Below are positions 1-64,000 of a stretch of DNA of 64,000 nt, piece after piece. Position 1 is the stretch's first letter. Every line of letters starts with the position of its first letter. Made by a program: the position numbers and the translations under genes. Source of the stretch: Mycobacterium intracellulare ATCC 13950 (lineage in GTDB: Bacteria; Actinomycetota; Actinomycetes; Mycobacteriales; Mycobacteriaceae); contig NC_016946.1 in assembly GCF_000277125.1 (NCBI RefSeq), forward strand, positions 372,001-436,000, read 5' to 3'. The notes below the pieces were generated by a model that was not told the origin of the DNA, ran no database searches, and worked only from the letters and a program-made list of their open reading frames with translations.

Positions 1-1038
1 TTCGGCACCCCGGACACCTGGGTGTTGTGGAACCTGACCGGGGGTCCGCGGGGCGGCGTGCACGTCACCGACGTGACCAACGCCAGCCGGACCATGCTGA
101 TGAACCTCGAGACCCTGGACTGGGACGACGAGTTGCTGTCATTCTTTGCGATCCCGCGCGCGATGCTGCCGCGGATCGGGCCGTCGTCGTCGCCGCAGCC
201 CTACGGGGTGACGGCCGAGACCGGCCCGGCGGGCGGAGAGATTGCGATCACGGGCGTGCTGGGTGACCAGCACGCGGCGATGGTGGGGCAGGTGTGTCTG
301 GCCGAGGGGGAGGCGAAAAACACCTATGGCACCGGCAATTTCCTGCTACTGAACACCGGCGAGACGATCGTGCGGTCCGACAACGGGCTGCTGACCACCG
401 TCTGCTACCAGTTCGGGGACGCCAAACCCGTTTACGCACTTGAGGGTTCGATCGCGGTGACGGGCGCGGCCGTGCAATGGCTGCGCGATCAGCTGGGCAT
501 CATAAGCGGGGCCGCGCAAAGCGAGGCGCTGGCCCGCCAGGTCGACGACAACGGCGGCGTCTATTTCGTCCCGGCGTTTTCCGGGTTGTTCGCCCCCTAC
601 TGGCGATCCGATGCCCGGGGCGCGATCGTGGGGCTGTCCCGATTCAACACCAACGCGCATCTGGCCCGGGCCACCCTGGAGGCGATCTGCTACCAGAGCC
701 GCGACGTGGTAGACGCGATGGCCGCGGATTCCGGTGTGCGCCTTGAGGTTTTGAAGGTCGACGGTGGTATCACCGGCAATGACCTGTGCATGCAGATCCA
801 GGCCGACGTGCTGGGCGTGGACGTGGTGCGTCCGGTGGTCGCCGAGACGACGGCGCTGGGCGCCGCGTACGCGGCCGGCCTGGCCGTGGGGTTCTGGGCC
901 GACCCGGCGGACCTGCGCGCCAACTGGCAGGAGGGCCGGCGTTGGTCGCCGACCTGGAACGACGAGCAGCGCGCCGAGGGGTACGCGGGCTGGCGCAAGG
1001 CCGTGCAGCGGACCCTGGATTGGGTCTCCATCACCTGA
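1..1038 (+). CDS. glpK: Glycerol kinase, 3' part (5' end outside window)
   Basis: Open from the first base in frame 1, so the gene begins before the window; 345 codons remain of a family that is usually about 500 residues. Glycerol kinase phosphorylates glycerol to glycerol 3-phosphate in the cytoplasm. The FGGY-kinase C-terminal half is clear: [13 protein letters not shown], the [13 protein letters not shown] phosphate-binding segment, and the adenosine-motif region [19 protein letters not shown] followed by [14 protein letters not shown]. Its stop codon lies inside a long hairpin shared with the convergent PadR gene. It matches Rv3696c by content and neighbours. Confidence 0.95.
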
Positions 1039-1058
1039 GGTGACCTGATCCAGGGTCC
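1010..1058. terminator. Long inverted repeat at the glpK stop codon
   Basis: A perfect 11-bp inverted repeat (GGACCCTGGAT at 1010-1020 and ATCCAGGGTCC at 1048-1058) encloses a second small hairpin (TCACC/GGTGA, 1031-1043). The glpK stop codon is in the loop. There is no T-tract, as is common for mycobacterial terminators. Its position between convergent glpK and the PadR gene suggests a bidirectional transcription end; this is inference. Confidence 0.6.
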
Positions 1059-1070
1059 GCTGGCTCGGAA

Positions 1071-1790
1071 TCAGTCTTCGCCGAGGATGCCGTAGATCTC
1101 GCGCCGCGCGTTGTTGAGAATGTCGACGATGCGCTGCTGCTGCTCGGCGGAAGCGGTGTGGGCGGACTGCCCGACCGCGCCGAACAACTGGCCGACGGCC
1201 GCCCTCAGGCTCATGTGACCGGGGTCCGCACCTTCGGTGATCTCGTCCCACGGCGGGGTCTCGATCTTCTCGGCCGCCCCGCGGCCCTGCTCGGTCAGCT
1301 CGAAAAGCTTCTTGCTGCCCGCGGATTCGCTCGCGGTGATCAGGCCTTCGTCGTCGAGCAGCTGCAGGGTCGGATACACCGAGCCAGGGCTCGGCTTCCA
1401 CAGCCCGTTGCTGCGTTCGGCGATCTGCTGGATCATCTCGTAGCCGTGCATCGGCCGCTCGGCGAGCAGCGTCAGGATGGCCGCCCGCACGTCACCGCGC
1501 TTGCCGCGGCCCGGGCCGCCACGGCGCCAGGCGCCGCGCCGTCCGCCGGGACCGAAACCGAAACCGGGGCCGAAGCCCGGCCCGAATCCGGGACCGAACC
1601 CGAACGGGCCTTCGTAGCCACCCGGGTGGCCGCCGCCGGCGTGGTCGCGGAGATGTTCGCGGAAGTCCCGCCTGGCCTGGCGCCGCGCCTCGTGCAGGGC
1701 GCGCCGGTCGACCGGGCCGGAGCCGAACCCGAATCCGAAACCGGGCCGGCCGCCGAATGGTCCCTCGGGGGGAGTGAATGGGTTGCTCAT
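1071..1790 (-). CDS. PadR-family transcriptional regulator with Gly/Phe-rich N-terminus
   Basis: 239 residues. Residues 1-100 are low complexity, rich in Gly, Pro, Phe and Arg (repeats of GFGPGFGPGFG) and probably disordered. Residues about 100-170 are a PadR winged helix, with the typical run MHGYEMIQQIAERSNG then PSPGSVYPTLQLLDDEGLI. A helical C-terminal dimerisation segment follows, as in PadR-s2 proteins. PadR proteins are usually autorepressors that respond to small molecules. The AT-rich GATATATC motifs upstream at 1838-1892 are candidate operators. The target genes and ligand are unknown. It is convergent with glpK and divergent from the membrane protein at 1989. Confidence 0.9.
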   Translation of the reverse strand: MSNPFTPPEGPFGGRPGFGFGFGSGPVDRRALHEARRQARRDFREHLRDHAGGGHPGGYEGPFGFGPGFGPGFGPGFGFGPGGRRGAWRRGGPGRGKRGDVRAAILTLLAERPMHGYEMIQQIAERSNGLWKPSPGSVYPTLQLLDDEGLITASESAGSKKLFELTEQGRGAAEKIETPPWDEITEGADPGHMSLRAAVGQLFGAVGQSAHTASAEQQQRIVDILNNARREIYGILGED

Positions 1791-1835
1791 TTGTGTCCTT
1801 ACGTTGGTGGATCGCGCACCCGACGTGCGCTTCGG

Positions 1836-1892
1836 AATATCACGATATATCGGGAACTAACGCGATGCAACTGGATATGTTGAAAGATATCG
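1836..1892. promoter_or_regulatory. GATAT-repeat region, candidate PadR operator
   Basis: An AT-rich island in otherwise GC-rich DNA upstream of the PadR gene. It holds the palindrome CGATATATCG (1843-1852), GGAATATC just before it, GGATATG at 1873-1879 and GATATC at 1886-1891. Repeated GATAT half-sites next to a PadR gene suggest autoregulation. The assignment is inferred from position and symmetry only. Confidence 0.45.
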
Positions 1893-1951
1893 ACTAGCGA
1901 AGCTGACCTGCGGAAATCCACGCCCATCCGCGCCGCCCAAACCCGCGGGCC

Positions 1952-1978
1952 GGTTTGCAGAGGCCAGACGGCGGGTAG
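1952..1978 (+). promoter_or_regulatory. SigF-type promoter for the 1989 gene
   Basis: GGTTT at 1952-1956, a 16-bp spacer and GGGTAG at 1973-1978 fit the group-3 sigma (SigF/SigB) pattern. The start codon at 1989 is only 10 bp beyond the -10 element, so the transcript would be nearly leaderless. Confidence 0.65.
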
Positions 1979-1988
1979 GAACTGTGGG

Positions 1989-2378
1989 ATGGACGCTGAC
2001 AACGACGTGACGGTCGATCGCACGGCCGCCGGTGCGGCCCCATCCGGGGACCCCGGTGGTGCCCCGCGCCGGAACGTCTGGCCCTGGGTCAACTGGGGGT
2101 TGGCGCTGGCGACGGTGCCCGCCGCGGCGATCGTCATGCTGTTCGCGCTCGGTGGCGTGCTGAGCACCGCCGGTTGCAGCGACACCAGCTGCCCCAACCT
2201 GGGCCACGGCGGCATCGACTTCGGCGTCGCCTTCTACGGCGCGCCCGCGGTGGCCGTCGTCGTCATCGTCATCTCGGTTTTCACCGCCAAACACCGCGGC
2301 GGCATCGCGGTCCCGCTGCTGGGGTGGGCGCTGCTGATCGCCGACGTCGTCCTCATGGCGGCGAGCGTCGCCCGCTAG
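1989..2378 (+). CDS. Small membrane protein of unknown function
   Basis: 129 residues. A charged, Gly/Pro-rich cytoplasmic N-terminus (about 30 residues) is followed by three predicted hydrophobic helices (about 33-54, 76-95 and 104-126). Between the first two is a short loop with two cysteines (GCSDTSC), likely outside the membrane, where a disulphide is possible. I do not recognise the family. It lies 11 bp behind a SigF-type promoter and is convergent with the RDD gene, whose stop codon is 10 bp away. This implies a general-stress membrane protein; the function is unknown. Confidence 0.75.
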   Translation: MDADNDVTVDRTAAGAAPSGDPGGAPRRNVWPWVNWGLALATVPAAAIVMLFALGGVLSTAGCSDTSCPNLGHGGIDFGVAFYGAPAVAVVVIVISVFTAKHRGGIAVPLLGWALLIADVVLMAASVAR

Positions 2379-2388
2379 CCGCGCTGCG

Positions 2389-3258
2389 TCAGTGCGGCGG
2401 TGCGAAACCGTCCGGAGGCGCGCCGTAGCCCGGTCCCGGGGCGGGTCGGCCCGGCTCCGGCCACGGCTCCGGGTACCGCGGCGGCGCGCCCGGTGGCATG
2501 GGCGGCCAGCCCGGCGCCTGGGCGGTCGGGCGCAGCCGGGCCAGTTCGCGACGGTGCCGCTCGGCGAGGACCGCGGCCAGCACCAGTTCCGGCGGGGCCC
2601 CGGGCGGGGGCGGCGCAATGCGCGCCACGACATCACCGGCGATGCGGTACGCCATCTGAGTGCGCAGCTGGCGGTCGAGTTGCGGTGCGCGGGAAAGGAA
2701 TTGGCGCGCCACTTCGGCTTGACCGACGGACAGTCCCGACAGCTGCAGCGACGCCGCCCACCAGGCCAGCGCCGGAGGCATCGTCGGCGGGGGCCCCAGC
2801 CGGGGTCCGCGTTCGTTGACCACCACCGTGCCGGCGAAGATATCGCCGATCCGTTTGGCTTTGGGTGACAGGATGCTGCAGATGATGGCGGGGCTGCCGA
2901 AGAGCATCCAGATTTCCACCAGCGAGGCCAGGGCGCGAAACAGCGCCTGGCGGAAGCGTTCTGGGCCGCCGTCGTCGGACACGACGCGCAGACCCAGGGC
3001 GATCTTGCCCACCGAGCGTCCCCGCGTCGCGGTCTCGAGGATCAACGGGTAGCCCACAATTACCAGAACCGTAAATATAAGCAGGATGGCGTTGCTCAGC
3101 GCGGTGTCGAACTCGGTCAGGGTGGCGGCCCACAGCATCAGCCCGAGCAGGTAGCCGATCACCATGACGGCGATATCGATCAGCGCGCTCAACGTCCGCA
3201 CCGGCAGCTGGGCGATCTGCACGTCCAGCACCACGGCGTCCCCGGTCACCACCGACAT
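2389..3258 (-). CDS. RDD-family membrane protein
   Basis: 289 residues from the ATG at 3258. A longer frame extends to 3387, but the extra 43 residues look non-native and would overlap the divergent gene's start. Residues 1-150 form the RDD domain: an Arg in the first helix region (PVRTLSALIDIAVMV), two or three membrane helices, and the GRSVGKIALGLRVV loop typical of the family. The C-terminal 120 residues are soluble, ending in a Pro/Gly-rich tail. RDD proteins are poorly understood, though some act in ion transport. It is divergent from the SpoIIM-like gene, as in the Rv3695/Rv3694c arrangement. Confidence 0.85.
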   Translation of the reverse strand: MSVVTGDAVVLDVQIAQLPVRTLSALIDIAVMVIGYLLGLMLWAATLTEFDTALSNAILLIFTVLVIVGYPLILETATRGRSVGKIALGLRVVSDDGGPERFRQALFRALASLVEIWMLFGSPAIICSILSPKAKRIGDIFAGTVVVNERGPRLGPPPTMPPALAWWAASLQLSGLSVGQAEVARQFLSRAPQLDRQLRTQMAYRIAGDVVARIAPPPPGAPPELVLAAVLAERHRRELARLRPTAQAPGWPPMPPGAPPRYPEPWPEPGRPAPGPGYGAPPDGFAPPH

Positions 3259-3349
3259 AACTTCGAACGGTACAGGCCGGGCGGGTGCGGGCGACCGCAC
3301 TTGGTCATGCCCGCGGCGCCGCGCCCGCGGGGTGATTAGGCTGCCCAGG

Positions 3350-4342
3350 GTGGACGTCGACGCATTCGTGCTGGCCCATCGAGGCACGTGGGACCGCCTC
3401 GATCGACTGATCGGGCGCCGCCGGTCGCTCAGCGGCGCCGAGATCGACGAACTCGTCGAGCTCTATCAGCGGGTGTCCACCCATTTGTCGATGCTGCGCT
3501 CGGCGTCGTCGGATTCGATGCTGGTCGGCCGGCTCTCGAGCCTGGTCGCGCGGGCCCGTTCCGCGGTGACCGGCGCCCACGCGCCGCTAAGCAGTACGTT
3601 CACCCGGTTCTGGACGGTGTCCTTCCCGGTCGTCGCGTACCGCACGTGGCGGTGGTGGCTGGCCACGGCGGCGGCGTTTTTCGCGGTGGTCGTGGTCATT
3701 GCGCTGTGGGTCGCCGGCAGTCCCGAGGTGCAGTCAGCGCTCGGAACCCCTAGTGACATCGAGCAATTGGTCAATCACGACGTCGAGTCGTACTACAGCG
3801 AACATCCCGCCGCCGCCTTCGCGCTGCAGATCTGGGTGAACAATTCCTGGGTTTCCGCTCAATGCATCGCGCTGTCCGTCGTGCTGGGGCTGCCCATTCC
3901 CTTTGTGCTGTTCGAGAATGCCGCCAATGTGGGCGTGATCGCCGGCCTGATGTTCCCCGCCGGCAAGGGCGGCCTGCTGCTGGGATTGCTTGCCCCCCAT
4001 GGGCTGTTGGAGCTCACCGCGGTCTTCCTCTCGGGGGCGGCGGGAATGCGGCTGGGATGGTCGGTGATGTCGCCCGGCGACCGGCCCCGCGGACAGGTGC
4101 TCGCCGAACAGGGCCGTGCCATCGTCTCGGTGGCCGTGGGCCTGGTGGCCGTGCTCGCCGTCTCCGGGTTGATCGAGGCGCTGGTGACGCCGTCGCCGTT
4201 ACCGACGGTCGTACGGGTCGGCATCGGCGTCATCGCCGAGGCGGCGTTCTTGTCCTACATCGTCTACTTCGGTCGCCGCGGGGTCAGAGCCGGGGAAAGC
4301 GGCGACATCGAAGACGCGCCGGATGTGGTCCCCACCGGCTGA
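3350..4342 (+). CDS. Stage II sporulation protein M family (DUF95) membrane protein
   Basis: 330 residues from the GTG at 3350, which gives the N-terminus VDVDAFVLAHRGTWDRL and the same length as Rv3694c; the frame opens earlier but upstream codons are not protein-like. An N-terminal cytoplasmic helical region (about 100 residues) is followed by four or five membrane helices with the family's ENAANVGVIAGLMFPAGKG and LLAPHGLLELTAVFLSG segments. The family is related to SpoIIM of Bacillus, but in non-sporulating mycobacteria the role is unknown. It is commonly found beside RDD, MoxR and DUF58 genes, as here. Confidence 0.9.
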   Translation: MDVDAFVLAHRGTWDRLDRLIGRRRSLSGAEIDELVELYQRVSTHLSMLRSASSDSMLVGRLSSLVARARSAVTGAHAPLSSTFTRFWTVSFPVVAYRTWRWWLATAAAFFAVVVVIALWVAGSPEVQSALGTPSDIEQLVNHDVESYYSEHPAAAFALQIWVNNSWVSAQCIALSVVLGLPIPFVLFENAANVGVIAGLMFPAGKGGLLLGLLAPHGLLELTAVFLSGAAGMRLGWSVMSPGDRPRGQVLAEQGRAIVSVAVGLVAVLAVSGLIEALVTPSPLPTVVRVGIGVIAEAAFLSYIVYFGRRGVRAGESGDIEDAPDVVPTG

Positions 4343-4414
4343 GCTTCGCGAGACTGCAACTGCGGACGGCCCTACTCGGGAAATGCGTCGGTGGTTACAG
4401 TTCCGCGGTGCCGA

Positions 4415-5737
4415 TCACAGGCGCCCGGTCGCTTTCATCGCCAGGTAGTGGTCGGCGAGCGCGGGCGCCAGTTCGGCGGGCGGGGCGTCGACGACCTCCA
4501 CGCCGGTGCGGCGCAGTCGTGTGGCCATGGCGCCGCGGTCGTTGCGGGATCGCTCGGCCGCGGCGGCGTCGTACACCGCCGCGGCATCCGATCGGCCGGC
4601 GGCCATCTGGTCGACCCGCGGGTCGGAAACCGCGGCCAGCAGCAGGTGATGCTTGGCCGACAGCTGCGGCAGCACGGGCAGCAGGCCCTCGTCGAGGGCG
4701 GTCGGATTGAGGTCGGTCAGCAGCACCACCAGCGAGCGCCGGCGGGCCCGCAGCGCGATGGCCGAAGCCATTGCCCGCCAATCGGATTCGACGAGCGTGG
4801 GCTGCAGGGGGGCCATCGCGTCGACGAGCTGGGCGAGCAGCTCGGTGCGCGACGCGCCGAAGACGCCGGCCCGGCTCACCCGGTCGTGGGCGAGGAAGTC
4901 GACGTTGTCGCCCGCCCGCGACGCGAGCGCGGCCAGCAGCAGCGCGGCATCCATCGACCAGTCCAGCCGCGGCCAGCCCGCGGGATCGGAGGTGGTGGGG
5001 TCGACGCCCACCCGGCCCGCCGCGGTGCGGCCCGTGTCGAGCACGATCACCACGCGCCGGTCGCGTTCGGGGCGCCAGGTGCGCACCACCACGTCGGCGC
5101 GCCGCGCGGTCGCGCGCCAATCGATCGAGCGCACGTCGTCACCGACGACATACTCTCGCAGCGAATCGAATTCGGTGCCCTGCCCGCGCACCAGGGTGGG
5201 CAGCAGGCCGTCGATCTCGCGCAGCCTGGCCAGGCGCGACGGCAGGTGCTTGCGTGACAGGAACGGCGGCAGCACCCGGAGCTGGCCGGGCACCGATTGC
5301 GAACCCTGCCGTCCCGCCAGGCCCAGGGGCCCGATCGATCGCGCGGTGATCACCGTCGCGCGCTGATCGCCGCGGCGCTTTGGCTCCAGCCGGGTCGCGA
5401 CGTGCTGATCGCCCCCGGCCGGGATGTCCACCGCATGGGTGCGCGGCCGCGCGCGGGCGCTGGGCGGCCAGGCGTCGCGGACCTGGCCGCGGAACCGCCG
5501 CCGGCCGTCGTTGTGGATGGACAGCTCACAATCCACCTGCTGACCGAGCCGGGCGGAGCGATCCGGGGAGCGCACGTAGCGCAGGGCGGTGGTGCGGGCC
5601 GCCAACCCGACGTCGACGGCGACGGCGACGGCCAGCGCCACCAGCAGGGCCACGAAAGCCGTTGCCGGCCAAGGCGAGACAGCGATGGGCAGGACGCAGA
5701 TCAGCGCGACCAGTCCCGTGCGTCCGGTCAGGATCAC
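4415..5737 (-). CDS. DUF58 domain protein
   Basis: 440 residues from the GTG at 5737, which overlaps the moxR stop by one base (TAGTG). Two N-terminal membrane helices (about 5-45) anchor a cytoplasmic part carrying the DUF58 signature DDVRSIDWRATARRADVVVR. A vWA-like half with a MIDAS-type start (VIVLDTGRT) and a helix-rich C-terminus follow. DUF58 proteins occur as partners of MoxR AAA+ ATPases and are thought to be chaperone-like membrane adaptors. Matches Rv3693 in length and context. It is the last gene of the minus-strand operon starting near 8521. Confidence 0.9.
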   Translation of the reverse strand: MILTGRTGLVALICVLPIAVSPWPATAFVALLVALAVAVAVDVGLAARTTALRYVRSPDRSARLGQQVDCELSIHNDGRRRFRGQVRDAWPPSARARPRTHAVDIPAGGDQHVATRLEPKRRGDQRATVITARSIGPLGLAGRQGSQSVPGQLRVLPPFLSRKHLPSRLARLREIDGLLPTLVRGQGTEFDSLREYVVGDDVRSIDWRATARRADVVVRTWRPERDRRVVIVLDTGRTAAGRVGVDPTTSDPAGWPRLDWSMDAALLLAALASRAGDNVDFLAHDRVSRAGVFGASRTELLAQLVDAMAPLQPTLVESDWRAMASAIALRARRRSLVVLLTDLNPTALDEGLLPVLPQLSAKHHLLLAAVSDPRVDQMAAGRSDAAAVYDAAAAERSRNDRGAMATRLRRTGVEVVDAPPAELAPALADHYLAMKATGRL

Positions 5738-6732
5738 TAGCGGGGCACCGGAACCGACGCCAGAATCCCGTCGAGCACGCCATCGGACGTGGCCCCCTCG
5801 AGTTCGGCTTCGGGCCGCAGCATCACCCGGTGCCGCAGCGTCGGGCGGGCCATGGCCTTCACGTCGTCGGGGGTGACGTAGTTGCGGCCCGACAGCCAGG
5901 ACCAGGAGCGCGCGGTGGCCAACAGGGCGGTCGCCCCGCGGGGGGACACGCCCAGCTGCAGCGCGGGGGAGGATCGGGTGGCCCCGACGATGTCGACGAT
6001 GTAGCCGAGCACCTCGTCGGCGACCAGCACGTGTCGCACGGCGTCGCGGCCGGCGGCCAGGTCGGCCGGCCCCGCCACCGGCTTGATCGCCGACAGATCG
6101 CGGGGATCGAAACCGTGCGCGTGCCGGTGCAGGATGGCGATCTCGGCGTCCCGCGGGGGCAGCGTCACATTCAGTTTGAGGAGAAAGCGATCCAGCTGGG
6201 CCTCGGGCAGCTGGTAGGTGCCCTCGTATTCGACCGGGTTCTGGGTCGCGGCGACGATGAACGGGTCCGGCAGCGGCTGGGGTTCGCCCTCGACGCTGAC
6301 CTGGCGCTCCTCCATCGCCTCGAGCAGCGCGGCCTGGGTCTTGGGTGGGGTGCGGTTGATCTCGTCGGCGAGCAGCAGGTTGGTGAACACCGGACCGGGC
6401 CGGAACACGAACGCGGCGGTGCGCGCGTCGTACACCAGGGAACCCGTCACGTCGCCGGGCATCAGGTCCGGCGTGAACTGCACCCGCTTGAACTCCAGCT
6501 GCAGCGCCGCGGACAGCGCCCGGACCAGCAGCGTCTTCGCCACTCCCGGAACGCCTTCCAGCAGCACATGCCCGCGGCACAGCAGCGCGATCACCAGGCC
6601 GCTGACCACGCCCTCCTGCCCGACGACGGCCTTGGCGAGCTCGGCGCGCAACGCCAGCAGCGCCTCGCGAGCGGATTCGGCGGTGGGGGACGAGGCGGTA
6701 TCGGCTTGTGGACCGGAAGGGGACTGTGTCAC
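5737..6732 (-). CDS. moxR2: MoxR-family AAA+ ATPase
   Basis: 331 residues from the GTG at 6732; GTG and the preceding TGA stop overlap by four bases. Walker A is GVPGVAKT and Walker B is LLADEIN, followed by RTPPKTQAALLEAMEE. Sensor 1 lies in AATQNPVEYEGTYQLPEAQLDR (shown here only as a marker of the subfamily). The C-terminal lid contains RSWSWLSGRNYVTPDDVKA. MoxR ATPases are thought to mature or activate partner proteins, often with DUF58/vWA proteins. Matches Rv3692 by order. The longer frame to 7110 is a shadow of the upstream gene. Confidence 0.92.
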   Translation of the reverse strand: MTQSPSGPQADTASSPTAESAREALLALRAELAKAVVGQEGVVSGLVIALLCRGHVLLEGVPGVAKTLLVRALSAALQLEFKRVQFTPDLMPGDVTGSLVYDARTAAFVFRPGPVFTNLLLADEINRTPPKTQAALLEAMEERQVSVEGEPQPLPDPFIVAATQNPVEYEGTYQLPEAQLDRFLLKLNVTLPPRDAEIAILHRHAHGFDPRDLSAIKPVAGPADLAAGRDAVRHVLVADEVLGYIVDIVGATRSSPALQLGVSPRGATALLATARSWSWLSGRNYVTPDDVKAMARPTLRHRVMLRPEAELEGATSDGVLDGILASVPVPR

Positions 6733-7868
6733 GGGCGTGCGACCTGCCTTTCGATGTCGTCGAGCGCACGGGCAAGTTGTAACAGGTCGTGGTCGGTCGT
6801 CGGGGGCGGACCGAACAGATGGTAGGAGACGAACCCCGGATCCGAACCGGTGCGCTGGGCCGCGGTGGACACCACGGTCGCCGGGTCGGCGCCGGCGCCC
6901 AGGCCGAGCCGCGGCAGCAGCCGCTGCAGTGTCGCCGTGCGCAGCGCCGCGGCCGCGCGATCGCGTGCCCGCCGGGACCGATACAGCCGGCCGCGACCCT
7001 CGACGGTCTCCGACGCGCGCACCACGACGGGCAACTCCTCGGCCACCAGCGGGCCGGGGCGGCGGCCCTTCCACGCGGCGACCAGCAGCACCACCAGCGC
7101 CAGCTGCCACACGATCCAGCTCACGTTGGGTGGAATCAGGTCGAAAAGTGATGCCTTGGTGGAGGTTTCACCCTCGACGTGATGGGGCGCGTACCACACG
7201 AGCCGGGGGCGGTCGCCGGCCAGGTTCATCGCGAGCGCCGCGTTGCCAGCGTGCAACAGGCCGCCGTTGGTCATGAAGTCGGTGCTGCCGACGGCGGTGA
7301 CGACCCGTCCGCCGTCCCGGAAGCGGATCAGCGCGCCGTCGTAGCAGCGGGTCATCGTCCGGCCGTCCTTGGCCTTGAAGGTGTTGGTCGGGCCGAACCG
7401 CACCGAGCCGGACCGAACGGCTTCGCGCAGCGTGCAATTCGGGTCGCTGTCGAAGCCGCTGGCGCCGGACACCTCCACGCCCGGCAGCAGCGCCTCGCGG
7501 GCCCGCGTCGTCGGTTCCACCAGCAGCAGGTCCGAACGGATCCTCGCCAGCCGGTCGGTCACCGCGTCGGTCAGGTACTGGCTCTGTGCCACCAGGATCA
7601 GCGCGTCCGGGCGCGCCGCCCGTTCGACGTCGGCGATGGTGTCGGCCACGACGACGTCCACACCGGCGTCGCGGAGCAACTCCACCAGCGCGTGGGCGCC
7701 GTCCGGGCCGGTCGACGCGGGGTCCATCCGCGCGCCGGGGCGCGGCGCGGTCAGGTAGGCATCGACGCCGGCGATGACGGCCAGCACCAGCAGGATGACG
7801 ACCACCCAGCGCCACGAGCGCCGGCGCCGGGGCGCGGTCTGGGTGCGGGCATCGCTGATCGTGGCCAT
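6729..7868 (-). CDS. DUF4350 membrane-anchored protein
   Basis: 379 residues from the ATG at 7868, which shares one base with the upstream stop (TGATG). An Arg-rich N-terminus precedes a membrane helix (residues about 21-40). Next comes a periplasmic DUF4350 domain starting LTAPRPGARMDPASTGPDG, where a substrate-binding-like fold recognises an unknown ligand. A second helix at about 250-270 is followed by a cytoplasmic helical tail. The gene corresponds to Rv3691. The four-gene set DUF4129-DUF4350-MoxR-DUF58 is recurrent in actinobacteria and suggests one envelope-associated complex; the substrate is unknown. Confidence 0.88.
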   Translation of the reverse strand: MATISDARTQTAPRRRRSWRWVVVILLVLAVIAGVDAYLTAPRPGARMDPASTGPDGAHALVELLRDAGVDVVVADTIADVERAARPDALILVAQSQYLTDAVTDRLARIRSDLLLVEPTTRAREALLPGVEVSGASGFDSDPNCTLREAVRSGSVRFGPTNTFKAKDGRTMTRCYDGALIRFRDGGRVVTAVGSTDFMTNGGLLHAGNAALAMNLAGDRPRLVWYAPHHVEGETSTKASLFDLIPPNVSWIVWQLALVVLLVAAWKGRRPGPLVAEELPVVVRASETVEGRGRLYRSRRARDRAAAALRTATLQRLLPRLGLGAGADPATVVSTAAQRTGSDPGFVSYHLFGPPPTTDHDLLQLARALDDIERQVARP

Positions 7869-8521
7869 CACCGCACCTGCGCCCACGACTCGGGGACGGC
7901 GGGTCGCCCGGCCTCGGCCGGGGCGCCCTGCCAGCGGGACCGCAGGTGATCGTCGAGGTCGGCGATCATCTGGTAGGCGGCCCGGGTTCCGGGCTGCTCG
8001 CCATAGGTGACGTCGTTGAAAGCCGTTGCCGCTTCGGACAGTTCGTCGGCCAGATGGGGCAGCGCGGTGCCGGCGTCGCGAGCCAGCTCGTTGGCCGTGC
8101 GGCCGGGGGCCGCCGCCAGCACACCGGTCTCCTCGAGCTGGCGGGCGACAGCGCGCAGCCGGTGGCGTATGGCCGCCGCCCAATCACCTTCGGCCGCATA
8201 GCTTTCGGCCGTCGCTCGATGCTGGGCGGCCGTCAATTGCGCGGCTTCGAACAGCAGCTGGTCACCGCCGCGGCGGGCGCGCATGGTGCGCCGCGCGACG
8301 TGGAAGGCAACAAACACCGCGATCGCCAGCAGGATCAAAAGCACTGTCGCCGTGAACCATCCGCCTGGCACCGTGGCGGTCTTCTGCAGCATCCGGTAGA
8401 TCAGGTCGTTGAGCCAGTCGAGGAACTGGTCGGCCGACGACCCCTTGGAATAGATCGGCTTGTTGAGTTCGTCCTGCGCGGCGCGGTGCGCGGCATCGCG
8501 GTCGATGTCGATGGAAGGCAT
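7868..8521 (-). CDS. DUF4129 membrane protein
   Basis: 217 residues, the same length as Rv3690. It begins MPSIDIDRDAAHRAAQDEL, a conserved short periplasmic or amphipathic segment with a DW-LND motif near residue 35. A single membrane helix (about 60-80) and a C-terminal DUF4129 domain follow, with the hallmark sequence YAAEGDWAAAIRHRLRAVAR and the LARDAGTALP region. This is the first gene of the overlapped moxR operon, 24 bp after the proline-rich membrane protein gene. Confidence 0.88.
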   Translation of the reverse strand: MPSIDIDRDAAHRAAQDELNKPIYSKGSSADQFLDWLNDLIYRMLQKTATVPGGWFTATVLLILLAIAVFVAFHVARRTMRARRGGDQLLFEAAQLTAAQHRATAESYAAEGDWAAAIRHRLRAVARQLEETGVLAAAPGRTANELARDAGTALPHLADELSEAATAFNDVTYGEQPGTRAAYQMIADLDDHLRSRWQGAPAEAGRPAVPESWAQVR

Positions 8522-8545
8522 GCTCAGCTAGTCCTCGCTCGGCCG

Positions 8546-9736
8546 TTACAGCGGCCGCGTGAGCCAGAGGTGGTCGGTGGACGCGGCCGCGTAGGGCCCC
8601 TGGGCGGCTCCGGTCTGCAAGACGAGGTCGAACGCCTCGGCGCGCATCCGGCGGTCGGTGTAGAGCAGGACGATCACTCCGGCGTTGAACGGTGCGGTGA
8701 TGATCTCGCCGATCGCCGCCCCGACGGAGAGGATCGCGGTGCTGATCAAAAAGGCGGTGCCGGACGAGGTGATCTGGAAAAACTGACCGACGATGCTGAA
8801 CGGCACCGCGACGGCGTTGGCGACGATCGAGGCCACCAGGAAGGTGAGCGTGCGGATGCCCAGCACTCGCCAGAAGCCGTTGCGGATCAGCTTGAACGAT
8901 CGGGTGATCGCGTCGAGCACGGGCAGCCGTTCCAGCACGATCAGCACCGGGGCGAACAGCACCACGGTGTACAGGTACACCAGCGCCGCGAGGACGACCA
9001 GCACCAGCGGGATGCCGAGCACCACGGCCGCCGCGGCGCTGCCGATCGCCGCCAGCACCCCGATGATCACCGCGACCAGCCCGGCCAGGGCCGCCACCAC
9101 GACGGCCTCGACCAGGGCCAGGCCGAGCAAGGCCGGCAGCCGCCCGCGGATCCTGGTCCAGGTTTCACCGATGGTGATCGGCGACCCGAACACCGCCCGC
9201 CCGACGATGACGGTGAGCATTCCGGACAGCAGCATGCCGCCCAGCCAGCCGACGAGGAGGCCGGCCCCCACCGACGCCGTCCAGGCGCCCAGGACCCCCG
9301 CGGTCAGGGTGTCGGGCTCGCCGGTGGTGGTGAACCGGTCGTGGGCGGCCAGCGGGCCGAAGAAGGCGACCTTGGTGATGATCTGCATGACCACGACGAC
9401 GATGGCGGTCAGACCCAGCGTCGCTTTCGGATTGGCGCGCACGTAGCCGACCGCGCCGTTGAAGATGTCGCCGAGGGTCAGCGGGCGCAGCGGGATGATG
9501 CCGGGCTTGACCGTTCCGTAGCCCGGCGGCGCGCCGAAGGCGGGTGGGGTGCCGTAGCCCGGCGGCCGCCCGTAGCCGGGTGGGACGCCGTGGCCGGGTG
9601 GGGGCGGATAGCCCGGCGGGGGACCATAGGTCGGGTAGACCGGGGGCGGGCCGTATTGAGGTGGCGGGCCGTATTGAGGCGGCGGGCCGTATGCGGGCGG
9701 CGGGCCAACCGGATGACCAGGCGGCGGCGCGGTCAC
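8546..9736 (-). CDS. Proline-rich multi-pass membrane protein
   Basis: 396 residues from the GTG at 9736. The first 100 residues are a proline, glycine and tyrosine repeat (PPPQYGPPPQYG and variants), probably disordered and cytoplasmic. About six membrane helices follow, interrupted by GETWTRIRGRLPALLGLAL and RSFKLIRNGFWRVLGIRTL segments. These are typical of the membrane domain annotated as glycerophosphoryl diester phosphodiesterase membrane domain. No phosphodiesterase catalytic motif is visible, so enzymatic activity should not be assumed. Corresponds to Rv3689. It probably leads the minus-strand moxR operon. Confidence 0.85.
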   Translation of the reverse strand: MTAPPPGHPVGPPPAYGPPPQYGPPPQYGPPPVYPTYGPPPGYPPPPGHGVPPGYGRPPGYGTPPAFGAPPGYGTVKPGIIPLRPLTLGDIFNGAVGYVRANPKATLGLTAIVVVVMQIITKVAFFGPLAAHDRFTTTGEPDTLTAGVLGAWTASVGAGLLVGWLGGMLLSGMLTVIVGRAVFGSPITIGETWTRIRGRLPALLGLALVEAVVVAALAGLVAVIIGVLAAIGSAAAAVVLGIPLVLVVLAALVYLYTVVLFAPVLIVLERLPVLDAITRSFKLIRNGFWRVLGIRTLTFLVASIVANAVAVPFSIVGQFFQITSSGTAFLISTAILSVGAAIGEIITAPFNAGVIVLLYTDRRMRAEAFDLVLQTGAAQGPYAAASTDHLWLTRPL

Positions 9737-9827
9737 CGAACGCCGAGGCCTTGCAAACTAGCTCCGCGGCCGGGCGCGTCGTTCGTCATGGGCTCCATCC
9801 TGTCGGCGGTCGTGGCATTTCACAATG

Positions 9828-9857
9828 TTGACCGGCATTGACCGGCATTGACCGCGT
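9828..9857. repeat. Three 10-bp direct repeats (TTGACCGGCA)
   Basis: Two exact copies of TTGACCGGCA at 9828-9837 and 9838-9847, then a third starting TTGACC at 9848 and diverging after position 7. They lie in the 153-bp gap between the divergent genes at 9736 and 9890. Each copy carries a -35-like TTGACC. No -10 element stands at the right spacing from all copies, so a helical-phase (10-bp) protein-binding site is as likely as stacked promoters. Confidence 0.7.
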
Positions 9858-9889
9858 TGTCCCCCGCGCCCGCGCGTAGCGTCTCACAC

Positions 9890-10354
9890 ATGGCGGAACT
9901 CAAATCCCGGCTCCGGGCGGACCTGACCGCGGCGATGAAGGCCCAGGACAAGCTGCGAACGGCCACGCTGCGGATGCTGCTGGCCGCGATCCAAACCGAG
10001 GAAGTGTCCGGCAAGCAGGCCAAAGACCTCACCGACGAGGAGGTCATCAAGGTGCTGGCCAAGGAATCGCGCAAACGCGGCGAATCCGCCGAGATCTACA
10101 CCCAGAACGGGCGCGGAGACCTGGCCGCCAACGAGCACGCCGAGGCCAGGATCATCGACGAATACCTGCCCACCCCGCTCACCGAGGCCGAGGTGGCCGA
10201 CGTTGCCGACACGGCGATCGCGCAGGTGGCCGAGGAAATCGGCGAGCGCCCCGGCATGAAACAGATGGGCCTGGTGATGAAGGCCGCCACCGCGATCGCG
10301 GCCGGCAAGGCCGACGGCGCCCGATTGTCGGCCGCCGTCAAAGAGCGCCTGTAG
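9890..10354 (+). CDS. YqeY/GatB-domain protein
   Basis: 154 residues from the ATG at 9890, matching Rv3688c in length; the frame opens earlier at 9848, but MAELKSRLRADLTAAMKAQDK is the conserved N-terminus. The protein is one YqeY domain: an N-terminal helical bundle with RTATLRMLLAAIQ and a C-terminal half with EYLPTPLTEAEV and MKQMGLVMKA. The fold resembles the tail domain of the GatB amidotransferase subunit and may bind tRNA, but the standalone proteins have no settled role. Neighbouring SigF-type genes start immediately downstream. Confidence 0.92.
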   Translation: MAELKSRLRADLTAAMKAQDKLRTATLRMLLAAIQTEEVSGKQAKDLTDEEVIKVLAKESRKRGESAEIYTQNGRGDLAANEHAEARIIDEYLPTPLTEAEVADVADTAIAQVAEEIGERPGMKQMGLVMKAATAIAAGKADGARLSAAVKERL

Positions 10355-10375
10355 CCCGACCGGTTCGGTGGACTC

Positions 10376-10400
10376 GTTTGCCCTCGGGGCAGCCGGGTAC
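10376..10400 (+). promoter_or_regulatory. SigF-type promoter for the F420 oxidoreductase
   Basis: GTTT at 10376-10379, a 15-bp spacer and GGGTAC at 10395-10400. The ATG at 10411 is ten bases further on, so the mRNA would have almost no leader. This also supports the start at 10411 rather than the earlier in-frame codon at 10378, which overlaps the promoter. Confidence 0.7.
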
Positions 10401-10410
10401 CCAACTGCGC

Positions 10411-11397
10411 ATGACCAATTTTGGCTACACTTTGATGACCGAGCAGAGTGGACCCAAAGAGCTTGTCCAGTACGCCATTTCGGCCGAACAGCGCGGTTTC
10501 GACTTCCACGTCTGCAGTGACCACTTTTCACCGTGGCTCAGCTCGCAGGGACACGCGCCCAACGCCTGGGCGGTCCTGGGTGCGGTGGCACAGGCCACCG
10601 AACGGGTAGACCTCTACACCTACGTGACGTGCCCGACGATGCGGTATCACCCGGCCATCGTCGCCCAGCAGGCCGCCACCGTGCAGATCCTGTCCGACGG
10701 CCGGTTCACGCTGGGCCTGGGCAGCGGCGAAAACCTCAACGAGCACGTCGTGGGCAGGGGCTGGCCGGCCGTCACCCGCCGCCAGGACATGCTGCGTGAG
10801 GCCATCAAGATCATCCGGGAACTGTTCGGCGGGCAGCTGGTGGACTTCACCGGCGACTATTTCCAGGTCGACTCCGCGCGGCTGTGGGACGTCCCCGACG
10901 TCCCGGTCGGCATCGGGGTGGCCATCGGGGGCACCAAGGCGATCGACAAGTTCGCCAAGCTGGCCGACCACCTGATCGCGACGGAGCCCAAGGCCGAACT
11001 CGTCCACGGCTGGCACGGCGCCCGGCAGGCCGCGAACCTCGCCGGTGGCGGCCGGGTGATCGGCCAGATACCGGTGTGCTGGGACCCCGACCGCGACACG
11101 GCCGTCAAGCGCGCGCACGACCAGTTCCGCTGGTTTGCCGGCGGCTGGAAGGTGAACGCCGACCTGCCGACCCCGGCCGGTTTCGCCGGCGCGACCCAAT
11201 TCGTCCGCCCCGAAGACGTCGCCGGCACCATTCCCTGCGGGCCCGACCTCGACGCGATCGTCGAGAGCGTCCGGCCCTACTGGGAAGCCGGATTCACCGA
11301 CATCGCGCTCATCCAGGTCGGCGGGGACACCCAGGAGAGGTTCCTCAAAGAGGCCGCCGAGCCGCTGCTCGCCGCGCTGCGCGAGGCAGCGAACTGA
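10411..11397 (+). CDS. LLM-class F420-dependent oxidoreductase
   Basis: 328 residues. It is a luciferase-like TIM barrel with the F420 subgroup's features: MTNFGYTLMTEQSGPKELV at the N-terminus, the DHFSPWLSSQGHAP loop, VTCPTMRYHPA, and the SDGRFTLGLGSGENLNEH segment that binds cofactor phosphate. It resembles the F420-dependent glucose-6-phosphate dehydrogenase relatives of the TIGR03557 type. The substrate cannot be told; reduction with F420H2 during stress is a reasonable inference given the SigF-type promoter. A membrane protein gene follows 14 bp later and a DJ-1 gene after that, so a three-gene stress operon is likely. Confidence 0.9.
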   Translation: MTNFGYTLMTEQSGPKELVQYAISAEQRGFDFHVCSDHFSPWLSSQGHAPNAWAVLGAVAQATERVDLYTYVTCPTMRYHPAIVAQQAATVQILSDGRFTLGLGSGENLNEHVVGRGWPAVTRRQDMLREAIKIIRELFGGQLVDFTGDYFQVDSARLWDVPDVPVGIGVAIGGTKAIDKFAKLADHLIATEPKAELVHGWHGARQAANLAGGGRVIGQIPVCWDPDRDTAVKRAHDQFRWFAGGWKVNADLPTPAGFAGATQFVRPEDVAGTIPCGPDLDAIVESVRPYWEAGFTDIALIQVGGDTQERFLKEAAEPLLAALREAAN

Positions 11398-11411
11398 TCG
11401 GCGGACGGGCG

Positions 11412-11786
11412 ATGACGAGCGACCAATCGGACGACACCACAGCCACATTGGTCTCCGCGCTCGGCGGTGCCAGCTTCGCCCTGGGCATCGGCGAACTGGT
11501 GGCGCCGAGTCGGGTCGCCGCGATCGCGGGCGTCGACGACACCGCCCGGTCGCGCCGGGTGATCCGCGCGCTCGGGGTGCGCGAATGCGGCCATGGCGCG
11601 GCGCTGTTGGGGGGCCCCGACAAGCTGGTGTGGACCCGTGTGGCCGGGGATGTCCTGGATATGGCCCTGTTGATCGCGGGTGTGGCCGCCCGCGGCCCCG
11701 GGCGGCGGCGCCAGGGCATCGTCTGTGCCGCCGCCCTGTCCGGGATCGCCGGCCTGGACCTCTACACGGCGATGCGAACTCTTTGA
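11412..11786 (+). CDS. Small membrane protein, cyclase/dehydrase-associated type
   Basis: 124 residues from the ATG at 11412, 14 bp after the oxidoreductase stop. Three hydrophobic stretches (about 12-35, 60-85 and 98-118) are joined by RSRRVIRALGVRECGHGAAL. This motif resembles membrane segments seen next to or fused with SRPBCC cyclase/dehydrase proteins in actinobacteria. No catalytic motif is present. The function is unknown; co-transcription with an F420 enzyme and a DJ-1 protein suggests a role in redox or carbonyl stress at the membrane. Confidence 0.75.
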   Translation: MTSDQSDDTTATLVSALGGASFALGIGELVAPSRVAAIAGVDDTARSRRVIRALGVRECGHGAALLGGPDKLVWTRVAGDVLDMALLIAGVAARGPGRRRQGIVCAAALSGIAGLDLYTAMRTL

Positions 11787-11824
11787 TCCGACGCGAATCG
11801 TCGATCGCAGGAAGGAAAACGGCG

Positions 11825-12379
11825 ATGTCAAACGAATTGCAAGGAAAGAGAATAGCTTTTCTCGCGGCCGACGGCGTGGAAAAGGTTGAGCTCGAACAGC
11901 CGCGCGCGGCGCTGCAAGAGGCCGGGGCCAAGGTCGAGGTGCTCTCGCTCAAGGACGGCGAAATCCAGGCCCGCAACCACGATCTCGAGCCCGCCGGGAC
12001 CTTCGCCGTCGATCGGAAAGTGTCCGAGGCGTCGGTGGGCGAATTCGACGGCCTGGTGCTGCCGGGCGGCACGGTGAACCCGGACAAGCTGCGCATGGAC
12101 GACGACGCCGTCTCGTTCGTCCGCGATTTCGTCAGCTCGGGCAAACCGGTGGCCGCCATCTGTCACGGACCCTGGACCCTGGTGGAAGCCGGTGTGGCGG
12201 TGGGCCGGACGCTGACGTCCTACCCGAGCATTCGCACGGATCTTCGCAACGCGGGCGCCCAGGTGGAAGACGACGAGGTCGTCATCGACGGCAATTTGAT
12301 CTCCAGCCGGTCACCGTCGGACCTCCCCGCGTTCTGCGCGGCGATACTCAAACAGTTTGCCCAGGCGACGGCCGGTTAG
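11825..12379 (+). CDS. DJ-1/PfpI-family protein
   Basis: 184 residues from the ATG at 11825, preceded by AGGAAGG at a good distance (11809-11815). It has a flavodoxin-like fold with the nucleophile elbow AICHGPW: Cys113 is followed by His114. The acidic partner is probably Glu22 or Glu24 in GVEKVELEQP. The family includes PfpI/YhbO-type proteins, linked to glyoxal detoxification, deglycation and stress resistance; which activity applies here is not visible. It appears to be the last gene of the transcript starting near 10407. Confidence 0.93.
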   Translation: MSNELQGKRIAFLAADGVEKVELEQPRAALQEAGAKVEVLSLKDGEIQARNHDLEPAGTFAVDRKVSEASVGEFDGLVLPGGTVNPDKLRMDDDAVSFVRDFVSSGKPVAAICHGPWTLVEAGVAVGRTLTSYPSIRTDLRNAGAQVEDDEVVIDGNLISSRSPSDLPAFCAAILKQFAQATAG

Positions 12380-12401
12380 CCGCGGCGATGCCGGGCCGGT
12401 C

Positions 12402-12428
12402 GGTTTGAATGCCCCGGTTTGCGGGCAT
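12402..12428 (+). promoter_or_regulatory. SigF-like promoter for the methyltransferase-CDGSH pair
   Basis: GGTTT at 12402-12406, a 16-bp spacer and GGGCAT at 12423-12428. The -10 differs from GGGTAT by one base, so it is a weaker match than the others. The GTG start is at 12485, giving a leader of about 50 bases. Confidence 0.5.
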
Positions 12429-12484
12429 CATCCCGCCAAGCCGTGATCAGCGGCTATCCGTATAGGGTTCTCGAAAGGCCAACC

Positions 12485-13174
12485 GTGACGACCACATATC
12501 CCGAGCCCGCCGTCTTGCCCACCCAGAACGTGTATCGGCCGCAGGAGGACTCCAGACTGCTGGTCGATGTGATGCACGAGACCGGTCTGATCCCGGGACG
12601 GCGCGTTCTGGACCTGTGCACCGGCAGCGGTTTCGTCGCGATAGCGGCGGCGGAGATGGGTTGCGCCGACACGACCGCCTTCGACATCTGCCCGCAGGCC
12701 GTTCGCTGCGCCCGGGAGAACGCCGCGGCTGCCGGAATCGACATCGACGTTCGCGAGGGGTCGTGGATAACCGCGGTGGAGTGCGCGCCGTTCGACGTGG
12801 TGGTGTCGAATCCGCCCTACGTGCCGACCCCGCCCGGTGCCGAGCTGGAAGAGATCTGCCCGGAAGCCGGACCGTCGTGGGCCTGGAATGCCGGCCGAGA
12901 CGGACGCCTGATCCTCGACCCGCTGTGCGAGTCGGCTCCGAAGTTGTTGCGCGACGGTGGATCCCTGCTGATGGTGCACTCGGCACTCGCCGGTGTCCAG
13001 CAGTCGCTGGATTCCCTCAAGTGGGCCGGTATGGACGCGGCAGTGGTTGCCTCGAAATGGATTCCGTTCGGCCCGGTGATGACGTCCCGGGCGCAGTGGT
13101 TGGAAGACGTCGGCCTGATACCGCGCGGACGCCGGGAAGAGGAACTGATCGTGATTCGGGCCGAAAAGCGATGA
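12485..13174 (+). CDS. HemK/PrmC-like SAM-dependent methyltransferase
   Basis: 229 residues from the GTG at 12485 (VTTTYPEPAVLPTQNVYRPQ). The Rossmann motif I is VLDLCTGSGFVAIAAAE, and motif IV is the amide-methylating type SNPPYVPTP. NPPY indicates modification of a planar nitrogen: Gln in release factors, Asn, or a nucleobase amine. The short N-terminus without the PrmC helical bundle places it with HemK2/MTQ2-like enzymes rather than the main PrmC. It overlaps the downstream CDGSH gene by four bases (ATGA), so the two are translationally coupled. Confidence 0.88.
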   Translation: MTTTYPEPAVLPTQNVYRPQEDSRLLVDVMHETGLIPGRRVLDLCTGSGFVAIAAAEMGCADTTAFDICPQAVRCARENAAAAGIDIDVREGSWITAVECAPFDVVVSNPPYVPTPPGAELEEICPEAGPSWAWNAGRDGRLILDPLCESAPKLLRDGGSLLMVHSALAGVQQSLDSLKWAGMDAAVVASKWIPFGPVMTSRAQWLEDVGLIPRGRREEELIVIRAEKR

Positions 13175-13419
13175 GTCCCACCAGGGTTCAGGTGGTGCCC
13201 AACGGCCCGGTGCTGGTTTCGGGTCCGGTGCGCATCGAGATGCCCGGCGGCGAGGTCGTCGAGTCCGACCGGTTCATGGTGGCGATCTGCACCTGCCGTC
13301 GCAGCGGCAGGTACCCCTTGTGTGACACCAGCCACCGCAGATGCAAGCGCCTGAGCAAGACGACCGCTACGTCAGCGGCCGCCGCAACGACGTCCGATCC
13401 TGCTTCCACGACGCCATAA
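13171..13419 (+). CDS. CDGSH-type iron-sulfur protein
   Basis: 82 residues. The 2Fe-2S binding signature is present: C-x-C followed by RRSGRYPLCDTSH, giving three Cys and one His ligand. The Gly of CDGSH is Thr here. An N-terminal beta strand segment (VQVVPNGPVLVSGPVRIEMP) is typical of single-domain bacterial members. The C-terminal 25 residues are Thr/Ala/Ser-rich and disordered. The last 53 bp overlap the 3' end of the convergent redox-enzyme gene. The cluster is probably redox-active, for electron transfer or sensing; partners are unknown. Confidence 0.87.
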   Translation: MSPTRVQVVPNGPVLVSGPVRIEMPGGEVVESDRFMVAICTCRRSGRYPLCDTSHRRCKRLSKTTATSAAAATTSDPASTTP

Positions 13420-14368
13420 TCGTTTCCGCCAGGCGGTTTTCGACCGCGGCGTGCGCGCGGATCCCGAATATGACGTCCTGCTCGAGCTGCGGCTCCCGGG
13501 CGACGAGATCGCCGACCACATCCGCGCGCACGACGTGTTCGTGTACCGCGTCGGCCTCGACGTGCTCGCTGTAGAAATTGATGCAGGCCGCGGGCGCCTG
13601 CAAGCGCTCCAACGCCCGCACCATGCGCTGGGATCCGGGCGGCGAGGTGATCTCGGTCGACGCGAAGTGCCCGATCGCGGCGCCGCGCAACGAGCGGTGC
13701 AACCCGAACAGCGACATCAGATTGACCACCGCCAGCGATTCGGCGGGAACCGCGTCGACGTAACCCCAATACGTCGCGTCCAGCCCGGCCGCGGTCAGCA
13801 GATCGGCGAACAGTTGCTGATGCAGTCGGGGGCCCTGCCCGGCGCCGTACTCGTCGAACTCCACCGCCACGAAGGCCGCTTTGGCGGTGCCCATCAGGCG
13901 CGGAATGGCCCAGGCGTGCGGATCGCCCTCTTTGAGGTGATACAGCGAGCGGTGCACGAAGTATTCGCACATCTGCTGCCACGTCCCGGTGTCACGCAGG
14001 TAGTACGACGGGCCGGTGCCGTCGACGGGTTCGATCGAAATCGCTTCCATCTCAGCCGCGGCCGTCTGCTCGGGTTCGATCGGCCCGACGTCGCGGCGCA
14101 CACCGGCCAAGAACACGCGCTCCAGCTCGGCGCGCAGCGCCAGCAGCGCCGGGTTCCACTCCCACGCGGGGTCGACACCGGCGAAACCGCGGTAGTGCAG
14201 CTCGTAGCAGACGGACAGCGCCAGCTGCAGATCCAGACCGTACGGGTCGGAATCGCGCACGGATGCGCCGATGCGCGCGAAATGGTCAACCGACGGCGGG
14301 CCCGCCAGCGCGCGACGAACGGCTGTCGACAGGGGCCCGTGTGCCTCGGGCAGGACGGGTTCAGTCAT
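13367..14368 (-). CDS. Iron-containing redox enzyme family protein (haem-oxygenase-like fold)
   Basis: 333 residues from the ATG at 14368. A GTG 18 bp upstream is in frame, but the start of transcription predicted from the SigF-type promoter leaves it without a leader. The all-helical fold shows candidate di-iron ligands: VEFDEYGAGQGPRLHQQLF (Glu/His) and YSEHVEADAVHEHVVRADVV (Glu/His pairs). Such haem-oxygenase-like di-iron proteins include oxygenases and N-oxygenases with small-molecule substrates; the substrate here is unknown. Its end overlaps the CDGSH gene on the other strand, a possible electron donor. Confidence 0.85.
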   Translation of the reverse strand: MTEPVLPEAHGPLSTAVRRALAGPPSVDHFARIGASVRDSDPYGLDLQLALSVCYELHYRGFAGVDPAWEWNPALLALRAELERVFLAGVRRDVGPIEPEQTAAAEMEAISIEPVDGTGPSYYLRDTGTWQQMCEYFVHRSLYHLKEGDPHAWAIPRLMGTAKAAFVAVEFDEYGAGQGPRLHQQLFADLLTAAGLDATYWGYVDAVPAESLAVVNLMSLFGLHRSLRGAAIGHFASTEITSPPGSQRMVRALERLQAPAACINFYSEHVEADAVHEHVVRADVVGDLVAREPQLEQDVIFGIRAHAAVENRLAETIMASWKQDRTSLRRPLT

Positions 14369-14395
14369 GGTCGATGAGCGGGTCACGCCGGTGAC

Positions 14396-14420
14396 TACCC
14401 GTAACCGGGGCCCGGCAAAC
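14396..14420 (-). promoter_or_regulatory. SigF-type promoter for the iron-containing redox enzyme
   Basis: On the minus strand: GTTT at 14420-14417, a 16-bp spacer and GGGTA at 14400-14396. Transcription would start near 14388, about 20 bases before the ATG at 14368. It sits 27 bp downstream of the rsbU-like stop codon at 14447. Confidence 0.7.
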
Positions 14421-14446
14421 GGCGCCGCAACACTTTTCGACGCCCA

Positions 14447-16663
14447 CTAGCCGGATTCAGCCGGCAGTCTGAAGGTGATGTCGAGGGTGGTGCCGGTGGC
14501 CGCGGTGTCGAGCTGCGTCGCATCGCTGAGCGCCCTGATCAGGGGCAAGCCGCGCCCACCGTTGACCGGGTTGGCGGCCGGCGCCTTCCACGAACCGTAA
14601 TCGGTGATCCGGGTGCGCACTTCGCCGTCGCCGAGGCTGGCCTCGACCACCATCGTCCCCGCGACGAATCCGCGGTAGGCGTGTTCGACGCAATTGGTGC
14701 AGGCCTCGTTGACCACCAGCACGATGTCGGCGGCCAGGTCCCCCGTGATGTGGGCGGCGCGCAGCCAGTCCGCGAGGCGGTGCCGGATGCGAACCAATTG
14801 GTCTGCGGTGGCGTCACTTTCGATGCGTAGCGGCGTCTGGTGGTGGCGGTAGATCACCATCGCGACGTCGTCGTCATAGCCGCCCGCCGGCGCCAGTTCA
14901 CGAAGCATCTCATCGGCGACGGTGTCCAGCGGTAATGTCATCGTCTGCGCCAGAACGTCTGCCGCGCGGGCGATTCCGTCGTCGATCGACTCGTGTTTGC
15001 GTTCCACCAGCCCGTCGGTGAACAACATCAGGGTCGAGCCGGGCGGCAGCACCCGGGTGGCCTGCGGGCGCGGTTCATCGCGGCGGACCGCGAGCGGCAC
15101 CGAAGCGGCGTCGGTCAACAGGGTCGTCGTGCCCGGCTCGGGGCCGGTGAGCACGGCTGGCATGTGCCCGGCGTTGCTGTATTGCAACAGCCCGGTTTCG
15201 GTGTCCAGGATCGCGAGAAAAACGGTGGTGCAGTAGGCGTTCGGGATGAGCGACGCCGCCGAGTCCAGCTGATCGAGCAGCACCGCCGGCTCCGCGCCGT
15301 TGATCAACAACGCTCGCGCGGAACTGCGCAGCTGGCCCATGATGGCGGCGGCCGGCAGGCCGCGTCCCACGCAGTCGCCGACGACGATGCCGATGCGGTG
15401 CTCGCCGATCGGCAGCACGTCGTACCAGTCACCGCCGATCTCCAAGGGCAGCACCGCGGGTTCGTAGCGCACCGTGAAACCCGGCGGGGGCTGGATGGGC
15501 GGGAGCATGGCACGCTGCAGCGTCAGCGACGTCTCGCGGGCGCTCTCGAACTGACGAACGTGCTGCATCGCCAGACTGAGGTGGCTGATCAGCACGGTGA
15601 CCAGCAGGCGGTCTTCGCCACTGACCCAGCGGGGTGTGCGCAGCTCCAGCCACAACGCCAGGTCCCCGGTGCCGGACAGCACCGCGACCAACCCCTGGGC
15701 CTTACCGGGATGATCAGGTGACTCAACGGTTTTCGCGGTCAGCGGTAGTTGCTGGCGCGCGTCGGAGAAGGTGTGACGCAACCACGGATCCAGCTTGCGC
15801 CACGACGTCGCCGCGGGCTCGCCCGCGGTGTGGACGGTCGGGTCGCCCTCGCCGCTGGGCCACATGACCGCGACCACCCGCTGCACGTCGATCGCCGCGC
15901 GGCACTCGTCGAACGTGATCGACAGCAACTCATCCACGCTCCTGGCCACCGCCACCGCCGTGGCCAGGCGCAACACCGCGCTCTCCCGCGCCGCGAATGC
16001 GCGTTCCGCGGTGATATCACGAACGGTCCCGACGTAGGCGTCGCGATCGCTGCCGGATTCCTTGACCGCGTTGATGCTCACCTTCACCCAGGCGAGATGC
16101 CCGTCGCCGTGGCGGATCGGCGTTTCGTAGTCGGCCCTGCCGTGGTTCAGCACCAGGCCGATCTGCTCGGCCGCCGTCTTGGTGTCGACCAGCCACGGGT
16201 GCGGCCACCGATAGGGCAAACCCTCGCTGGGAAAGCCGATGATGTCGATGAAGGCGCTGTTCATCTCGATCACGGAGCCCTCGTGGTCGGCGACGAAGAA
16301 CCCCTCCTGCAGCGAATTCACCAGCGCGTTGCGGAATTTGTCGCGATCTGCCAGCCAATCCGCGCGATCCCGCTGTTCCGCGTAGCGCCTGTTGCCGTCG
16401 ATGAATCCGCGCATGGCCACGTCGAGGGGAGCCAGCAGTTGCAGCAGGAACTCCAGCGCGATCGGCCCGTCGATGCGCACGTCCTTCGCGATCTCGAAAA
16501 CCAGGCGGACGTGGTTCTCGACGATTTCGAGCAGGCTGATCTGATTCTGTAGGGCCGTGCGACCGAGCTCATTTCCGATCGACAAGTTGGCGTCATCGGG
16601 TGAGTCCAGATAGTTGCGCAACGCGGCGGCGTAGCGATCGTGGAAGTCTTCGTTGCCGCTCAT
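14447..16663 (-). CDS. RsbU-like sensor phosphatase with fused anti-sigma kinase domain
   Basis: 738 residues with five parts. Residues 1-90 resemble RsbU_N, the RsbT-docking four-helix domain (RYAAALRNYLDSPDD, then QISLLEIVENHVRLVFE). A PAS domain spans about 105-225 and a GAF-like domain about 230-375. A SpoIIE/PP2C phosphatase spans about 385-605, with metal motifs GGDWYDVLPIG, VGDCVGRGLPAA and YDDDVAMV. A RsbW/SpoIIAB-type HATPase spans about 610-735, with VNEACTNCVEHAY and GGRGLPLI. The layout is like Rv1364c. It probably dephosphorylates an anti-anti-sigma factor such as RsfB. It overlaps rsbX by four bases. Confidence 0.9.
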   Translation of the reverse strand: MSGNEDFHDRYAAALRNYLDSPDDANLSIGNELGRTALQNQISLLEIVENHVRLVFEIAKDVRIDGPIALEFLLQLLAPLDVAMRGFIDGNRRYAEQRDRADWLADRDKFRNALVNSLQEGFFVADHEGSVIEMNSAFIDIIGFPSEGLPYRWPHPWLVDTKTAAEQIGLVLNHGRADYETPIRHGDGHLAWVKVSINAVKESGSDRDAYVGTVRDITAERAFAARESAVLRLATAVAVARSVDELLSITFDECRAAIDVQRVVAVMWPSGEGDPTVHTAGEPAATSWRKLDPWLRHTFSDARQQLPLTAKTVESPDHPGKAQGLVAVLSGTGDLALWLELRTPRWVSGEDRLLVTVLISHLSLAMQHVRQFESARETSLTLQRAMLPPIQPPPGFTVRYEPAVLPLEIGGDWYDVLPIGEHRIGIVVGDCVGRGLPAAAIMGQLRSSARALLINGAEPAVLLDQLDSAASLIPNAYCTTVFLAILDTETGLLQYSNAGHMPAVLTGPEPGTTTLLTDAASVPLAVRRDEPRPQATRVLPPGSTLMLFTDGLVERKHESIDDGIARAADVLAQTMTLPLDTVADEMLRELAPAGGYDDDVAMVIYRHHQTPLRIESDATADQLVRIRHRLADWLRAAHITGDLAADIVLVVNEACTNCVEHAYRGFVAGTMVVEASLGDGEVRTRITDYGSWKAPAANPVNGGRGLPLIRALSDATQLDTAATGTTLDITFRLPAESG

Positions 16664-17284
16664 GTCGAGGTCCCCCTGTGCCGCGCCGTCAGCACCATCG
16701 CGTCATCGGTTTCCTTGGCGCCCTTACCGAGAATCTCTTCCGCGATGGCGACAGCGTGCGCCGAGAAGTCGACGTGACCCAGGTAATCTTCCCCGATCCC
16801 GTCGGTGCTCATCACGAGAAGATCACCGGGGCGGATCGAAATAGCCTGTGCCGGACGGATTTCCGGTATCCGGTAGCCGACGATGCCCCCGGTGAGACGG
16901 GCACTGGACCGGACATGGATACCGCTGGGCGCCTTGGCCACCAGATCGGCGGTGACGTTGCCGACCCCCGTCCACGTCAGCGTGTTCGCGGCGAAATCCA
17001 CCCGCCAACGTCATTGCGACCCCTCTGGTTCCGGTGAGCAGCCGGTGGCAAAGCTGGATCAGGACTTCGAGCCGCTCGGAACTGTTGTTCTTGACCGCAT
17101 CGATCGCGCGCAGCGCAGCCTCCGCGGCGGCCGGCCCGTGACCGAGGCCATCCACCAGACCGAACAGCGCGGCCTCGCCGCCGATGGCGACCGAGATGCC
17201 CCGGTCGCCGGAGGTGTACTCGCTGGGCAAGGGCCGGCCCGCCCTGGCCCACTCGATGGGTCCGAACCGGCCGCTTTCATGCAC
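16660..17284 (-). pseudogene. rsbX: RsbX-like PP2C phosphatase, interrupted by a one-base frameshift
   Basis: Two overlapping frames together encode one SpoIIE/PP2C-type phosphatase of about 207 residues. The first (from the GTG at 17284) gives EYTSGDRGISVAIGG, LVDGLGHGPAAAEAALRA and TGTRGVAMTLA. The second continues FAANTLTWTGVGNVTADL, then PGDLLVMSTDGIGEDYL and KETDDAMVL. Removing one base from the C-run at 17001-17003 (G on the coding strand) joins them as MTLAVDFAANTLTW. RsbX phosphatases reset the stressosome by dephosphorylating RsbS and RsbR. A genuine mutation and a sequencing error cannot be distinguished here. Confidence 0.85.
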
Positions 17285-17690
17285 GGGGCGGGACCCATTT
17301 CCACATCTCGATGACGGTCCCCTGACCGACCGTGGACTCGACGACCAACCGGTCCATCAGGCGGCGCGCGCCCGGCAAACCCATCCCCAGCCCGCGGCCG
17401 GTCGAATATCCGTCTTCCATCGCGCGTTCGATGTCGGCGATCCCGGGCCCCTGATCCTCCGCGCGCACCACCAGGGCCTTGCGCCCCTCCCGGTCGGCCA
17501 CCCCGACCCGGACGGAGCCGCGGCCGGCGTAGCTGGTGATGTTGCGGGCGATTTCGGAGATCGCCGTGGCGATCATGGTGACGTCCGTCAGTGAGAATCC
17601 CAGATCAAGGGCGAGCTGGTGCCCCGCCTTGCGGGCGTCGACGATGTCGTCGGGATGGTCGATGGCGACGACGATATCAGCCGCCACCAT
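17277..17690 (-). CDS. rsbT: RsbT-like switch protein kinase
   Basis: 137 residues, a single GHKL ATPase domain. The N box is AISEIARNITSYA, G1 is EDQGPGI and G2 is TGRGLGMGLPGARRLMD. This size and order match RsbT, the serine/threonine kinase that phosphorylates RsbS and RsbR on stress and is then released to bind the RsbU N-terminus. It overlaps rsbS by 14 bp and rsbX by 8 bp. RsbW-type anti-sigma kinases are similar, but the neighbours favour RsbT. Confidence 0.9.
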   Translation of the reverse strand: MVAADIVVAIDHPDDIVDARKAGHQLALDLGFSLTDVTMIATAISEIARNITSYAGRGSVRVGVADREGRKALVVRAEDQGPGIADIERAMEDGYSTGRGLGMGLPGARRLMDRLVVESTVGQGTVIEMWKWVPPRA

Positions 17691-18066
17691 CGCGCCCGAT
17701 CGTCGGTTTCCGCTGCGCCAGTTGACGATTCAGAAGGGACAGGCCCTCTTCCAGGTCCAGCGCGGTGTTCATGTCGTCGAACGCCAGGCCAAGCTGGACC
17801 ATCGCGAACGCCACCTCGGGCTGCAGGCCGACGATCACCGTGTCCGCGCCACGCAGCCGGGTCATGTGCGCGATCGTGCGCAGCGAGCGGGCCGCGAAGG
17901 AATCCATGACGTCGATGGCGGTGACGTCGACGATGATGCCCTGCGCGCGGAACCGGCTGACGCGCTCCATGAGGTCGTAGCGCAGCCGTTCGGCGTCGGA
18001 GTCTGAGAGCGCGGCCTGCACCGAGGCGATGAGGATCGAACCCTGTTTCAGGATCGGTACTGGCAT
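17677..18066 (-). CDS. rsbS: RsbS-like STAS antagonist
   Basis: 129 residues, one STAS domain (MPVPILKQGSILIASVQ at the start). The phosphorylation site is in DVMDSFAARSLR, with Ser56 equivalent to the RsbS serine in Bacillus. RsbS forms the stressosome core with RsbR and holds RsbT inactive until phosphorylated. It follows rsbR after 22 bp and overlaps rsbT. Confidence 0.9.
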   Translation of the reverse strand: MPVPILKQGSILIASVQAALSDSDAERLRYDLMERVSRFRAQGIIVDVTAIDVMDSFAARSLRTIAHMTRLRGADTVIVGLQPEVAFAMVQLGLAFDDMNTALDLEEGLSLLNRQLAQRKPTIGRDGGG

Positions 18067-18088
18067 GCGGCGCTCGCGTTCCTAACCG

Positions 18089-18991
18089 TCACCCGGTCTG
18101 CTCGCCGGTGCGAGTCACCTCGTAACCCAGCAGCCGCTCGGCTTCCTCGATGCCGCCCTGCAGGTCGCCGACCGCGTTCATCTTCGACAGGTCCAGGCCG
18201 ATCGTCACCAGCGTCAGCGCGATCTCCGAGGACAGACCGGTGATGATCACGCTGGCACCCATCAGCCCCGACGCGTCGACGGTCTGCACCAGGTGGTTGG
18301 CCACGGTCGAGTCGATGGTCGGCACACCGGTGATGTCGATGACCACCACTTTCGCGCGGTTGGCGCGGATGGCGCGCAACAGCTGCTCGGTGACCTGGCG
18401 GGCGCGCTGGCTGTCCAGCACACCGATGATCGGCAGGATCAGCAACTGCTCACGCACCTGCAGCACCGGCGTTGAGAGCTCCCGGATCGCCTCCTGCTGC
18501 TGGCGGATGATGCGCTCACGTTCCTGGACGAAGCTGACCGCCACGGTGTTGGCGATCCGGTTGGCCGCCGGCTCGTAGGCGTCCAGCACCCGGTTGAGCA
18601 TCTCGAATTCGGTCTGGTACTTCTCGAACAGCGAGCGGGCCAGCACGTCGCGGAGCAGCAGGACGATGCCGACGACCTCGTCGGTTTCCACGCCCCGTGG
18701 AATGATGCGTTCGGACAGGTCGCGGGCGTAGGCCTGCAGCGCCTCGACGCTACCGGTCTCGAGCACCTCGACATAGTTGTCGTAGACGGCCGTGGCCTCG
18801 GAGAAGAGCTCTTCGGGCGTCATCGCGGTGAGCAGCTCGGCCTCGGTGATGCGGCGGGCCCATTCCTCCCGCAAAACGGTCCGATTCTGCCGCAGGTGCT
18901 GAACGAGCTGAGGCAACAGCCCCTCGCTGGAAATGCCGACGACTTGCGCTGCGGTGCCGGTACTGGTGAAATCCGACGTCGAATCTGACAT
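18089..18991 (-). CDS. rsbR: RsbR-like stressosome co-antagonist
   Basis: 300 residues from the ATG at 18991; upstream codons in the frame are unlike the family. The N-terminal globin-like sensor spans residues about 25-160 (all-helical, no obvious haem His). A linker (VSFVQERERIIRQQQEAIREL) leads to a C-terminal STAS domain (about 175-290). Thr175 in ELSTPVLQV corresponds to the first Bacillus RsbR phosphosite. Ser228 in VPTIDSTVANHLVQ takes the place of the second, normally Thr. The N-terminus would face outwards on the stressosome and sense the signal, which is unknown. First gene of the rsb operon. Confidence 0.92.
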   Translation of the reverse strand: MSDSTSDFTSTGTAAQVVGISSEGLLPQLVQHLRQNRTVLREEWARRITEAELLTAMTPEELFSEATAVYDNYVEVLETGSVEALQAYARDLSERIIPRGVETDEVVGIVLLLRDVLARSLFEKYQTEFEMLNRVLDAYEPAANRIANTVAVSFVQERERIIRQQQEAIRELSTPVLQVREQLLILPIIGVLDSQRARQVTEQLLRAIRANRAKVVVIDITGVPTIDSTVANHLVQTVDASGLMGASVIITGLSSEIALTLVTIGLDLSKMNAVGDLQGGIEEAERLLGYEVTRTGEQTG

Positions 18992-19170
18992 ATGGCCTCC
19001 CCAGGCCTCCCGAGTACACGTCACGCACTGCGGTCTGCAGTTCCTTTTTGCGAGACTAGCCTGGGTTGTCGCGGGCCACGTGTAGAGGGCATATTCTTCT
19101 CGCAGTTCATAACGCAGGCTAGGGTTGAACCACGCTCGAGGCATTCAAGGCCCAGGACAAAGGATTGCCA

Positions 19171-19539
19171 TTGTCAGCTCCTGATTCGATTACCACGTTG
19201 GTTGAGGACCACGACGGCGTTTCCGTGGTCAGTGTCAGCGGCGAAATCGATTTGGTCACGGCTCCTGCCCTGGAACAGGCCATCGGCGCGGTCGTCGCGG
19301 AGAGTCCCACCGCACTGGTCATCGATCTCTCGGCGGTGGAGTTCCTGGGCTCGGTGGGGCTGAAGATCCTGGCCGCGACGTACGAGAAGCTGGGCAAGGA
19401 CACCGGGTTCGGCGTGGTCGCGCGCGGCCCGGCCACCAGGCGGCCGATCCATCTGACCGGTCTGGACAAGACCTTCCCGCTGTATCCGACGCTCGACGAC
19501 GCGCTGACCGCGGTGCGGGACGGCAAACTCAACGGCTAG
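19171..19539 (+). CDS. rsfB: Anti-anti-sigma factor RsfB
   Basis: 122 residues from the TTG at 19171, matching the length I recall for Rv3687c; another TTG six bases upstream is possible. It is a single STAS domain with VVSVSGEIDLVTAPAL and the phosphoacceptor region DLSAVEFLGSVGLKIL, and the C-terminal segment RRPIHLTGLDKTFPLYPTL is close to tuberculosis RsfB. In tuberculosis RsfB binds the anti-sigma factor UsfX/RsbW when unphosphorylated and so frees SigF. It is divergent from the rsb operon, which encodes the kinase and phosphatase activities that could control it. Confidence 0.93.
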   Translation: MSAPDSITTLVEDHDGVSVVSVSGEIDLVTAPALEQAIGAVVAESPTALVIDLSAVEFLGSVGLKILAATYEKLGKDTGFGVVARGPATRRPIHLTGLDKTFPLYPTLDDALTAVRDGKLNG

Positions 19540-19559
19540 CAACCGGGGCGCCGGCAGCC

Positions 19560-20060
19560 ATGGGTGTCGATCATCCGGAAGACGACCAACAATGGGACCG
19601 CAGCCAGCGCGGTGAAACCGAAATCGAACGGCTGGACCGCAATTGGAACAGCCTGCTGCAGGAGTTGCGCGTGGTGCAGACCGGCGTGCAGCTGCTCACC
19701 GGGTTCTTGTTGACGCTGCCGTTCCAGCAGCGCTTCGACGTGCTCAGCGGACCGATGCGGATCGTGTACCTGGTGACGGTGGGGTGTTCGGTGGGCGCAA
19801 CCGTGCTGCTGATCGCCCCGGTCGCCATTCACCGGCTGCTGTTCCGGCGGCACCGCCTCCAGGCGCTGGTGTCGGCCGCGCACCGGTGTGCCTACGCCGG
19901 GCTGGCGTTGCTGGGCACGGCGCTGACCGGGGTCACGGCAATCGTCTTTGTCGCGGTGGCCGGGGCGACGGTGGGGTTCATCGCCGGAGCCTGCGCCCTG
20001 GCGCTGTTTGCCATCTTCTGGTGGGCGTTACCCCTGACGCTGCGCACGCACGGAATGTAG
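19560..20060 (+). CDS. DUF6328 membrane protein
   Basis: 166 residues from the ATG at 19560, 20 bp after rsfB. A charged N-terminus (ETEIERLDRNWNSLLQELR) leads to four hydrophobic helices. The family-typical segments are QTGVQLLTGFLLTLPFQQRF, FRRHRLQALVSAAHR and the closing WALPLTLRTHGM. The family has no known function. Likely co-transcribed with rsfB. Confidence 0.85.
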   Translation: MGVDHPEDDQQWDRSQRGETEIERLDRNWNSLLQELRVVQTGVQLLTGFLLTLPFQQRFDVLSGPMRIVYLVTVGCSVGATVLLIAPVAIHRLLFRRHRLQALVSAAHRCAYAGLALLGTALTGVTAIVFVAVAGATVGFIAGACALALFAIFWWALPLTLRTHGM

Positions 20061-20753
20061 TCAGCGGCCGGGCGACAACTCCGCGATCCGGGTGGTTTCC
20101 AGATGGTCGAGCAGGTCCTGCGGATCGGCGAAGATCGGGGCGGCCCCGGCCTCCTGCAACTCCGCGCGGGAGATGCCGCCGCTGAGCAGCCCGATGCAGG
20201 GCACTCCCGCGGCCGCCGCGGCGTGCGCGTCCCAGACGGCGTCCCCGACGAAGACGGCGTGCCGGGCATCCACCCGGGCCCGGTCCAGCGCCACGTGCAC
20301 GATGCCCGGTTCGGGTTTGGCGGTGTCGACGTCACGGGACGAGGTCGTCTCGGAGATGACGTCATCGCAATCGAGCACCTTGCGCAAGATCGCCAATTCG
20401 TCCTCGGGCGCCGAGCTGGCGAGCACGACCTGCAGTCCCAGGTCCGCGACGCGGCGCAGCAGGGCGCGGGCCCCGGGCAGCGGTTCTGACAACGCGGTGA
20501 TCTCGCGGTAGTAGTGGCTGTGCTTGTCGCTGAGCCGCTCCTGCACGTCGTCGGGCGCGTCGTCGGACAGCGTCCGCACCAGCGTTGAGCCGTCCATGCC
20601 GATGCGGCGGTGGATCTGCCACGACGCCACCACGATGCCTTCGGCGTCGAACGCGCGCCGCCACGCGTGGACGTGCAGGTAGTTGGAATCCACCAGGGTG
20701 CCGTCGACGTCGAACAGGACGGCGGGGGCGCCCGCATCGGGTCGCAACGTCAT
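20061..20753 (-). CDS. HAD-superfamily hydrolase (phosphoglycolate phosphatase-like)
   Basis: 230 residues from the ATG at 20753, ten bases beyond a SigF-type -10 element; the open frame extends upstream but that DNA holds the promoter. Motif I is LFDVDGTLVDSNYLHVHAWRRAF, with the nucleophile and general-acid Asp pair. Motif II is VLASSAPEDE, the motif III Lys is in TAKPEPGIVH and motif IV is FVGDAVWDAHAA. The cap is the helical C1 type, so it should be a small phosphate-ester phosphatase or beta-phosphoglucomutase-like enzyme. The substrate is not determinable. Convergent with the DUF6328 gene, directly abutting. Confidence 0.9.
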   Translation of the reverse strand: MTLRPDAGAPAVLFDVDGTLVDSNYLHVHAWRRAFDAEGIVVASWQIHRRIGMDGSTLVRTLSDDAPDDVQERLSDKHSHYYREITALSEPLPGARALLRRVADLGLQVVLASSAPEDELAILRKVLDCDDVISETTSSRDVDTAKPEPGIVHVALDRARVDARHAVFVGDAVWDAHAAAAAGVPCIGLLSGGISRAELQEAGAAPIFADPQDLLDHLETTRIAELSPGR

Positions 20754-20762
20754 GTGGTGGGC

Positions 20763-20789
20763 ATACCCACGCCGGGCCGGGCTGACACC
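20763..20789 (-). promoter_or_regulatory. SigF-type promoter for the HAD hydrolase
   Basis: On the minus strand: GGTGT at 20789-20785, a 16-bp spacer and GGGTAT at 20768-20763. Predicted transcription start is within a few bases of the ATG at 20753. Confidence 0.6.
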
Positions 20790-20985
20790 GGCCGGCGGCT
20801 GAGCGGCGTGGCGGCGGCGGCCCTCGTCGCCGCTCCGTTGCGAATAACGCTGGCATTCAACGGATCTCGCGAGCGACCGCGTTAGGTTGCCCCGGCGGCG
20901 TCCGGTCGGCGACGCCGGGACGCCGGGGGGACCCGCTGGCGCGTAAGCGGATGCGTGCGGCGGCCGAAATTTCTTGCCCCAGATC

Positions 20986-21012
20986 GGTGTAGGGCGCGCG
21001 TGAACGGGGTAC
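20986..21012 (+). promoter_or_regulatory. SigF-type promoter for the DUF4193 gene
   Basis: GGTGT at 20986-20990, a 16-bp spacer and GGGTAC at 21007-21012. The same GGTGT variant of the -35 is used by the divergent HAD gene. The leader to the ATG at 21077 is about 60 bases and contains a GGAGGA ribosome-binding site at 21067-21072. Confidence 0.6.
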
Positions 21013-21076
21013 TGCCTGCGCCACGGGTGAGTACAGCAAAGTGCGTCAGCCCGTCTGAGAGCAGGGAGGAACTCCG

Positions 21077-21379
21077 ATGGCGACCACCACTGACTACGAC
21101 GCACGCCGTGTATCCGACAACGACACCCAGGACAAGTCCTCGCTGCGCGAGCTGGCACCGACCCTGCACGGGGCCGGCACCACCGTGGTCGACGAGGACC
21201 CCAACGATGTCCACTTCTTCGAGCTGCCCGGCGCCGACCTGTCCGGGGAGGAGCTGACGGTGACCGTGATTCCCCAGCGGGCCGACGAGTTCACCTGCTC
21301 GAGTTGCTTTTTGGTGCAGCACCGCAGCCGGTTGCGTCGCTCCAGCTCCGGCCTGCCGGTCTGCGCCGACTGCGCGTAA
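21077..21379 (+). CDS. DUF4193 small zinc-ribbon-like protein
   Basis: 100 residues. The N-terminal half is acidic and polar (DYDARRVSDNDTQDKSSLRE). The C-terminal third has two Cys pairs, CSSC and CADC, separated by HRSRLRRSSSGLPV, arranged like a zinc ribbon. The family is nearly confined to actinobacteria, and the size and Cys pattern match DUF4193. A role as a transcription or translation accessory factor is plausible but unproven. A good ribosome-binding site precedes the start. Confidence 0.88.
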   Translation: MATTTDYDARRVSDNDTQDKSSLRELAPTLHGAGTTVVDEDPNDVHFFELPGADLSGEELTVTVIPQRADEFTCSSCFLVQHRSRLRRSSSGLPVCADCA

Positions 21380-21499
21380 CGCGCCGATAGCGCCCCGGCC
21401 GCGGCGTGGCGCCGTCTCGCGCCTGCGCCGAAATGTCACAGGCTTGAACTAGGTTCATCGGACAAGTCTGCGTCGGCGCGAACGGCACGTTGAGGAGTC

Positions 21500-22084
21500 A
21501 TGGAGAAGGTTCTCGGGTCGCTCCTCCTGCTGGGGTTAGCTCTCCCTTGGTATTTCACGCAGCAGGCCACCGGCAGCCCGCCGGCGGGGTTTTTGGCCGG
21601 CCTCGGCGGGCTCGCGCTCGCGGTCGCCGTGCTGTGGTGGCTTTCGGTGCAGCGGGACCGCCGTCAGGCCGACGCCCACCGCCGCCGCGACCTCAAACAC
21701 GCGAAATCCCGGCTGCGGGCCATCGACCGCATGTCCGGTACCGAATTCGAGGAATTCGTCGCCGCCCAGCTGCGCGTCGCGGGTTACACCGTCACGCCGA
21801 CCGCGAGCACCGGCGACTACGGGGTGGACCTCATCGCCAAAAGGGGCGGCGTCCGCATGGCGGTGCAGTGCAAAAGGCTGGCCAAGGCCGTCGGCGTCGC
21901 CGCGGTGCAACAGGTCGTTTCCGGGTCGCGCCACCACGGCTGCAATCGGGCGGTCGTGGTGACCAACCAGACGTTCACGAAGGCGGCCCGCCAATTGGCC
22001 GGCACCCATCAATGCCGGCTGGTCGGGCGCACCCAGCTGCAGAACTGGACGCGGGTGGCGCCCATTCCCGTGCGGGGGAACTAA
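21500..22084 (+). CDS. Membrane-anchored Mrr-like restriction endonuclease
   Basis: 194 residues. Two membrane helices (about 5-20 and 30-50) are followed by a basic linker (RRQADAHRRRDLKHAKSRLR) and an Mrr_cat PD-(D/E)xK nuclease domain. Catalytic residues are visible: an acidic helix at Glu82-Glu85 (TEFEEFVAAQL), Asp110 in GDYGVDLIA and the QCKR motif (Gln123, Lys125). The usual target of Mrr enzymes is modified or foreign DNA. Membrane anchoring suggests action on DNA entering at the envelope or on stalled DNA, but this is inference. No methylase gene is nearby. Confidence 0.88.
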   Translation: MEKVLGSLLLLGLALPWYFTQQATGSPPAGFLAGLGGLALAVAVLWWLSVQRDRRQADAHRRRDLKHAKSRLRAIDRMSGTEFEEFVAAQLRVAGYTVTPTASTGDYGVDLIAKRGGVRMAVQCKRLAKAVGVAAVQQVVSGSRHHGCNRAVVVTNQTFTKAARQLAGTHQCRLVGRTQLQNWTRVAPIPVRGN

Positions 22085-22129
22085 CGGCCGCGAGATGCCC
22101 TGGGCCGCAGCGCGTTCGGACGGTGCGCC

Positions 22130-22819
22130 TCAGCGCCGGGTGGTGTCCTCGATGACCCGGCGCGCGATCTCGCGCAGCGGGGTGTTCGTGCTCTGCGACA
22201 GTTTGATCAGCGTGTTGAACGCCGTGTGGTCATCGAGGTCGTAGCGCTCCATCAGAATGCCTTTGGCCTGCCCGATGGTGTCGCGGGTGCTCAGGGCCTC
22301 CCTGAACTGTTGGGTGCGGACGACGTTGCTCCACGCCAGGGCGCCCAGCGCGGCGAAGACGGCGGCCACCCGGCGGGAATCGTCGGAAAAGGCGTGCGGG
22401 CGTTCGGCATAGAAGTTCAGCGCCCCCATGCTGAGCTCGTCGGCGTACATCGGCAGTGACAGGACGCTGCGCACCGGCGTGTACGCGAGGGCGTCCGCCT
22501 GATACTTCGGCCAGCGCGAGTCGCTCCCGAGGTCGTCGATGACGACGACTTTCCGGGTCCACGCGGCGTGCACGCACGGCCCCTCGAGGTGGCGTTGCTG
22601 GAACTCGTCGAGCAACCTGGCGCAGTCGTCGGTGACCGAGGGGGTGCTGACCTCGTTCTGCCGGCTGGTGACCGTGATCCCCGCCTCCTGCGCCCCGGGC
22701 ACCCAGCGCGCCGCCGCCCTGGTCAGCTCGTCCAGCACCCGAGGGAAGTCGGCCGCGTCCGCCGAATAGATGGCCCGCAGAACGTCGGTGAGCAGGGTGA
22801 GATCGTCGAAATTGGTCAC
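22130..22819 (-). CDS. GAF-ANTAR RNA-binding regulator
   Basis: 229 residues from the GTG at 22819 ([19 protein letters not shown]); the frame is open a further 13 codons. A GAF domain (about 30-160) shows [18 protein letters not shown] and [21 protein letters not shown]. The C-terminal ANTAR domain (about 170-225) shows [24 protein letters not shown] split by a helix and [24 protein letters not shown] domains bind paired hairpins in mRNA and act as antiterminators; the GAF domain probably senses a small molecule or redox state. Target RNAs are unknown. Confidence 0.93.
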
Positions 22820-23021
22820 TGAATGTCGCCTTCGTGCGTCGAGACCGGTTCCAGGCAAAAACCCGCGCCGTTTTCTCCCAGCCTGCGGTCTCGCGAGGCG
22901 ATCATTTGTCAGTTATGACGGCGACGAATGTCAATGCTGTCTGCTCAGCATTACGGTGAGATCCACTATATCGGCCGGGTTTTGGGTGATTGCGACCGAC
23001 ACCGGACGAGCAAAACCTAAG

Positions 23022-23098
<77 letters not shown>

Positions 23099-23159
23099 CC
23101 TGAAGCTCCGACAGCCTATCGCACCGGGCTAGCGGCTCGCCAAACCGCGGTGCGCCACG

Positions 23160-24266
23160 TCACTCCCACGAGCAAGAACGCTCGAACTCGACCAGCGCCC
23201 GGGCCGGGCCCGTCGGGTCCAGTCCCTGCGCCGCGACCCACTCGTCGCTGAAGTAGGTGTCGCGGTAGCGGTCGCCACTGTCGGCGAGCAGCGTCACCAC
23301 CGAACCGCTGCGGCCTTCGGCGACCATCTCGGCCAGTAGGCCGAACGCGCCCCACACGTTGGTGCCGGTGGACGGCCCCACCCGGCGCCCCAACACGGCG
23401 CTGACGTGGCGCGCGGCGGCGATCGACGCCGCGTCCGGGACGGCCACCATGCGGTCGACCACGCCGGGGAGAAACGACGGTTCCACCCGCGGCCGGCCGA
23501 TGCCCTCGATGCGCGACGAGGTGGGCATCAGAACGTCGTCGCGGTCCTCGGCGTAGGCGGGAAAGAAGGCGGAGTTCTCCGGGTCGACGACGCACAACCG
23601 GGTGGTGTGGCGGCGATAGCGGATGTAGCGCCCGATCGTGGCGCTGGTCCCGCCGGTGCCGGCGCCGACCACGATCCATTCCGGGACGGGGAAGCGCTCC
23701 TCGCGCATCTGCTCGAAGATCGACTCGGCGATGTTGTTGTTGCCCCGCCAGTCGGTGGCGCGTTCGGCGTTGGTGAACTGGTCCAGGTAGTGCCCGCCGG
23801 TTTCGCGGGCGACGCGCTCGGCTTCGGCATACACCTCGCTGGAACTCTGCACGAAATGGCAACGGCCGCCGTGGGCTTCGATCAGCGCGACCTTCGATGC
23901 GCTCGTCGCCGCCGGCATCACCGCGACGAACGGTAGCCCCAGCAGGGCCGCGAAATAGGCCTCCGACACCGCCGTCGAACCCGACGACGCCTCGACCACC
24001 GTGGTGCCCTCGTCGATCCAGCCGTTGCACAGGGCGTAGAGGAACAACGAGCGGGCCAGCCGGTGCTTGAGGCTGCCGGTGATGTGGGTGGTCTCGTCCT
24101 TGAGGTACAGCGCGACGTCGACGTCGGTGCTCCACGCCGACGGCAGCGGATAGCGCAGCAGGTGGGTGTCGGCGCTGCGGCGGGCGTCGGCGTGGATCAG
24201 CCGGATCGCATTGTCGGTCCAGCACCGTGAGCGGCTGCGGACCGCGATCCGGGTCCGGTCAGTCAA
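23160..24266 (-). CDS. PLP-dependent cysteine synthase-like enzyme
   Basis: 368 residues from a TTG at 24266 that overlaps the phosphoesterase stop by four bases; the start is uncertain because no ATG or GTG is well placed. It has fold-type II PLP architecture: the cofactor Lys is in [14 protein letters not shown], the substrate loop is [19 protein letters not shown] and the phosphate-binding glycines are [17 protein letters not shown]. The [16 protein letters not shown] segment resembles CysK/cystathionine beta-synthase relatives. Corresponds to Rv3684, annotated as a lyase or cysteine synthase. Reaction unproven; the TGSLK lysine motif deviates slightly from the usual GSVKDR. Confidence 0.85.
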
Positions 24267-25222
24267 CGCACCGAAGCTGTTGGCTGCGAACGGCTCAGGT
24301 CGCTGGCCGCGTCGCGGTCGCCCATCGGGGTGGAGATCAGCGTCAGCATGGTCGCCTCGGGCCGGCAGCAGAACCGCACCGGCGCGAACGGCGAGGTGCC
24401 CATCCCCGCGGAGACGTGCAACTGCATGTGCGCGCCCCACCGCGACGGCCCCTTCGCGCGCGAGCGGTCCAGGCCGCAGTTGGTCACCAGGGCGCCGTAG
24501 AACGGCAGGCAGACCTGTCCGCCGTGGGTGTGCCCGGCCATCACCAGTTGATAGCCGTCGGAGGCGAAGCGGTCCAGCACCCTGGGCTCCGGGGAGTGGG
24601 TCAGCCCCAGCCGCAGGTTCGCCGCGGGGCTGGCCGGGCCCGCGATGGTGTCGTAGCGGTCCCGGTCGAGGTGCGGGTCGTCCACGCCCGCGGCGGCGAC
24701 GTGCAGGCCCGCCACCTCGAACTCGCGCCGGGTGTGGGTGAGGTCGAGCCAGCCGCGCTCGGTGAACGCCGCCCGCAGGTCCTGCCAGGGCAGCGGCTCG
24801 CCGCGGACCCGGTGCGACGGGTTGGTCACGTAGTTCAGCGGGTTCTTCAGGCGCGGCCCGAAGTAGTCGTTGCTGCCGAACACGAAGACACCCGGCCGCG
24901 ACAGCAGGTCGCCCAGGGCCTGGACGACCGCCGGGACGGCCTTCGGGTGGGCCAGGTTGTCGCCGGTGTTGACCACCAGGTCCGGCTCCCAGCCGGCCAG
25001 CTCCCGCAGCCACGCCTGCTTGCGCCGCTGGCCGGGCGTCATGTGGAGATCGCTGATGTGGAGCACGCGCAACGGTGTGGAACCCGGGCTCAACACGGGC
25101 ATGGTGATCTCGCGCAGGACGAAGGCGTTGCGCTCGATGATCGCGGCATAGCCGAGGCCGGCGACGCTCGAACCGAGCGCCGCGGCACCGGCACGTATCA
25201 GGACGGGCATAACGTTCGCCAT
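24263..25222 (-). CDS. Calcineurin-like metallophosphoesterase, membrane-anchored
   Basis: 319 residues. An N-terminal hydrophobic helix (about 8-27) probably anchors the protein. The dinuclear metal motifs follow in order: [10 protein letters not shown] (D-x-H), [10 protein letters not shown] (GDN), [10 protein letters not shown] (GND-type), and [14 protein letters not shown] (GHTHGG). This is the YkuE/UDP-2,3-diacylglucosamine hydrolase-like class, which acts on lipid or nucleotide phosphoesters at the membrane. Corresponds to Rv3683. Lies between ponA2 and the cysteine synthase-like gene on the same strand; coupled to the latter by overlap. Confidence 0.93.
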
Positions 25223-25285
25223 GATGGCAGCCTACTGCCGGTCGCGGACGGGCAGCGTATCTCGTGCGTCACGACGCAATCAGAT

Positions 25286-27718
25286 TTACGGCGGCGGCGC
25301 ACCGGGCGGGGCCGGCGGTGGCGGCGCCATCAACGGGATGGTGATCGGCGGCAGCCCCGGAATCTCGACGACCTGCGAGCCGACCGGCACCGGCGCCCCT
25401 TCGGGCGGCGGCGGCGGGGCGGGCGGGATGCCGTTGCTGACCTGAATGGTGATGATCGAGCCCGGAATCGTCGCGCCGCTCGGTGTCGTGCCGACCACCT
25501 CGCCCTGCTTCGCGCTGCTGTTGACGAAGTTGTTCTGGTCGGCGACCTGGAAGCCGGCCTCCTTGATGCGCGCGCGTGCCGCGTCGATGTCCAGGCCCGC
25601 CACGCTCGGCACCCGCGACCCGGGGGAGCCGTCGACGTAGCGCGGGTCGGTGGGCGGCAGTTGCACCGGGCCGAAGTTGGTGGCGATCGGTTTCATCGCG
25701 GTGAACCACGTGCGCGCGGGCTCGTTACCGCCGTAGAGGTCGCCCTCGCCGCAGTGCCGCAACGGGGACGAACACAAGTCCGTGGGGTTGGTGGAGTCGT
25801 CGTAGATGTAGTTGGCCGCCGCGTAGTGGTTGGTGAATCCGACGAAGCCCGAGGAGCGGTGGGCTTCGGTGGTGCCCGTCTTACCGGACATCGGCAGGTC
25901 CCAGCCCGCCGCGCCGGCCGAACCGGACGCCGTGCCGCCGCCCAACGCGTCCTTGCTCATCGCGTTGGCCAGTGTGTTGGCCAGCCCCTCGGGGACCACC
26001 TGATCGCAGGTCTCGGTCGTCACCGCGACTTCGTTGCCCTTGCGGTCGACCACCTTGTCGATCGGGTTCGGCGGGCACCAGGTGCCGCCCGAGGCGAGCG
26101 TGGCCGCGACGTTGGACAGCTCCAGCGCGTTCACCTCGATCGGGCCCAGGGTGAACGATCCGATGTTCTGCCGTTTGACGAAGTCGGCGAGGCTCTCGTT
26201 GCTGTCGGGGTTGTAGTCGCGGGCGGTGCCGGGGTCGGCGTAGGACCGCAGCCCGAGTTTGATCGCCATGTCCACCGTGCGCGTCACCCCGACCTGCTGG
26301 ATCAGCTTGGCGAACGCGGTGTTGGGTGAGGTGGCCAACGCGTCGGTCACGTTCATCGACCCGCGGTAGTTACCGGCGTTGACCACGCACCAGTTGTCCT
26401 TCGGGCAGCCCTTGGCCCCGCCGCTACCCATGCCCTTGGCCTGGAACCGGCCGGGCACCTCGAGGGTGGCGTTGATGCCCATCCCCATGTCCAGGGCCGC
26501 GGCCGTGGTGAAGATCTTGAAGACGGATCCCGCGCCGTCGCCGACCAGGGAGAAGGGTTGCGGGCGCATGGTCTGACCGGCGTCGACGTCCAGCCCGTAG
26601 GTGCGGTTGCTGGCCATCGCCATCACCTTGTGCGACGTCTTGCCGGGCTGGATCACGCTCATCACGCTCGAGATGCCCGGCAGCGTCGGGCTGGCGAACT
26701 TGTCGATGGCCGCCTTGACCGGCAGCTGCACGTCCGGGTCCAACGTCGTCTTGATCAGATAGCCGCCCCGGGCCACCTGTTCCTTGCTGATCCCGGCCCG
26801 GGAGAGGTACTCCTGCACGTAGTCGCAGAAGAACGCCCGATCGCCCGCCGCGATGCAGCCGCGGGGCAACTCGTTGGGCTGCGGCAGGATGCCCAGCGGC
26901 GCGGCCTTGGCGGCCTGCAGCGCCTCGGCCTCCTGCGGGATGTTCTCGATCATGGTGTCCAGCACCAGGTTCCGCCGCGCGAGAGCGCCCTCGGGGTTGG
27001 TGTACGGGTTGAGCGCGCTGGTCGATTGCACCATGCCCGCCAGCAGCGCCGCCTGCTGCCAGTTCAGGTCGGAGGCGTTGATGCCGAAGTAGGTCTGGGC
27101 GGCGTCCTGCACGCCGAACGAGTTGTTGCCGAACGAGACCAGGTTCAGATACCGCGTCAGGATCTCGGGCTTGGTGAAGGTCTTGTCCAGCGTCAGCGCC
27201 ATCCGGATCTCGCGCAGCTTGCGCGCCGGGGTGGTTTCCACCGCCGCGCGCTTCTCCGCGTCGGTCTTCGCGGTGACCAGCAGCTGGTAGTTCTTGATGT
27301 ACTGCTGCTCGATGGTCGACCCGCCGCGCGTGTCCACGTCACCGCGCGCGTAGCCCGCCAGCCCGGTCAGGGTGCCCTTCCAGTCCACCCCGTTGTGGTC
27401 GGCGAACCGCTTGTCCTCGATGGAGACGATCGCCAGCTTCATCGTGTTGGCGATCTTGTCGCTGGGCACCTCGAACCGGCGCTGCGAATACAGCCACGCG
27501 ATGGTGTTGCCCTTGGCGTCGACCATCGTCGTCACCGCCGGCACCTCGCCCTCGAGCAGCTGCGCGGAGCCGTTGGCGACCACTTCGGAGGCCCGATTGG
27601 ACACCAGCCCTATGCCGCCGGCGACGGGAAACAGGAGCGCGGTGGCGACGACGCTGGCCAACAAACAGAACCCCGCGAGCTTCAAGATCGTGAGCGCGGC
27701 CGGGGGGCGGTCTGACAT
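25286..27718 (-). CDS. ponA2: Class A penicillin-binding protein PonA2
   Basis: 810 residues. A short cytoplasmic tail and a membrane helix (about 10-32) precede a GT51 glycosyltransferase domain, with EDKRFADHNGVDWKGTLTG and RGGSTIEQQYIKNY. A transpeptidase domain follows: the active-site Ser is in GSVFKIF (SxxK), and SGKTGTTEA is the KTG motif. One C-terminal PASTA domain (VPSVAGLDIDAARARIKEAG) precedes a Pro-rich tail. It polymerises and cross-links peptidoglycan at the cell surface. Corresponds to Rv3682, and is divergent from whiB4. Confidence 0.96.
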   Translation of the reverse strand: MSDRPPAALTILKLAGFCLLASVVATALLFPVAGGIGLVSNRASEVVANGSAQLLEGEVPAVTTMVDAKGNTIAWLYSQRRFEVPSDKIANTMKLAIVSIEDKRFADHNGVDWKGTLTGLAGYARGDVDTRGGSTIEQQYIKNYQLLVTAKTDAEKRAAVETTPARKLREIRMALTLDKTFTKPEILTRYLNLVSFGNNSFGVQDAAQTYFGINASDLNWQQAALLAGMVQSTSALNPYTNPEGALARRNLVLDTMIENIPQEAEALQAAKAAPLGILPQPNELPRGCIAAGDRAFFCDYVQEYLSRAGISKEQVARGGYLIKTTLDPDVQLPVKAAIDKFASPTLPGISSVMSVIQPGKTSHKVMAMASNRTYGLDVDAGQTMRPQPFSLVGDGAGSVFKIFTTAAALDMGMGINATLEVPGRFQAKGMGSGGAKGCPKDNWCVVNAGNYRGSMNVTDALATSPNTAFAKLIQQVGVTRTVDMAIKLGLRSYADPGTARDYNPDSNESLADFVKRQNIGSFTLGPIEVNALELSNVAATLASGGTWCPPNPIDKVVDRKGNEVAVTTETCDQVVPEGLANTLANAMSKDALGGGTASGSAGAAGWDLPMSGKTGTTEAHRSSGFVGFTNHYAAANYIYDDSTNPTDLCSSPLRHCGEGDLYGGNEPARTWFTAMKPIATNFGPVQLPPTDPRYVDGSPGSRVPSVAGLDIDAARARIKEAGFQVADQNNFVNSSAKQGEVVGTTPSGATIPGSIITIQVSNGIPPAPPPPPEGAPVPVGSQVVEIPGLPPITIPLMAPPPPAPPGAPPP

Positions 27719-27871
27719 GGGTACTACAGTAGCGGCCCCCAGTCACGCCGCCACGCTGCAACTTCGCCCAAAAATTTCGGCGCCCGGGCCCCTCGGGTGC
27801 GCACCGAGAATTTGCGATTGCGTCACAGGTCAGACGGGTAGCCCAGTGTGCAAGATCACTTTCCCGCCGGA

Positions 27872-27907
27872 TTTTTTGGACGAGACGGCACGCTCGTCCC
27901 AAAAAAA
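27872..27907. terminator. Bidirectional terminator-like inverted repeat
   Basis: Six T, GGACGAG, an eight-base loop, CTCGTCC, one extra C and seven A. Read either way this is a 7-bp GC stem extended by T/A pairing and followed by a T-run. That is the classic intrinsic terminator, rare in mycobacteria. Its place between two divergent genes is unusual, because neither flanking gene ends there. Confidence 0.65.
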
Positions 27908-27921
27908 GCGTTATCGGACTG

Positions 27922-27951
27922 TTGCGCAATTGGCACCTGACCACCTAACTT
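27922..27951 (+). promoter_or_regulatory. Candidate SigA promoter for whiB4
   Basis: TTGCGC at 27922-27927, an 18-bp spacer and TAACTT at 27946-27951 (TANNNT pattern). It would give a leader of about 110 bases containing the upstream five-codon frame. Confidence 0.45.
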
Positions 27952-28023
27952 AGACACACGGTGAGATTCAGGTAACACCGATGTACATGGTGAGGCGTAG
28001 ATCGCAGGGTTGGATCTGCACCC

Positions 28024-28054
28024 AAGGAGGGCGGCCGTGACGGGCGGCCGGTAG
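28024..28054 (+). promoter_or_regulatory. Leader mini-ORF with strong ribosome-binding site upstream of whiB4
   Basis: AAGGAGG at 28024-28030 is followed, six bases later, by GTG ACG GGC GGC CGG TAG (28037-28054), a five-codon peptide MTGGR. The Shine-Dalgarno is stronger than that of whiB4 itself (AAAGGG, start 28071). The stop codon is 16 bases before the whiB4 GTG, close enough for translational coupling or attenuation. No similar element is described here from family knowledge. Confidence 0.45.
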
Positions 28055-28070
28055 GGAAAGGGAACGATTC

Positions 28071-28421
28071 GTGTCACCAATACGGCCGGCGGCGCGTAGG
28101 ACAAACATCGCAGCCGCACAAGGTGTACTCCGCAGCGTCGATGCTGAAGAACGGATCGCTTGGGTCTCGAAGGCGCTCTGCCGCACGACCGATCCCGACG
28201 AACTGTTTGTCCGTGGCGCGGCCCAGCGCAAGGCGGCAGTGATCTGCCGGCACTGCCCGGTGATGCAGGAATGCGCGGCAGACGCGCTGGACAACAAGGT
28301 CGAGTTCGGGGTGTGGGGCGGCATGACCGAGCGGCAACGCCGCGCGCTGCTCAAGCAGCACCCCGAGGTGGTGTCCTGGGCGGACTTCTTCGACAAGAGC
28401 AGAAGCCGCACCGCGGGCTGA
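28071..28421 (+). CDS. whiB4: WhiB4 iron-sulfur redox sensor/regulator
   Basis: 116 residues from the GTG at 28071. The four cluster ligands are Cys37, Cys59, Cys62 and Cys68 (CRHC and QEC motifs), followed by the WhiB signature GVWGGMTERQRRALL and a basic C-terminus. The protein is almost identical to tuberculosis WhiB4 (Rv3681c) through the core. Family knowledge: the 4Fe-4S cluster is O2- and NO-sensitive, and the apo-protein binds DNA and represses antioxidant genes. Convergent with the paired ATPase genes, whose stop is 13 bp away. Confidence 0.97.
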   Translation: MSPIRPAARRTNIAAAQGVLRSVDAEERIAWVSKALCRTTDPDELFVRGAAQRKAAVICRHCPVMQECAADALDNKVEFGVWGGMTERQRRALLKQHPEVVSWADFFDKSRSRTAG

Positions 28422-28433
28422 CCGAGTGGGGCC

Positions 28434-29564
28434 CTAGGCGACCGACGTGATCTGGTCGGCGAGGGCCCGCAGCGCTTCCAGATCCGACACGTCAAACGGC
28501 AGCGAAGGAACGCCGATGACCGGCACGTGCGGATTGGCTCCGGTGAATCGGGAGAGCAATCTGACTTCCCGCTTGGCGGTCTGCGCGCGGTCGGCATGAA
28601 TCCGCAGCACGGCCGCGGCCAGCGACGCGGCTTCGGAATCGGTGTCGTGCTCCAGCATCTCGGTGGCGTCGATCGCCCGCTCGGCCGGTAGCGAGCACAA
28701 CGTCGGATGCGTGCGGTTCAAGACCAGCCCGGCGAGCGGCATGCCTTCCTGCGACAGCCGGTCGACGAAGAAGGACGCCTCGCGCAACGCGTCGGGCTCG
28801 GCCGCCGACACCACGACGAATTGCGTGCCACGCCTTTTCAGCAGCGCGTACGTGCGGTCCGCCTTTTCCCGGAAGCCGCCGAAGGTGGCGTCCAGCGATT
28901 GCACGAACGCGGCGGCGTCGCCGAGCATCTGTGAGCCCAGGATGGTCGACATTGCCTTCATGGCCAAACCCATTGCGCCGGTGACCAACCGGCCGATGCC
29001 GCGGCCCGGCGCCAGCAGCAGCCGCCACAACCGGCTGTCCATGAAGCTGCCCAGCCGCTTCGGCGCGTCCAGGAAGTCCAGCGCGTTGCGCGACGGCGGG
29101 GTGTCGACGACCACCAGGTCCCAGCGATCCTCGGCCAGCAGCTGGCCAAGCTTCTCCATCGCCATGTATTCCTGCGTGCCCGCAAGCGAACTGGCGACGG
29201 TCTGATAGAACTGGTTGTCCAGAATCGCTTGTGCGCGACCGGGTCCGGAGTATTGGACCACCATTTCGTCGAAGGTGCGACGCATGTCGAGCATCATCGC
29301 GTGCAGCTCGCCTTCAACCTCCGCCGCCAGCGGGACGCGCTGCGGCGTGTTGCCGAGGTCGTTGACCCCCAGCGCCTGGGCCAGCCGCTTGGCCGGATCG
29401 ATCGTCAAGACGCAGACGTTGCGGCCGTATTCGGCGGCGCGCAGGGCGATCGCGGCCGCGGTGGTCGTCTTGCCCACGCCGCCCGCGCCGCAGCACACCA
29501 CCACCCGGTTCGACGTGTCGGCCAGGATAGCGGCCATATCAAGCGGTTTCGGCGTGGTGCTCAT
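28434..29564 (-). CDS. ArsA/GET3-like ATPase, second subunit
   Basis: 376 residues. Walker A is the deviant type [20 protein letters not shown], with the switch I region [16 protein letters not shown] and switch [18 protein letters not shown]. It belongs to the SIMIBI NTPase group that includes the anion pump ATPase ArsA and the tail-anchored protein targeting factor GET3. Corresponds to Rv3680. It overlaps the first subunit gene by four bases, so the two should be made in equal amounts and work as a heterodimer. No ArsB channel gene is adjacent, which argues against a simple arsenite pump. Confidence 0.9.
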
Positions 29565-30580
29565 CGAACTCCCTGCTGTGCAAGCGATTCCGACAGTTCG
29601 TAAAGGCTGCCCAAATCGACCCCGTCGGAGATCGCCGGAAGTTGCAGCCGCGGGACCTTCAGCGCGTCGAGCTGTTGCGCGATCTCGGAGCGGGTGGCGA
29701 TCACGGTCGCGTGCTCGATGGTCTCGGTCAACAGGCCGGCGAAGTCGTTGTCGTTCAACGTGATTCCGGACTTTTCCAGCCCGGCCCGCACCGAGTCGGC
29801 GTCGACGTCCCCCTCGGCGGCCTTCGCCAGATCGGCCGGTTGCAGGTAGGAGGGGATGTTGCGGTTGACGATCACGCTGCCGATCGGCAGCTGCATGTCG
29901 GCGAGCTCCTCGATGGCCTCGAGCGTTTCCTGGACGGGCAGCGCCTCCAGCAGGGTGACCAGGTGAATGGCGGTCTGCTCGGAGTGCAGCAGCTTCACGA
30001 CGCCGTCGGCCTGCGAGTGCACGGGGCCGCCCTTGGCCAGATCGGAGACGGCCTTGGTGACATCGAGAAACCGCGCGATCCGGCCCGTCGGGGGCGCGTC
30101 GACGACGATCGCGTCATACACCGGGAGCCGGTTCTTGTCGACGCGGATCACCGTCTCTTTGATCTTCCCGGTGAGCAGCACGTCGCGCAGGCCGGGCGCG
30201 ATGGTCGTCGCGAACTCGATCGCACCGATGCGGCGCATCGCGCGGCCCGCGATGCCCAGGTTGTAGAACATGTCGAGGTATTCCAGGAATGCGGCCTCGA
30301 TGTCGATCGCCAGGGCGTTGACCTGACCGCCGCGTTCGGCGGTCGCGATCTTCACCTCCTGATAGGGCAGGGGTGGGACGTCGAAGAGTTGCGCAATCCC
30401 TTGGCGGCCCTCGACTTCCACGAGGAGGACTTTGCGGCCGCCGGCCGCCAGCGTGAGCGCCAGCGCCGCCGCGATCGTCGACTTGCCGGTACCGCCTTTG
30501 CCGGTCACAAAATGCAAGCGGGCCTTGGTCAGGCGCGCCGGCCAGCCGACGGCGCTGCCGCCGCTCGATGTGGTTGCCAC
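29561..30580 (-). CDS. ArsA/GET3-like ATPase, first subunit
   Basis: 339 residues. Walker A is [19 protein letters not shown], the P-loop with signature Lys of the SIMIBI class. [18 protein letters not shown] replaces the usual DPA switch I, and switch II is [18 protein letters not shown]. Corresponds to Rv3679. In tuberculosis the pair with Rv3680 is linked to redox and glycerol-related stress, and whiB4 beside it is conserved. Its substrate is unsettled; anion transport is the historical annotation. Confidence 0.9.
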
Positions 30581-30643
30581 CTTCGCATGCTAGCCCGGCC
30601 GGGCTGGCCGGAGCGGTTCACCTCCGACCGATAAGCTCGCCGC

Positions 30644-30805
30644 ATGAGCCAACCGACCGCCTGGGAGTACGTCACCGTCCCGTTGCTGACGCACGCCACC
30701 AAACAGATCCTCGACCAGTGGGGCGCCGACGGCTGGGAGCTGGTGTCCGTGCTGAACGGCCCGACCGGCGAACAGCACGTCGCCTACCTCAAGCGCCCCA
30801 AGTAG
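30644..30805 (+). CDS. Small DUF4177-like protein
   Basis: 53 residues, shorter than most gene-finding cut-offs (MSQPTAWEYVTVPLLTHATK). WEYVTV, the central WGADGWELVSV and the terminal AYLKRPK match the DUF4177 pattern of a small beta-alpha protein. The stop lies three bases before the ridA start, so the two are co-translated. Corresponds to Rv3678A. Function unknown. Confidence 0.88.
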   Translation: MSQPTAWEYVTVPLLTHATKQILDQWGADGWELVSVLNGPTGEQHVAYLKRPK

Positions 30806-30807
30806 AG

Positions 30808-31275
30808 ATGAGCGCCCAGCCTTCCTGGAAGGCCCGACTGGCCGAGCTCGATCTCGCGCTGCCGGAGGTGGTCGCGCCCCTGGCCTCCTATGTGCCGGCG
30901 GTGCGCACGGGCGACCTGGTCTACACTGCCGGCCAGCTGCCGATGCGGGCCGGGAAGCTGGCGGGCACCGGCAAGCTGGGCGCGGAGGTCACCCCGGACG
31001 AGGGCAAGGCGCTGGCGCGGATCTGCGCGCTCAACGCGTTGGCGGCGGTCGATTCCCTGGTGGGCATCGACTCGGTGACCCGGGTGGTGAAGGTGGTCGG
31101 CTTCGTCGCATCGGCTCCCGGGTTCAATGGCCAGCCCAGCGTCATCAACGGGGCCTCCGACCTGCTCGGCGAGGTCTTCGGCGACCGGGGCGCGCACGCG
31201 CGCTCGGCGGTCGGCGTCTCCGAGCTGCCACTGGACGCGCCGGTGGAAGTGGAGCTGATCGTCGAGGTCGGCTGA
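30808..31275 (+). CDS. RidA/YjgF-family protein
   Basis: 155 residues from the ATG at 30808. The chorismate-mutase-like trimer fold is indicated by GDLVYTAGQLPM, ICALNALAAVDSLVG, VVKVVGFVASAPGF and the C-terminal DAPVEVELIVEV. The catalytic Arg typical of RidA deaminases in the (C/S)RxxV-type segment is not obvious: HARSAVGVSELPLDAPVE has Arg three before Val. Deaminase activity on reactive enamines is therefore likely but not certain. Corresponds to Rv3678c. Followed five bases later by the metallo-beta-lactamase gene. Confidence 0.88.
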   Translation: MSAQPSWKARLAELDLALPEVVAPLASYVPAVRTGDLVYTAGQLPMRAGKLAGTGKLGAEVTPDEGKALARICALNALAAVDSLVGIDSVTRVVKVVGFVASAPGFNGQPSVINGASDLLGEVFGDRGAHARSAVGVSELPLDAPVEVELIVEVG

Positions 31276-31280
31276 CGGTC

Positions 31281-32072
31281 GTGACCGAGGTTGCCGAGCC
31301 GCCGACTCACCCCGCATACGGCAGGTTGCGGGCGGTCACCGACACGGTCTCGGTCCTGTTGGCCGACAACCCGGGCCTGATGACGCTGGAGGGCACCAAC
31401 ACCTGGGTGCTGCGCGGCCCGCGGAGCGACGAGCTGGTCATCGTGGATCCCGGCCCCGACGACGACGAGCACATCGCGAGGGTCGCCGCGCTGGGGCGCA
31501 TCGGTTTGGTGCTGATCAGCCACCGGCACGGCGACCACACCGACGGCATCGACAAGCTCGTCGAGCGCACCGGCGCGACGGTCCGGTCGGCGGGCAGTGG
31601 CTTTCTGCGTGGGCTGGGTGGCGAGCTGGTCGACGGCGAGGTCATCGATGCGGCCGGACTCAGGATCAAGGTCATGGCCACCCCCGGCCACACCGCCGAT
31701 TCGCTGTCCTTCGTCCTCGACGATGCCGTGCTGACCGCCGATACGATCCTGGGCCGCGGCACCACGGTGATGGACTCCGAAGACGGCAGTCTCACCGACT
31801 ATTTGGAATCGCTGCACCGGTTGCGGGGGCTGGGCCGCCGCGCCGCGCTGCCCGGGCACGGGCCGGAGCTGTCCGACCTGGAGGCCGTCGCGCGCGGATA
31901 CATCGCGCACCGGCATGAGCGGCTGGAGCAGGTGCGATCCGCGCTGCGCGAGCTCGGCGAGGACGCGGGGGCCCGCCAGATCGTCGAGCACGTCTACGTC
32001 GACGTCGACGAGAAGCTGTGGGATGCCGCCGAATGGTCGGTGCAGGTGCAGCTGAACCACCTGCGCGGCTAG
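31281..32072 (+). CDS. Metallo-beta-lactamase-fold hydrolase
   Basis: 263 residues from the GTG at 31281. The metal-binding HxHxDH motif is ISHRHGDHTDG, with later ligands in ATPGHTAD and LTADTILG and a terminal PGHGP. The insertion of NTWVLRG near the N-terminus is seen in LACTB2-like hydrolases, which act as RNA endonucleases or thioester hydrolases. Corresponds to Rv3677c. The substrate is unknown. It ends a plus-strand operon with the DUF4177 and RidA genes; convergent with crp across a GC-rich duplicated hairpin. Confidence 0.9.
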   Translation: MTEVAEPPTHPAYGRLRAVTDTVSVLLADNPGLMTLEGTNTWVLRGPRSDELVIVDPGPDDDEHIARVAALGRIGLVLISHRHGDHTDGIDKLVERTGATVRSAGSGFLRGLGGELVDGEVIDAAGLRIKVMATPGHTADSLSFVLDDAVLTADTILGRGTTVMDSEDGSLTDYLESLHRLRGLGRRAALPGHGPELSDLEAVARGYIAHRHERLEQVRSALRELGEDAGARQIVEHVYVDVDEKLWDAAEWSVQVQLNHLRG

Positions 32073-32163
32073 CGCGGAGTCGCCCGGCGAGCGTTCGCGA
32101 GCGTAACGCCATTGCGAAATTGAGCGCCGCAAATTGCAGCCACGAAGCGCTCGCAGACCAGGA

Positions 32164-32253
32164 TTGCGCGCGCGCTTCGCGCGCGCTTACCTCGCTCGGG
32201 GTGGGATTCTCGCTCGGTTGCGCCCGCGCTTCGCGCGCGCTTACCTCGCTCGG
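32164..32253. repeat. 54-bp tandem duplication at the 3' end of crp
   Basis: Copies 32164-32199 and 32218-32253 are 36 bp long with one mismatch (positions 32170/32224), offset by 54 bp. The second copy carries the last three codons and stop of crp. Each copy can form a hairpin of alternating C and G (nine pairs in the first copy, 32166-32186), which is also a potential Z-DNA tract. It lies between convergent genes and may act as a terminator. Confidence 0.8.
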
Positions 32254-32915
32254 CGCGCGAGCCTCTCGGAGTCGGAGATCAGCACGCTCTTGCCCTCGAG
32301 GCGGATCCAGCCGCGGTGGGCGAAGTCGGCCAGCGCCTTGTTCACCGTCTCGCGGGAAGCCCCCACCAGCTGGGCGATCTCCTCCTGCGTCAGGTCGTGG
32401 GTGACCCGCATGGCGCCACCTTCCTGGGTGCCGAAACGCTGGGCGAGCTGCAGCAGCTGCTTGGCCACCCGGCCGGGCACGTCGGTGAAGATGAGGTCGG
32501 CCAGGTTGTTGTTGGTGCGGCGCAGCCGTCGGGCCAGCACCCGCAACAACTGCTCGGCGATCTCGGGGCGATCGGCGATCCACGCCCGCAGCGCGTCGCG
32601 GTCCATCGACACCGCACGCACCTCGGTGATGGTGGTGGCGCTGGAAGTCCGCGGACCCGGGTCGAAGATCGACAATTCGCCGAACATGTCCGACGGGCCC
32701 ATGATCGTCAGCAGGTTCTCGCGTCCATCGGGCGAGCGGCGACCGATCTTCACCTTCCCCGCGACGATGATGTAGAGCCGATCCCCCGGTTCCCCCTCAG
32801 CGAAGACTGTGTGTCCGCGGGGGAAGTCGACGGGTTGCAGCTGCTTGGTCAGCGCCGTGACCGCGCCGGGCTCAACCCCTTGGAAGATTCCTGCCCTTGC
32901 CAGGATCTCGTCCAC
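32241..32915 (-). CDS. crp: cAMP receptor protein Crp
   Basis: 224 residues from the GTG at 32915 ([16 protein letters not shown]), nearly identical to Rv3676. An N-terminal cyclic-nucleotide-binding jelly roll has the phosphate-binding cassette [19 protein letters not shown] long dimer helix and a C-terminal winged helix with [20 protein letters not shown] follow. It binds TGTGA-type palindromes and controls whiB1, rpfA and other genes in tuberculosis. A class III adenylate cyclase lies at the far end of the window. Confidence 0.97.
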
Positions 32916-32945
32916 GTTGCCTCTTCAACTTTCCCAGAAAATTAA

Positions 32946-32951
32946 TGTATA
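32946..32951 (-). promoter_or_regulatory. Candidate -10 element for crp
   Basis: TATACA on the minus strand (32951-32946), in an AT-rich patch 31 bp upstream of the crp GTG. The -35 region is poorly conserved, as is usual in mycobacteria. Confidence 0.4.
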
Positions 32952-33018
32952 CGGGCAGGCTGATCCCTTGCTCGCGTGACGAGTCTAGAGGAACGCCATT
33001 GTGTCTAACGTGCCAACG

Positions 33019-33414
33019 CTACACACGATTGGCGTGTCGAGGTGCCCTAAATTGCGGATTGACGTGCGAATGGCCGTGGATTCGCGTTGGCAGGGTCATC
33101 TCGTCGCGGTCGACGAAGCCGACGGCGAATGACGGCGCGGCGTGGCGCGGCCCGTCGTTGCGCCCCGTCAACGCGGGGCCGGGCAGCTGCCGGGCCTCGC
33201 GTCGATGCAGGTATTCGAGCGCCTCGGGCATGCCCTCGGCGGCCAGCGTGCGCATGTCGACACCGCCGGCGCGTTCGAGAAATTCGTCGACATCGGCCAC
33301 CGCCAGGGGGGCACGGGTGAGCTCGGATTCGAGCCGCCCCAGACCCAGCGCCGCGAGCATCAGCAGCACCGGAACCCCGGCCACCAGCAACCATGACACA
33401 CGAAGAGTAAACAT
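33019..33414 (-). CDS. Small membrane protein (Rv3675-like)
   Basis: 131 residues. One N-terminal membrane helix (LLVAGVPVLLMLAALGLGRL) is followed by a soluble domain with DVDEFLERAGGVDMRTLA and YLHRREARQLPG. The topology (helix then soluble tail) suits a small envelope protein. It corresponds to Rv3675 by place and size; function unknown. Divergent from nth and upstream of crp on the same strand, with its stop about 100 bp before the crp start. Confidence 0.8.
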   Translation of the reverse strand: MFTLRVSWLLVAGVPVLLMLAALGLGRLESELTRAPLAVADVDEFLERAGGVDMRTLAAEGMPEALEYLHRREARQLPGPALTGRNDGPRHAAPSFAVGFVDRDEMTLPTRIHGHSHVNPQFRAPRHANRV

Positions 33415-33470
33415 GGCCTTGCATCAACACGAGGTCTCGGCGAGATCACGAAATCAGTACTCTGTCGTAG

Positions 33471-34268
33471 GTGACAGTGGCAAAGTCGTCCGGGCGTTCG
33501 AAATCGACGCCGGCCCAGCCCGATGGCGTCGACGCGGGGCGCTGGTCGCAGGAATCCCGAGTGGCCCTGGTGCGACGGGCGCGGCGGATGAATCGTGCGC
33601 TGGCACAAGCGTTTCCGGATGCGCACTGCGAGCTGGACTTCACCACGCCGCTGGAACTGACCGTCGCCACCATCCTGTCTGCGCAGAGCACCGACAAGCG
33701 GGTCAATCTGACGACGCCGGCGCTGTTCAAGCGGTATCCGTCGGCGCTGGATTACGCCCAAGCCGACCGCGCCGAACTGGAAAACCTGATCCGCCCGACC
33801 GGGTTCTTCCGCAATAAGGCGTCCTCGCTGATCGGCCTGGGGCAGGCCCTGGTCGAACGGTTCGACGGCGAGGTGCCGCCGACGATGGCCGAACTGGTCA
33901 CCCTGCCCGGCGTGGGCCGCAAGACCGCCAACGTCATCCTGGGCAACGCCTTCGGGATCCCCGGCATCACCGTCGACACCCATTTCGCGCGGCTCGTGCA
34001 CCGGTGGCGCTGGACCACGGACAAGGACCCGGTCAAAATCGAGCACTCGGTCGGCGAGCTCATCGAGCGTAGCGAGTGGACGATGCTGAGCCACCGGGTG
34101 ATCTTCCACGGCCGCCGGGTGTGCCACGCGCGCAAACCCGCATGCGGCGTCTGCCTGATCGCCAAGGATTGCCCCTCCTTCGGGCTGGGTCCCACCGAGG
34201 CGCCGCTGGCCGCGCCGCTGGTGAAGGGCCCGGAAACCGAGCACCTGCTGGCGCTGGCCGGGCTCTAA
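33471..34268 (+). CDS. nth: Endonuclease III
   Basis: 265 residues from the GTG at 33471; internal starts nearer residue 20 would give the shorter form of about 245 residues known in tuberculosis. The helix-hairpin-helix [17 protein letters not shown] contains the catalytic Lys and is followed by TVDTHFARL with the catalytic Asp. The 4Fe-4S loop is [17 protein letters not shown] (C-x6-C-x2-C-x5-C). It removes oxidised pyrimidines and cleaves the abasic site. Corresponds to Rv3674c. First of a run of four plus-strand genes ending with marP. Confidence 0.96.
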
Positions 34269-34287
34269 GCACCCGGGGCAGGAGACG

Positions 34288-34935
34288 TTGAGCCGGACGA
34301 CCCGCTGGACCATCGCGATTCTGGCGGTGGTGGTGGCGCTGATCGCGGCGCTGGTGGCCCAGCTGCGCGACAACTCCGCCACGCCGGGGACGCCGGCGAC
34401 CGATCGTGCGGCGGCGAACCGGGAACACCGCGACGCCGACACCCCCGCCGCGCTGGCGGGTCCGCGGCAACGCGCCGGCCTGCCGCCCTGTCCCGCCGCC
34501 GCAAGCGGTCCCGGTCCCGAGGCGCTGCGCGGCGTGACCGCCGAATGCGCCGCCGACGGTTCGGTTGTCGACGTCGCGCGCGCGGTCGCCGGGCGCCGGG
34601 TGGTCCTCAACTTGTGGGCATATTGGTGCGCGCCGTGCGCCGCCGAACTGCCCGCGATGGCCGAGTATCAACGACGGGTCGGTTCGGACGTGACGGTGGT
34701 GACGGTGCATCAAGACGAGAACGAGACCGCCGCGTTGCTGCGGCTGGCCGAGCTCGGCGTTCGGCTGCCGACCCTGCAGGACGGCCGGCGCCGCGTCGCG
34801 GCCGCCCTGCGGGTGGTAAATGTGATGCCCGCGACGGTGGTCCTGCGGCCGGACGGTAGCGTTGCGCAGACGCTGCCGCGCGCTTTCACCACTGCCGACG
34901 AGATCGCCGCGGCGATCGGAACCGACAGGGGATAA
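34288..34935 (+). CDS. TlpA-like membrane thioredoxin
   Basis: 215 residues from a TTG at 34288 preceded by GGAG (34280). An N-terminal signal-anchor helix (residues 7-25) and a disordered Ala/Pro/Arg linker are followed by a thioredoxin fold. The active site is WCAPC (Cys114 and Cys117), and the cis-Pro is in NVMPATVVL. Two further Cys (68 and 87) lie in the linker and may form a structural disulphide. It probably works outside the membrane in thiol-disulphide exchange or cytochrome c maturation. Corresponds to Rv3673c. Confidence 0.9.
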   Translation: MSRTTRWTIAILAVVVALIAALVAQLRDNSATPGTPATDRAAANREHRDADTPAALAGPRQRAGLPPCPAAASGPGPEALRGVTAECAADGSVVDVARAVAGRRVVLNLWAYWCAPCAAELPAMAEYQRRVGSDVTVVTVHQDENETAALLRLAELGVRLPTLQDGRRRVAAALRVVNVMPATVVLRPDGSVAQTLPRAFTTADEIAAAIGTDRG

Positions 34936-34964
34936 GCGGAAAAATTGAACCGACTGGAGGGGCC

Positions 34965-35783
34965 GTGAGTGCTGGGGGTTCGCCCCTGCGGAATGGGGAC
35001 CCCGCCCCCGCGCGCGGGACCGTTCCGCTGACACCTGACGCCTGCCCGTCCTGGCTGCGTCCGCTGGTCGACCACGTCGACGACGTCCCCGACGCGGCCC
35101 GGCGCCGCCTGCCGGCCGACGTGCTGGCGATGATCACCACCAAGGCCGCATCGGCGGTCACCACCCTGCGCGGAGCCGCCCGCGACGCCGCGGTCCTGGT
35201 GTTGTTCTCCGGCCCGCAATCCGGCCCGCCCGGTGGCGGCCCGCCCGACGACGCCGACCTGTTGCTCACCGTGCGGGCGTCGACCTTGCGCCACCACGCC
35301 GGCCAGGCGGCATTCCCCGGCGGCGCCGCCGATCCCACCGACGACGGCCCCGTGGCCACCGCCCTGCGCGAGGCCCATGAGGAAACCGGAATCGACGTCA
35401 GCAGGCTTCATCCCCTGGCCACCATGGAGCGGATGTTCATCGCGCCCTCGCAGTTTCACGTCGTGCCGGTGTTGGCGTACTCGCCGGACCCCGGTTCGGT
35501 GGCCGTCGTCAACGAGGCCGAGACGGCGATCGTCGCGCGAGTTCCGGTGCGCGCCTTCATCAATCCGGAAAACCGGTTGATGGTGTACCGCGGCGACCTC
35601 GGCCGCCGGTGGGCCGGCCCGGCGTTTCTGCTGAACGAGATGCTGGTCTGGGGATTCACTGGCCAGGTGATCTCCGCACTGCTCGACGTCGCCGGCTGGG
35701 CGCAGCCATGGGACACCACCGACGAGCGGGAGTTGGACGCGGCGATGGCGCTGGTCGGTGACCGGGGTGAGCCCCGCCGATGA
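34965..35783 (+). CDS. Nudix hydrolase of the CoA-pyrophosphatase type
   Basis: 272 residues. The Nudix box contains GGAADPTDDGPVATALREAH and EETGI. Just upstream LLTVRASTLRHHAGQAAFPG fits the signature specific to CoA diphosphatases (NudL/PCD1 group), which cleave CoA to phosphopantetheine and 3',5'-ADP. Residues after the box have the helical cap and the FLLNEMLVWGFTGQVI segment of that subfamily. Corresponds to Rv3672c. It overlaps marP by four bases (ATGA). Confidence 0.88.
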   Translation: MSAGGSPLRNGDPAPARGTVPLTPDACPSWLRPLVDHVDDVPDAARRRLPADVLAMITTKAASAVTTLRGAARDAAVLVLFSGPQSGPPGGGPPDDADLLLTVRASTLRHHAGQAAFPGGAADPTDDGPVATALREAHEETGIDVSRLHPLATMERMFIAPSQFHVVPVLAYSPDPGSVAVVNEAETAIVARVPVRAFINPENRLMVYRGDLGRRWAGPAFLLNEMLVWGFTGQVISALLDVAGWAQPWDTTDERELDAAMALVGDRGEPRR

Positions 35784-36988
35784 ACATGAATTCGATGACC
35801 CCGTCGCAGTGGTTGGATATCGCCGTGCTGGCGGTCGCCTTCATCGCGGCGGTCTCGGGCTGGCGGTCCGGGGCGTTGGGGTCGCTGCTGTCGTTCGTGG
35901 GGGTGTTGCTCGGTGCCATCGCGGGGGTGTTGCTTGCGCCCCACCTCGTCAGCCACATCGCCGCGCCGCGCGCCAAATTGTTTGCGGCACTGTTCTTGAT
36001 CCTCGCGCTCGTCGTCATCGGCGAGGTCGCCGGCGTGGTGTTGGGACGCGCCGTCCGGGGCGCGATCCGCAGCCGCTCGATCCGAACCCTCGACTCGGTG
36101 ATCGGCGTTGGGGTGCAGCTCGTCGTGGTGCTGACGGCCGCGTGGCTGTTGGCGACGCCGCTGACCCAGTCGAAGGACCAGCCCGAGCTGGCCGCAGCGG
36201 TCCGGGGTTCGCGAGTGTTGGCTCAGGTCAACGAGGTAGCGCCGCCGTGGCTCAAGACGGTGCCCAAGCGGCTGTCCGCGCTGCTGAACACCTCCGGGTT
36301 GCCGGCGGTGTTGGAGCCGTTCAGCCGCACTCCGGTCATTCCGGTCGCCTCGCCCGACCCCGAGCTGGCCCGCAACCCGGTGGTGCAGGCCACCGCTCCG
36401 AGCGTGGTCAAGGTGCGCAGCCTGGCCCCCAGCTGCCAGAAGGTGTTGGAGGGCAGCGGATTCGTGATCGCGCCCGACCGGGTGATGACCAATGCGCACG
36501 TTGTGGCCGGCTCCAACAGCGTTCAGATCTACGCCAGCGGCAATCCCCTCGACGCCACCGTGGTGTCCTACGATCCGTCGGTCGACGTCGCGATCCTGGC
36601 GGTTCCCAACCTGCCGCCGCCACCGTTGCCGTTCGCGCAGACCGAGGCGAAGACGGGTGCCAGCGTCGTCGTGCTGGGGTATCCGGGCGGGGGCAACTTC
36701 ACCGCGACCCCGGCCAGGATCCGGGAGCTGATCAAGTTGAGCGGCCCCGACATCTACCGGGACCCGGCGCCGGTCACCCGCGACGTCTACACGATCAGAG
36801 CCGGTGTGGAGCAAGGCAATTCGGGCGGACCGTTGATCGACCTCGATGGCCACGTGCTCGGGGTGGTGTTCGGCGCGGCCGTCGACGACCCAGACACCGG
36901 CTTTGTGCTGACCGCCGACGAGGTGGCCGGTCAGCTCGCCAAAATCGGTGACACCCAGACGGTGGGCACCGGGTCCTGCGTCAGTTGA
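35780..36988 (+). CDS. marP: Membrane serine protease MarP
   Basis: 402 residues. Four N-terminal membrane helices (CvpA/colicin V-like, about 12-135) lead to a periplasmic chymotrypsin-like domain. The triad is His240 (TNAHVVAG), Asp269 (VDVAIL) and Ser348 (GNSGGPL), each five positions later than in tuberculosis MarP. Cys pairs in LAPSCQKV and GSCVS can form the regulatory disulphide. MarP (Rv3671c) activates the peptidoglycan hydrolase RipA and is needed for survival in acid. The 3' end overlaps ephE by eight bases on the opposite strand. Confidence 0.96.
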   Translation: MNMNSMTPSQWLDIAVLAVAFIAAVSGWRSGALGSLLSFVGVLLGAIAGVLLAPHLVSHIAAPRAKLFAALFLILALVVIGEVAGVVLGRAVRGAIRSRSIRTLDSVIGVGVQLVVVLTAAWLLATPLTQSKDQPELAAAVRGSRVLAQVNEVAPPWLKTVPKRLSALLNTSGLPAVLEPFSRTPVIPVASPDPELARNPVVQATAPSVVKVRSLAPSCQKVLEGSGFVIAPDRVMTNAHVVAGSNSVQIYASGNPLDATVVSYDPSVDVAILAVPNLPPPPLPFAQTEAKTGASVVVLGYPGGGNFTATPARIRELIKLSGPDIYRDPAPVTRDVYTIRAGVEQGNSGGPLIDLDGHVLGVVFGAAVDDPDTGFVLTADEVAGQLAKIGDTQTVGTGSCVS

Positions 36989-37952
36989 GGCCGGCCCGGG
37001 AGCCGTGCACCTGTTCGAGGAACCTCATCAGGTGCCTGTTGACTTCCTCGGGGGCCTCTTCGTGGCTGAAATGCCCTGCGCCCGCGATGGATACGTAGCG
37101 CCCCTGCGGCGCGTAACGTCGCGTCCGATCGACCGGGTCGGCCAGCACATAGGGATCCGCCTCACCGCGTAGGTGCAACAGCGGCACACTGAGCCGCTGG
37201 CACATCGATTTCATGAACCGCCTGCCTTCGTCGCGCAGCTGGCTGCGCGCCGCCCAGCGCTGGTATTCCAGCGCGCAGTGCGCGGCGCCCGGGATCTGTA
37301 TCACCGTCCGCAGGTGGCCGATGGTCTCGGAAAAGTCCTCGGATGCAAGCCATTTCGCGCAGCTGCGGCTTCGGACCAGGCGTTCGATTTCGGCCGCGTC
37401 GTCGCGGGTCAGCAGGCGCTCGGGCCATAACGGCACCTGGTAGGGGAGCAGGGTCTGCAACAGCGCATAACCCTGGTCGCGGCGCGTCAGCGTGGAGCGC
37501 CGCAATGCCGCCGGGTGCGGCGAGCTGATCAGCGCGATGGCCGACACCAGGCGCGAATGCAGCAGCGCGGTGGCCCAGCAGGCCAACCCGCCGTCGGCGT
37601 GGCCGACCAACGTCGCCGAGGAGTGCCCCAGCGCCCGGATGAGCCCGGCCGTGTCCCCGGCCAGCGTCCACCCGTCGTAGCCGCGGGGCGGCTTGTCGCT
37701 GCCGCCGTAGCCGCGCAGGTCGACGGCCACCACGCGGGCGCCGGCCAGGCCGCGCAGCTGATGACGCCAGGACCACCAGAACGAGCCGAATCCGTGCAAG
37801 AGCATCACCAACGGCCGCGCCGTCGGCGGCAGTCCACCGGCGTCGCGGGCGCTGACAGCCTCGACGACGTGAAAGCGGATGCCGTTGGCGTGCACATCCA
37901 GGTGGCGCCACGGCCCGTCGATGCGGGTTACCGACGGATCGGGCGGCGGCAT
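36981..37952 (-). CDS. ephE: Epoxide hydrolase-like alpha/beta hydrolase
   Basis: 323 residues. Oxyanion motif is LLHGFGSFWWSW (HGxG), the nucleophile Asp120 is in VGHADGGLACW, and the catalytic His is in AGAGHFSHEE. DLRGYGGSDKP is typical of epoxide hydrolases. A cap domain contains the expected tyrosine-rich segment YQVPLWPERLL. It would open epoxides or act on similar esters. Corresponds to Rv3670 (ephE). Its start abuts the upstream holin-like gene's stop without a gap, indicating one transcript. Confidence 0.9.
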   Translation of the reverse strand: MPPPDPSVTRIDGPWRHLDVHANGIRFHVVEAVSARDAGGLPPTARPLVMLLHGFGSFWWSWRHQLRGLAGARVVAVDLRGYGGSDKPPRGYDGWTLAGDTAGLIRALGHSSATLVGHADGGLACWATALLHSRLVSAIALISSPHPAALRRSTLTRRDQGYALLQTLLPYQVPLWPERLLTRDDAAEIERLVRSRSCAKWLASEDFSETIGHLRTVIQIPGAAHCALEYQRWAARSQLRDEGRRFMKSMCQRLSVPLLHLRGEADPYVLADPVDRTRRYAPQGRYVSIAGAGHFSHEEAPEEVNRHLMRFLEQVHGSRAGLN

Positions 37953-38471
37953 CTACCCACCCGAGGGATCGCCGGCGGCGTCGCGCTTCGCGTGCCTGCC
38001 GTGGCTCCCGGTGAGTTGCTTGTCATGGCCCGGGGTGAGCGCGGTGCGGGTCTCCTTGACCGATTCGATCGTCTCGCGCGGCCCCCGAATCCGGCGGACC
38101 TTGAGGAAGCCCAGCAGGGCCAGCACGGCGCCGACCACCACCATGATCCCGAAGACGATCAGGTACGCCACCCAGCGCCACAGCCAGGTGTCGAGCAGCT
38201 CGGCGACGAAGAAGAAGAAAAAGAAGGTGGAGTAAAACAGCACCACCAGCGAGGCGATGAAGAAGACGCTACCGGTGAGGCCCTTTTTGACGTCGCGGGT
38301 AATTTCGGCGCGGGCCAGTTCGACTTCGGCGCGCACCAGCGTGGAGACCTGGGTCGTCGCGTCCTTGATCAGGTCGCCGATCGACGACTCGGCGGGCTTG
38401 GCGTGCGGGTCGGTCAACGGGATCGTGGTCAGCGTGCTGGGCACGCCGTTCTTGCCATCGGCTTTGCTCAC
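37953..38471 (-). CDS. Phage-holin-like membrane protein (DUF1469)
   Basis: 172 residues from the GTG at 38471, the same length I recall for Rv3669. The soluble N-terminus SSIGDLIKDATTQVSTLVRA and amphipathic helix EVELARAEITRDVKKGLTGS precede two membrane helices (about 68-93 and 103-128), as in the putative actinobacterial holin-X family. The first helix contains six consecutive Phe encoded by TTC/TTT codons. A role in lysis is not implied; it probably affects envelope organisation. Operonic with ephE. Confidence 0.9.
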   Translation of the reverse strand: MSKADGKNGVPSTLTTIPLTDPHAKPAESSIGDLIKDATTQVSTLVRAEVELARAEITRDVKKGLTGSVFFIASLVVLFYSTFFFFFFVAELLDTWLWRWVAYLIVFGIMVVVGAVLALLGFLKVRRIRGPRETIESVKETRTALTPGHDKQLTGSHGRHAKRDAAGDPSGG

Positions 38472-38708
38472 AGACCGTCCTCTTTCGTCGTCGCCAGGCT
38501 CGCTGTCGTCGCGGTTTATGTTGCCATGTGGCGCCTGGACAGGAGAAGGCAGACGAGGCCAGCCGAACCCCGTGACCGCCCGGTGGCCAGTTGGGTTCGG
38601 CCAGAACGCGGTCCGCACAGACGCGCGGCAGGAGCGAACCTGGCTGCCCGGCCGATTACACTCGTCCACGCCGGTCGCGATGTCCGGCCGACCGATGGGA
38701 GTGAGGCT

Positions 38709-39407
38709 GTGCGGAGGGCGCACCGGTGCTTCTTGGTGGCGATGGTTTCCCTGCTGGTGGCCGTGCTCGGTTCGCATGCCCACGCCGCCGCCGCTGATGT
38801 CAGGATCCCGCTGGGGGGCGGCGCGGGCATCGTTGTCAACGGCGACACCATGTGCACGCTGACCACCATCGGCGGGGACGCCGCGGGTGAGCTCATCGGT
38901 TTCACCTCCGCGCACTGCGGGGGTCCGGGCGCTCAGGTCGCCGCCGAGGGCGCGGAAAACGCGGGCGTCTTGGGCACCATGGTCGCCGGCAACGACAACC
39001 TCGACTACGCGGTGATCAAGTTCGATCCGGCCAAGGTGACCCCGGTGGCGAACTTCAACGGCTTTTTGATCAGCGGCATCGGTCCGGACCCGGCCTTCGG
39101 TGAGATCGCCTGCAAACAGGGCCGCACCACCGGCAATTCGTGCGGCGTCACCTGGGGGGCGGGCCAGACGCCGGGCACCATCGTGATGCAGGTCTGCGGC
39201 CAGCCCGGCGATTCCGGCGCGCCGGTGACCGTCAACAACGAACTGGTCGGGATGATCCACGGCGCGTTCAGCGACAACCTGCCGACGTGCATCGTCAAGT
39301 ACATCCCGTTGCACACCCCGGCGGTGGTCCAGTCCTTCAACGCGATCCTGGGCGACATCAACGCCAAGCACCGCCCCGGTGCGGGGTTCAGCCCGCTGCC
39401 GGCCTGA
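38709..39407 (+). CDS. Secreted chymotrypsin-like serine protease
   Basis: 232 residues from the GTG at 38709, matching Rv3668c. A signal peptide (RRAHRCFLVAMVSLLVAVLG, cleavage after AHAAAA) is followed by an S1-type protease domain. The triad is His69 (FTSAHCGG), Asp99 (NDNLDYAVIKF) and Ser169 (QPGDSGAPV). Six Cys (49, 70, 135, 145, 163 and one near the C-terminus) suit three disulphides as in streptogrisin-like enzymes. No pro-region is obvious. Convergent with acs with a 10-bp gap. Confidence 0.92.
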   Translation: MRRAHRCFLVAMVSLLVAVLGSHAHAAAADVRIPLGGGAGIVVNGDTMCTLTTIGGDAAGELIGFTSAHCGGPGAQVAAEGAENAGVLGTMVAGNDNLDYAVIKFDPAKVTPVANFNGFLISGIGPDPAFGEIACKQGRTTGNSCGVTWGAGQTPGTIVMQVCGQPGDSGAPVTVNNELVGMIHGAFSDNLPTCIVKYIPLHTPAVVQSFNAILGDINAKHRPGAGFSPLPA

Positions 39408-39417
39408 TCGTCACCGG

Positions 39418-41373
<1,956 letters not shown>

Positions 41374-41686
41374 TGGCTTCTCTCCTGTGTCGAGGCTGCG
41401 CCGTTCGGTGGCGAGCCTAGCCCGGCGACGGCGAGCGCCGCATGGCGCGAGTGAGGAGCCGGGCAATCGGGCCTAGCCCGGCGACGGCGAGCGCCGCATG
41501 GCGCGAGTGAGGAGCCGGGCAATCGGGCCTAGCCCGGCGTCGGCGAGCGCCGCATGGCGCGAGTGAGGAGCCGGGCAATCGGGGCTAGCGGTGTGCGGCC
41601 CGGCCGTCTGCGGCGTAGCTGTGCGAGCGGGAATTGCGCGGCCGAATCCGGGGTCAAAGGGTGCCCTCGGGGCGGATAATCACCGT
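41374..41686. other. Intergenic region upstream of acs and the DUF4232 gene
   Basis: A 313-bp divergent region, more than half of which is the 56-bp x 3 array. Between the array and the GTG at 41687 a GGATAAT (41675-41681) could serve as a -10 for the secreted protein gene, but no convincing -35 is seen. The acs leader (41374-41414) holds its ribosome-binding site. Confidence 0.6.
41415..41582. repeat. Tandem repeat of 56 bp x 3
   Basis: Three copies, 41415-41470, 41471-41526 and 41527-41582. The first two are identical and the third differs by one base (A to T, GCGACG to GCGTCG). Each has GCCCGGC near its start and GCCGGGC near its end, able to form a 7-bp stem, and an inner GGCG/CGCC hairpin. 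The unit is not a multiple of three and has no open frame. It resembles a MIRU/VNTR locus in size and setting, upstream of acs. Confidence 0.93.
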
Positions 41687-42229
41687 GTGCCGGGTCATGG
41701 GCGGAGCATCCGCCGACTAGCCCCCAGCTTTGCCGCGGCCGCAACGACTTACGCCGCCGCCACAGTGCTGGGGTGGCCCGCATCGGCCATGCCGGCCGAC
41801 ACCGTCGACGCGCCGACACCGTGCTGGTCGGACCAGATCGCCGTATCCGCCTCCCCGACGGAGGGTGCGGTGGGGCACCGCGCGGTGACCCTGATCTTCA
41901 CCCTCGCCGGCGGCGCGGAGCCCTGCACCATCGCCGGATACGCCGGGGTCGACTCCGGCGCCGGCGGTCCATTGGTGCACGCCCGGCCCACCCCGCGCGG
42001 ATATCTGGGCGGCCTGCCGGCCGGCGTCAACGTCGCGCCCGCCGTCATCCTGTCCATCTCGACCCAGGGCCAGGCGATCGTCGAGGGCATCGCCGTCAAC
42101 GGCGAGGGAAAGCCGTGCCCCACCTACACGGACCTGCTCGTCAATCCGCCCGGCACCACCAACGTCGTGACGGTGTCGGCCACCATCGAGGCCTGCGAGT
42201 TGCAGGTGCATCCCGTCACCGCGGTCTGA
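41687..42229 (+). CDS. Secreted DUF4232 protein
   Basis: 180 residues from the GTG at 41687. A basic N-terminus and hydrophobic stretch (FAAAATTYAAATVLGWPASA) form a signal peptide with a cleavage site after ASA or MPA. The mature domain contains CWSDQIAVSASPTEGAVG, AEPCTIAGYAGVDSG and GKPCPTYTDLLVNPPG, with four Cys that could pair. This is the DUF4232 pattern, an immunoglobulin-like secreted or lipoprotein domain of unknown role in actinobacteria. Convergent with the membrane protein at 42235, whose stop is six bases away. Confidence 0.82.
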   Translation: MPGHGRSIRRLAPSFAAAATTYAAATVLGWPASAMPADTVDAPTPCWSDQIAVSASPTEGAVGHRAVTLIFTLAGGAEPCTIAGYAGVDSGAGGPLVHARPTPRGYLGGLPAGVNVAPAVILSISTQGQAIVEGIAVNGEGKPCPTYTDLLVNPPGTTNVVTVSATIEACELQVHPVTAV

Positions 42230-42234
42230 GCGAC

Positions 42235-43056
42235 TCAGCCGGCCCTGGCCAGGCAGTAGACCCGCGCGGGGCTGGGGTAGGAATTCGCCTCAGTCCCTGC
42301 AGGGCACTGGGTTTCGTCCACGCTGCCGTCGATGCGCTTGAAAACCTTGAACGTGGCTAAGCGCGGGTTGTCACAGTCGGCCGGCGTCCAGGTGGCCGTC
42401 GTGGTGGGATCCGTCTGCAGGTAACAGTGCCCTTCGATGAGGTTGGCGATGAAACACAACGTGTGGGCGTTGTTGGTGAGGCGTGAATAGACGGAGCCAT
42501 CGCGCTTGCCGTCCGGGCAGGTCGCCGTCGGTCCCTCGTCGGCGGCGAGCTCGAACGTCGCAACGGGGTTGGCGCAGTCAGACGGTGACTTCAACGAACC
42601 CATGCGCACCTCGAACTCCGAGAAGCACTGGCCGACCTTGGGCACCGCGGCCGAGCCCGACGTTGATGCCTGGCCGATGGTGTGCGATCCCCGCCGGTCG
42701 TCGTGCGACGCGAACCGGGCGATTTTCCCCAGAATGGCCAGGCCGCTCAGCGCCAGCAGGACGGCGCCGACGGCGATCAGCGCGGTGCCCGACTTCCCCG
42801 CCGCCGGCCGTGGCGGGTAGCCCGGATACGGCGGCGGGGTCGGGTACGGGCCCGGATATCCGGGCGGGGGCGGCGGATAGGGATAGCCGGGGTGATAGGG
42901 CGGCGGGAGCGGCGGGGTCTGCCGACGGGCGCGGGAGCGCCGCCCAAGTCCGATGATGAGAAGCGTCAACCCCGTCGCCGGAAGCCCGAGCAAGAACATC
43001 AGCCGGCCGACCAGCACGGCGGGGGATTCGTCGAGGGCCAGGTACGCGACGACCAC
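42235..43056 (-). CDS. Proline-rich membrane protein with extracytoplasmic Cys-rich domain
   Basis: 273 residues. Helix 1 (about 10-38) is followed by a basic stretch (RRSRARRQ), a Pro/Tyr-rich segment (PYPPPPPGYPGPYPTPPPYP) and helix 2 (about 87-110). The extracytoplasmic domain has six or more Cys (VGQCFSEF, SPSDCANPV, ATCPDGKRD, TLCFIANLIEGHC, PADCDNPR, ETQCP), in pairs typical of septum-formation-like LppU/SCO domains. The function is unknown; the cysteines suggest an oxidatively folded surface domain. Upstream of and divergent from dppA. Confidence 0.8.
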   Translation of the reverse strand: MVVAYLALDESPAVLVGRLMFLLGLPATGLTLLIIGLGRRSRARRQTPPLPPPYHPGYPYPPPPPGYPGPYPTPPPYPGYPPRPAAGKSGTALIAVGAVLLALSGLAILGKIARFASHDDRRGSHTIGQASTSGSAAVPKVGQCFSEFEVRMGSLKSPSDCANPVATFELAADEGPTATCPDGKRDGSVYSRLTNNAHTLCFIANLIEGHCYLQTDPTTTATWTPADCDNPRLATFKVFKRIDGSVDETQCPAGTEANSYPSPARVYCLARAG

Positions 43057-43131
43057 CCGAGGATTCTAGGTCGTAGACGCGGCCACGGCACTTCACCGCC
43101 CGCACGACTTCAGGCCCTAGGGTCGGGTGTC

Positions 43132-44769
43132 ATGCGTGCGATGCGGACCCCGCCGGCCTTGCTGGCCCCGGTCGTCGCCGCGATGCTCGTGGTTGCTTCG
43201 CTGGCCGGATGCGGCGGCGGTGTGCTGAGCCCGGATCTGGTGGTGGTCAACGGCGGCGAACCGCCCAACCCACTGATCCCCACCGGCACCAATGACAGCC
43301 AAGGCGGGCGAATCCTCGACCGGCTCTTCGCCGGGCTGATGTCCTACGATGCCACCGGCCATCCGTCGCCCGAGGTCGCCCAGTCGATCGACACCACCGA
43401 CAACGTCAACTACCGCGTCGTCCTCAAACCCGGCTGGACGTTCACCGACGGATCGCCGGTGACGGCCCATTCGTTCGTCGACGCCTGGAACTATGGGGCG
43501 CTGAGCACCAATGGCCAACTGCAGCAAAGCTTCTTCAGCCCGATCGACGGATTCGACGCGGTCGCCGGCCTCACCGGCGACGGCACGCCGACCGCCACCA
43601 CGATGTCCGGGCTGCGGGTGATCAACGACCTGGAGTTCACCGTCCGGCTCAAGGCGCCGACCATCGACTTCAGGATGCGGTTGGGACACAGCGCCTTCTA
43701 TCCGCTGCCGCGAGCCGCCTTTCGGGACATGAGCGCGTTCGGGCAGCACCCGATCGGCAACGGGCCGTACCAGCTCGCCGAGGGCCCCGACGGGCCGGCG
43801 TGGGAGCACAACGTCCGAATCGACTTGCGGCCCAACCCCGGATATCGCGGCAACCGCCGACCACACAACAAGGGCTTGAGGTTCGAGTTCTACGCCAACC
43901 TGGACACCGCCTACGCCGACCTGCTGTCGGGCAACCTCGACGTGCTGGACACCATCCCGCCCAGCGCCCTTCCGGTCTACAAGCGCGACCTCGGCGACAA
44001 GGTCACCAGCGGTCCGGCCGCGATAAACCTGAGCCTGGACACCCCGTTCCGGCTGCCGCACTTCGGCGGTGAGGAAGGACGGCTACGCCGTCTGGCGCTA
44101 TCGGCCGCCATCAACCGGGCGCAGATCTCGCGGCAGATCTTCGTCGACACCCGCAGTCCCGCACGCGATTTCACCGCCCGATCGCTCCCGGGTTTCGACC
44201 CGAACATCGCCGGTAACGACGCGTTGGACTTCAATCCCGGGCGAGCGCGGCAGCTCTGGGCGCAAGCCGATGCGATCTCGGCGTGGAGCGGACGCTACGC
44301 GATCGCCTACAACGCCGATGCGGGACACCAGGACTGGGTGGACGCGGTGGCCAACAGCATCAAGAACGTGCTGGGCATCGACGCGGCCGGAGCGCCGCAG
44401 CCCACCTTCGCGGGCTTTCGCACCCAGATCACCAACCGCAGCATCGCCACCGCCTTCCGCGCCGGATGGCAGGGGGACTACCCGTCGATGATCGAATTCC
44501 TCGCGCCCCTTTTCGCCACCGGCGCGGGATCCAACGACGTCGGCTACTCCAGCCGGGAGTTCGACGCCGCGCTGGCGACCGCCGAAGCCGCGGCCGACAT
44601 TGCGCAGGCCACCAGGCTGGCCAACGACGCCCAGCGAATCCTGTTCCACGACATGCCCGTTGTTCCGCTGTGGAACTACATCAGTGTCCTCGGATGGTCG
44701 GCTGAGGTCAGCAACGTCACGGTCACCTGGAACGGGCTGCCCGACTACGAGAACATCGTGAAGGCTTGA
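43132..44769 (+). CDS. dppA: Dipeptide-binding lipoprotein DppA
   Basis: 545 residues from the ATG at 43132. A lipoprotein signal ends with LAGC (Cys at residue 26). The solute-binding family 5 fold includes LVVVNGGEPPNPLIPTG, YRVVLKPGWTFTDGSPVTAH and AINRAQISRQIF. It delivers peptides to the DppBCD transporter at the outer face of the membrane. In tuberculosis the orthologous system (Rv3666c-Rv3663c) also takes part in haem or peptide uptake. First gene of the dpp operon; one base separates its stop from dppB. Confidence 0.95.
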   Translation: MRAMRTPPALLAPVVAAMLVVASLAGCGGGVLSPDLVVVNGGEPPNPLIPTGTNDSQGGRILDRLFAGLMSYDATGHPSPEVAQSIDTTDNVNYRVVLKPGWTFTDGSPVTAHSFVDAWNYGALSTNGQLQQSFFSPIDGFDAVAGLTGDGTPTATTMSGLRVINDLEFTVRLKAPTIDFRMRLGHSAFYPLPRAAFRDMSAFGQHPIGNGPYQLAEGPDGPAWEHNVRIDLRPNPGYRGNRRPHNKGLRFEFYANLDTAYADLLSGNLDVLDTIPPSALPVYKRDLGDKVTSGPAAINLSLDTPFRLPHFGGEEGRLRRLALSAAINRAQISRQIFVDTRSPARDFTARSLPGFDPNIAGNDALDFNPGRARQLWAQADAISAWSGRYAIAYNADAGHQDWVDAVANSIKNVLGIDAAGAPQPTFAGFRTQITNRSIATAFRAGWQGDYPSMIEFLAPLFATGAGSNDVGYSSREFDAALATAEAAADIAQATRLANDAQRILFHDMPVVPLWNYISVLGWSAEVSNVTVTWNGLPDYENIVKA

Positions 44770-44770
44770 G

Positions 44771-45697
44771 ATGGGTTGGTATATCGCGCGCCGGATCGCC
44801 GTCATGGTGCCCGTGTTCCTGGGCGCCACGTTGCTGATCTACGGCATGGTCTTCCTGCTGCCCGGCGACCCGTTGGCCGCGATCGCCGGCGATCGCCCGC
44901 TGACGCCGGCGGTCGCCGCGCAACTGCGGGCCCGCTATCACCTCGACGACCCGTTCATCGTGCAGTATCTGCGCTACCTCGGCGGCGTTCTGCATGGCGA
45001 CCTGGGCCGCGCCTATTCCGGGCTACCTGTCAGCGACGTTCTCGCACATGCGTTTCCGGTCACCCTGCGGTTGTCGTTGATCGCGCTCGCGGTCGAGGCG
45101 GTGCTGGGCATCGGATTCGGGCTGATCGCGGGCCTGCGCGCGGGTGGCCTCTTCGATTCCACGGTGTTGATCACCGGCCTGGTCATCATCGCGATCCCCA
45201 TCTTCGTGCTGGGATTCCTGGCGCAGTTCGTGTTCGGGGTCCGGCTGGGCATCGCCCCGGTGACCGTGGGGCAAAGAGCCACCTTCACCCGCCTCCTGTT
45301 ACCCGGAATCGTGCTCGGCTCGGTGTCTTTCGCCTACGTGGTGCGGCTGACCCGGTCGGCGGTGGCCGCCAACGCGCACGCCGACTACGTGCGCACCGCC
45401 ACCGCCAAGGGATTGTCGCGACCCCGCGTCGTGACGGTGCACATCCTGCGCAACTCGCTCATCCCGGTGGTGACGTTTCTGGGAGCGGACCTGGGTGCGC
45501 TGATGGGCGGGGCCATCGTGACCGAAGGCATCTTCAACATTCACGGGATCGGCGGTGTGCTCTATCAAGCCGTCACCCGGCAAGAGGCTCCCACCGTGGT
45601 CTCGATCGTGACCGTCCTGGTGCTGATCTACCTGCTCACCAATCTGATGGTCGACCTGCTGTACGCCGCGCTGGATCCCCGGATCCGTTATGGCTGA
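44771..45697 (+). CDS. dppB: Dipeptide ABC transporter permease DppB
   Basis: 308 residues with six membrane helices. It starts MGWYIARRIAVMVPVFLGAT, typical of DppB/OppB. The EAA loop that docks the ATPase is in YVRTATAKGLSRPRVVTVHI, and the end LYAALDPRIRYG is the family's usual close. Overlaps dppC by eight bases. Inner membrane channel subunit. Confidence 0.95.
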   Translation: MGWYIARRIAVMVPVFLGATLLIYGMVFLLPGDPLAAIAGDRPLTPAVAAQLRARYHLDDPFIVQYLRYLGGVLHGDLGRAYSGLPVSDVLAHAFPVTLRLSLIALAVEAVLGIGFGLIAGLRAGGLFDSTVLITGLVIIAIPIFVLGFLAQFVFGVRLGIAPVTVGQRATFTRLLLPGIVLGSVSFAYVVRLTRSAVAANAHADYVRTATAKGLSRPRVVTVHILRNSLIPVVTFLGADLGALMGGAIVTEGIFNIHGIGGVLYQAVTRQEAPTVVSIVTVLVLIYLLTNLMVDLLYAALDPRIRYG

Positions 45698-46565
45698 GCG
45701 GATCCCCGCACGGGGCGGATTCTGGCGCGACACCTGGCGGCGGCTGCACCGGCGCCCGAAGTTCATCGGTGCGGCCCTGCTGATCGCGTTCATCGTCGCC
45801 GTCGCGATGTTTCCGGCGCTGTTCACCACCGTCGACCCGACCTACGCCGACCCCGGCCAGAGCCTGCTGCCCGCGTCGCGCGCGCACTGGTTCGGCACCG
45901 ACTTGCAGGGCCACGACGTGTACGCCCGCACGGTGTACGGCGCGCGCGCCTCGGTCACGGTGGGCCTGGGGGCCGCCGCGATCGTGTTCGTCGTGGGCGG
46001 TGCGCTGGGTGCGCTGGCCGGCTTCTACGGCGGCTGGATCGACGCGGTGGTCTCCCGCGTCACCGACGTGTTCTTCGGGCTGCCGTTGCTGCTGGCCGCC
46101 ATCGTCCTCATGCAGGTCCTGCACCATCGCACCGTCTGGACGGTCATCGCGATCCTCGCGTTGTTCGGGTGGCCGCAGGTGGCCAGGATCGCGCGTGGTG
46201 CGGTGCTCGCGGTGCGCGCCAGCGACTACGTGCTCGCCGCTAAAGCGTTGGGGATGAGCAGGTTTCAGATCCTCCTGCGGCACGCGCTGCCCAACGCCTT
46301 GGGACCGGTCATCGCGGTGGCCACCATCGCCCTCGGCCTCTTCATCGTCACCGAGGCCACGTTGTCGTACCTCGGTGTGGGATTGCCGACGTCGGTGGTG
46401 TCGTGGGGCGGCGACATCAATCTCGCCCAGACGCGGCTGCGGGCGGGCTCACCCATCCTGTTCTATCCCGCCGGCGCCCTGGCCATGACCGTGCTGGCCT
46501 TCATGATGATGGGCGACGCGCTTCGCGATGCGCTGGATCCGGCGTCGAGGGCGTGGCGGGCATGA
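45690..46565 (+). CDS. dppC: Dipeptide ABC transporter permease DppC
   Basis: 291 residues with an N-terminal extension (RRLHRRPKFIGAALLIAF) and six helices. HWFGTDLQGHDVYARTVYG is the DppC/OppC signature, and the EAA loop is YVLAAKALGMSRFQILLRH. Paired with DppB to form the pore. Overlaps dppD by four bases (ATGA at 46562-46565). Confidence 0.95.
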   Translation: MAERIPARGGFWRDTWRRLHRRPKFIGAALLIAFIVAVAMFPALFTTVDPTYADPGQSLLPASRAHWFGTDLQGHDVYARTVYGARASVTVGLGAAAIVFVVGGALGALAGFYGGWIDAVVSRVTDVFFGLPLLLAAIVLMQVLHHRTVWTVIAILALFGWPQVARIARGAVLAVRASDYVLAAKALGMSRFQILLRHALPNALGPVIAVATIALGLFIVTEATLSYLGVGLPTSVVSWGGDINLAQTRLRAGSPILFYPAGALAMTVLAFMMMGDALRDALDPASRAWRA

Positions 46566-48181
46566 GCGCGGACGCCTCGCCACTGTTGTCGGTGGACGGC
46601 CTGGACGTCAGTTTCGGCGGCCAGGCCGCGGTGCGCGGCCTGGACCTGTCGGTGTTGCCGGGGCAGACCGTCGCCGTCGTGGGCGAATCGGGATCGGGGA
46701 AATCCACCACCGCCGCCGCGATCCTCGGACTCCTTCCCCCCGGCGGGCGAATAACCGGCGGGCGCATCGTGTTCGACGGCGTCGACATCTCGGCTGCCGA
46801 CCGCCGAGCGATGCGTGCGATCCGGGGCCGGCAGATCGGCTACATTCCGCAGGACCCGATGACCAACTTGAACCCGGTGTGGAAGGTCGGCTTTCAGATC
46901 CGGGAAGCGTTGCGGGCCAACACCTCCGACTCGCGCACCCGGCAGCGCGCGGTGGAGCTGCTCGCCGCGGCGGGGATGCCGGACCCGGCGAAACAAGCCG
47001 GGCGCTACCCGCATCAGCTGTCCGGCGGCATGTGCCAGCGTGCGCTGATCGCGATCGGGTTGGCGGGCCGGCCGCGGTTGTTGATCGCCGACGAGCCGAC
47101 CTCCGCGCTGGATGTCACGGTGCAGCGGCAGGTGCTCGATCACTTGCAGCGGCTCACCGCCGAACTGGGCACCGCGCTACTGCTCATCACGCACGATCTG
47201 GCGCTGGCCGGCGAGCGCGCCGAGTCCGTCGTCGTCGTCCACCGGGGGACCGTCGTGGAATCCGGTGCGGCACAGGCGATCTTGCGGAGCCCGCAACACG
47301 AATACACGCGGAGGCTGGTCGCCGCCGCGCCGGCGCTGACGGTCCGGGGTGGCGCGCGGTCGCGTCCCGCAGCGGTGCGTCCGGACGAGGCGGCCGACGA
47401 CATCCTCGTCGCCTCCGGGTTGACCAAGATCTACCGCGAGCCCCGCGGTGTTCCGTGGCGGCGCAGCGAATTTCGCGCGGTCGACGCGCTGTCGTTTCGG
47501 CTGCGCCGGGGAAGCACACTGGCGATCGCCGGGGAGTCGGGGTCGGGTAAGTCCACCCTGGCGCGGATGGTGCTCGGCCTCCTGCCGCCCACGGCGGGCA
47601 CGGTGGCGTTCGACGGCACCCGGATTGACGACGCGATGCCCCGGGACGCGCAGCTGGCTTTCCGCCGGCGAGTGCAGCCGGTGTTTCAAAACCCTTACAG
47701 CAGCCTGGATCCCATGTATTCGGTGTTTCGCGCCATCGAGGAGCCGTTGCGGATTCATCGGGTCGGCGACCGCAGGCAGCGCGCACAAGCGGTGCACCGC
47801 CTGGTCGACCAGGTGGCGCTGCCGTCGTCGGTGTTGGACCGCCTGCCCCGCGAACTGTCCGGCGGTCAACGCCAGCGCGTGGCAATCGCTCGAGCGCTGG
47901 CGTTGCGTCCCGCGGTGCTGGTCTGCGACGAGGCGGTCTCAGCGCTCGACGTCCTGGTCCAGGCGCAGATCCTCGATCTGCTGGCCGACCTGCAGACCGA
48001 ACTGGGCCTGGCCTACCTGTTCATCAGCCATGACCTCGCGGTGATCCGGCAGATCGCGGACGACGTCTTGGTCATGCGCGCGGGCCGCGTGGTGGAGCAG
48101 GCGCCCACCGAGGAACTGTTCACTCGCCCGGGTCACGAGTACACGCGGCAGCTGTTGGATGCCATCCCGCACGCGCGGTGA
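46562..48181 (+). CDS. dppD: Dipeptide ABC transporter, fused double ATPase DppD
   Basis: 539 residues, two ABC ATPase domains in one chain (a DppD-DppF fusion). Domain 1: Walker A GESGSGKSTTAA, signature LSGGMCQRALIAIGL, Walker B LLIADEPTSALD. Domain 2: GESGSGKSTLARM, signature LSGGQRQRVAIARAL, Walker B VLVCDEAVSALD; Ala replaces Pro/Thr in the usual EPTSALD. Both halves look active. It powers peptide uptake at the cytoplasmic face. Corresponds to Rv3663c. Confidence 0.95.
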   Translation: MSADASPLLSVDGLDVSFGGQAAVRGLDLSVLPGQTVAVVGESGSGKSTTAAAILGLLPPGGRITGGRIVFDGVDISAADRRAMRAIRGRQIGYIPQDPMTNLNPVWKVGFQIREALRANTSDSRTRQRAVELLAAAGMPDPAKQAGRYPHQLSGGMCQRALIAIGLAGRPRLLIADEPTSALDVTVQRQVLDHLQRLTAELGTALLLITHDLALAGERAESVVVVHRGTVVESGAAQAILRSPQHEYTRRLVAAAPALTVRGGARSRPAAVRPDEAADDILVASGLTKIYREPRGVPWRRSEFRAVDALSFRLRRGSTLAIAGESGSGKSTLARMVLGLLPPTAGTVAFDGTRIDDAMPRDAQLAFRRRVQPVFQNPYSSLDPMYSVFRAIEEPLRIHRVGDRRQRAQAVHRLVDQVALPSSVLDRLPRELSGGQRQRVAIARALALRPAVLVCDEAVSALDVLVQAQILDLLADLQTELGLAYLFISHDLAVIRQIADDVLVMRAGRVVEQAPTEELFTRPGHEYTRQLLDAIPHAR

Positions 48182-48207
48182 ATCCGGCGGAGATAGGTTG
48201 TCAAGCT

Positions 48208-48966
48208 GTGACGGCTGATCCTCTGGCGCCCCTGATGGAACTGCCCGGCGTCGCCGAGGCAAGCGACCGCGCCCGCGAGGCGCTGGGGCGCGCCCATCGC
48301 CACCGGGCCAACTTGCGCGGCTGGCCCGTGACCGCCGCCGAGGCCGCGCTGCGGGCGGCGCGCGCGTCGTCCGTCCTCGACGGTGGTCCCATCCGGCTCG
48401 AGGACCTCGCCGACGCCGGCAAGGTCAGCGATCCGGTGTTCGCGGGCGCGCTTCGGGTGGCGCAGGCGCTCGAGGGCGGCGAAGGCCCCGTCGTCGGCAT
48501 CTGGCGGCGAGCACCCCTGCAGGCGCTTGCCCGCCTGCACATGCTGGCCGCGGCCGACCAGGTCGACGCCGAGCATCTGGGTCGCCCGCGCGCCGATGCC
48601 GGCGTAAGTCCGCGGCTGGAGTTGTTGGCGGAGCTGGTGAACGGCCGCACCCAGGCGCCGGCCCCGGTGATCGCCGCGGTCGCGCACGGTGAGTTGTTGA
48701 CGCTGAAGCCATTCGGCAGTTCCGACGGCGTGGTCGCGCGCGCGGTGTCGAGGTTGGTGACCATCGCCAGCGGGCTGGACCCGCACGGGTTGGGCGTGCC
48801 CGAGGTCAGCTGGATGCGCCAACCCGCGGCGTATCGCGACGCGGCACAGGGTTTCGCCGAGGGCACGCGCGAGGGCGTGGGCGCGTGGCTGGTGCTGTGT
48901 TGCCGGGCGATGCAAGCCGGGGCGAAAGAGGCTCTGGCGATCGCCGACTCGATGTCGAATCGGTAG
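48208..48966 (+). CDS. Fic-like protein with degenerate active site
   Basis: 252 residues from the GTG at 48208; another GTG at 48178 overlaps the dppD stop (GTGA) and is a reasonable alternative. The all-helical C-terminal half contains KPFGSSDGVVARAVSRL at the place where Fic proteins have HPFxxGNGRxxR: Pro-Phe, Gly and the last Arg are kept, but the catalytic His and the GNGR core are altered. AMP transfer is therefore unlikely. Corresponds to Rv3662c, sometimes labelled an oxidoreductase without basis. Could be a structural Fic relative. Confidence 0.7.
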   Translation: MTADPLAPLMELPGVAEASDRAREALGRAHRHRANLRGWPVTAAEAALRAARASSVLDGGPIRLEDLADAGKVSDPVFAGALRVAQALEGGEGPVVGIWRRAPLQALARLHMLAAADQVDAEHLGRPRADAGVSPRLELLAELVNGRTQAPAPVIAAVAHGELLTLKPFGSSDGVVARAVSRLVTIASGLDPHGLGVPEVSWMRQPAAYRDAAQGFAEGTREGVGAWLVLCCRAMQAGAKEALAIADSMSNR

Positions 48967-49003
48967 CTGGCGCAGTAGCCCGAACGCGGGGAAATCGGGC
49001 CCG

Positions 49004-49052
49004 AAAACGTGTAGAGCGGGCGACGTTCCGAATGATCGGTCCGCCGCCCGCT
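49004..49052 (-). terminator. Ms1 terminator hairpin
   Basis: AGCGGGCG at the 5' side (minus strand, 49052-49045) pairs with CGCCCGCT (49022-49015), with an inner CCGA/TCGG hairpin. TTTT follows at 49007-49004. Intrinsic terminator-like with a short U-run. Confidence 0.6.
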
Positions 49053-49312
49053 AGCACGGGACTCGGTTACCAAGCGTGCATTTCTGGGCTGCGTGGGTTG
49101 GCCTCGGCGATCTCGCGACGCTTCTGGCTGCAGCCCCACCCAAAGGGCCGTCGACGCTTCCGCTCTTCGCAATTACGCAGGCCCGCAACACTTCTGCCAT
49201 TTTCGCGGCTATGACTCCGCGTGGGTGCCGGGCACCGTGCTGGGCGCCCGGGTCGGGAGATCGAACCTTCTCTTCCGGATCGACCTAGGCCTCACCGGGC
49301 TTCCGTGGTTCC
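49005..49312 (-). ncRNA. ms1: Ms1 (MTS2823) small RNA
   Basis: The 446-bp gap between the Rv3662c-like and Rv3661-like genes has no protein frame. In tuberculosis this exact gap encodes MTS2823, the Ms1 RNA of about 300 nt, on the strand of Rv3661; here that is the minus strand. A promoter (TTGGCT, 18 bp, TAGTAG) predicts a start near 49312. A hairpin AGCGGGCG/CGCCCGCT at 49015-49052 followed by TTTT (49007-49004) gives the end, for about 308 nt. Ms1 binds the RNA polymerase core in stationary phase. Exact ends are inferred. Confidence 0.82.
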
Positions 49313-49318
49313 TTTGTA

Positions 49319-49348
49319 CTACTAGACCCCTAGCACAGCAAGAGCCAA
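49319..49348 (-). promoter_or_regulatory. Ms1 promoter
   Basis: On the minus strand: TTGGCT at 49348-49343, an 18-bp spacer and TAGTAG at 49324-49319, a SigA-like arrangement. A short AT-rich patch around 49360-49390 lies upstream. Confidence 0.55.
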
Positions 49349-49412
49349 TTCGCGAAATGGCGCCGAATACGTTTTGTATTGCGCGTGTAACGCGTTTGCT
49401 GCCGCCGCCGGC

Positions 49413-50270
49413 TCAGAACGCGTAGCGGCGCAGCAGCGAATAGGTGACCGCGCCGGCGGCCAGCGCGCTGATGCCCACCGCGGCGGTGGTGGCGATCGCC
49501 GCGCCCGACGGGGCCGGGATGCGGTCGCGCAAGGACACCGGGCGGGAGAACGACATGACCGGCCAACCGCGCTCGAGGGCTTCCCTGCGCAACCCGCGGT
49601 CGGGATTGACGACGCTGGGGTGGCCGACCGACTCGAGCATCGGCAGGTCTGTGATCGAGTCGGAGTAGGCGTAGCAGTGTTCCAACGGATAGCCCTCGCG
49701 AGCGGCCAGCTCGCGGATCGCTTGGACCTTGCCCTCGCCGTAGCAGTAGAACGCGATCTCGCCGGTGTACCGGCCGTCCTCGACGACCATGCGGGTCGCC
49801 ATCGCGTGCGTGGCGCCCAGGGCGCGGGCGATCGGCGCGACGATCTCCTCGCCGGAGGCCGACACGACCACGACGTCGCGCCCGCATAATTTGTGGGCGG
49901 CGATCAGATCGGCGGCCTCGGCGAACACCAACGGGGTCACGATGTCGTGCAGCGTCTCGTTGACGATCGACTTGACCTGTTCCACGTCCCAGCCGGTGCA
50001 CATGTTGGTCATGTGCGCCCGCATCCGATCCATCTGGTCATGATCGGCACCGGAGAGCAGGTAGATGAACTGGGCGTAGCTGGACTTGAGCACGGCGCGG
50101 CGATTGAGCAGGCCCTGGGCGAAAAACGGTTTGCTGAAAGCCAGCGTGCTGGACTTGGCAATGATCGTCTTGTCCAGATCGAAGAAGGCCGCCGTGCGGG
50201 CGTGGGTAGTGGTGCCTGCCGCTGATTGCCCCGCGGCTGACTGCTCCGCAGCCGGGTCGAAGACGGTCAC
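49413..50270 (-). CDS. HAD-family phosphatase, SerB-like
   Basis: 285 residues from the GTG at 50270 (VTVFDPAAE); the frame continues upstream without family similarity. Motif I is AAFFDLDKTIIAKSST, motif II is VVVVSASGEEIVAPIA, motif III Lys is in YCYGEGKVQAIRELA and motif IV is CYAYSDSITDLPMLE. It is the SerB-like IB subfamily. The C-terminal hydrophobic segment (IATTAAVGISALAAGAVTYS) suggests a membrane tail. Related proteins dephosphorylate lysophospholipids or serine phosphate. Corresponds to Rv3661. Transcription of Ms1 continues in the same direction beyond its stop. Confidence 0.9.
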   Translation of the reverse strand: MTVFDPAAEQSAAGQSAAGTTTHARTAAFFDLDKTIIAKSSTLAFSKPFFAQGLLNRRAVLKSSYAQFIYLLSGADHDQMDRMRAHMTNMCTGWDVEQVKSIVNETLHDIVTPLVFAEAADLIAAHKLCGRDVVVVSASGEEIVAPIARALGATHAMATRMVVEDGRYTGEIAFYCYGEGKVQAIRELAAREGYPLEHCYAYSDSITDLPMLESVGHPSVVNPDRGLRREALERGWPVMSFSRPVSLRDRIPAPSGAAIATTAAVGISALAAGAVTYSLLRRYAF

Positions 50271-50718
50271 GGACCCAGCATAGGTCGGCGGTGACGTCGG
50301 GCCGCGATCCCGCACCGGAAATGGCCGCTCAGGGCCGTGCGAGGGTCGGGTGACGCCGTGTTTACGCGGCTCAAGGTCATTTTTCAGTAAATGATCTATT
50401 GCGTTATTGCGGACTGTCATGTGTATAGTAAGCATTACTCGGCCTGAGCCGAGGGTGTATCAGCCCGACCCCCCGGGGCTGATGCACGACGACCCTCGCC
50501 TCCTCCCCCCCTGGCGGGGGTCGTCCCTTTTCTCGGGTCTTTTTGGGCGGTTTCCCCCCGATTTCGGGCGCGTGGGCCGGCCCTCGACGCGTTGCGGGGA
50601 ATCCGTCCGTCGTCGCTGGCGCACCACCGCCGCACGTGGTTTGTGCACACTCGCGTCTCTATCCCCAAATCCGCGTTTGGGACTGGTGTGCCAGGTTGGG
50701 GCGCTGCACAGTGGGCGG
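50271..50718. other. Divergent region upstream of the tad operon
   Basis: A 448-bp gap. It starts GC-rich, then has an AT-rich island (about 50366-50440) with a SigA-like promoter at 50399-50429. Next is an 8-bp hairpin (ATCAGCCC/GGGCTGAT, 50459-50483). A C-rich tract with GGCGGGGGTCG and then TTTTCTCGGGTCTTTTT (50500-50547) looks like an intrinsic terminator or attenuator in the leader. No convincing coding frame was seen. Confidence 0.6.
50399..50429 (+). promoter_or_regulatory. Candidate promoter of the tad operon
   Basis: TTGCGT at 50399-50404, a 19-bp spacer and TATAGT at 50424-50429, which fits TANNNT. Predicted leader to the ATG at 50719 is about 280 nt, long enough for the hairpins at 50459-50547 to regulate it. 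Confidence 0.5.
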
Positions 50719-51822
50719 ATGACTGGCACTTCCGGAGCACAAGGCGCCCATCACGCGGGTGTGTTGGCGATGCTGGCGGAGCCCGAACTGCGCTCCGAGG
50801 TGGAGCGGGTGGCGGCCGCGGCCGGGGTGCGGTTGGTGCATGCCGGCGACGCGGCGCCGGTGAGTCGCAAGACCTGGACGGCGGCGGCGGCCGTCGTGCT
50901 GGACGCGCGGGCGGCCGCGCGGTGCGAGCGCTGGGCGCTGCCACGCCGCGATCACGTGACCGTGCTGACGGTGGGCGAGCCCGAGTCGACGACGTGGGCG
51001 GCCGCCGTGGGCGTCGGCGCCGAGCACGTGCTGCGACTGCCCGGGCAAGCGGCCGCCCTGGTTGGTGCGTTCGCCGAAGCCGCCGAGTCGTCGCGCGACG
51101 ACGGGTCGCGCGGCCACGCCGTGGCCGTCATCGGAGGCTGCGGCGGGGCCGGCGCCTCGTCGCTCGCGGTCGCCCTTGCTCAGGCCGCCGCCGATGCGCT
51201 GCTGGTGGACCTCGACCCGTGGGGTGGCGGCATCGAATTGTTGCTCGGTGGCGAAAACGCGCCGGGCTTGCGCTGGCCGGACCTGGCGCTGCGGGGTGGG
51301 CGGCTCACCTGGCCGGCGGTGCGCGATGCGTTGCCGCGACACCGCGGCATCAGCGTGCTGTCCGGAACGCGGCGCGGGTACGAGGTGGACGCCGGGCCGG
51401 TGCACGCCATCGTCGAGGCCGGCCGTCGCGGGGCGGTCACCGTGATCTGCGACCTGCCCCGCCGCTTCACCGACGCGACCCAGGCCGCCCTGAGCGCCGC
51501 CGATCTGGTCGTGGTCGTCAGCCGCTGTGACGTGCGTGCGTGCGCGGCGACCACCGCGATGGCGCCGGTCCTGGCCGCCAGCAATCCCAACGTCGGCCTG
51601 GTGGTGCGGGGCCCGTCGCCGGGCGGACTGCGCGCGGTCGAGATCGCCGAGATCGCGGGCCTGCCGCTGCTGGCGGCGATCAAGGCGCAGCCGCAACTCG
51701 GCGAGCAGGTCGAACGCGGCGGCCTGCGGTATCGGCGTCGGTCCGCGCTGGCGGTGGCGGCCCGCGAGGTGCTCGGGGTGCTGCCGCCCGCGCGGGCGGC
51801 GCGGAACGGGCGGGCGGCGTGA
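50719..51822 (+). CDS. ssd: TadZ/CpaE-like septum-site-determining protein
   Basis: 367 residues from the ATG at 50719. An N-terminal receiver-like segment (about 1-120) lacks clear phosphorylation residues. The C-terminal ParA/MinD-type ATPase domain has the atypical P-loop GGCGGAGASSLAVALAQ, switch I LLVDLDPWGGGIELLLG and switch II ICDLPRRFTDATQAALS. TadZ proteins localise tad pilus assembly to the pole; the tuberculosis orthologue Rv3660c is reported as a septum-site-determining protein affecting division. First gene of the tad operon; overlaps tadA by four bases. Confidence 0.88.
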   Translation: MTGTSGAQGAHHAGVLAMLAEPELRSEVERVAAAAGVRLVHAGDAAPVSRKTWTAAAAVVLDARAAARCERWALPRRDHVTVLTVGEPESTTWAAAVGVGAEHVLRLPGQAAALVGAFAEAAESSRDDGSRGHAVAVIGGCGGAGASSLAVALAQAAADALLVDLDPWGGGIELLLGGENAPGLRWPDLALRGGRLTWPAVRDALPRHRGISVLSGTRRGYEVDAGPVHAIVEAGRRGAVTVICDLPRRFTDATQAALSAADLVVVVSRCDVRACAATTAMAPVLAASNPNVGLVVRGPSPGGLRAVEIAEIAGLPLLAAIKAQPQLGEQVERGGLRYRRRSALAVAAREVLGVLPPARAARNGRAA

Positions 51823-52982
51823 GCGGTTCGCTGATCGAACGCGTCCGCGAGCGGCTGGCCGGCGAAGCCGGCCCGCTGGGTCCGTCGGTGGTGGCCGCCG
51901 CGATCCGGGCCGAGTCCGGCGGGATGCTCGGCGACACCGAGGTGCTGGCCAATCTCCGCGTGCTGCAGACCGAACTCACCGGCGCGGGCATTCTCGAACC
52001 GCTGCTCTGCGCGGACGGCACGACCGACGTCTTGGTGACGGCACCGGACGCGGTATGGGTCGACGACGGCAACGGTTTGCGGCGCACCGGGATTCGCTTC
52101 CCCGACGAGCCCGCGGTGCGGCGCTTGGCGCAGCGGCTGGCGCTGGCCGCCGGCCGGCGGCTGGACGACGCGCAGCCCTGGGTCGACGGCGAGCTGTCCG
52201 GCATCGGGGCCGGGGGATTCGCGGTGCGGCTACACGCGGTGCTGCCGCCGGTGGCCGCCGCGGGCACCTGTTTGTCGCTGCGGGTGCTGCGGCCGGCCAG
52301 CCAGGACTTGGCGGCCCTGACCGCCGCGGGCGCGATCGACCCCGTGGCCGCCGCGCTGGTCGCCGACATCATCGGCGCCCGGCTGGCGTTTCTGGTGAGC
52401 GGCGGAACCGGCGCGGGCAAGACGACTTTGCTGGCCGCGATGTTGGGCGCCGTGCCGCCGGCCGAACGGATCGTCTGCGTCGAGGACGCCGCCGAATTGG
52501 CGCCGCGGCACCCGCATCTGGTGAAGCTCGTCGCGCGGTGCGCCAACGTCGAGGGCGTCGGCGAAGTCCCGGTGCGCCAACTGGTCCGGCAGGCGCTCCG
52601 GATGCGGCCCGACCGCATCGTGGTCGGCGAGGTCAGGGGCGCCGAAGTGGTGGACCTGCTGGCCGCGCTGAACACCGGGCACGACGGCGGCGCGGGCACC
52701 GTGCACGCCAACAGCCCCGGCGAGGTTCCCGCTCGCCTGGAGGCGCTGGGCGCGCTCGGCGGCCTCGATCGTGCGGCGCTGCACAGCCAACTCGCTGCGG
52801 CCGTGCAGGTGCTGCTGCATGTCGAACGCGATCGCACCGGCCGGCGGCGACTCGGCGAGATCGCCGTGCTGCAACCGGTTCAGGGGCAGGTCCGGGCGGT
52901 CACGGTGTGGCACGCGGATCGGGGGATGACGGACGACGCGCCCCAGCTGCGGCGCGTCCTGCAAAGCCGGATGCCGGCGTGA
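51819..52982 (+). CDS. tadA: TadA/CpaF-type secretion ATPase
   Basis: 387 residues from the GTG at 51819. The P-loop is SGGTGAGKTTLLAAML, the Asp box is ERIVCVEDAAELAP, Walker B is RPDRIVVGEVRGAEVVDLL, and the His box is GHDGGAGTVHANS. It is a hexameric cytoplasmic ATPase that drives assembly of the Flp pilus or secretion channel. Corresponds to Rv3659c. Overlaps tadB by four bases (GTGA). Confidence 0.93.
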   Translation: MSGSLIERVRERLAGEAGPLGPSVVAAAIRAESGGMLGDTEVLANLRVLQTELTGAGILEPLLCADGTTDVLVTAPDAVWVDDGNGLRRTGIRFPDEPAVRRLAQRLALAAGRRLDDAQPWVDGELSGIGAGGFAVRLHAVLPPVAAAGTCLSLRVLRPASQDLAALTAAGAIDPVAAALVADIIGARLAFLVSGGTGAGKTTLLAAMLGAVPPAERIVCVEDAAELAPRHPHLVKLVARCANVEGVGEVPVRQLVRQALRMRPDRIVVGEVRGAEVVDLLAALNTGHDGGAGTVHANSPGEVPARLEALGALGGLDRAALHSQLAAAVQVLLHVERDRTGRRRLGEIAVLQPVQGQVRAVTVWHADRGMTDDAPQLRRVLQSRMPA

Positions 52983-53779
52983 ACGGCCCGCAGGCCGGCG
53001 CGCTGCTGTTGGCGCTCGCGCTGGTCATCGGCCGGCCCTCGCCGCGGCGACGGCTGCGCGCGACGGCGCAACCGAGGTGGCGGCTCCCCTCGCGCGGGCT
53101 CCGCGGGGTGGCGTGGCTGGCCGTGGGCCTCGGCTGCGCGGGCGTGGCCCTGCTGCCGCCGACGACCGTTCTGTGCGGCGCGGTCGTGGGCGCGACCGTG
53201 AGCGTGCGTTACCTCCGTCGGCGCCGCATTCGGCGCGCGACCCGCGAGGGCCACGCGCTGGAAACCGCGCTCGACGTGCTCGTCGGTGAACTGCGGGCCG
53301 GCTCCCACCCGGTGCGCGCGTTCGGCGTGGCCGCCGACGAGACCGCCGGCGCGGTCGCGGCGTCGCTGCGATCGGTGGCGGCGCGGGCCCGGCTGGGAGC
53401 CGATGTCGCCGCCGGGCTGGCCGCCGCGTCGCGCTCCTCGGCACTGCCCGCGCAGTGGGAGCGGCTCGCGCTGTGCTGGCGGCTGGCCAGTGACAACGGG
53501 TTGGGGGTTGCGACCCTGATGCGGGCGGCCCAGCGCGATATCGCTGAGCGGCAACGGTTCTCGGCGCGTGTCGCGTCGAGCCTGGCGGGTGCGCGCGCGA
53601 CCGCGACGATACTGGCCGCCCTGCCGGTGCTGGGCGTGCTACTGGGCCAACTGGTCGGGGCCCGCCCGCTGACCTTCCTGCTGGGCGGGCAGGTGGGCGG
53701 GTGGCTCTTGCTGATCGGGTCAACGCTGGCCTGCGGCGGGCTGCTGTGGTCGGACCGCATCGCCGATCGGGTGGCGTGA
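52979..53779 (+). CDS. tadB: TadB-like membrane platform protein
   Basis: 266 residues from the GTG at 52979, equal in length to Rv3658c. Two N-terminal helices and two C-terminal helices flank the type II secretion F domain: ETALDVLVGELRAGSHPVRA and ASDNGLGVATLMRAAQRDI. GspF-like platform proteins anchor the ATPase to the membrane. Partner of tadC 15 bp downstream. Confidence 0.9.
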   Translation: MNGPQAGALLLALALVIGRPSPRRRLRATAQPRWRLPSRGLRGVAWLAVGLGCAGVALLPPTTVLCGAVVGATVSVRYLRRRRIRRATREGHALETALDVLVGELRAGSHPVRAFGVAADETAGAVAASLRSVAARARLGADVAAGLAAASRSSALPAQWERLALCWRLASDNGLGVATLMRAAQRDIAERQRFSARVASSLAGARATATILAALPVLGVLLGQLVGARPLTFLLGGQVGGWLLLIGSTLACGGLLWSDRIADRVA

Positions 53780-53794
53780 GGGGGAGACGCGCGA

Positions 53795-54391
53795 GTGGGT
53801 GTAGCGGCAATGTTGCTGGCCGCGGCGCTGTGGATGGCTCCCGGTCCGTCGCTGACGCGACGGCGTGCCGGCATGCCGGCGCGTGGCGGCCGGGCGCTCG
53901 CGACGGCCCGGCGAACGGATGGCCCGGATCCGTTGGCGGTCGCGTCCTGTCTCGACGTGCTGGCCGTGTGCCTGCGGGCCGGGATGGCGGTGTCGGCCGC
54001 CGCGGCGGCCGCTGCGCCATCCGCCCCGCCGCAGCTGGCCCGCGTCCTGCGCCGCGCCGCCGACCTGCTGGCGCTGGGCGCCGATCCCGCTGTGGCATGG
54101 GCGATTCCGTCGGACCACTCCGCGCGGCCGGACGACACGCACATCGACGCGCTGCTGCGGTTGGCCCGGCGTTCGGCGTCCTCGGGCGCGGCGCTGGCCG
54201 ACGGCGTCGCCGAGTTGGCCGACCAGTCCCGCCACGACGCCGCACACGCGGCCACGGCCGCCGCCGAGCGGGCGGGGGTGCTCATCGCCGGGCCGCTGGG
54301 CCTGTGCTTCTTGCCGGCATTCGTCTGCCTGGGCATCGTCCCGGTGGTGGCCGGCTTGGCCGGTGACGTGCTGCAGTCGGGTCTGCTGTGA
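53795..54391 (+). CDS. tadC: TadC-like membrane platform protein
   Basis: 198 residues from the GTG at 53795. An N-terminal helix, a type II secretion F domain (SCLDVLAVCLRAGMAVSAAA and ALADGVAELADQSRHDAAHA), and two C-terminal helices ending in LGIVPVVAGLAGDVL. Forms the inner-membrane platform with TadB. Corresponds to Rv3657c. Confidence 0.88.
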   Translation: MGVAAMLLAAALWMAPGPSLTRRRAGMPARGGRALATARRTDGPDPLAVASCLDVLAVCLRAGMAVSAAAAAAAPSAPPQLARVLRRAADLLALGADPAVAWAIPSDHSARPDDTHIDALLRLARRSASSGAALADGVAELADQSRHDAAHAATAAAERAGVLIAGPLGLCFLPAFVCLGIVPVVAGLAGDVLQSGLL

Positions 54392-54409
54392 AACGAAAGG
54401 AAGTCCTTG

Positions 54410-54610
54410 ATGATCAACAAGTTTCGCGAATTCGCCGCGCGCGCGGCCGTGTTGGCGGCCGACGAGTCGGGCATGTCGACGGTCGAGTACGCCATCGGCA
54501 CCATCGCGGCGGCGGCGTTCGGCGCGGTGCTGTACGCGGTGGTCACCGGCGATTCCATCGTGTCGGCGCTGACCAACATCATCGGCCGTGCGCTCAACAC
54601 CAAGGTGTAG
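54410..54610 (+). CDS. flp: Flp-type pilin subunit
   Basis: 66 residues from the ATG at 54410, chosen over a TTG three bases upstream because AGGAAG at 54398-54403 is then six bases away. The leader INKFREFAARAAVLAADESG ends at the prepilin cleavage site G|MSTVEYA, with Glu at position +5. A hydrophobic helix of about 20 residues (IGTIAAAAFGAVLYAVVTG) follows. It is the major pilin or pseudopilin of the tad apparatus. No prepilin peptidase (TadV) gene is present in this locus, so processing needs an enzyme encoded elsewhere. Confidence 0.93.
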   Translation: MINKFREFAARAAVLAADESGMSTVEYAIGTIAAAAFGAVLYAVVTGDSIVSALTNIIGRALNTKV

Positions 54611-54933
54611 CCGGCAGTGCCGGCGCGAGCACCGTTGAGGCGGCGCTGGGCATCGCCTCGCTCGTCGTCGTGCTGGTGCTGTGCCTGGCCGGTGTCAGCG
54701 CTGTCTCGATGCAGGTGCGCTGCATCGACGCCGCCCGCGAGGCCGCCCGGCTGGCCGCCCGCGGCGACGAACGCTCCGCGGTGGCCGCCGCGGTCCGGCT
54801 CGCTCCCGCCGGCGCCCGGGTCGACCTGCACCGCGACGGCGACTTCCTGGTCGCCACCGTCGCCGCGCATTCGAAGTTCCTGCCCGCCTTGGATATTGGC
54901 GCGAAGGCGGTCGCCGCGGCCGAGCGGCCATGA
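54607..54933 (+). CDS. TadE-like pseudopilin (start codon unclear)
   Basis: About 108 residues. Prepilin-like ASTVEAALGIASLVVVLVL is the membrane helix, followed by MQVRCIDAAREAARLAARGD, the TadE signature. Glu sits at the +5 position expected after cleavage. There is no ATG, GTG or TTG in this frame between 54391 and the membrane helix, so the coordinate given is simply the first codon after flp. Initiation may use a non-standard codon, frameshifting from the flp end, or the sequence may carry an indel. Corresponds to Rv3655c. Confidence 0.65.
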   Translation, partial: VAGSAGASTVEAALGIASLVVVLVLCLAGVSAVSMQVRCIDAAREAARLAARGDERSAVAAAVRLAPAGARVDLHRDGDFLVATVAAHSKFLPALDIGAKAVAAAERP

Positions 54934-54952
54934 CGATCGGGGGTCGGCCACG

Positions 54953-55270
54953 GTGGTCGCCGCCTGGATGGTCGTGGTGCTGCTCTGGGCGACCGGCGTC
55001 GCCGGCTACCTGGGCTCGGCGGTGGTGGCGCGTCACCGCGCACAGGCGGTGGCCGACCTGGCCGCCCTGGCCGCTGCGGCGCGGCTGACGTCGGGATCCG
55101 CCGCGGCCTGCATCCAGGCCGCGGCCGTCGCCCGCGCGATGCGGGTCGACGACATCGGCTGCGTGGTCGACGGTCTCGATGTCGTCATCACGGCGCGGGT
55201 GCCGGTCGTCGTCGCCGGTACGGCACGTGCCACCGCGCGGGCGGGGCCCGCCGGCGGGCGAAATGGCTAG
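54953..55270 (+). CDS. TadE/TadG-like secreted protein with N-terminal helix
   Basis: 105 residues from the GTG at 54953, the first recognised start in frame. One membrane helix (AAWMVVVLLWATGVAGYLG) precedes ARHRAQAVADLAALAAAARLT and SAAACIQAAAVARAMRVDD, typical of TIGR03816 helicase/secretion neighbourhood TadE-like proteins. Upstream in the same frame DDRGSATVV continues the homology. An ATG at 54930 is out of frame by one base, so either the N-terminus is longer in reality or translation starts late. Corresponds to Rv3654c. Overlaps the next gene's stop by four bases. Confidence 0.7.
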   Translation: MVAAWMVVVLLWATGVAGYLGSAVVARHRAQAVADLAALAAAARLTSGSAAACIQAAAVARAMRVDDIGCVVDGLDVVITARVPVVVAGTARATARAGPAGGRNG

Positions 55271-56292
55271 GGCGTCTGCGGCAGCCCCGCGGCCGCCAGC
55301 TCGTCGTCGGTGGGCAATCGCAGGGAGACCAGCCCCGCGTATGTATCCGGCTCCAGTTCGACCCGGTTGACGGTGACGTGCACGGGCACCCAATCCGCGT
55401 CGTGGCCGGGCAACCGCAACACCCGACTGGTGGGGCCCCCGCCGAATTCCCTTGTCATGGTGGACATCACGTCCTGATCGTCGGGATGGACCCGCGGTTT
55501 GCCGGTCTCGCTGCTGCGCCAGTCATAAAACGTGCAGGGCTCGTCGAGCCATTTCAACAGGGTCCAGTTGTTGAGGTCGATCAGCGCGCGGTGCACCCCG
55601 GCCTGGGCGAGGCCGCTGAGGATCCGTTGGGCCAGATCATCGGTCGACACCGCCGGGCCCTTGAGTTCGGATTGCCAATTGATCGCCCGCGCCACCAGGT
55701 GCTCCCGGCCGTCGGGCCCCGGCTCCAAGATCGTGCGCGCGACGAAACCTATCCGGATGGCCTTGCCTCGCCAGTCAGTGAGATCCCAGGTGCTGCATAG
55801 CGTTTGGTCGGGCTTGGCCTTGACCGCCATGGCGAGCACCTTGGTTTCGTTCGGGTTGAGTTCGCGGGACGGAAGGTCCTCGGCGAAAGCCCTGCCGAAG
55901 GTGACTTCGACTTCGGGATTCTTGCCGCTATTGATCAGCGATTCGCGGGTGTCGGTCGCCACCCCCATGGTCAGGTCCCACTTCAGCGGCCCCGGAATCG
56001 GACGCTCGGGTGGGTCGATGTCCGACGGCCCGGTCCACACGTGCACGCCGTGGATGAGCCCGTCGGACATCACCACGGGTTCGGTGCGAATGATGCGATC
56101 GCGCTTGGGCGTGATGCTGGTCAGGGCCTGTCCGGTCTGGACCGATTCGGCGATCGCCGTTCGCACCGCGGCGAGATAGGGGCTGCGGCGCAGGAAGGTG
56201 GTGATCGGGACGAGATTCTTCAGTTGGCGCCCCTGCGCCACGACGGTGGGATCACCCCCGAGTGTCTCCACGAGCAACCAGTCGTGGGCCAT
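55267..56292 (-). CDS. Conserved DUF5593 protein (Rv3651-like)
   Basis: 341 residues from the ATG at 56292 (MAHDWLLVETLGGDPTVVAQ). The frame extends upstream, but the rest belongs to the helicase's shadow. I recognise the GAF/PAS-like DUF5593 family, whose tuberculosis member Rv3651 is of similar length. Segments: LTSITPKRDRIIRTEPVVMS, GVHVWTGPSDIDPPERP and LDEPCTFYDWRSSETGKPRV. Several PAS-like folds without known ligand are expected; a sensory role is inferred. Convergent with the tad operon and 71 bp from the helicase gene. Confidence 0.85.
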   Translation of the reverse strand: MAHDWLLVETLGGDPTVVAQGRQLKNLVPITTFLRRSPYLAAVRTAIAESVQTGQALTSITPKRDRIIRTEPVVMSDGLIHGVHVWTGPSDIDPPERPIPGPLKWDLTMGVATDTRESLINSGKNPEVEVTFGRAFAEDLPSRELNPNETKVLAMAVKAKPDQTLCSTWDLTDWRGKAIRIGFVARTILEPGPDGREHLVARAINWQSELKGPAVSTDDLAQRILSGLAQAGVHRALIDLNNWTLLKWLDEPCTFYDWRSSETGKPRVHPDDQDVMSTMTREFGGGPTSRVLRLPGHDADWVPVHVTVNRVELEPDTYAGLVSLRLPTDDELAAAGLPQTP

Positions 56293-56363
56293 GCGGCTGA
56301 GTTTACGGCGACGGGACGGATCCGTGGGAGCGGGTGAACCGGCGGGCGACCTCGCCGCTGTGC

Positions 56364-58697
56364 TCAGCGTGACTCCCGGGGCAGCTCCGCGAGTACCAGC
56401 CGCAGCACCTGCACCGCGCCGGCCTTGTCGAGCGGGTCGTTGCCGTTGCCGCACTTGGGGGACTGCACGCACGACGGGCACCCGCGGGGGCATTCGCACG
56501 CCTCGATGGCGGCGGCCGTCGCGGCGAGCCACGTGCGGGCCCGGCGGAAGCCCCGTTCGGCGAATCCCGCGCCGCCCGGATACCCGTCGTAGACGAAGAC
56601 GCTGGGCAGCCCGTCGGGACCCGGTCCCACCGCGGTGGACAAGCCGCCGATGTCGCCGCGGTCGCAGCTGGCGACCAACGGCAGCAGCCCGATGGCGGCA
56701 TGCTCGGCCGCATGCAATGACCCGGGAATCCGCGTGCCGTCAATACCCTTGCGCAGCAACGCATCCTCGGTGATGGTGTACATCACGGAGGTGGTGGCCA
56801 AGGTGTGCTCCGGCATGTCCAACTCGATGAAGTCGATCACCTCCCCGGAGAGCAGGCGGCGCAGGTAGCCGACCACCCGGTGGGTGACCCGGACCGGGAC
56901 CAGCCCGAGCGTGACCGGCCCGAAGGCCAGACGCTCACCGGTGCCGGTGACGACGATGTCGGTGATCTCCCGCGCGAACGTCGCATAACCGGGGTCCTCG
57001 GCGTGGACGAAGGCGATCCCTTCCTCGGTGTCCAGCGAGTCCACCACGTAGCTCTCGCCCTGATGCAGGTACACCGCGCCCGGGTGCACCGAAGCCGGTG
57101 CCCGGCCGACGTCGGTGCTGCCCAACAGCCGCCCGGTGTCGGCCTCGATGATGACGATCTGCCCGCCCGTTGAGCCCCGGATGTCCACCGCGGCATGCGG
57201 TTCCAGGCCGGGCGCCGGAAAGTACTTTCCGCTTCGCCGCCGCAGCAGCCCGTCATCGACCAGGCCGTCAGCGACGTCGGTGGCGCCGAGTTCGCGCACC
57301 TCCGGCTCGTCCAGCGGCAGTTCGGTTGCCGCGCAGAGCAGTTGCGGCCCCAGGATGTACGGGTTCGTCGGGTCGATGACGACCCGCTCGACCGGCTTGT
57401 CCAGCAGCGCGGCCGGATTGTGCACCAGATACGTGTCCAGCGGATCGTCCCGGGCGATCAACACCACCAGCGCGCCCTGGCCGCGCCGCCCGGAGCGGCC
57501 GGCCTGCTGCCAGAACGAGGCGACGGTGCCCGGAAAACCGGCGAGCACCACCGCGTCCAGCCCGGCGATGTCGACGCCCAACTCCAGCGCATTGGTGGTG
57601 GCCAGCCCGCGCAACCGGCCCTCGGCCAGGGCGCGCTCCAGCGCGGTGCGGTCCTCGGCGAGATACCCGGCCCGATACGACGCCACCGTCCGGGACAGCT
57701 CGGGGGCGATGTCGTCCAGCCGCGCCTGGGCGCCCAGCGCGGTCAATTCCGCGGCGCGGCGCGACCGCACGAAGGTCAGGGTCTGCGCTCCCTCGGCGAT
57801 CAGGTCGGCCATGACGCGCGCCGCCTCCGCGCCCGCCGAGCGGCGCACCGGTGCACCGTTCTCGCCGACCAGGTCGGTCCGCAGCGCGGGTTCCCACAGG
57901 GCCACGGTCCGCGCCCCCTGGGGTGAACCGTCTTTGGTGACCTCCTGCACCGGCAGCCCGATGAGCTCGGTGGCCGTCGCACTCGGGGAATCCGTTGTCG
58001 CGCTGGCGAAGATCACCGTCGGCGCGCTCGAATAGCGGGCGCACAACCGCAACAAGCGGCGCAGCACCATCGCCACATTGGAGCCGAACACCCCACGGTA
58101 GTAATGACATTCGTCGACAACCACGAAGCGAAGACCCCGCAACAGCACCGCCCAGCGGGCGTGGTTGCGCAGGATCGACAAGTGGATCATGTCGGGGTTG
58201 GAGAACAACCAGCGGGAGCGCTCCCGCGCGAAGCGGCGCACCTCGGCGGGACTGTCGCCGTCGTAGGCGGTGGGAGCCACCGCAAAACCGGGTTCATGCA
58301 GCCGCGGAATCGCCGCGGTCAGGGCGTGCGCGACCCGCAGCTGGTCATGCCCCAGCGCCTTGGTCGGCGACAGGTAGAGCACCCGGGCCCGCGGATCGGT
58401 CGCCAGCGCGTTGAGGACGGGAAGCTGATAGGCCAGCGACTTGCCCGAGGCGGTGCCGGTGCTCACCACCACGTGGCGGCCCGCGTAGGCCAAATCCGCG
58501 GCCGCGAACTGATGCGACCAGGGCGCGGCGATCCCGCGGTCGGCGAATGCCTTGACCACGTCGGGCTCGGCCCACGCCGGCCAATCGTGCGGCCGGCCAC
58601 TGCGCGGTGGCAATTCGGCGACGTGGCGCAGCGGCCGTTCGTCCGTCGCGGTTCCGGCGAGCGCGGCGGCAAGCAGCTCACTGCCGAAGCTCGCCAT
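56364..58697 (-). CDS. DEAD/DEAH-box DNA helicase, MrfA/Hrq1 type
   Basis: 777 residues from the ATG at 58697. Walker A is STGTASGKSLAYQLPV and motif II is VVDECHYY. Helicase C-terminal motifs include GVDIAGLDAVVLAGFPG and QQAGRSGRRGQGALVVLIAR. The C-terminal DUF1998 region has four Cys (CECPRGCPSC and PKC), the MrfA/YprA-type metal-binding module. MrfA helicases act with an exonuclease partner in mitomycin-type damage repair. No MrfB gene is next to it here. Corresponds to Rv3649. Divergent from cspA. Confidence 0.92.
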   Translation of the reverse strand: MASFGSELLAAALAGTATDERPLRHVAELPPRSGRPHDWPAWAEPDVVKAFADRGIAAPWSHQFAAADLAYAGRHVVVSTGTASGKSLAYQLPVLNALATDPRARVLYLSPTKALGHDQLRVAHALTAAIPRLHEPGFAVAPTAYDGDSPAEVRRFARERSRWLFSNPDMIHLSILRNHARWAVLLRGLRFVVVDECHYYRGVFGSNVAMVLRRLLRLCARYSSAPTVIFASATTDSPSATATELIGLPVQEVTKDGSPQGARTVALWEPALRTDLVGENGAPVRRSAGAEAARVMADLIAEGAQTLTFVRSRRAAELTALGAQARLDDIAPELSRTVASYRAGYLAEDRTALERALAEGRLRGLATTNALELGVDIAGLDAVVLAGFPGTVASFWQQAGRSGRRGQGALVVLIARDDPLDTYLVHNPAALLDKPVERVVIDPTNPYILGPQLLCAATELPLDEPEVRELGATDVADGLVDDGLLRRRSGKYFPAPGLEPHAAVDIRGSTGGQIVIIEADTGRLLGSTDVGRAPASVHPGAVYLHQGESYVVDSLDTEEGIAFVHAEDPGYATFAREITDIVVTGTGERLAFGPVTLGLVPVRVTHRVVGYLRRLLSGEVIDFIELDMPEHTLATTSVMYTITEDALLRKGIDGTRIPGSLHAAEHAAIGLLPLVASCDRGDIGGLSTAVGPGPDGLPSVFVYDGYPGGAGFAERGFRRARTWLAATAAAIEACECPRGCPSCVQSPKCGNGNDPLDKAGAVQVLRLVLAELPRESR

Positions 58698-58956
58698 CTC
58701 ACCCCGCTCGGAATCGCTGTTCGAATCGGGCAAACACACAAGTCTGTCGCCGACGCGATGAACATGGTTGACTAATTGCGGTCGCAGCTTCTGTGTTCGT
58801 GTCAAACTTTCGCAGGATCGACGTTGCGGCCGCGGTTCCTGCGAGGTTAATCGGTCGGGTGAAGTTCCGGCGACTCAGCGAGGTATGGCGGTCGTACCAG
58901 GCCCGGGGCATCGAAAGGCGATGCCCCGCACCCAGAAGAAAAGGAAAGATCGAGAG
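58698..58956. other. Divergent helicase-cspA region and cspA leader
   Basis: A 259-bp gap with TTGACT at 58768 in the plus direction but no good -10 at 16-18 bp. The cspA leader, as is usual for cold-shock genes, is probably long and structured. AAGGAAAG at 58940-58947 is the likely ribosome-binding site of cspA. Nothing else was recognised. Confidence 0.55.
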
Positions 58957-59160
58957 ATGCCACAGGGAACTGTGAAGTGGTTCAACGCGGAGAAGGGCTT
59001 CGGGTTCATTGCCCCCGAAGACGGCTCCGCGGATGTGTTTGTCCACTACACGGAGATCCAGGGTTCGGGCTTCCGCACCCTCGAAGAGAACCAGAAGGTC
59101 GAGTTCGAAATCGGCCACAGCCCGAAGGGCCCCCAGGCCACCGGAGTCCGCTCCCTGTAG
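58957..59160 (+). CDS. cspA: Cold-shock protein A
   Basis: 67 residues from the ATG at 58957. A five-stranded OB-fold with RNP1 KGFGFI and RNP2 [23 protein letters not shown] is nearly invariant in mycobacteria, and the protein matches Rv3648c. It binds single-stranded RNA and acts as an RNA chaperone. A strong intrinsic terminator follows, so it is a single-gene transcript. Confidence 0.97.
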
Positions 59161-59181
59161 GGAAGAGCAGACCTAACGGAC

Positions 59182-59230
59182 ACCCCCCGTGCAGCCCCGC
59201 CCAGCGGGCCCAGCCGGGGGGTTTCCTTTT
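59182..59230 (+). terminator. Intrinsic terminator of cspA
   Basis: ACCCCCCG (59182-59189) pairs with CGGGGGGT (59215-59222), with a GC-rich inner hairpin. The T-rich run TTTCCTTTTT follows at 59222-59231. One of the few canonical Rho-independent terminators in the window. Confidence 0.85.
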
Positions 59231-59257
59231 TCTATCGGTTCTATCGGTTCTTTCGGC
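59231..59257. repeat. Three 9-bp direct repeats after the cspA terminator
   Basis: TCTATCGGT twice (59231-59239 and 59240-59248), then TCTTTCGGC. Short tandem repeats next to a T-tract. Function unknown. Confidence 0.55.
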
Positions 59258-59320
59258 ACGGCGCCGCCGCGCCGGTTGCCTCAAGACGCGGATGGGCGAG
59301 AGGGCCTACTGTCGGATGGC

Positions 59321-59911
59321 GTGAGCCAGCTTTCCTTCTTTACCGCGGAGTCGGTGCCGCCCGCGGTCGCCGATCTTTCGGGGGTGCTGGCGGCGTCCGG
59401 GCAGATCGTCACCGTCGGCGGTGCGGAGGCCCAGGGCGCTCGGCTTTCGGTGGTCGTGGACGCGCCCTGGCGGGCCGCCGCGCTGGCGGACATGATCCGC
59501 GAGGCCGGTCTGGCCGCCGAGATCGGCCGGACCGACGAAGACACCCCGCTGGTGCGGACGGCGGTGGACCCGTCGTTGAGCACGCTGGCGGCCGAATGGA
59601 CGCGCGGCGCGGTCAAGACCGTGCCGCCGCGCTGGCTGCCCGGCCCGCGCGAGCTGCGGGCGTGGACGCTGGTGGCCGGCAACCCCGAGGGTGAGCACTA
59701 CCTGCTGGCGCTGGACCCCCACGCGCCCGACACGCACTCGCCGCTGGCGTCGGCGTTGATGCGCGTCGGGATCGCGCCCACGCTGATCGGCACCCGCGGC
59801 GGCCGGCCGGCGCTGCGCATCAGCGGCCGCCGCAGGCTATCGCGCCTGGTAGAGAACGTGGGGGAGCCGCCCGACGGCGCCGAGGCGCTGTCCCGGTGGC
59901 CGCGGGTTTAG
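59321..59911 (+). CDS. Conserved hypothetical protein (Rv3647c-like)
   Basis: 196 residues from the GTG at 59321 (VSQLSFFTAESVPPAVADL). I do not recognise a characterised fold. Segments LVVVDAPWRAAALADMIREA-type (variant: LSVVVDAPWRAAALADMI), SLSTLAAEWTRGAVKTVPP and TLIGTRGGRPALRISGRRRL are conserved in mycobacteria. Neutral, no membrane helix and no signal peptide, so probably cytoplasmic. It sits between cspA and topA in the same order as tuberculosis and may be nucleic-acid related; the C-terminus is Arg-rich. Confidence 0.8.
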   Translation: MSQLSFFTAESVPPAVADLSGVLAASGQIVTVGGAEAQGARLSVVVDAPWRAAALADMIREAGLAAEIGRTDEDTPLVRTAVDPSLSTLAAEWTRGAVKTVPPRWLPGPRELRAWTLVAGNPEGEHYLLALDPHAPDTHSPLASALMRVGIAPTLIGTRGGRPALRISGRRRLSRLVENVGEPPDGAEALSRWPRV

Positions 59912-60114
59912 CCACCGGACGACGCGCGATTTCGCGCCGCGTTGTCGAGCGTCGGTTTGCGTAGGCCCGCCCGAGGGTGCGAAATTGTCAGGTGCCGCAG
60001 GGCGAAGGAACGGTCGCGTACCTGAATTTCACCGGAATTTTCGAAGCCGACCTGTCATTCTTCCTGCAGGTGGTCTCGCAGGGGGGACCAATCAGGGATG
60101 GAGCGTAAGGGCAG

Positions 60115-62924
<2,810 letters not shown>

Positions 62925-62928
<4 letters not shown>

Positions 62929-64000
62929 CCGCGCGCGTCGCTGGAAACCTCTTGCGGCGCAACCTCTTCCGGGGCGGCCAGCTTCACCGGCCGGGCCAGC
63001 TGGGTGGGCGCCCTGCGGCCGCGCAGCTCGACCACCTCGCCGACATCCCAGCACAGGGCCTCGGCATCCAGCGCGCCGCTGACGGCGATCGCCGACGCGA
63101 GCACGTGGCCGGGCTCGAGCTTGGCCAGCTCGGTCAGCCGGGCGGCCTCGTTGACCGGGTCGCCGATCACGGTGTACTCGAAGCGGGCCTGCGCGCCGAT
63201 GTGGCCGGCGATGGCCCGCCCGGATGACACCCCGATGCCGAACTCCGCCGAACCGATCACCGGGAGCAGCTCGTCGTGCAATTCCCGGGCGGCGGCCAGC
63301 GCCCCGCCCGGTGAGTCGGGGTGCTCGATCGGCGCGCCGAAGATGGCCAGCGCGGCGTCGCCCTGGAACTTGTTGACGAAACCGCCGTGGCGGCCAACGG
63401 TTTCCACCACTACCCGGAAGAACTCGTTGAGCAGGTGGACCACCTCGGCGGGCGGGCGGGTCGAGGCCAGCTGGGTGGAGCCGACCAGGTCCACGAACAG
63501 CACCGCGACGTCGCGCTCCTGCCCACCCAGCTCGGTGCCACGCTCCAGCGCCCGGCGGGCGACGTCCTCCCCGACGTAGCGGCCGAACAGGTCGCGCAGC
63601 CGCTGCCGCTCGGACAGGTCGCGCACCATGTCGTTGAAGCCCGCCTGCAGCAGGCCGAGCTCGCTGGCGTCGTAGATCTGCATGTGCGCGTTGTAGTTTC
63701 CGCGCTGCACCTCGCTCAAGGCCCAGCGCAGCTGGCGCAGCGGGTCGGCGATCGACATGGCCACCAGCAGGGTGCTGATCAGCCCGACGCCCAGCGCGGT
63801 CAGCGCCAGCAACAGGATGGGGTTGAACAGGCTCTCCGGTGCGGCGTGCAGCAGCGAGGCCTTGTCCGCCACCACGGCCAGCACGATCGCCATCAGCGGC
63901 ACCGCCGTGGACAGCATCCAGGTCAGGATCTGGCGCAGGATGACGCCGGGCGCCTTGACGTTCTCCGGGACCCCGCTGCGCAGGGCGGCGACCGCGACCG
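62925..64000 (-). CDS. Class III adenylate cyclase with HAMP domain, 3' part
   Basis: The frame runs off the end of the window; 357 residues of about 550 (Rv3645) are visible. Two membrane helices (TWMLSTAVPLMAIVLAVVAD and NPILLLALTALGVGLISTLL) precede a HAMP domain (ADPLRQLRWALSEVQRGNY). A class IIIb/c catalytic domain follows: metal Asp residues in VLFVDLVGST and FQGDAALAIFG, substrate-specifying Lys in VNKFQGD, and TVIGDPVNEAARL with the transition-state Asn and Arg. It makes cAMP from ATP at the inner face of the membrane, the ligand of Crp encoded in this window. In tuberculosis Rv3645 is a major source of cAMP. Confidence 0.95.

What the first reader, a model, noticed from the sequence alone, without database searches (positions are those of the whole stretch)
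14447..19539. Complete stressosome-to-SigF signalling module beside rsfB
rsbR, rsbS, rsbT, rsbX (frameshifted) and an RsbU-like phosphatase lie in one overlapping minus-strand operon, divergent from rsfB. All interaction parts are visible: STAS phosphosites in RsbR and RsbS, the RsbT N/G1/G2 boxes, an RsbT-docking RsbU_N-like domain, and the anti-anti-sigma STAS protein. The classic tuberculosis SigF region has no stressosome in my memory of the genome. The module predicts a full chain from a globin-like sensor to RsfB and then SigF.
Basis: partly seen in the sequence, partly recalled or inferred. Interest (0 to 1): 0.85.

Follow-up and report, generated by a model that had tools for sequence, protein, structure and literature searches.

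The report
Mycobacterial stressosome operon beside rsfB
This mycobacterium carries a known stress-sensing protein complex next to a switch protein of the SigF pathway; relatives that lost the complex's scaffold, but kept its messenger kinase and the phosphatase it docks on, are the less expected part.

Summary
In detail: rsbR-rsbS-rsbT-rsbX and an RsbU-like phosphatase form one minus-strand operon divergent from rsfB. Corrections: rsbR probably starts at 18991 (300 aa); the phosphatase is RsbU_N-PAS-(GAF-like)-PP2C-kinase, so it also carries a probable RsfB kinase; a globin fold of the RsbR sensor is not shown. The rsbX break belongs to this strain or assembly: rsbX is one open frame in 80 of 80 related loci. 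The system is published (RsbRST-RsbX-RsbUW, M. marinum, PMC8115616), in most slow growers and not in the tuberculosis complex.

New here is comparative. In 62 related loci (60 distinct) rsfB sits divergent beside the phosphatase-kinase, but the locus is dismantled: 31 keep everything, 7 keep RsbT and the phosphatase without RsbR/RsbS/RsbX (about five origins on the tree), 24 have no RsbT. Where RsbT is gone, RsbU_N is decaying or lost while the rest is conserved. That supports RsbT docking on RsbU_N and favours repeated loss over the published late gain. RsbT without its scaffold stays under purifying selection with its kinase boxes, which the Bacillus model does not predict.

The parts
18089..18991 (-). 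rsbR, 300 aa: N-terminal sensor domain + STAS with Ser194 and Ser228 at the two phosphosite positions
   Evidence: start by analogy: published M. marinum RsbR is 298 aa (PMC8115616) and most of the 120 listed homologues are 297-301 aa, a few 348-351 aa
17677..18066 (-). rsbS, 129 aa STAS scaffold, Ser56
   Evidence: (solved RsbS chains, best E 3.1e-26)
17277..17690 (-). rsbT, 137 aa switch kinase, boxes E46/N50, D79/G81, G100/G102/G104
   Evidence: (best match SpoIIAB, E 8e-07)
17003..17284 (-). rsbX, N-terminal piece (broken gene)
   Evidence: frame differs from the C piece
16660..17001 (-). rsbX, C-terminal piece (PP2C-like feedback phosphatase)
   Evidence: (SpoIIE 19.6 bits, below the cut-off of 25)
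14447..16663 (-). rsbUW fusion, 738 aa: RsbU_N (aa 10-83), PAS (about 110-221), GAF-like region (by position only), SpoIIE/PP2C (421-607), HATPase_c_2 kinase (618-730)
   Evidence: (Rv1364c structure 3ke6, E 1.7e-43 over PP2C + kinase)
16415..16636 (-). RsbU_N domain, predicted RsbT dock
   Evidence: decays where RsbT is lost
14474..14812 (-). C-terminal RsbW-type kinase domain, N box E653/N657, G1 D688/G690, G2 G703/G705
   Evidence: these six constant in 80 of 80: window plus 79 loci
18992..19164 (.). 173-bp divergent intergenic region
   Evidence: no GTTT-N14-18-GGGTAT match in the window
19165..19539 (+). rsfB, 124 aa anti-anti-sigma STAS protein, Ser63

Best explanation
A stressosome-gated switch on RsfB and thereby SigF. 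At rest RsbR/RsbS hold RsbT, and the C-terminal kinase of the RsbUW fusion keeps RsfB phosphorylated at Ser63, so UsfX holds SigF. On stress RsbT phosphorylates RsbS Ser56 and RsbR Ser194/Ser228, leaves the scaffold and docks on the RsbU_N domain of RsbUW. The dock signal passes through the PAS/GAF-like linker to the PP2C domain, which dephosphorylates RsfB; RsfB takes UsfX and SigF is freed. RsbX resets the scaffold; in this assembly it is broken. Shown here: genes, motifs, conserved locus, and coupled decay of RsbU_N with RsbT loss. Published in M. marinum: RsbR-RsbS-RsbT interactions. Inferred: RsbUW as both RsfB kinase and phosphatase, and the signal path through PAS/GAF. Across the genus the locus has been dismantled repeatedly, leaving either RsbT + RsbUW without scaffold, or RsbUW alone.
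For: Conserved operon and rsfB adjacency: 79 and 80 of 80 loci, 62 of 62 compared loci (60 distinct; six are among the 80). Motifs constant. Where RsbT is absent, RsbU_N is undetectable in 12 of 24 rows and divergent in 12 of 24, two of these only slightly (L170, L172), while PP2C scores stay at the level of comparable RsbT+ rows. RsbU_N-to-core divergence to the two nearest RsbT+ rows is 1.62-3.42 in 11 of 11 RsbT- rows measured; in 160 RsbT+ pairs the median is 1.11, the 95th percentile 1.57, the maximum 3.02. The independent Pfam profile agrees: 11 of 13 RsbT- rows sampled score below the lowest of 13 RsbT+ rows sampled, one of them narrowly (47.6 against 47.8). Kinase role: UsfX matches only positions 2-70 of 127 of HATPase_c_2 and by eye has lost the N-box Asn and G boxes (sequence); RsbUW keeps them. 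In M. smegmatis the RsfB kinase RsbW2 and phosphatase RsfR also lie beside rsfB (PMC10950880, passages), and three loci here show rsfB followed by a free kinase gene (L121, L122, L130). UsfX-SigF operon present.
Against: No binding or activity was tested. Parsimony counts only 6 changes of RsbT state; of 6 independent pairs 4 agree, 0 oppose and 2 do not differ, so the sign test cannot reach significance. dN ratios overlap: RsbU_N/core 2.5-9.2 in five RsbT- pairs, 0.83-2.76 in eight RsbT+ pairs. The genome holds 12 STAS and 5 SpoIIE matches, so RsfB may have other phosphatases and RsbUW other targets. No SigF-type promoter was seen in front of the operon (one strict pattern from recall).
Confidence: 0.72

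Rival explanations
1. RsbUW is mainly an RsbP-like sensor of its own: PAS/GAF signals set the phosphatase-kinase balance on RsfB, and RsbT is an optional extra input.
For: The PAS-GAF-PP2C-kinase core with adjacent rsfB persists without RsbT in 24 of 62 compared loci, and 27 of 164 genomes with the fusion have no RsbT match (lists compared by eye).
Against: Where RsbT is present RsbU_N is constrained: dN/dS 0.09-0.28 in seven of eight RsbT+ pairs (0.47 in L165-L020), against 0.20-0.67 in five RsbT- pairs.
Confidence: 0.4
2. The stressosome operon does not act on RsfB but on another anti-anti-sigma factor or on a non-SigF output; adjacency is inherited, not functional.
For: 12 STAS matches in the genome; adjacency in related genomes is not independent evidence.
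Against: rsfB stays divergent beside the first gene of the operon although the genes between it and the fusion were lost in many loci; M. smegmatis RsfB is controlled by a kinase and phosphatase encoded at the same locus (PMC10950880, passages).
Confidence: 0.15
3. The rsbX break is a sequencing or assembly error, and the module is fully intact in the living strain.
For: 80 of 80 related loci unbroken; a 208-aa database protein (P0241, no source shown), 98% identical to both pieces, is unbroken and represents a cluster of 55 sequences.
Against: A single strain can lose a gene; no reads of this strain were available.
Confidence: 0.55
4. The operon was gained late by slow growers (the published view) rather than ancestral and repeatedly lost.
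For: Published core-gene tree, as described in the text of PMC8115616; the figure was not seen. Some deep forks of my tree are below the star threshold (94/90, 83/76).
Against: On the fusion's tree complete loci occur in all main clades, RsbT-less rows nest among complete ones, decaying RsbU_N domains remain in RsbT-less loci, and L161 retains an RsbR fragment before rsbT.
Confidence: 0.2

Closest known systems
M. marinum RsbRST/RsbX/RsbUW system (Sci Rep 2021, PMC8115616)
   Same: Same gene set in most slow-growing mycobacteria; RsbR 298 aa and RsbS 129 aa; RsbR-RsbS-RsbT interact; same proposed link to SigF
   Different: Here rsbX is broken in the assembly; the neighbourhood series with and without RsbT and scaffold is not in the parts of the paper that I read
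Bacillus subtilis RsbRST-RsbU-RsbV-RsbW-SigB
   Same: Scaffold, switch kinase, RsbU_N dock, PP2C phosphatase, anti-anti-sigma Ser
   Different: Two Ser at the RsbR phosphosites where solved RsbR chain 9o4r has Thr (its species is not shown there); phosphatase carries PAS, GAF-like and kinase domains; anti-sigma and sigma genes lie elsewhere
M. tuberculosis Rv1364c (PDB 3ke6)
   Same: PAS-PP2C-kinase order; PP2C + kinase region homologous
   Different: Per PMC10950880 (passages) it has a STAS domain of its own; here RsbU_N is present and the STAS partner is the separate rsfB
M. smegmatis rsfB-rsbW2 / rsfR-rsfS (PMC10950880)
   Same: RsfB kinase and phosphatase encoded beside rsfB
   Different: Input by a two-component system instead of a stressosome; kinase and phosphatase are separate proteins

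Membership tests
Stressosome (RsbRST) | RsbS: single STAS domain with phosphorylatable Ser | tested here: met
Stressosome (RsbRST) | RsbR: N-terminal sensor + STAS with two phosphosites | tested here: met
   both sites Ser
Stressosome (RsbRST) | RsbR sensor of (non-heme) globin fold | tested here: inconclusive
   sub-threshold RsbRD_N in the window protein, that family precomputed for many homologues, no PDB match of the N-domain profile; structure prediction switched off
Stressosome (RsbRST) | RsbT kinase with N, G1, G2 boxes in the same operon | tested here: met
Stressosome (RsbRST) | RsbX feedback phosphatase | tested here: inconclusive
   gene present but broken in this assembly; single frame in 80 of 80 related loci
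Stressosome (RsbRST) | Megadalton RsbR:RsbS assembly that holds RsbT | not testable with these tools
   interactions and foci published for M. marinum (PMC8115616)
RsbU | RsbU_N dock N-terminal to a PP2C phosphatase | tested here: met
   RsbU_N 65 bits, SpoIIE 143 bits
RsbU | RsbT binds RsbU_N and activates the phosphatase | not testable with these tools
   indirect: RsbU_N decays where RsbT is lost
SigF partner switch | RsfB with phosphorylatable Ser; UsfX and SigF in the genome | tested here: met
   RsfB named by locus and Ser position, not aligned with a named RsfB

The most novel reading that the evidence does not exclude
Mycobacteria have repeatedly evolved a stressosome-free signalling pair: RsbT acting directly on an RsbU_N-PAS-GAF-PP2C-kinase fusion without RsbR, RsbS or RsbX. 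RsbT is then held in check by something else (the fusion's own kinase/PAS state, ATP level or expression), and its kept kinase boxes mean that it still needs ATP or has a substrate other than the scaffold.
Probability: 0.5. Interest if true: 0.62.

Novelty: already known. Interest (0 to 1): 0.42.

Why it matters
The window's module itself is a published system. The comparative series matters because it is a natural experiment on the stressosome: it shows which parts can be removed, gives evolutionary evidence for the RsbT-RsbU_N contact in actinobacteria, and provides RsbT proteins that live without their scaffold. In those, residues such as R49 (one residue in at least 98% of 107 scaffold-bearing rows, changed in 3 of 7 scaffold-less ones) are candidates for the scaffold contact. 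It also bears on a question that PMC8115616 leaves open, namely how SigF is activated where RsbRST is missing: the phosphatase-kinase is still there without RsbT in 27 of the 396 genomes searched.

Tried and rejected
Globin sensor: profile of the RsbR N domain (alignment A3) against the PDB, two matches, best E 0.27, both unrelated. SigF promoter in the intergenic region: one strict pattern, no match; the consensus is recalled. A strong claim of relaxed selection on scaffold-less RsbT was softened: the relative-rate counts favour it in six of seven rows (unique changes in RsbT 10 v 0, 7 v 0, 14 v 4, 25 v 9, 13 v 5, 10 v 4, but 8 v 10 in L164; fusion core about even; four scaffold-bearing control triplets 0 v 2, 3 v 2, 1 v 1, 1 v 1), yet the simple RsbT/core divergence ratio to the nearest scaffold-bearing row exceeds the 95th percentile of scaffold-bearing pairs (0.88) only in L113. 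The Fisher value pools four lineages that I chose (L113, L161, L165, L162) and is descriptive only. The -2.5 sd cut was chosen after seeing the values; with it one RsbT+ row (L169) counts as decayed and one RsbT- row (L170) as intact. The home-made RsbU_N profile was trained on RsbT+ sequences, so an independent Pfam check was added on 13 of 24 RsbT- and 13 of 39 RsbT+ rows. One search failed on a script error and was rerun. Four of the 27 RsbT-less fusion genomes (G180, G221, G301, G350) were not fetched because their places were not listed; G030, whose fusion gene is split, was added by hand. Rows dropped before counting: L145 (fusion cut by its contig).
Full report
What is there. The window lies in a 5,402,402-base single-contig mycobacterial genome. 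On the minus strand lie rsbR (18089-18991), rsbS, rsbT, rsbX and an RsbU-like phosphatase (14447-16663), divergent from rsfB (19165-19539). The listed ORF of rsbR begins at 19144; I take 18991 because M. marinum RsbR is 298 aa (PMC8115616) and most of the 120 listed homologues are 297-301 aa, a few 348-351 aa. rsbX is in two frames that abut; each piece matches relatives.

Reality check. In 80 of 80 related loci fetched by RsbT similarity (the best 80 of 310 relatives) rsbX is one open frame and rsfB is divergent upstream of rsbR; the order R-S-T-X-fusion holds in 79 of 80, the last being cut by its contig end. RsbR Ser194 and Ser228, RsbS Ser56, RsfB Ser63 and seven RsbT box residues are constant in 81 of 81; eleven of thirteen tested catalytic or box positions of the fusion are constant in 80 of 80 (window plus 79 loci). 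Exceptions from the same script: RsbR matches only 61% and 72% of its length in L029 and L037, RsbS is partial in L029, RsfB falls short in L063 and L078. At both RsbR sites the solved RsbR chain 9o4r has Thr (the call does not name its species). The rsbX break is confined to this assembly as far as I could see: among the 55 genomes of 158 with a match to the C piece the window's own has a 116-aa frame, and the only other short ones are G103 (131 aa, operon split over two contigs) and the remote G089 (166 aa frame, partial match with a stop). A 208-aa database protein is 98% identical to both pieces and unbroken. Whether this is a strain mutation or an assembly error I cannot tell. Listeria without RsbX has raised SigB activity without stress (PMC8765406, abstract).

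The phosphatase. The 738-aa protein is RsbU_N, PAS, a GAF-like region (placed by position only; no Pfam hit at E 0.1), PP2C and an RsbW-type kinase; its PP2C-kinase half matches the solved Rv1364c structure. I take it to be the rsbUW of the M. marinum literature. The kinase domain matters: UsfX in this genome (L081) matches only positions 2-70 of 127 of the kinase profile and by eye lacks the N-box Asn and the glycine boxes, so it is an unlikely RsfB kinase, while RsbUW keeps these residues. In M. smegmatis the RsfB kinase (RsbW2) and phosphatase (RsfR) are encoded beside rsfB and RsbW1 is the protein that binds SigF (PMC10950880, passages). I infer that RsbUW is RsfB's kinase and phosphatase in one chain, switched by RsbT.

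What the genus shows. Of 396 genomes of the genus (361 of them at least 90% complete with at most 5% contamination), 138 have RsbT (E <= 1e-30), 131 have RsbS (E <= 1e-25), and 164 have the fusion (E <= 1e-150, query from L128). Comparing the listed handles by eye, every RsbS genome has RsbT, 7 have RsbT without RsbS (G068, G125, G170, G183, G208, G232, G261), and 27 have the fusion without RsbT. In the first 158 genomes RsbX occurs in the same 54 that have orthologous RsbS, plus the remote G089 (by list comparison, leaving out the remote stressosome of G157). I examined 62 loci holding the fusion (six of them among the 80 above, two pairs identical, so 60 distinct): 31 complete, 7 with RsbT but no RsbR/RsbS/RsbX, 24 without RsbT; rsbX never occurs without rsbS; rsfB is divergent and adjacent in 62 of 62. 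For G125 and G068 a whole-genome search at E <= 1e-8, which picks up the RsbR STAS domain in the complete genomes, finds neither RsbS nor RsbR, and RsbX is also absent; for the other five only RsbS was searched genome-wide. L161 has an RsbR N-terminal fragment just before rsbT, a scar of loss.

Co-decay. On a tree of the PAS-to-kinase part (69 rows, IQ-TREE LG+G4, rooted on paralogues) complete loci occur in all main clades, though some deep forks are below the star threshold. RsbT presence changes 6 times and RsbS 9 times by parsimony; scaffold-less RsbT sits in about five places (L113, L161, L162, L165, and L114/L163/L164). Among the 24 RsbT-less rows RsbU_N is undetectable in 12, clearly weakened in 10 and only slightly so in L170 and L172; PP2C scores stay at the level of comparable RsbT+ rows. 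RsbU_N-to-core divergence has median 1.11, 95th percentile 1.57 and maximum 3.02 in 160 RsbT+ pairs, and is 1.62-3.42 in the 11 RsbT-less rows that could be measured (two nearest RsbT+ rows each). In close pairs the dN ratio RsbU_N/core is 2.5-9.2 for five RsbT- pairs and 0.83-2.76 for eight RsbT+ pairs, so the ranges touch. The general Pfam profile gives RsbU_N 47.8-65.0 bits in 13 RsbT+ rows and 0-59 in 13 RsbT-less rows, 11 of 13 below the lowest RsbT+ row, one narrowly. Phylogenetic independence is limited: 4 of 6 independent pairs agree, 0 oppose, 2 do not differ. I read this as evidence that RsbU_N exists to receive RsbT.

RsbT without a scaffold. In three pairs where both members lack the scaffold (all from one clade), dN/dS of RsbT is 0.13-0.19, against 0.04-0.14 in six scaffold-bearing pairs: still functional, somewhat relaxed. 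All seven box residues are kept in 7 of 7. R49, one residue in at least 98% of 107 scaffold-bearing rows, is changed in 3 of 7 (to C, H and L, in L113, L162 and L164), H24 in 2 of 7 and R99 in 2 of 7. The rate evidence is mixed, as told under tried and rejected. In Bacillus RsbT binds RsbU through R19, R23 and N24 and a D92-linker contact (PMC12143880, sections 8 and 9); by recall of the Bacillus sequence H24 corresponds to R23, which I did not align.

What is known. PMC8115616 (read: part 1 of the text, section 6, and part 1 of the discussion; its figures and supplement not seen) reports the same gene set in most slow growers, its absence in the tuberculosis complex and others, interactions of RsbR, RsbS and RsbT, and suggests a late gain. 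Eight full-text searches listed no title or abstract start about scaffold-less RsbT in mycobacteria; the library lacks most subscription journals, including, as I recall it, the 2013 M. marinum paper.

Verdict. The finding is correct as an observation and the pathway reading is the best one, but the system is known; interest lies in the dismantling series.

Noticed in passing
L082 (G000:C1:2917270-2917947): A second sigma factor of the SigB/F/G family (296 bits against TIGR02980, cut-off 234) besides SigF; no HATPase_c_2 match of the genome lies near it.
   Followed up: partly
L081 1093-1527 (+): A STAS protein is encoded convergent with the usfX-sigF operon.
   Followed up: no
L135, L175, L176, L177: Downstream of the complete operon lies an extra RsbW-type kinase gene, with a short STAS-like frame beside or overlapping it.
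   Followed up: no
L115 (G157:C1:1564000-1578000): A remote stressosome cluster (RsbR STAS, RsbS, RsbT, RsbX-like; RsbT 40% identical) with no RsbU_N fusion and no rsfB match in the fetched stretch.
   Followed up: partly
L127 (G030:C49): The rsfB-linked fusion is split into two frames in an RsbT-less genome, as if the whole module were being lost.
   Followed up: partly
window 18497-18991 (-): The RsbR sensor domain is unusually conserved: 92% mean column identity in 11 mycobacterial sequences, against 76% for the fusion in a different set of 20.
   Followed up: no
window 22130-22858 (-): A 242-aa protein that by eye looks like a GAF-ANTAR regulator, about 2.6 kb from rsfB.
   Followed up: no
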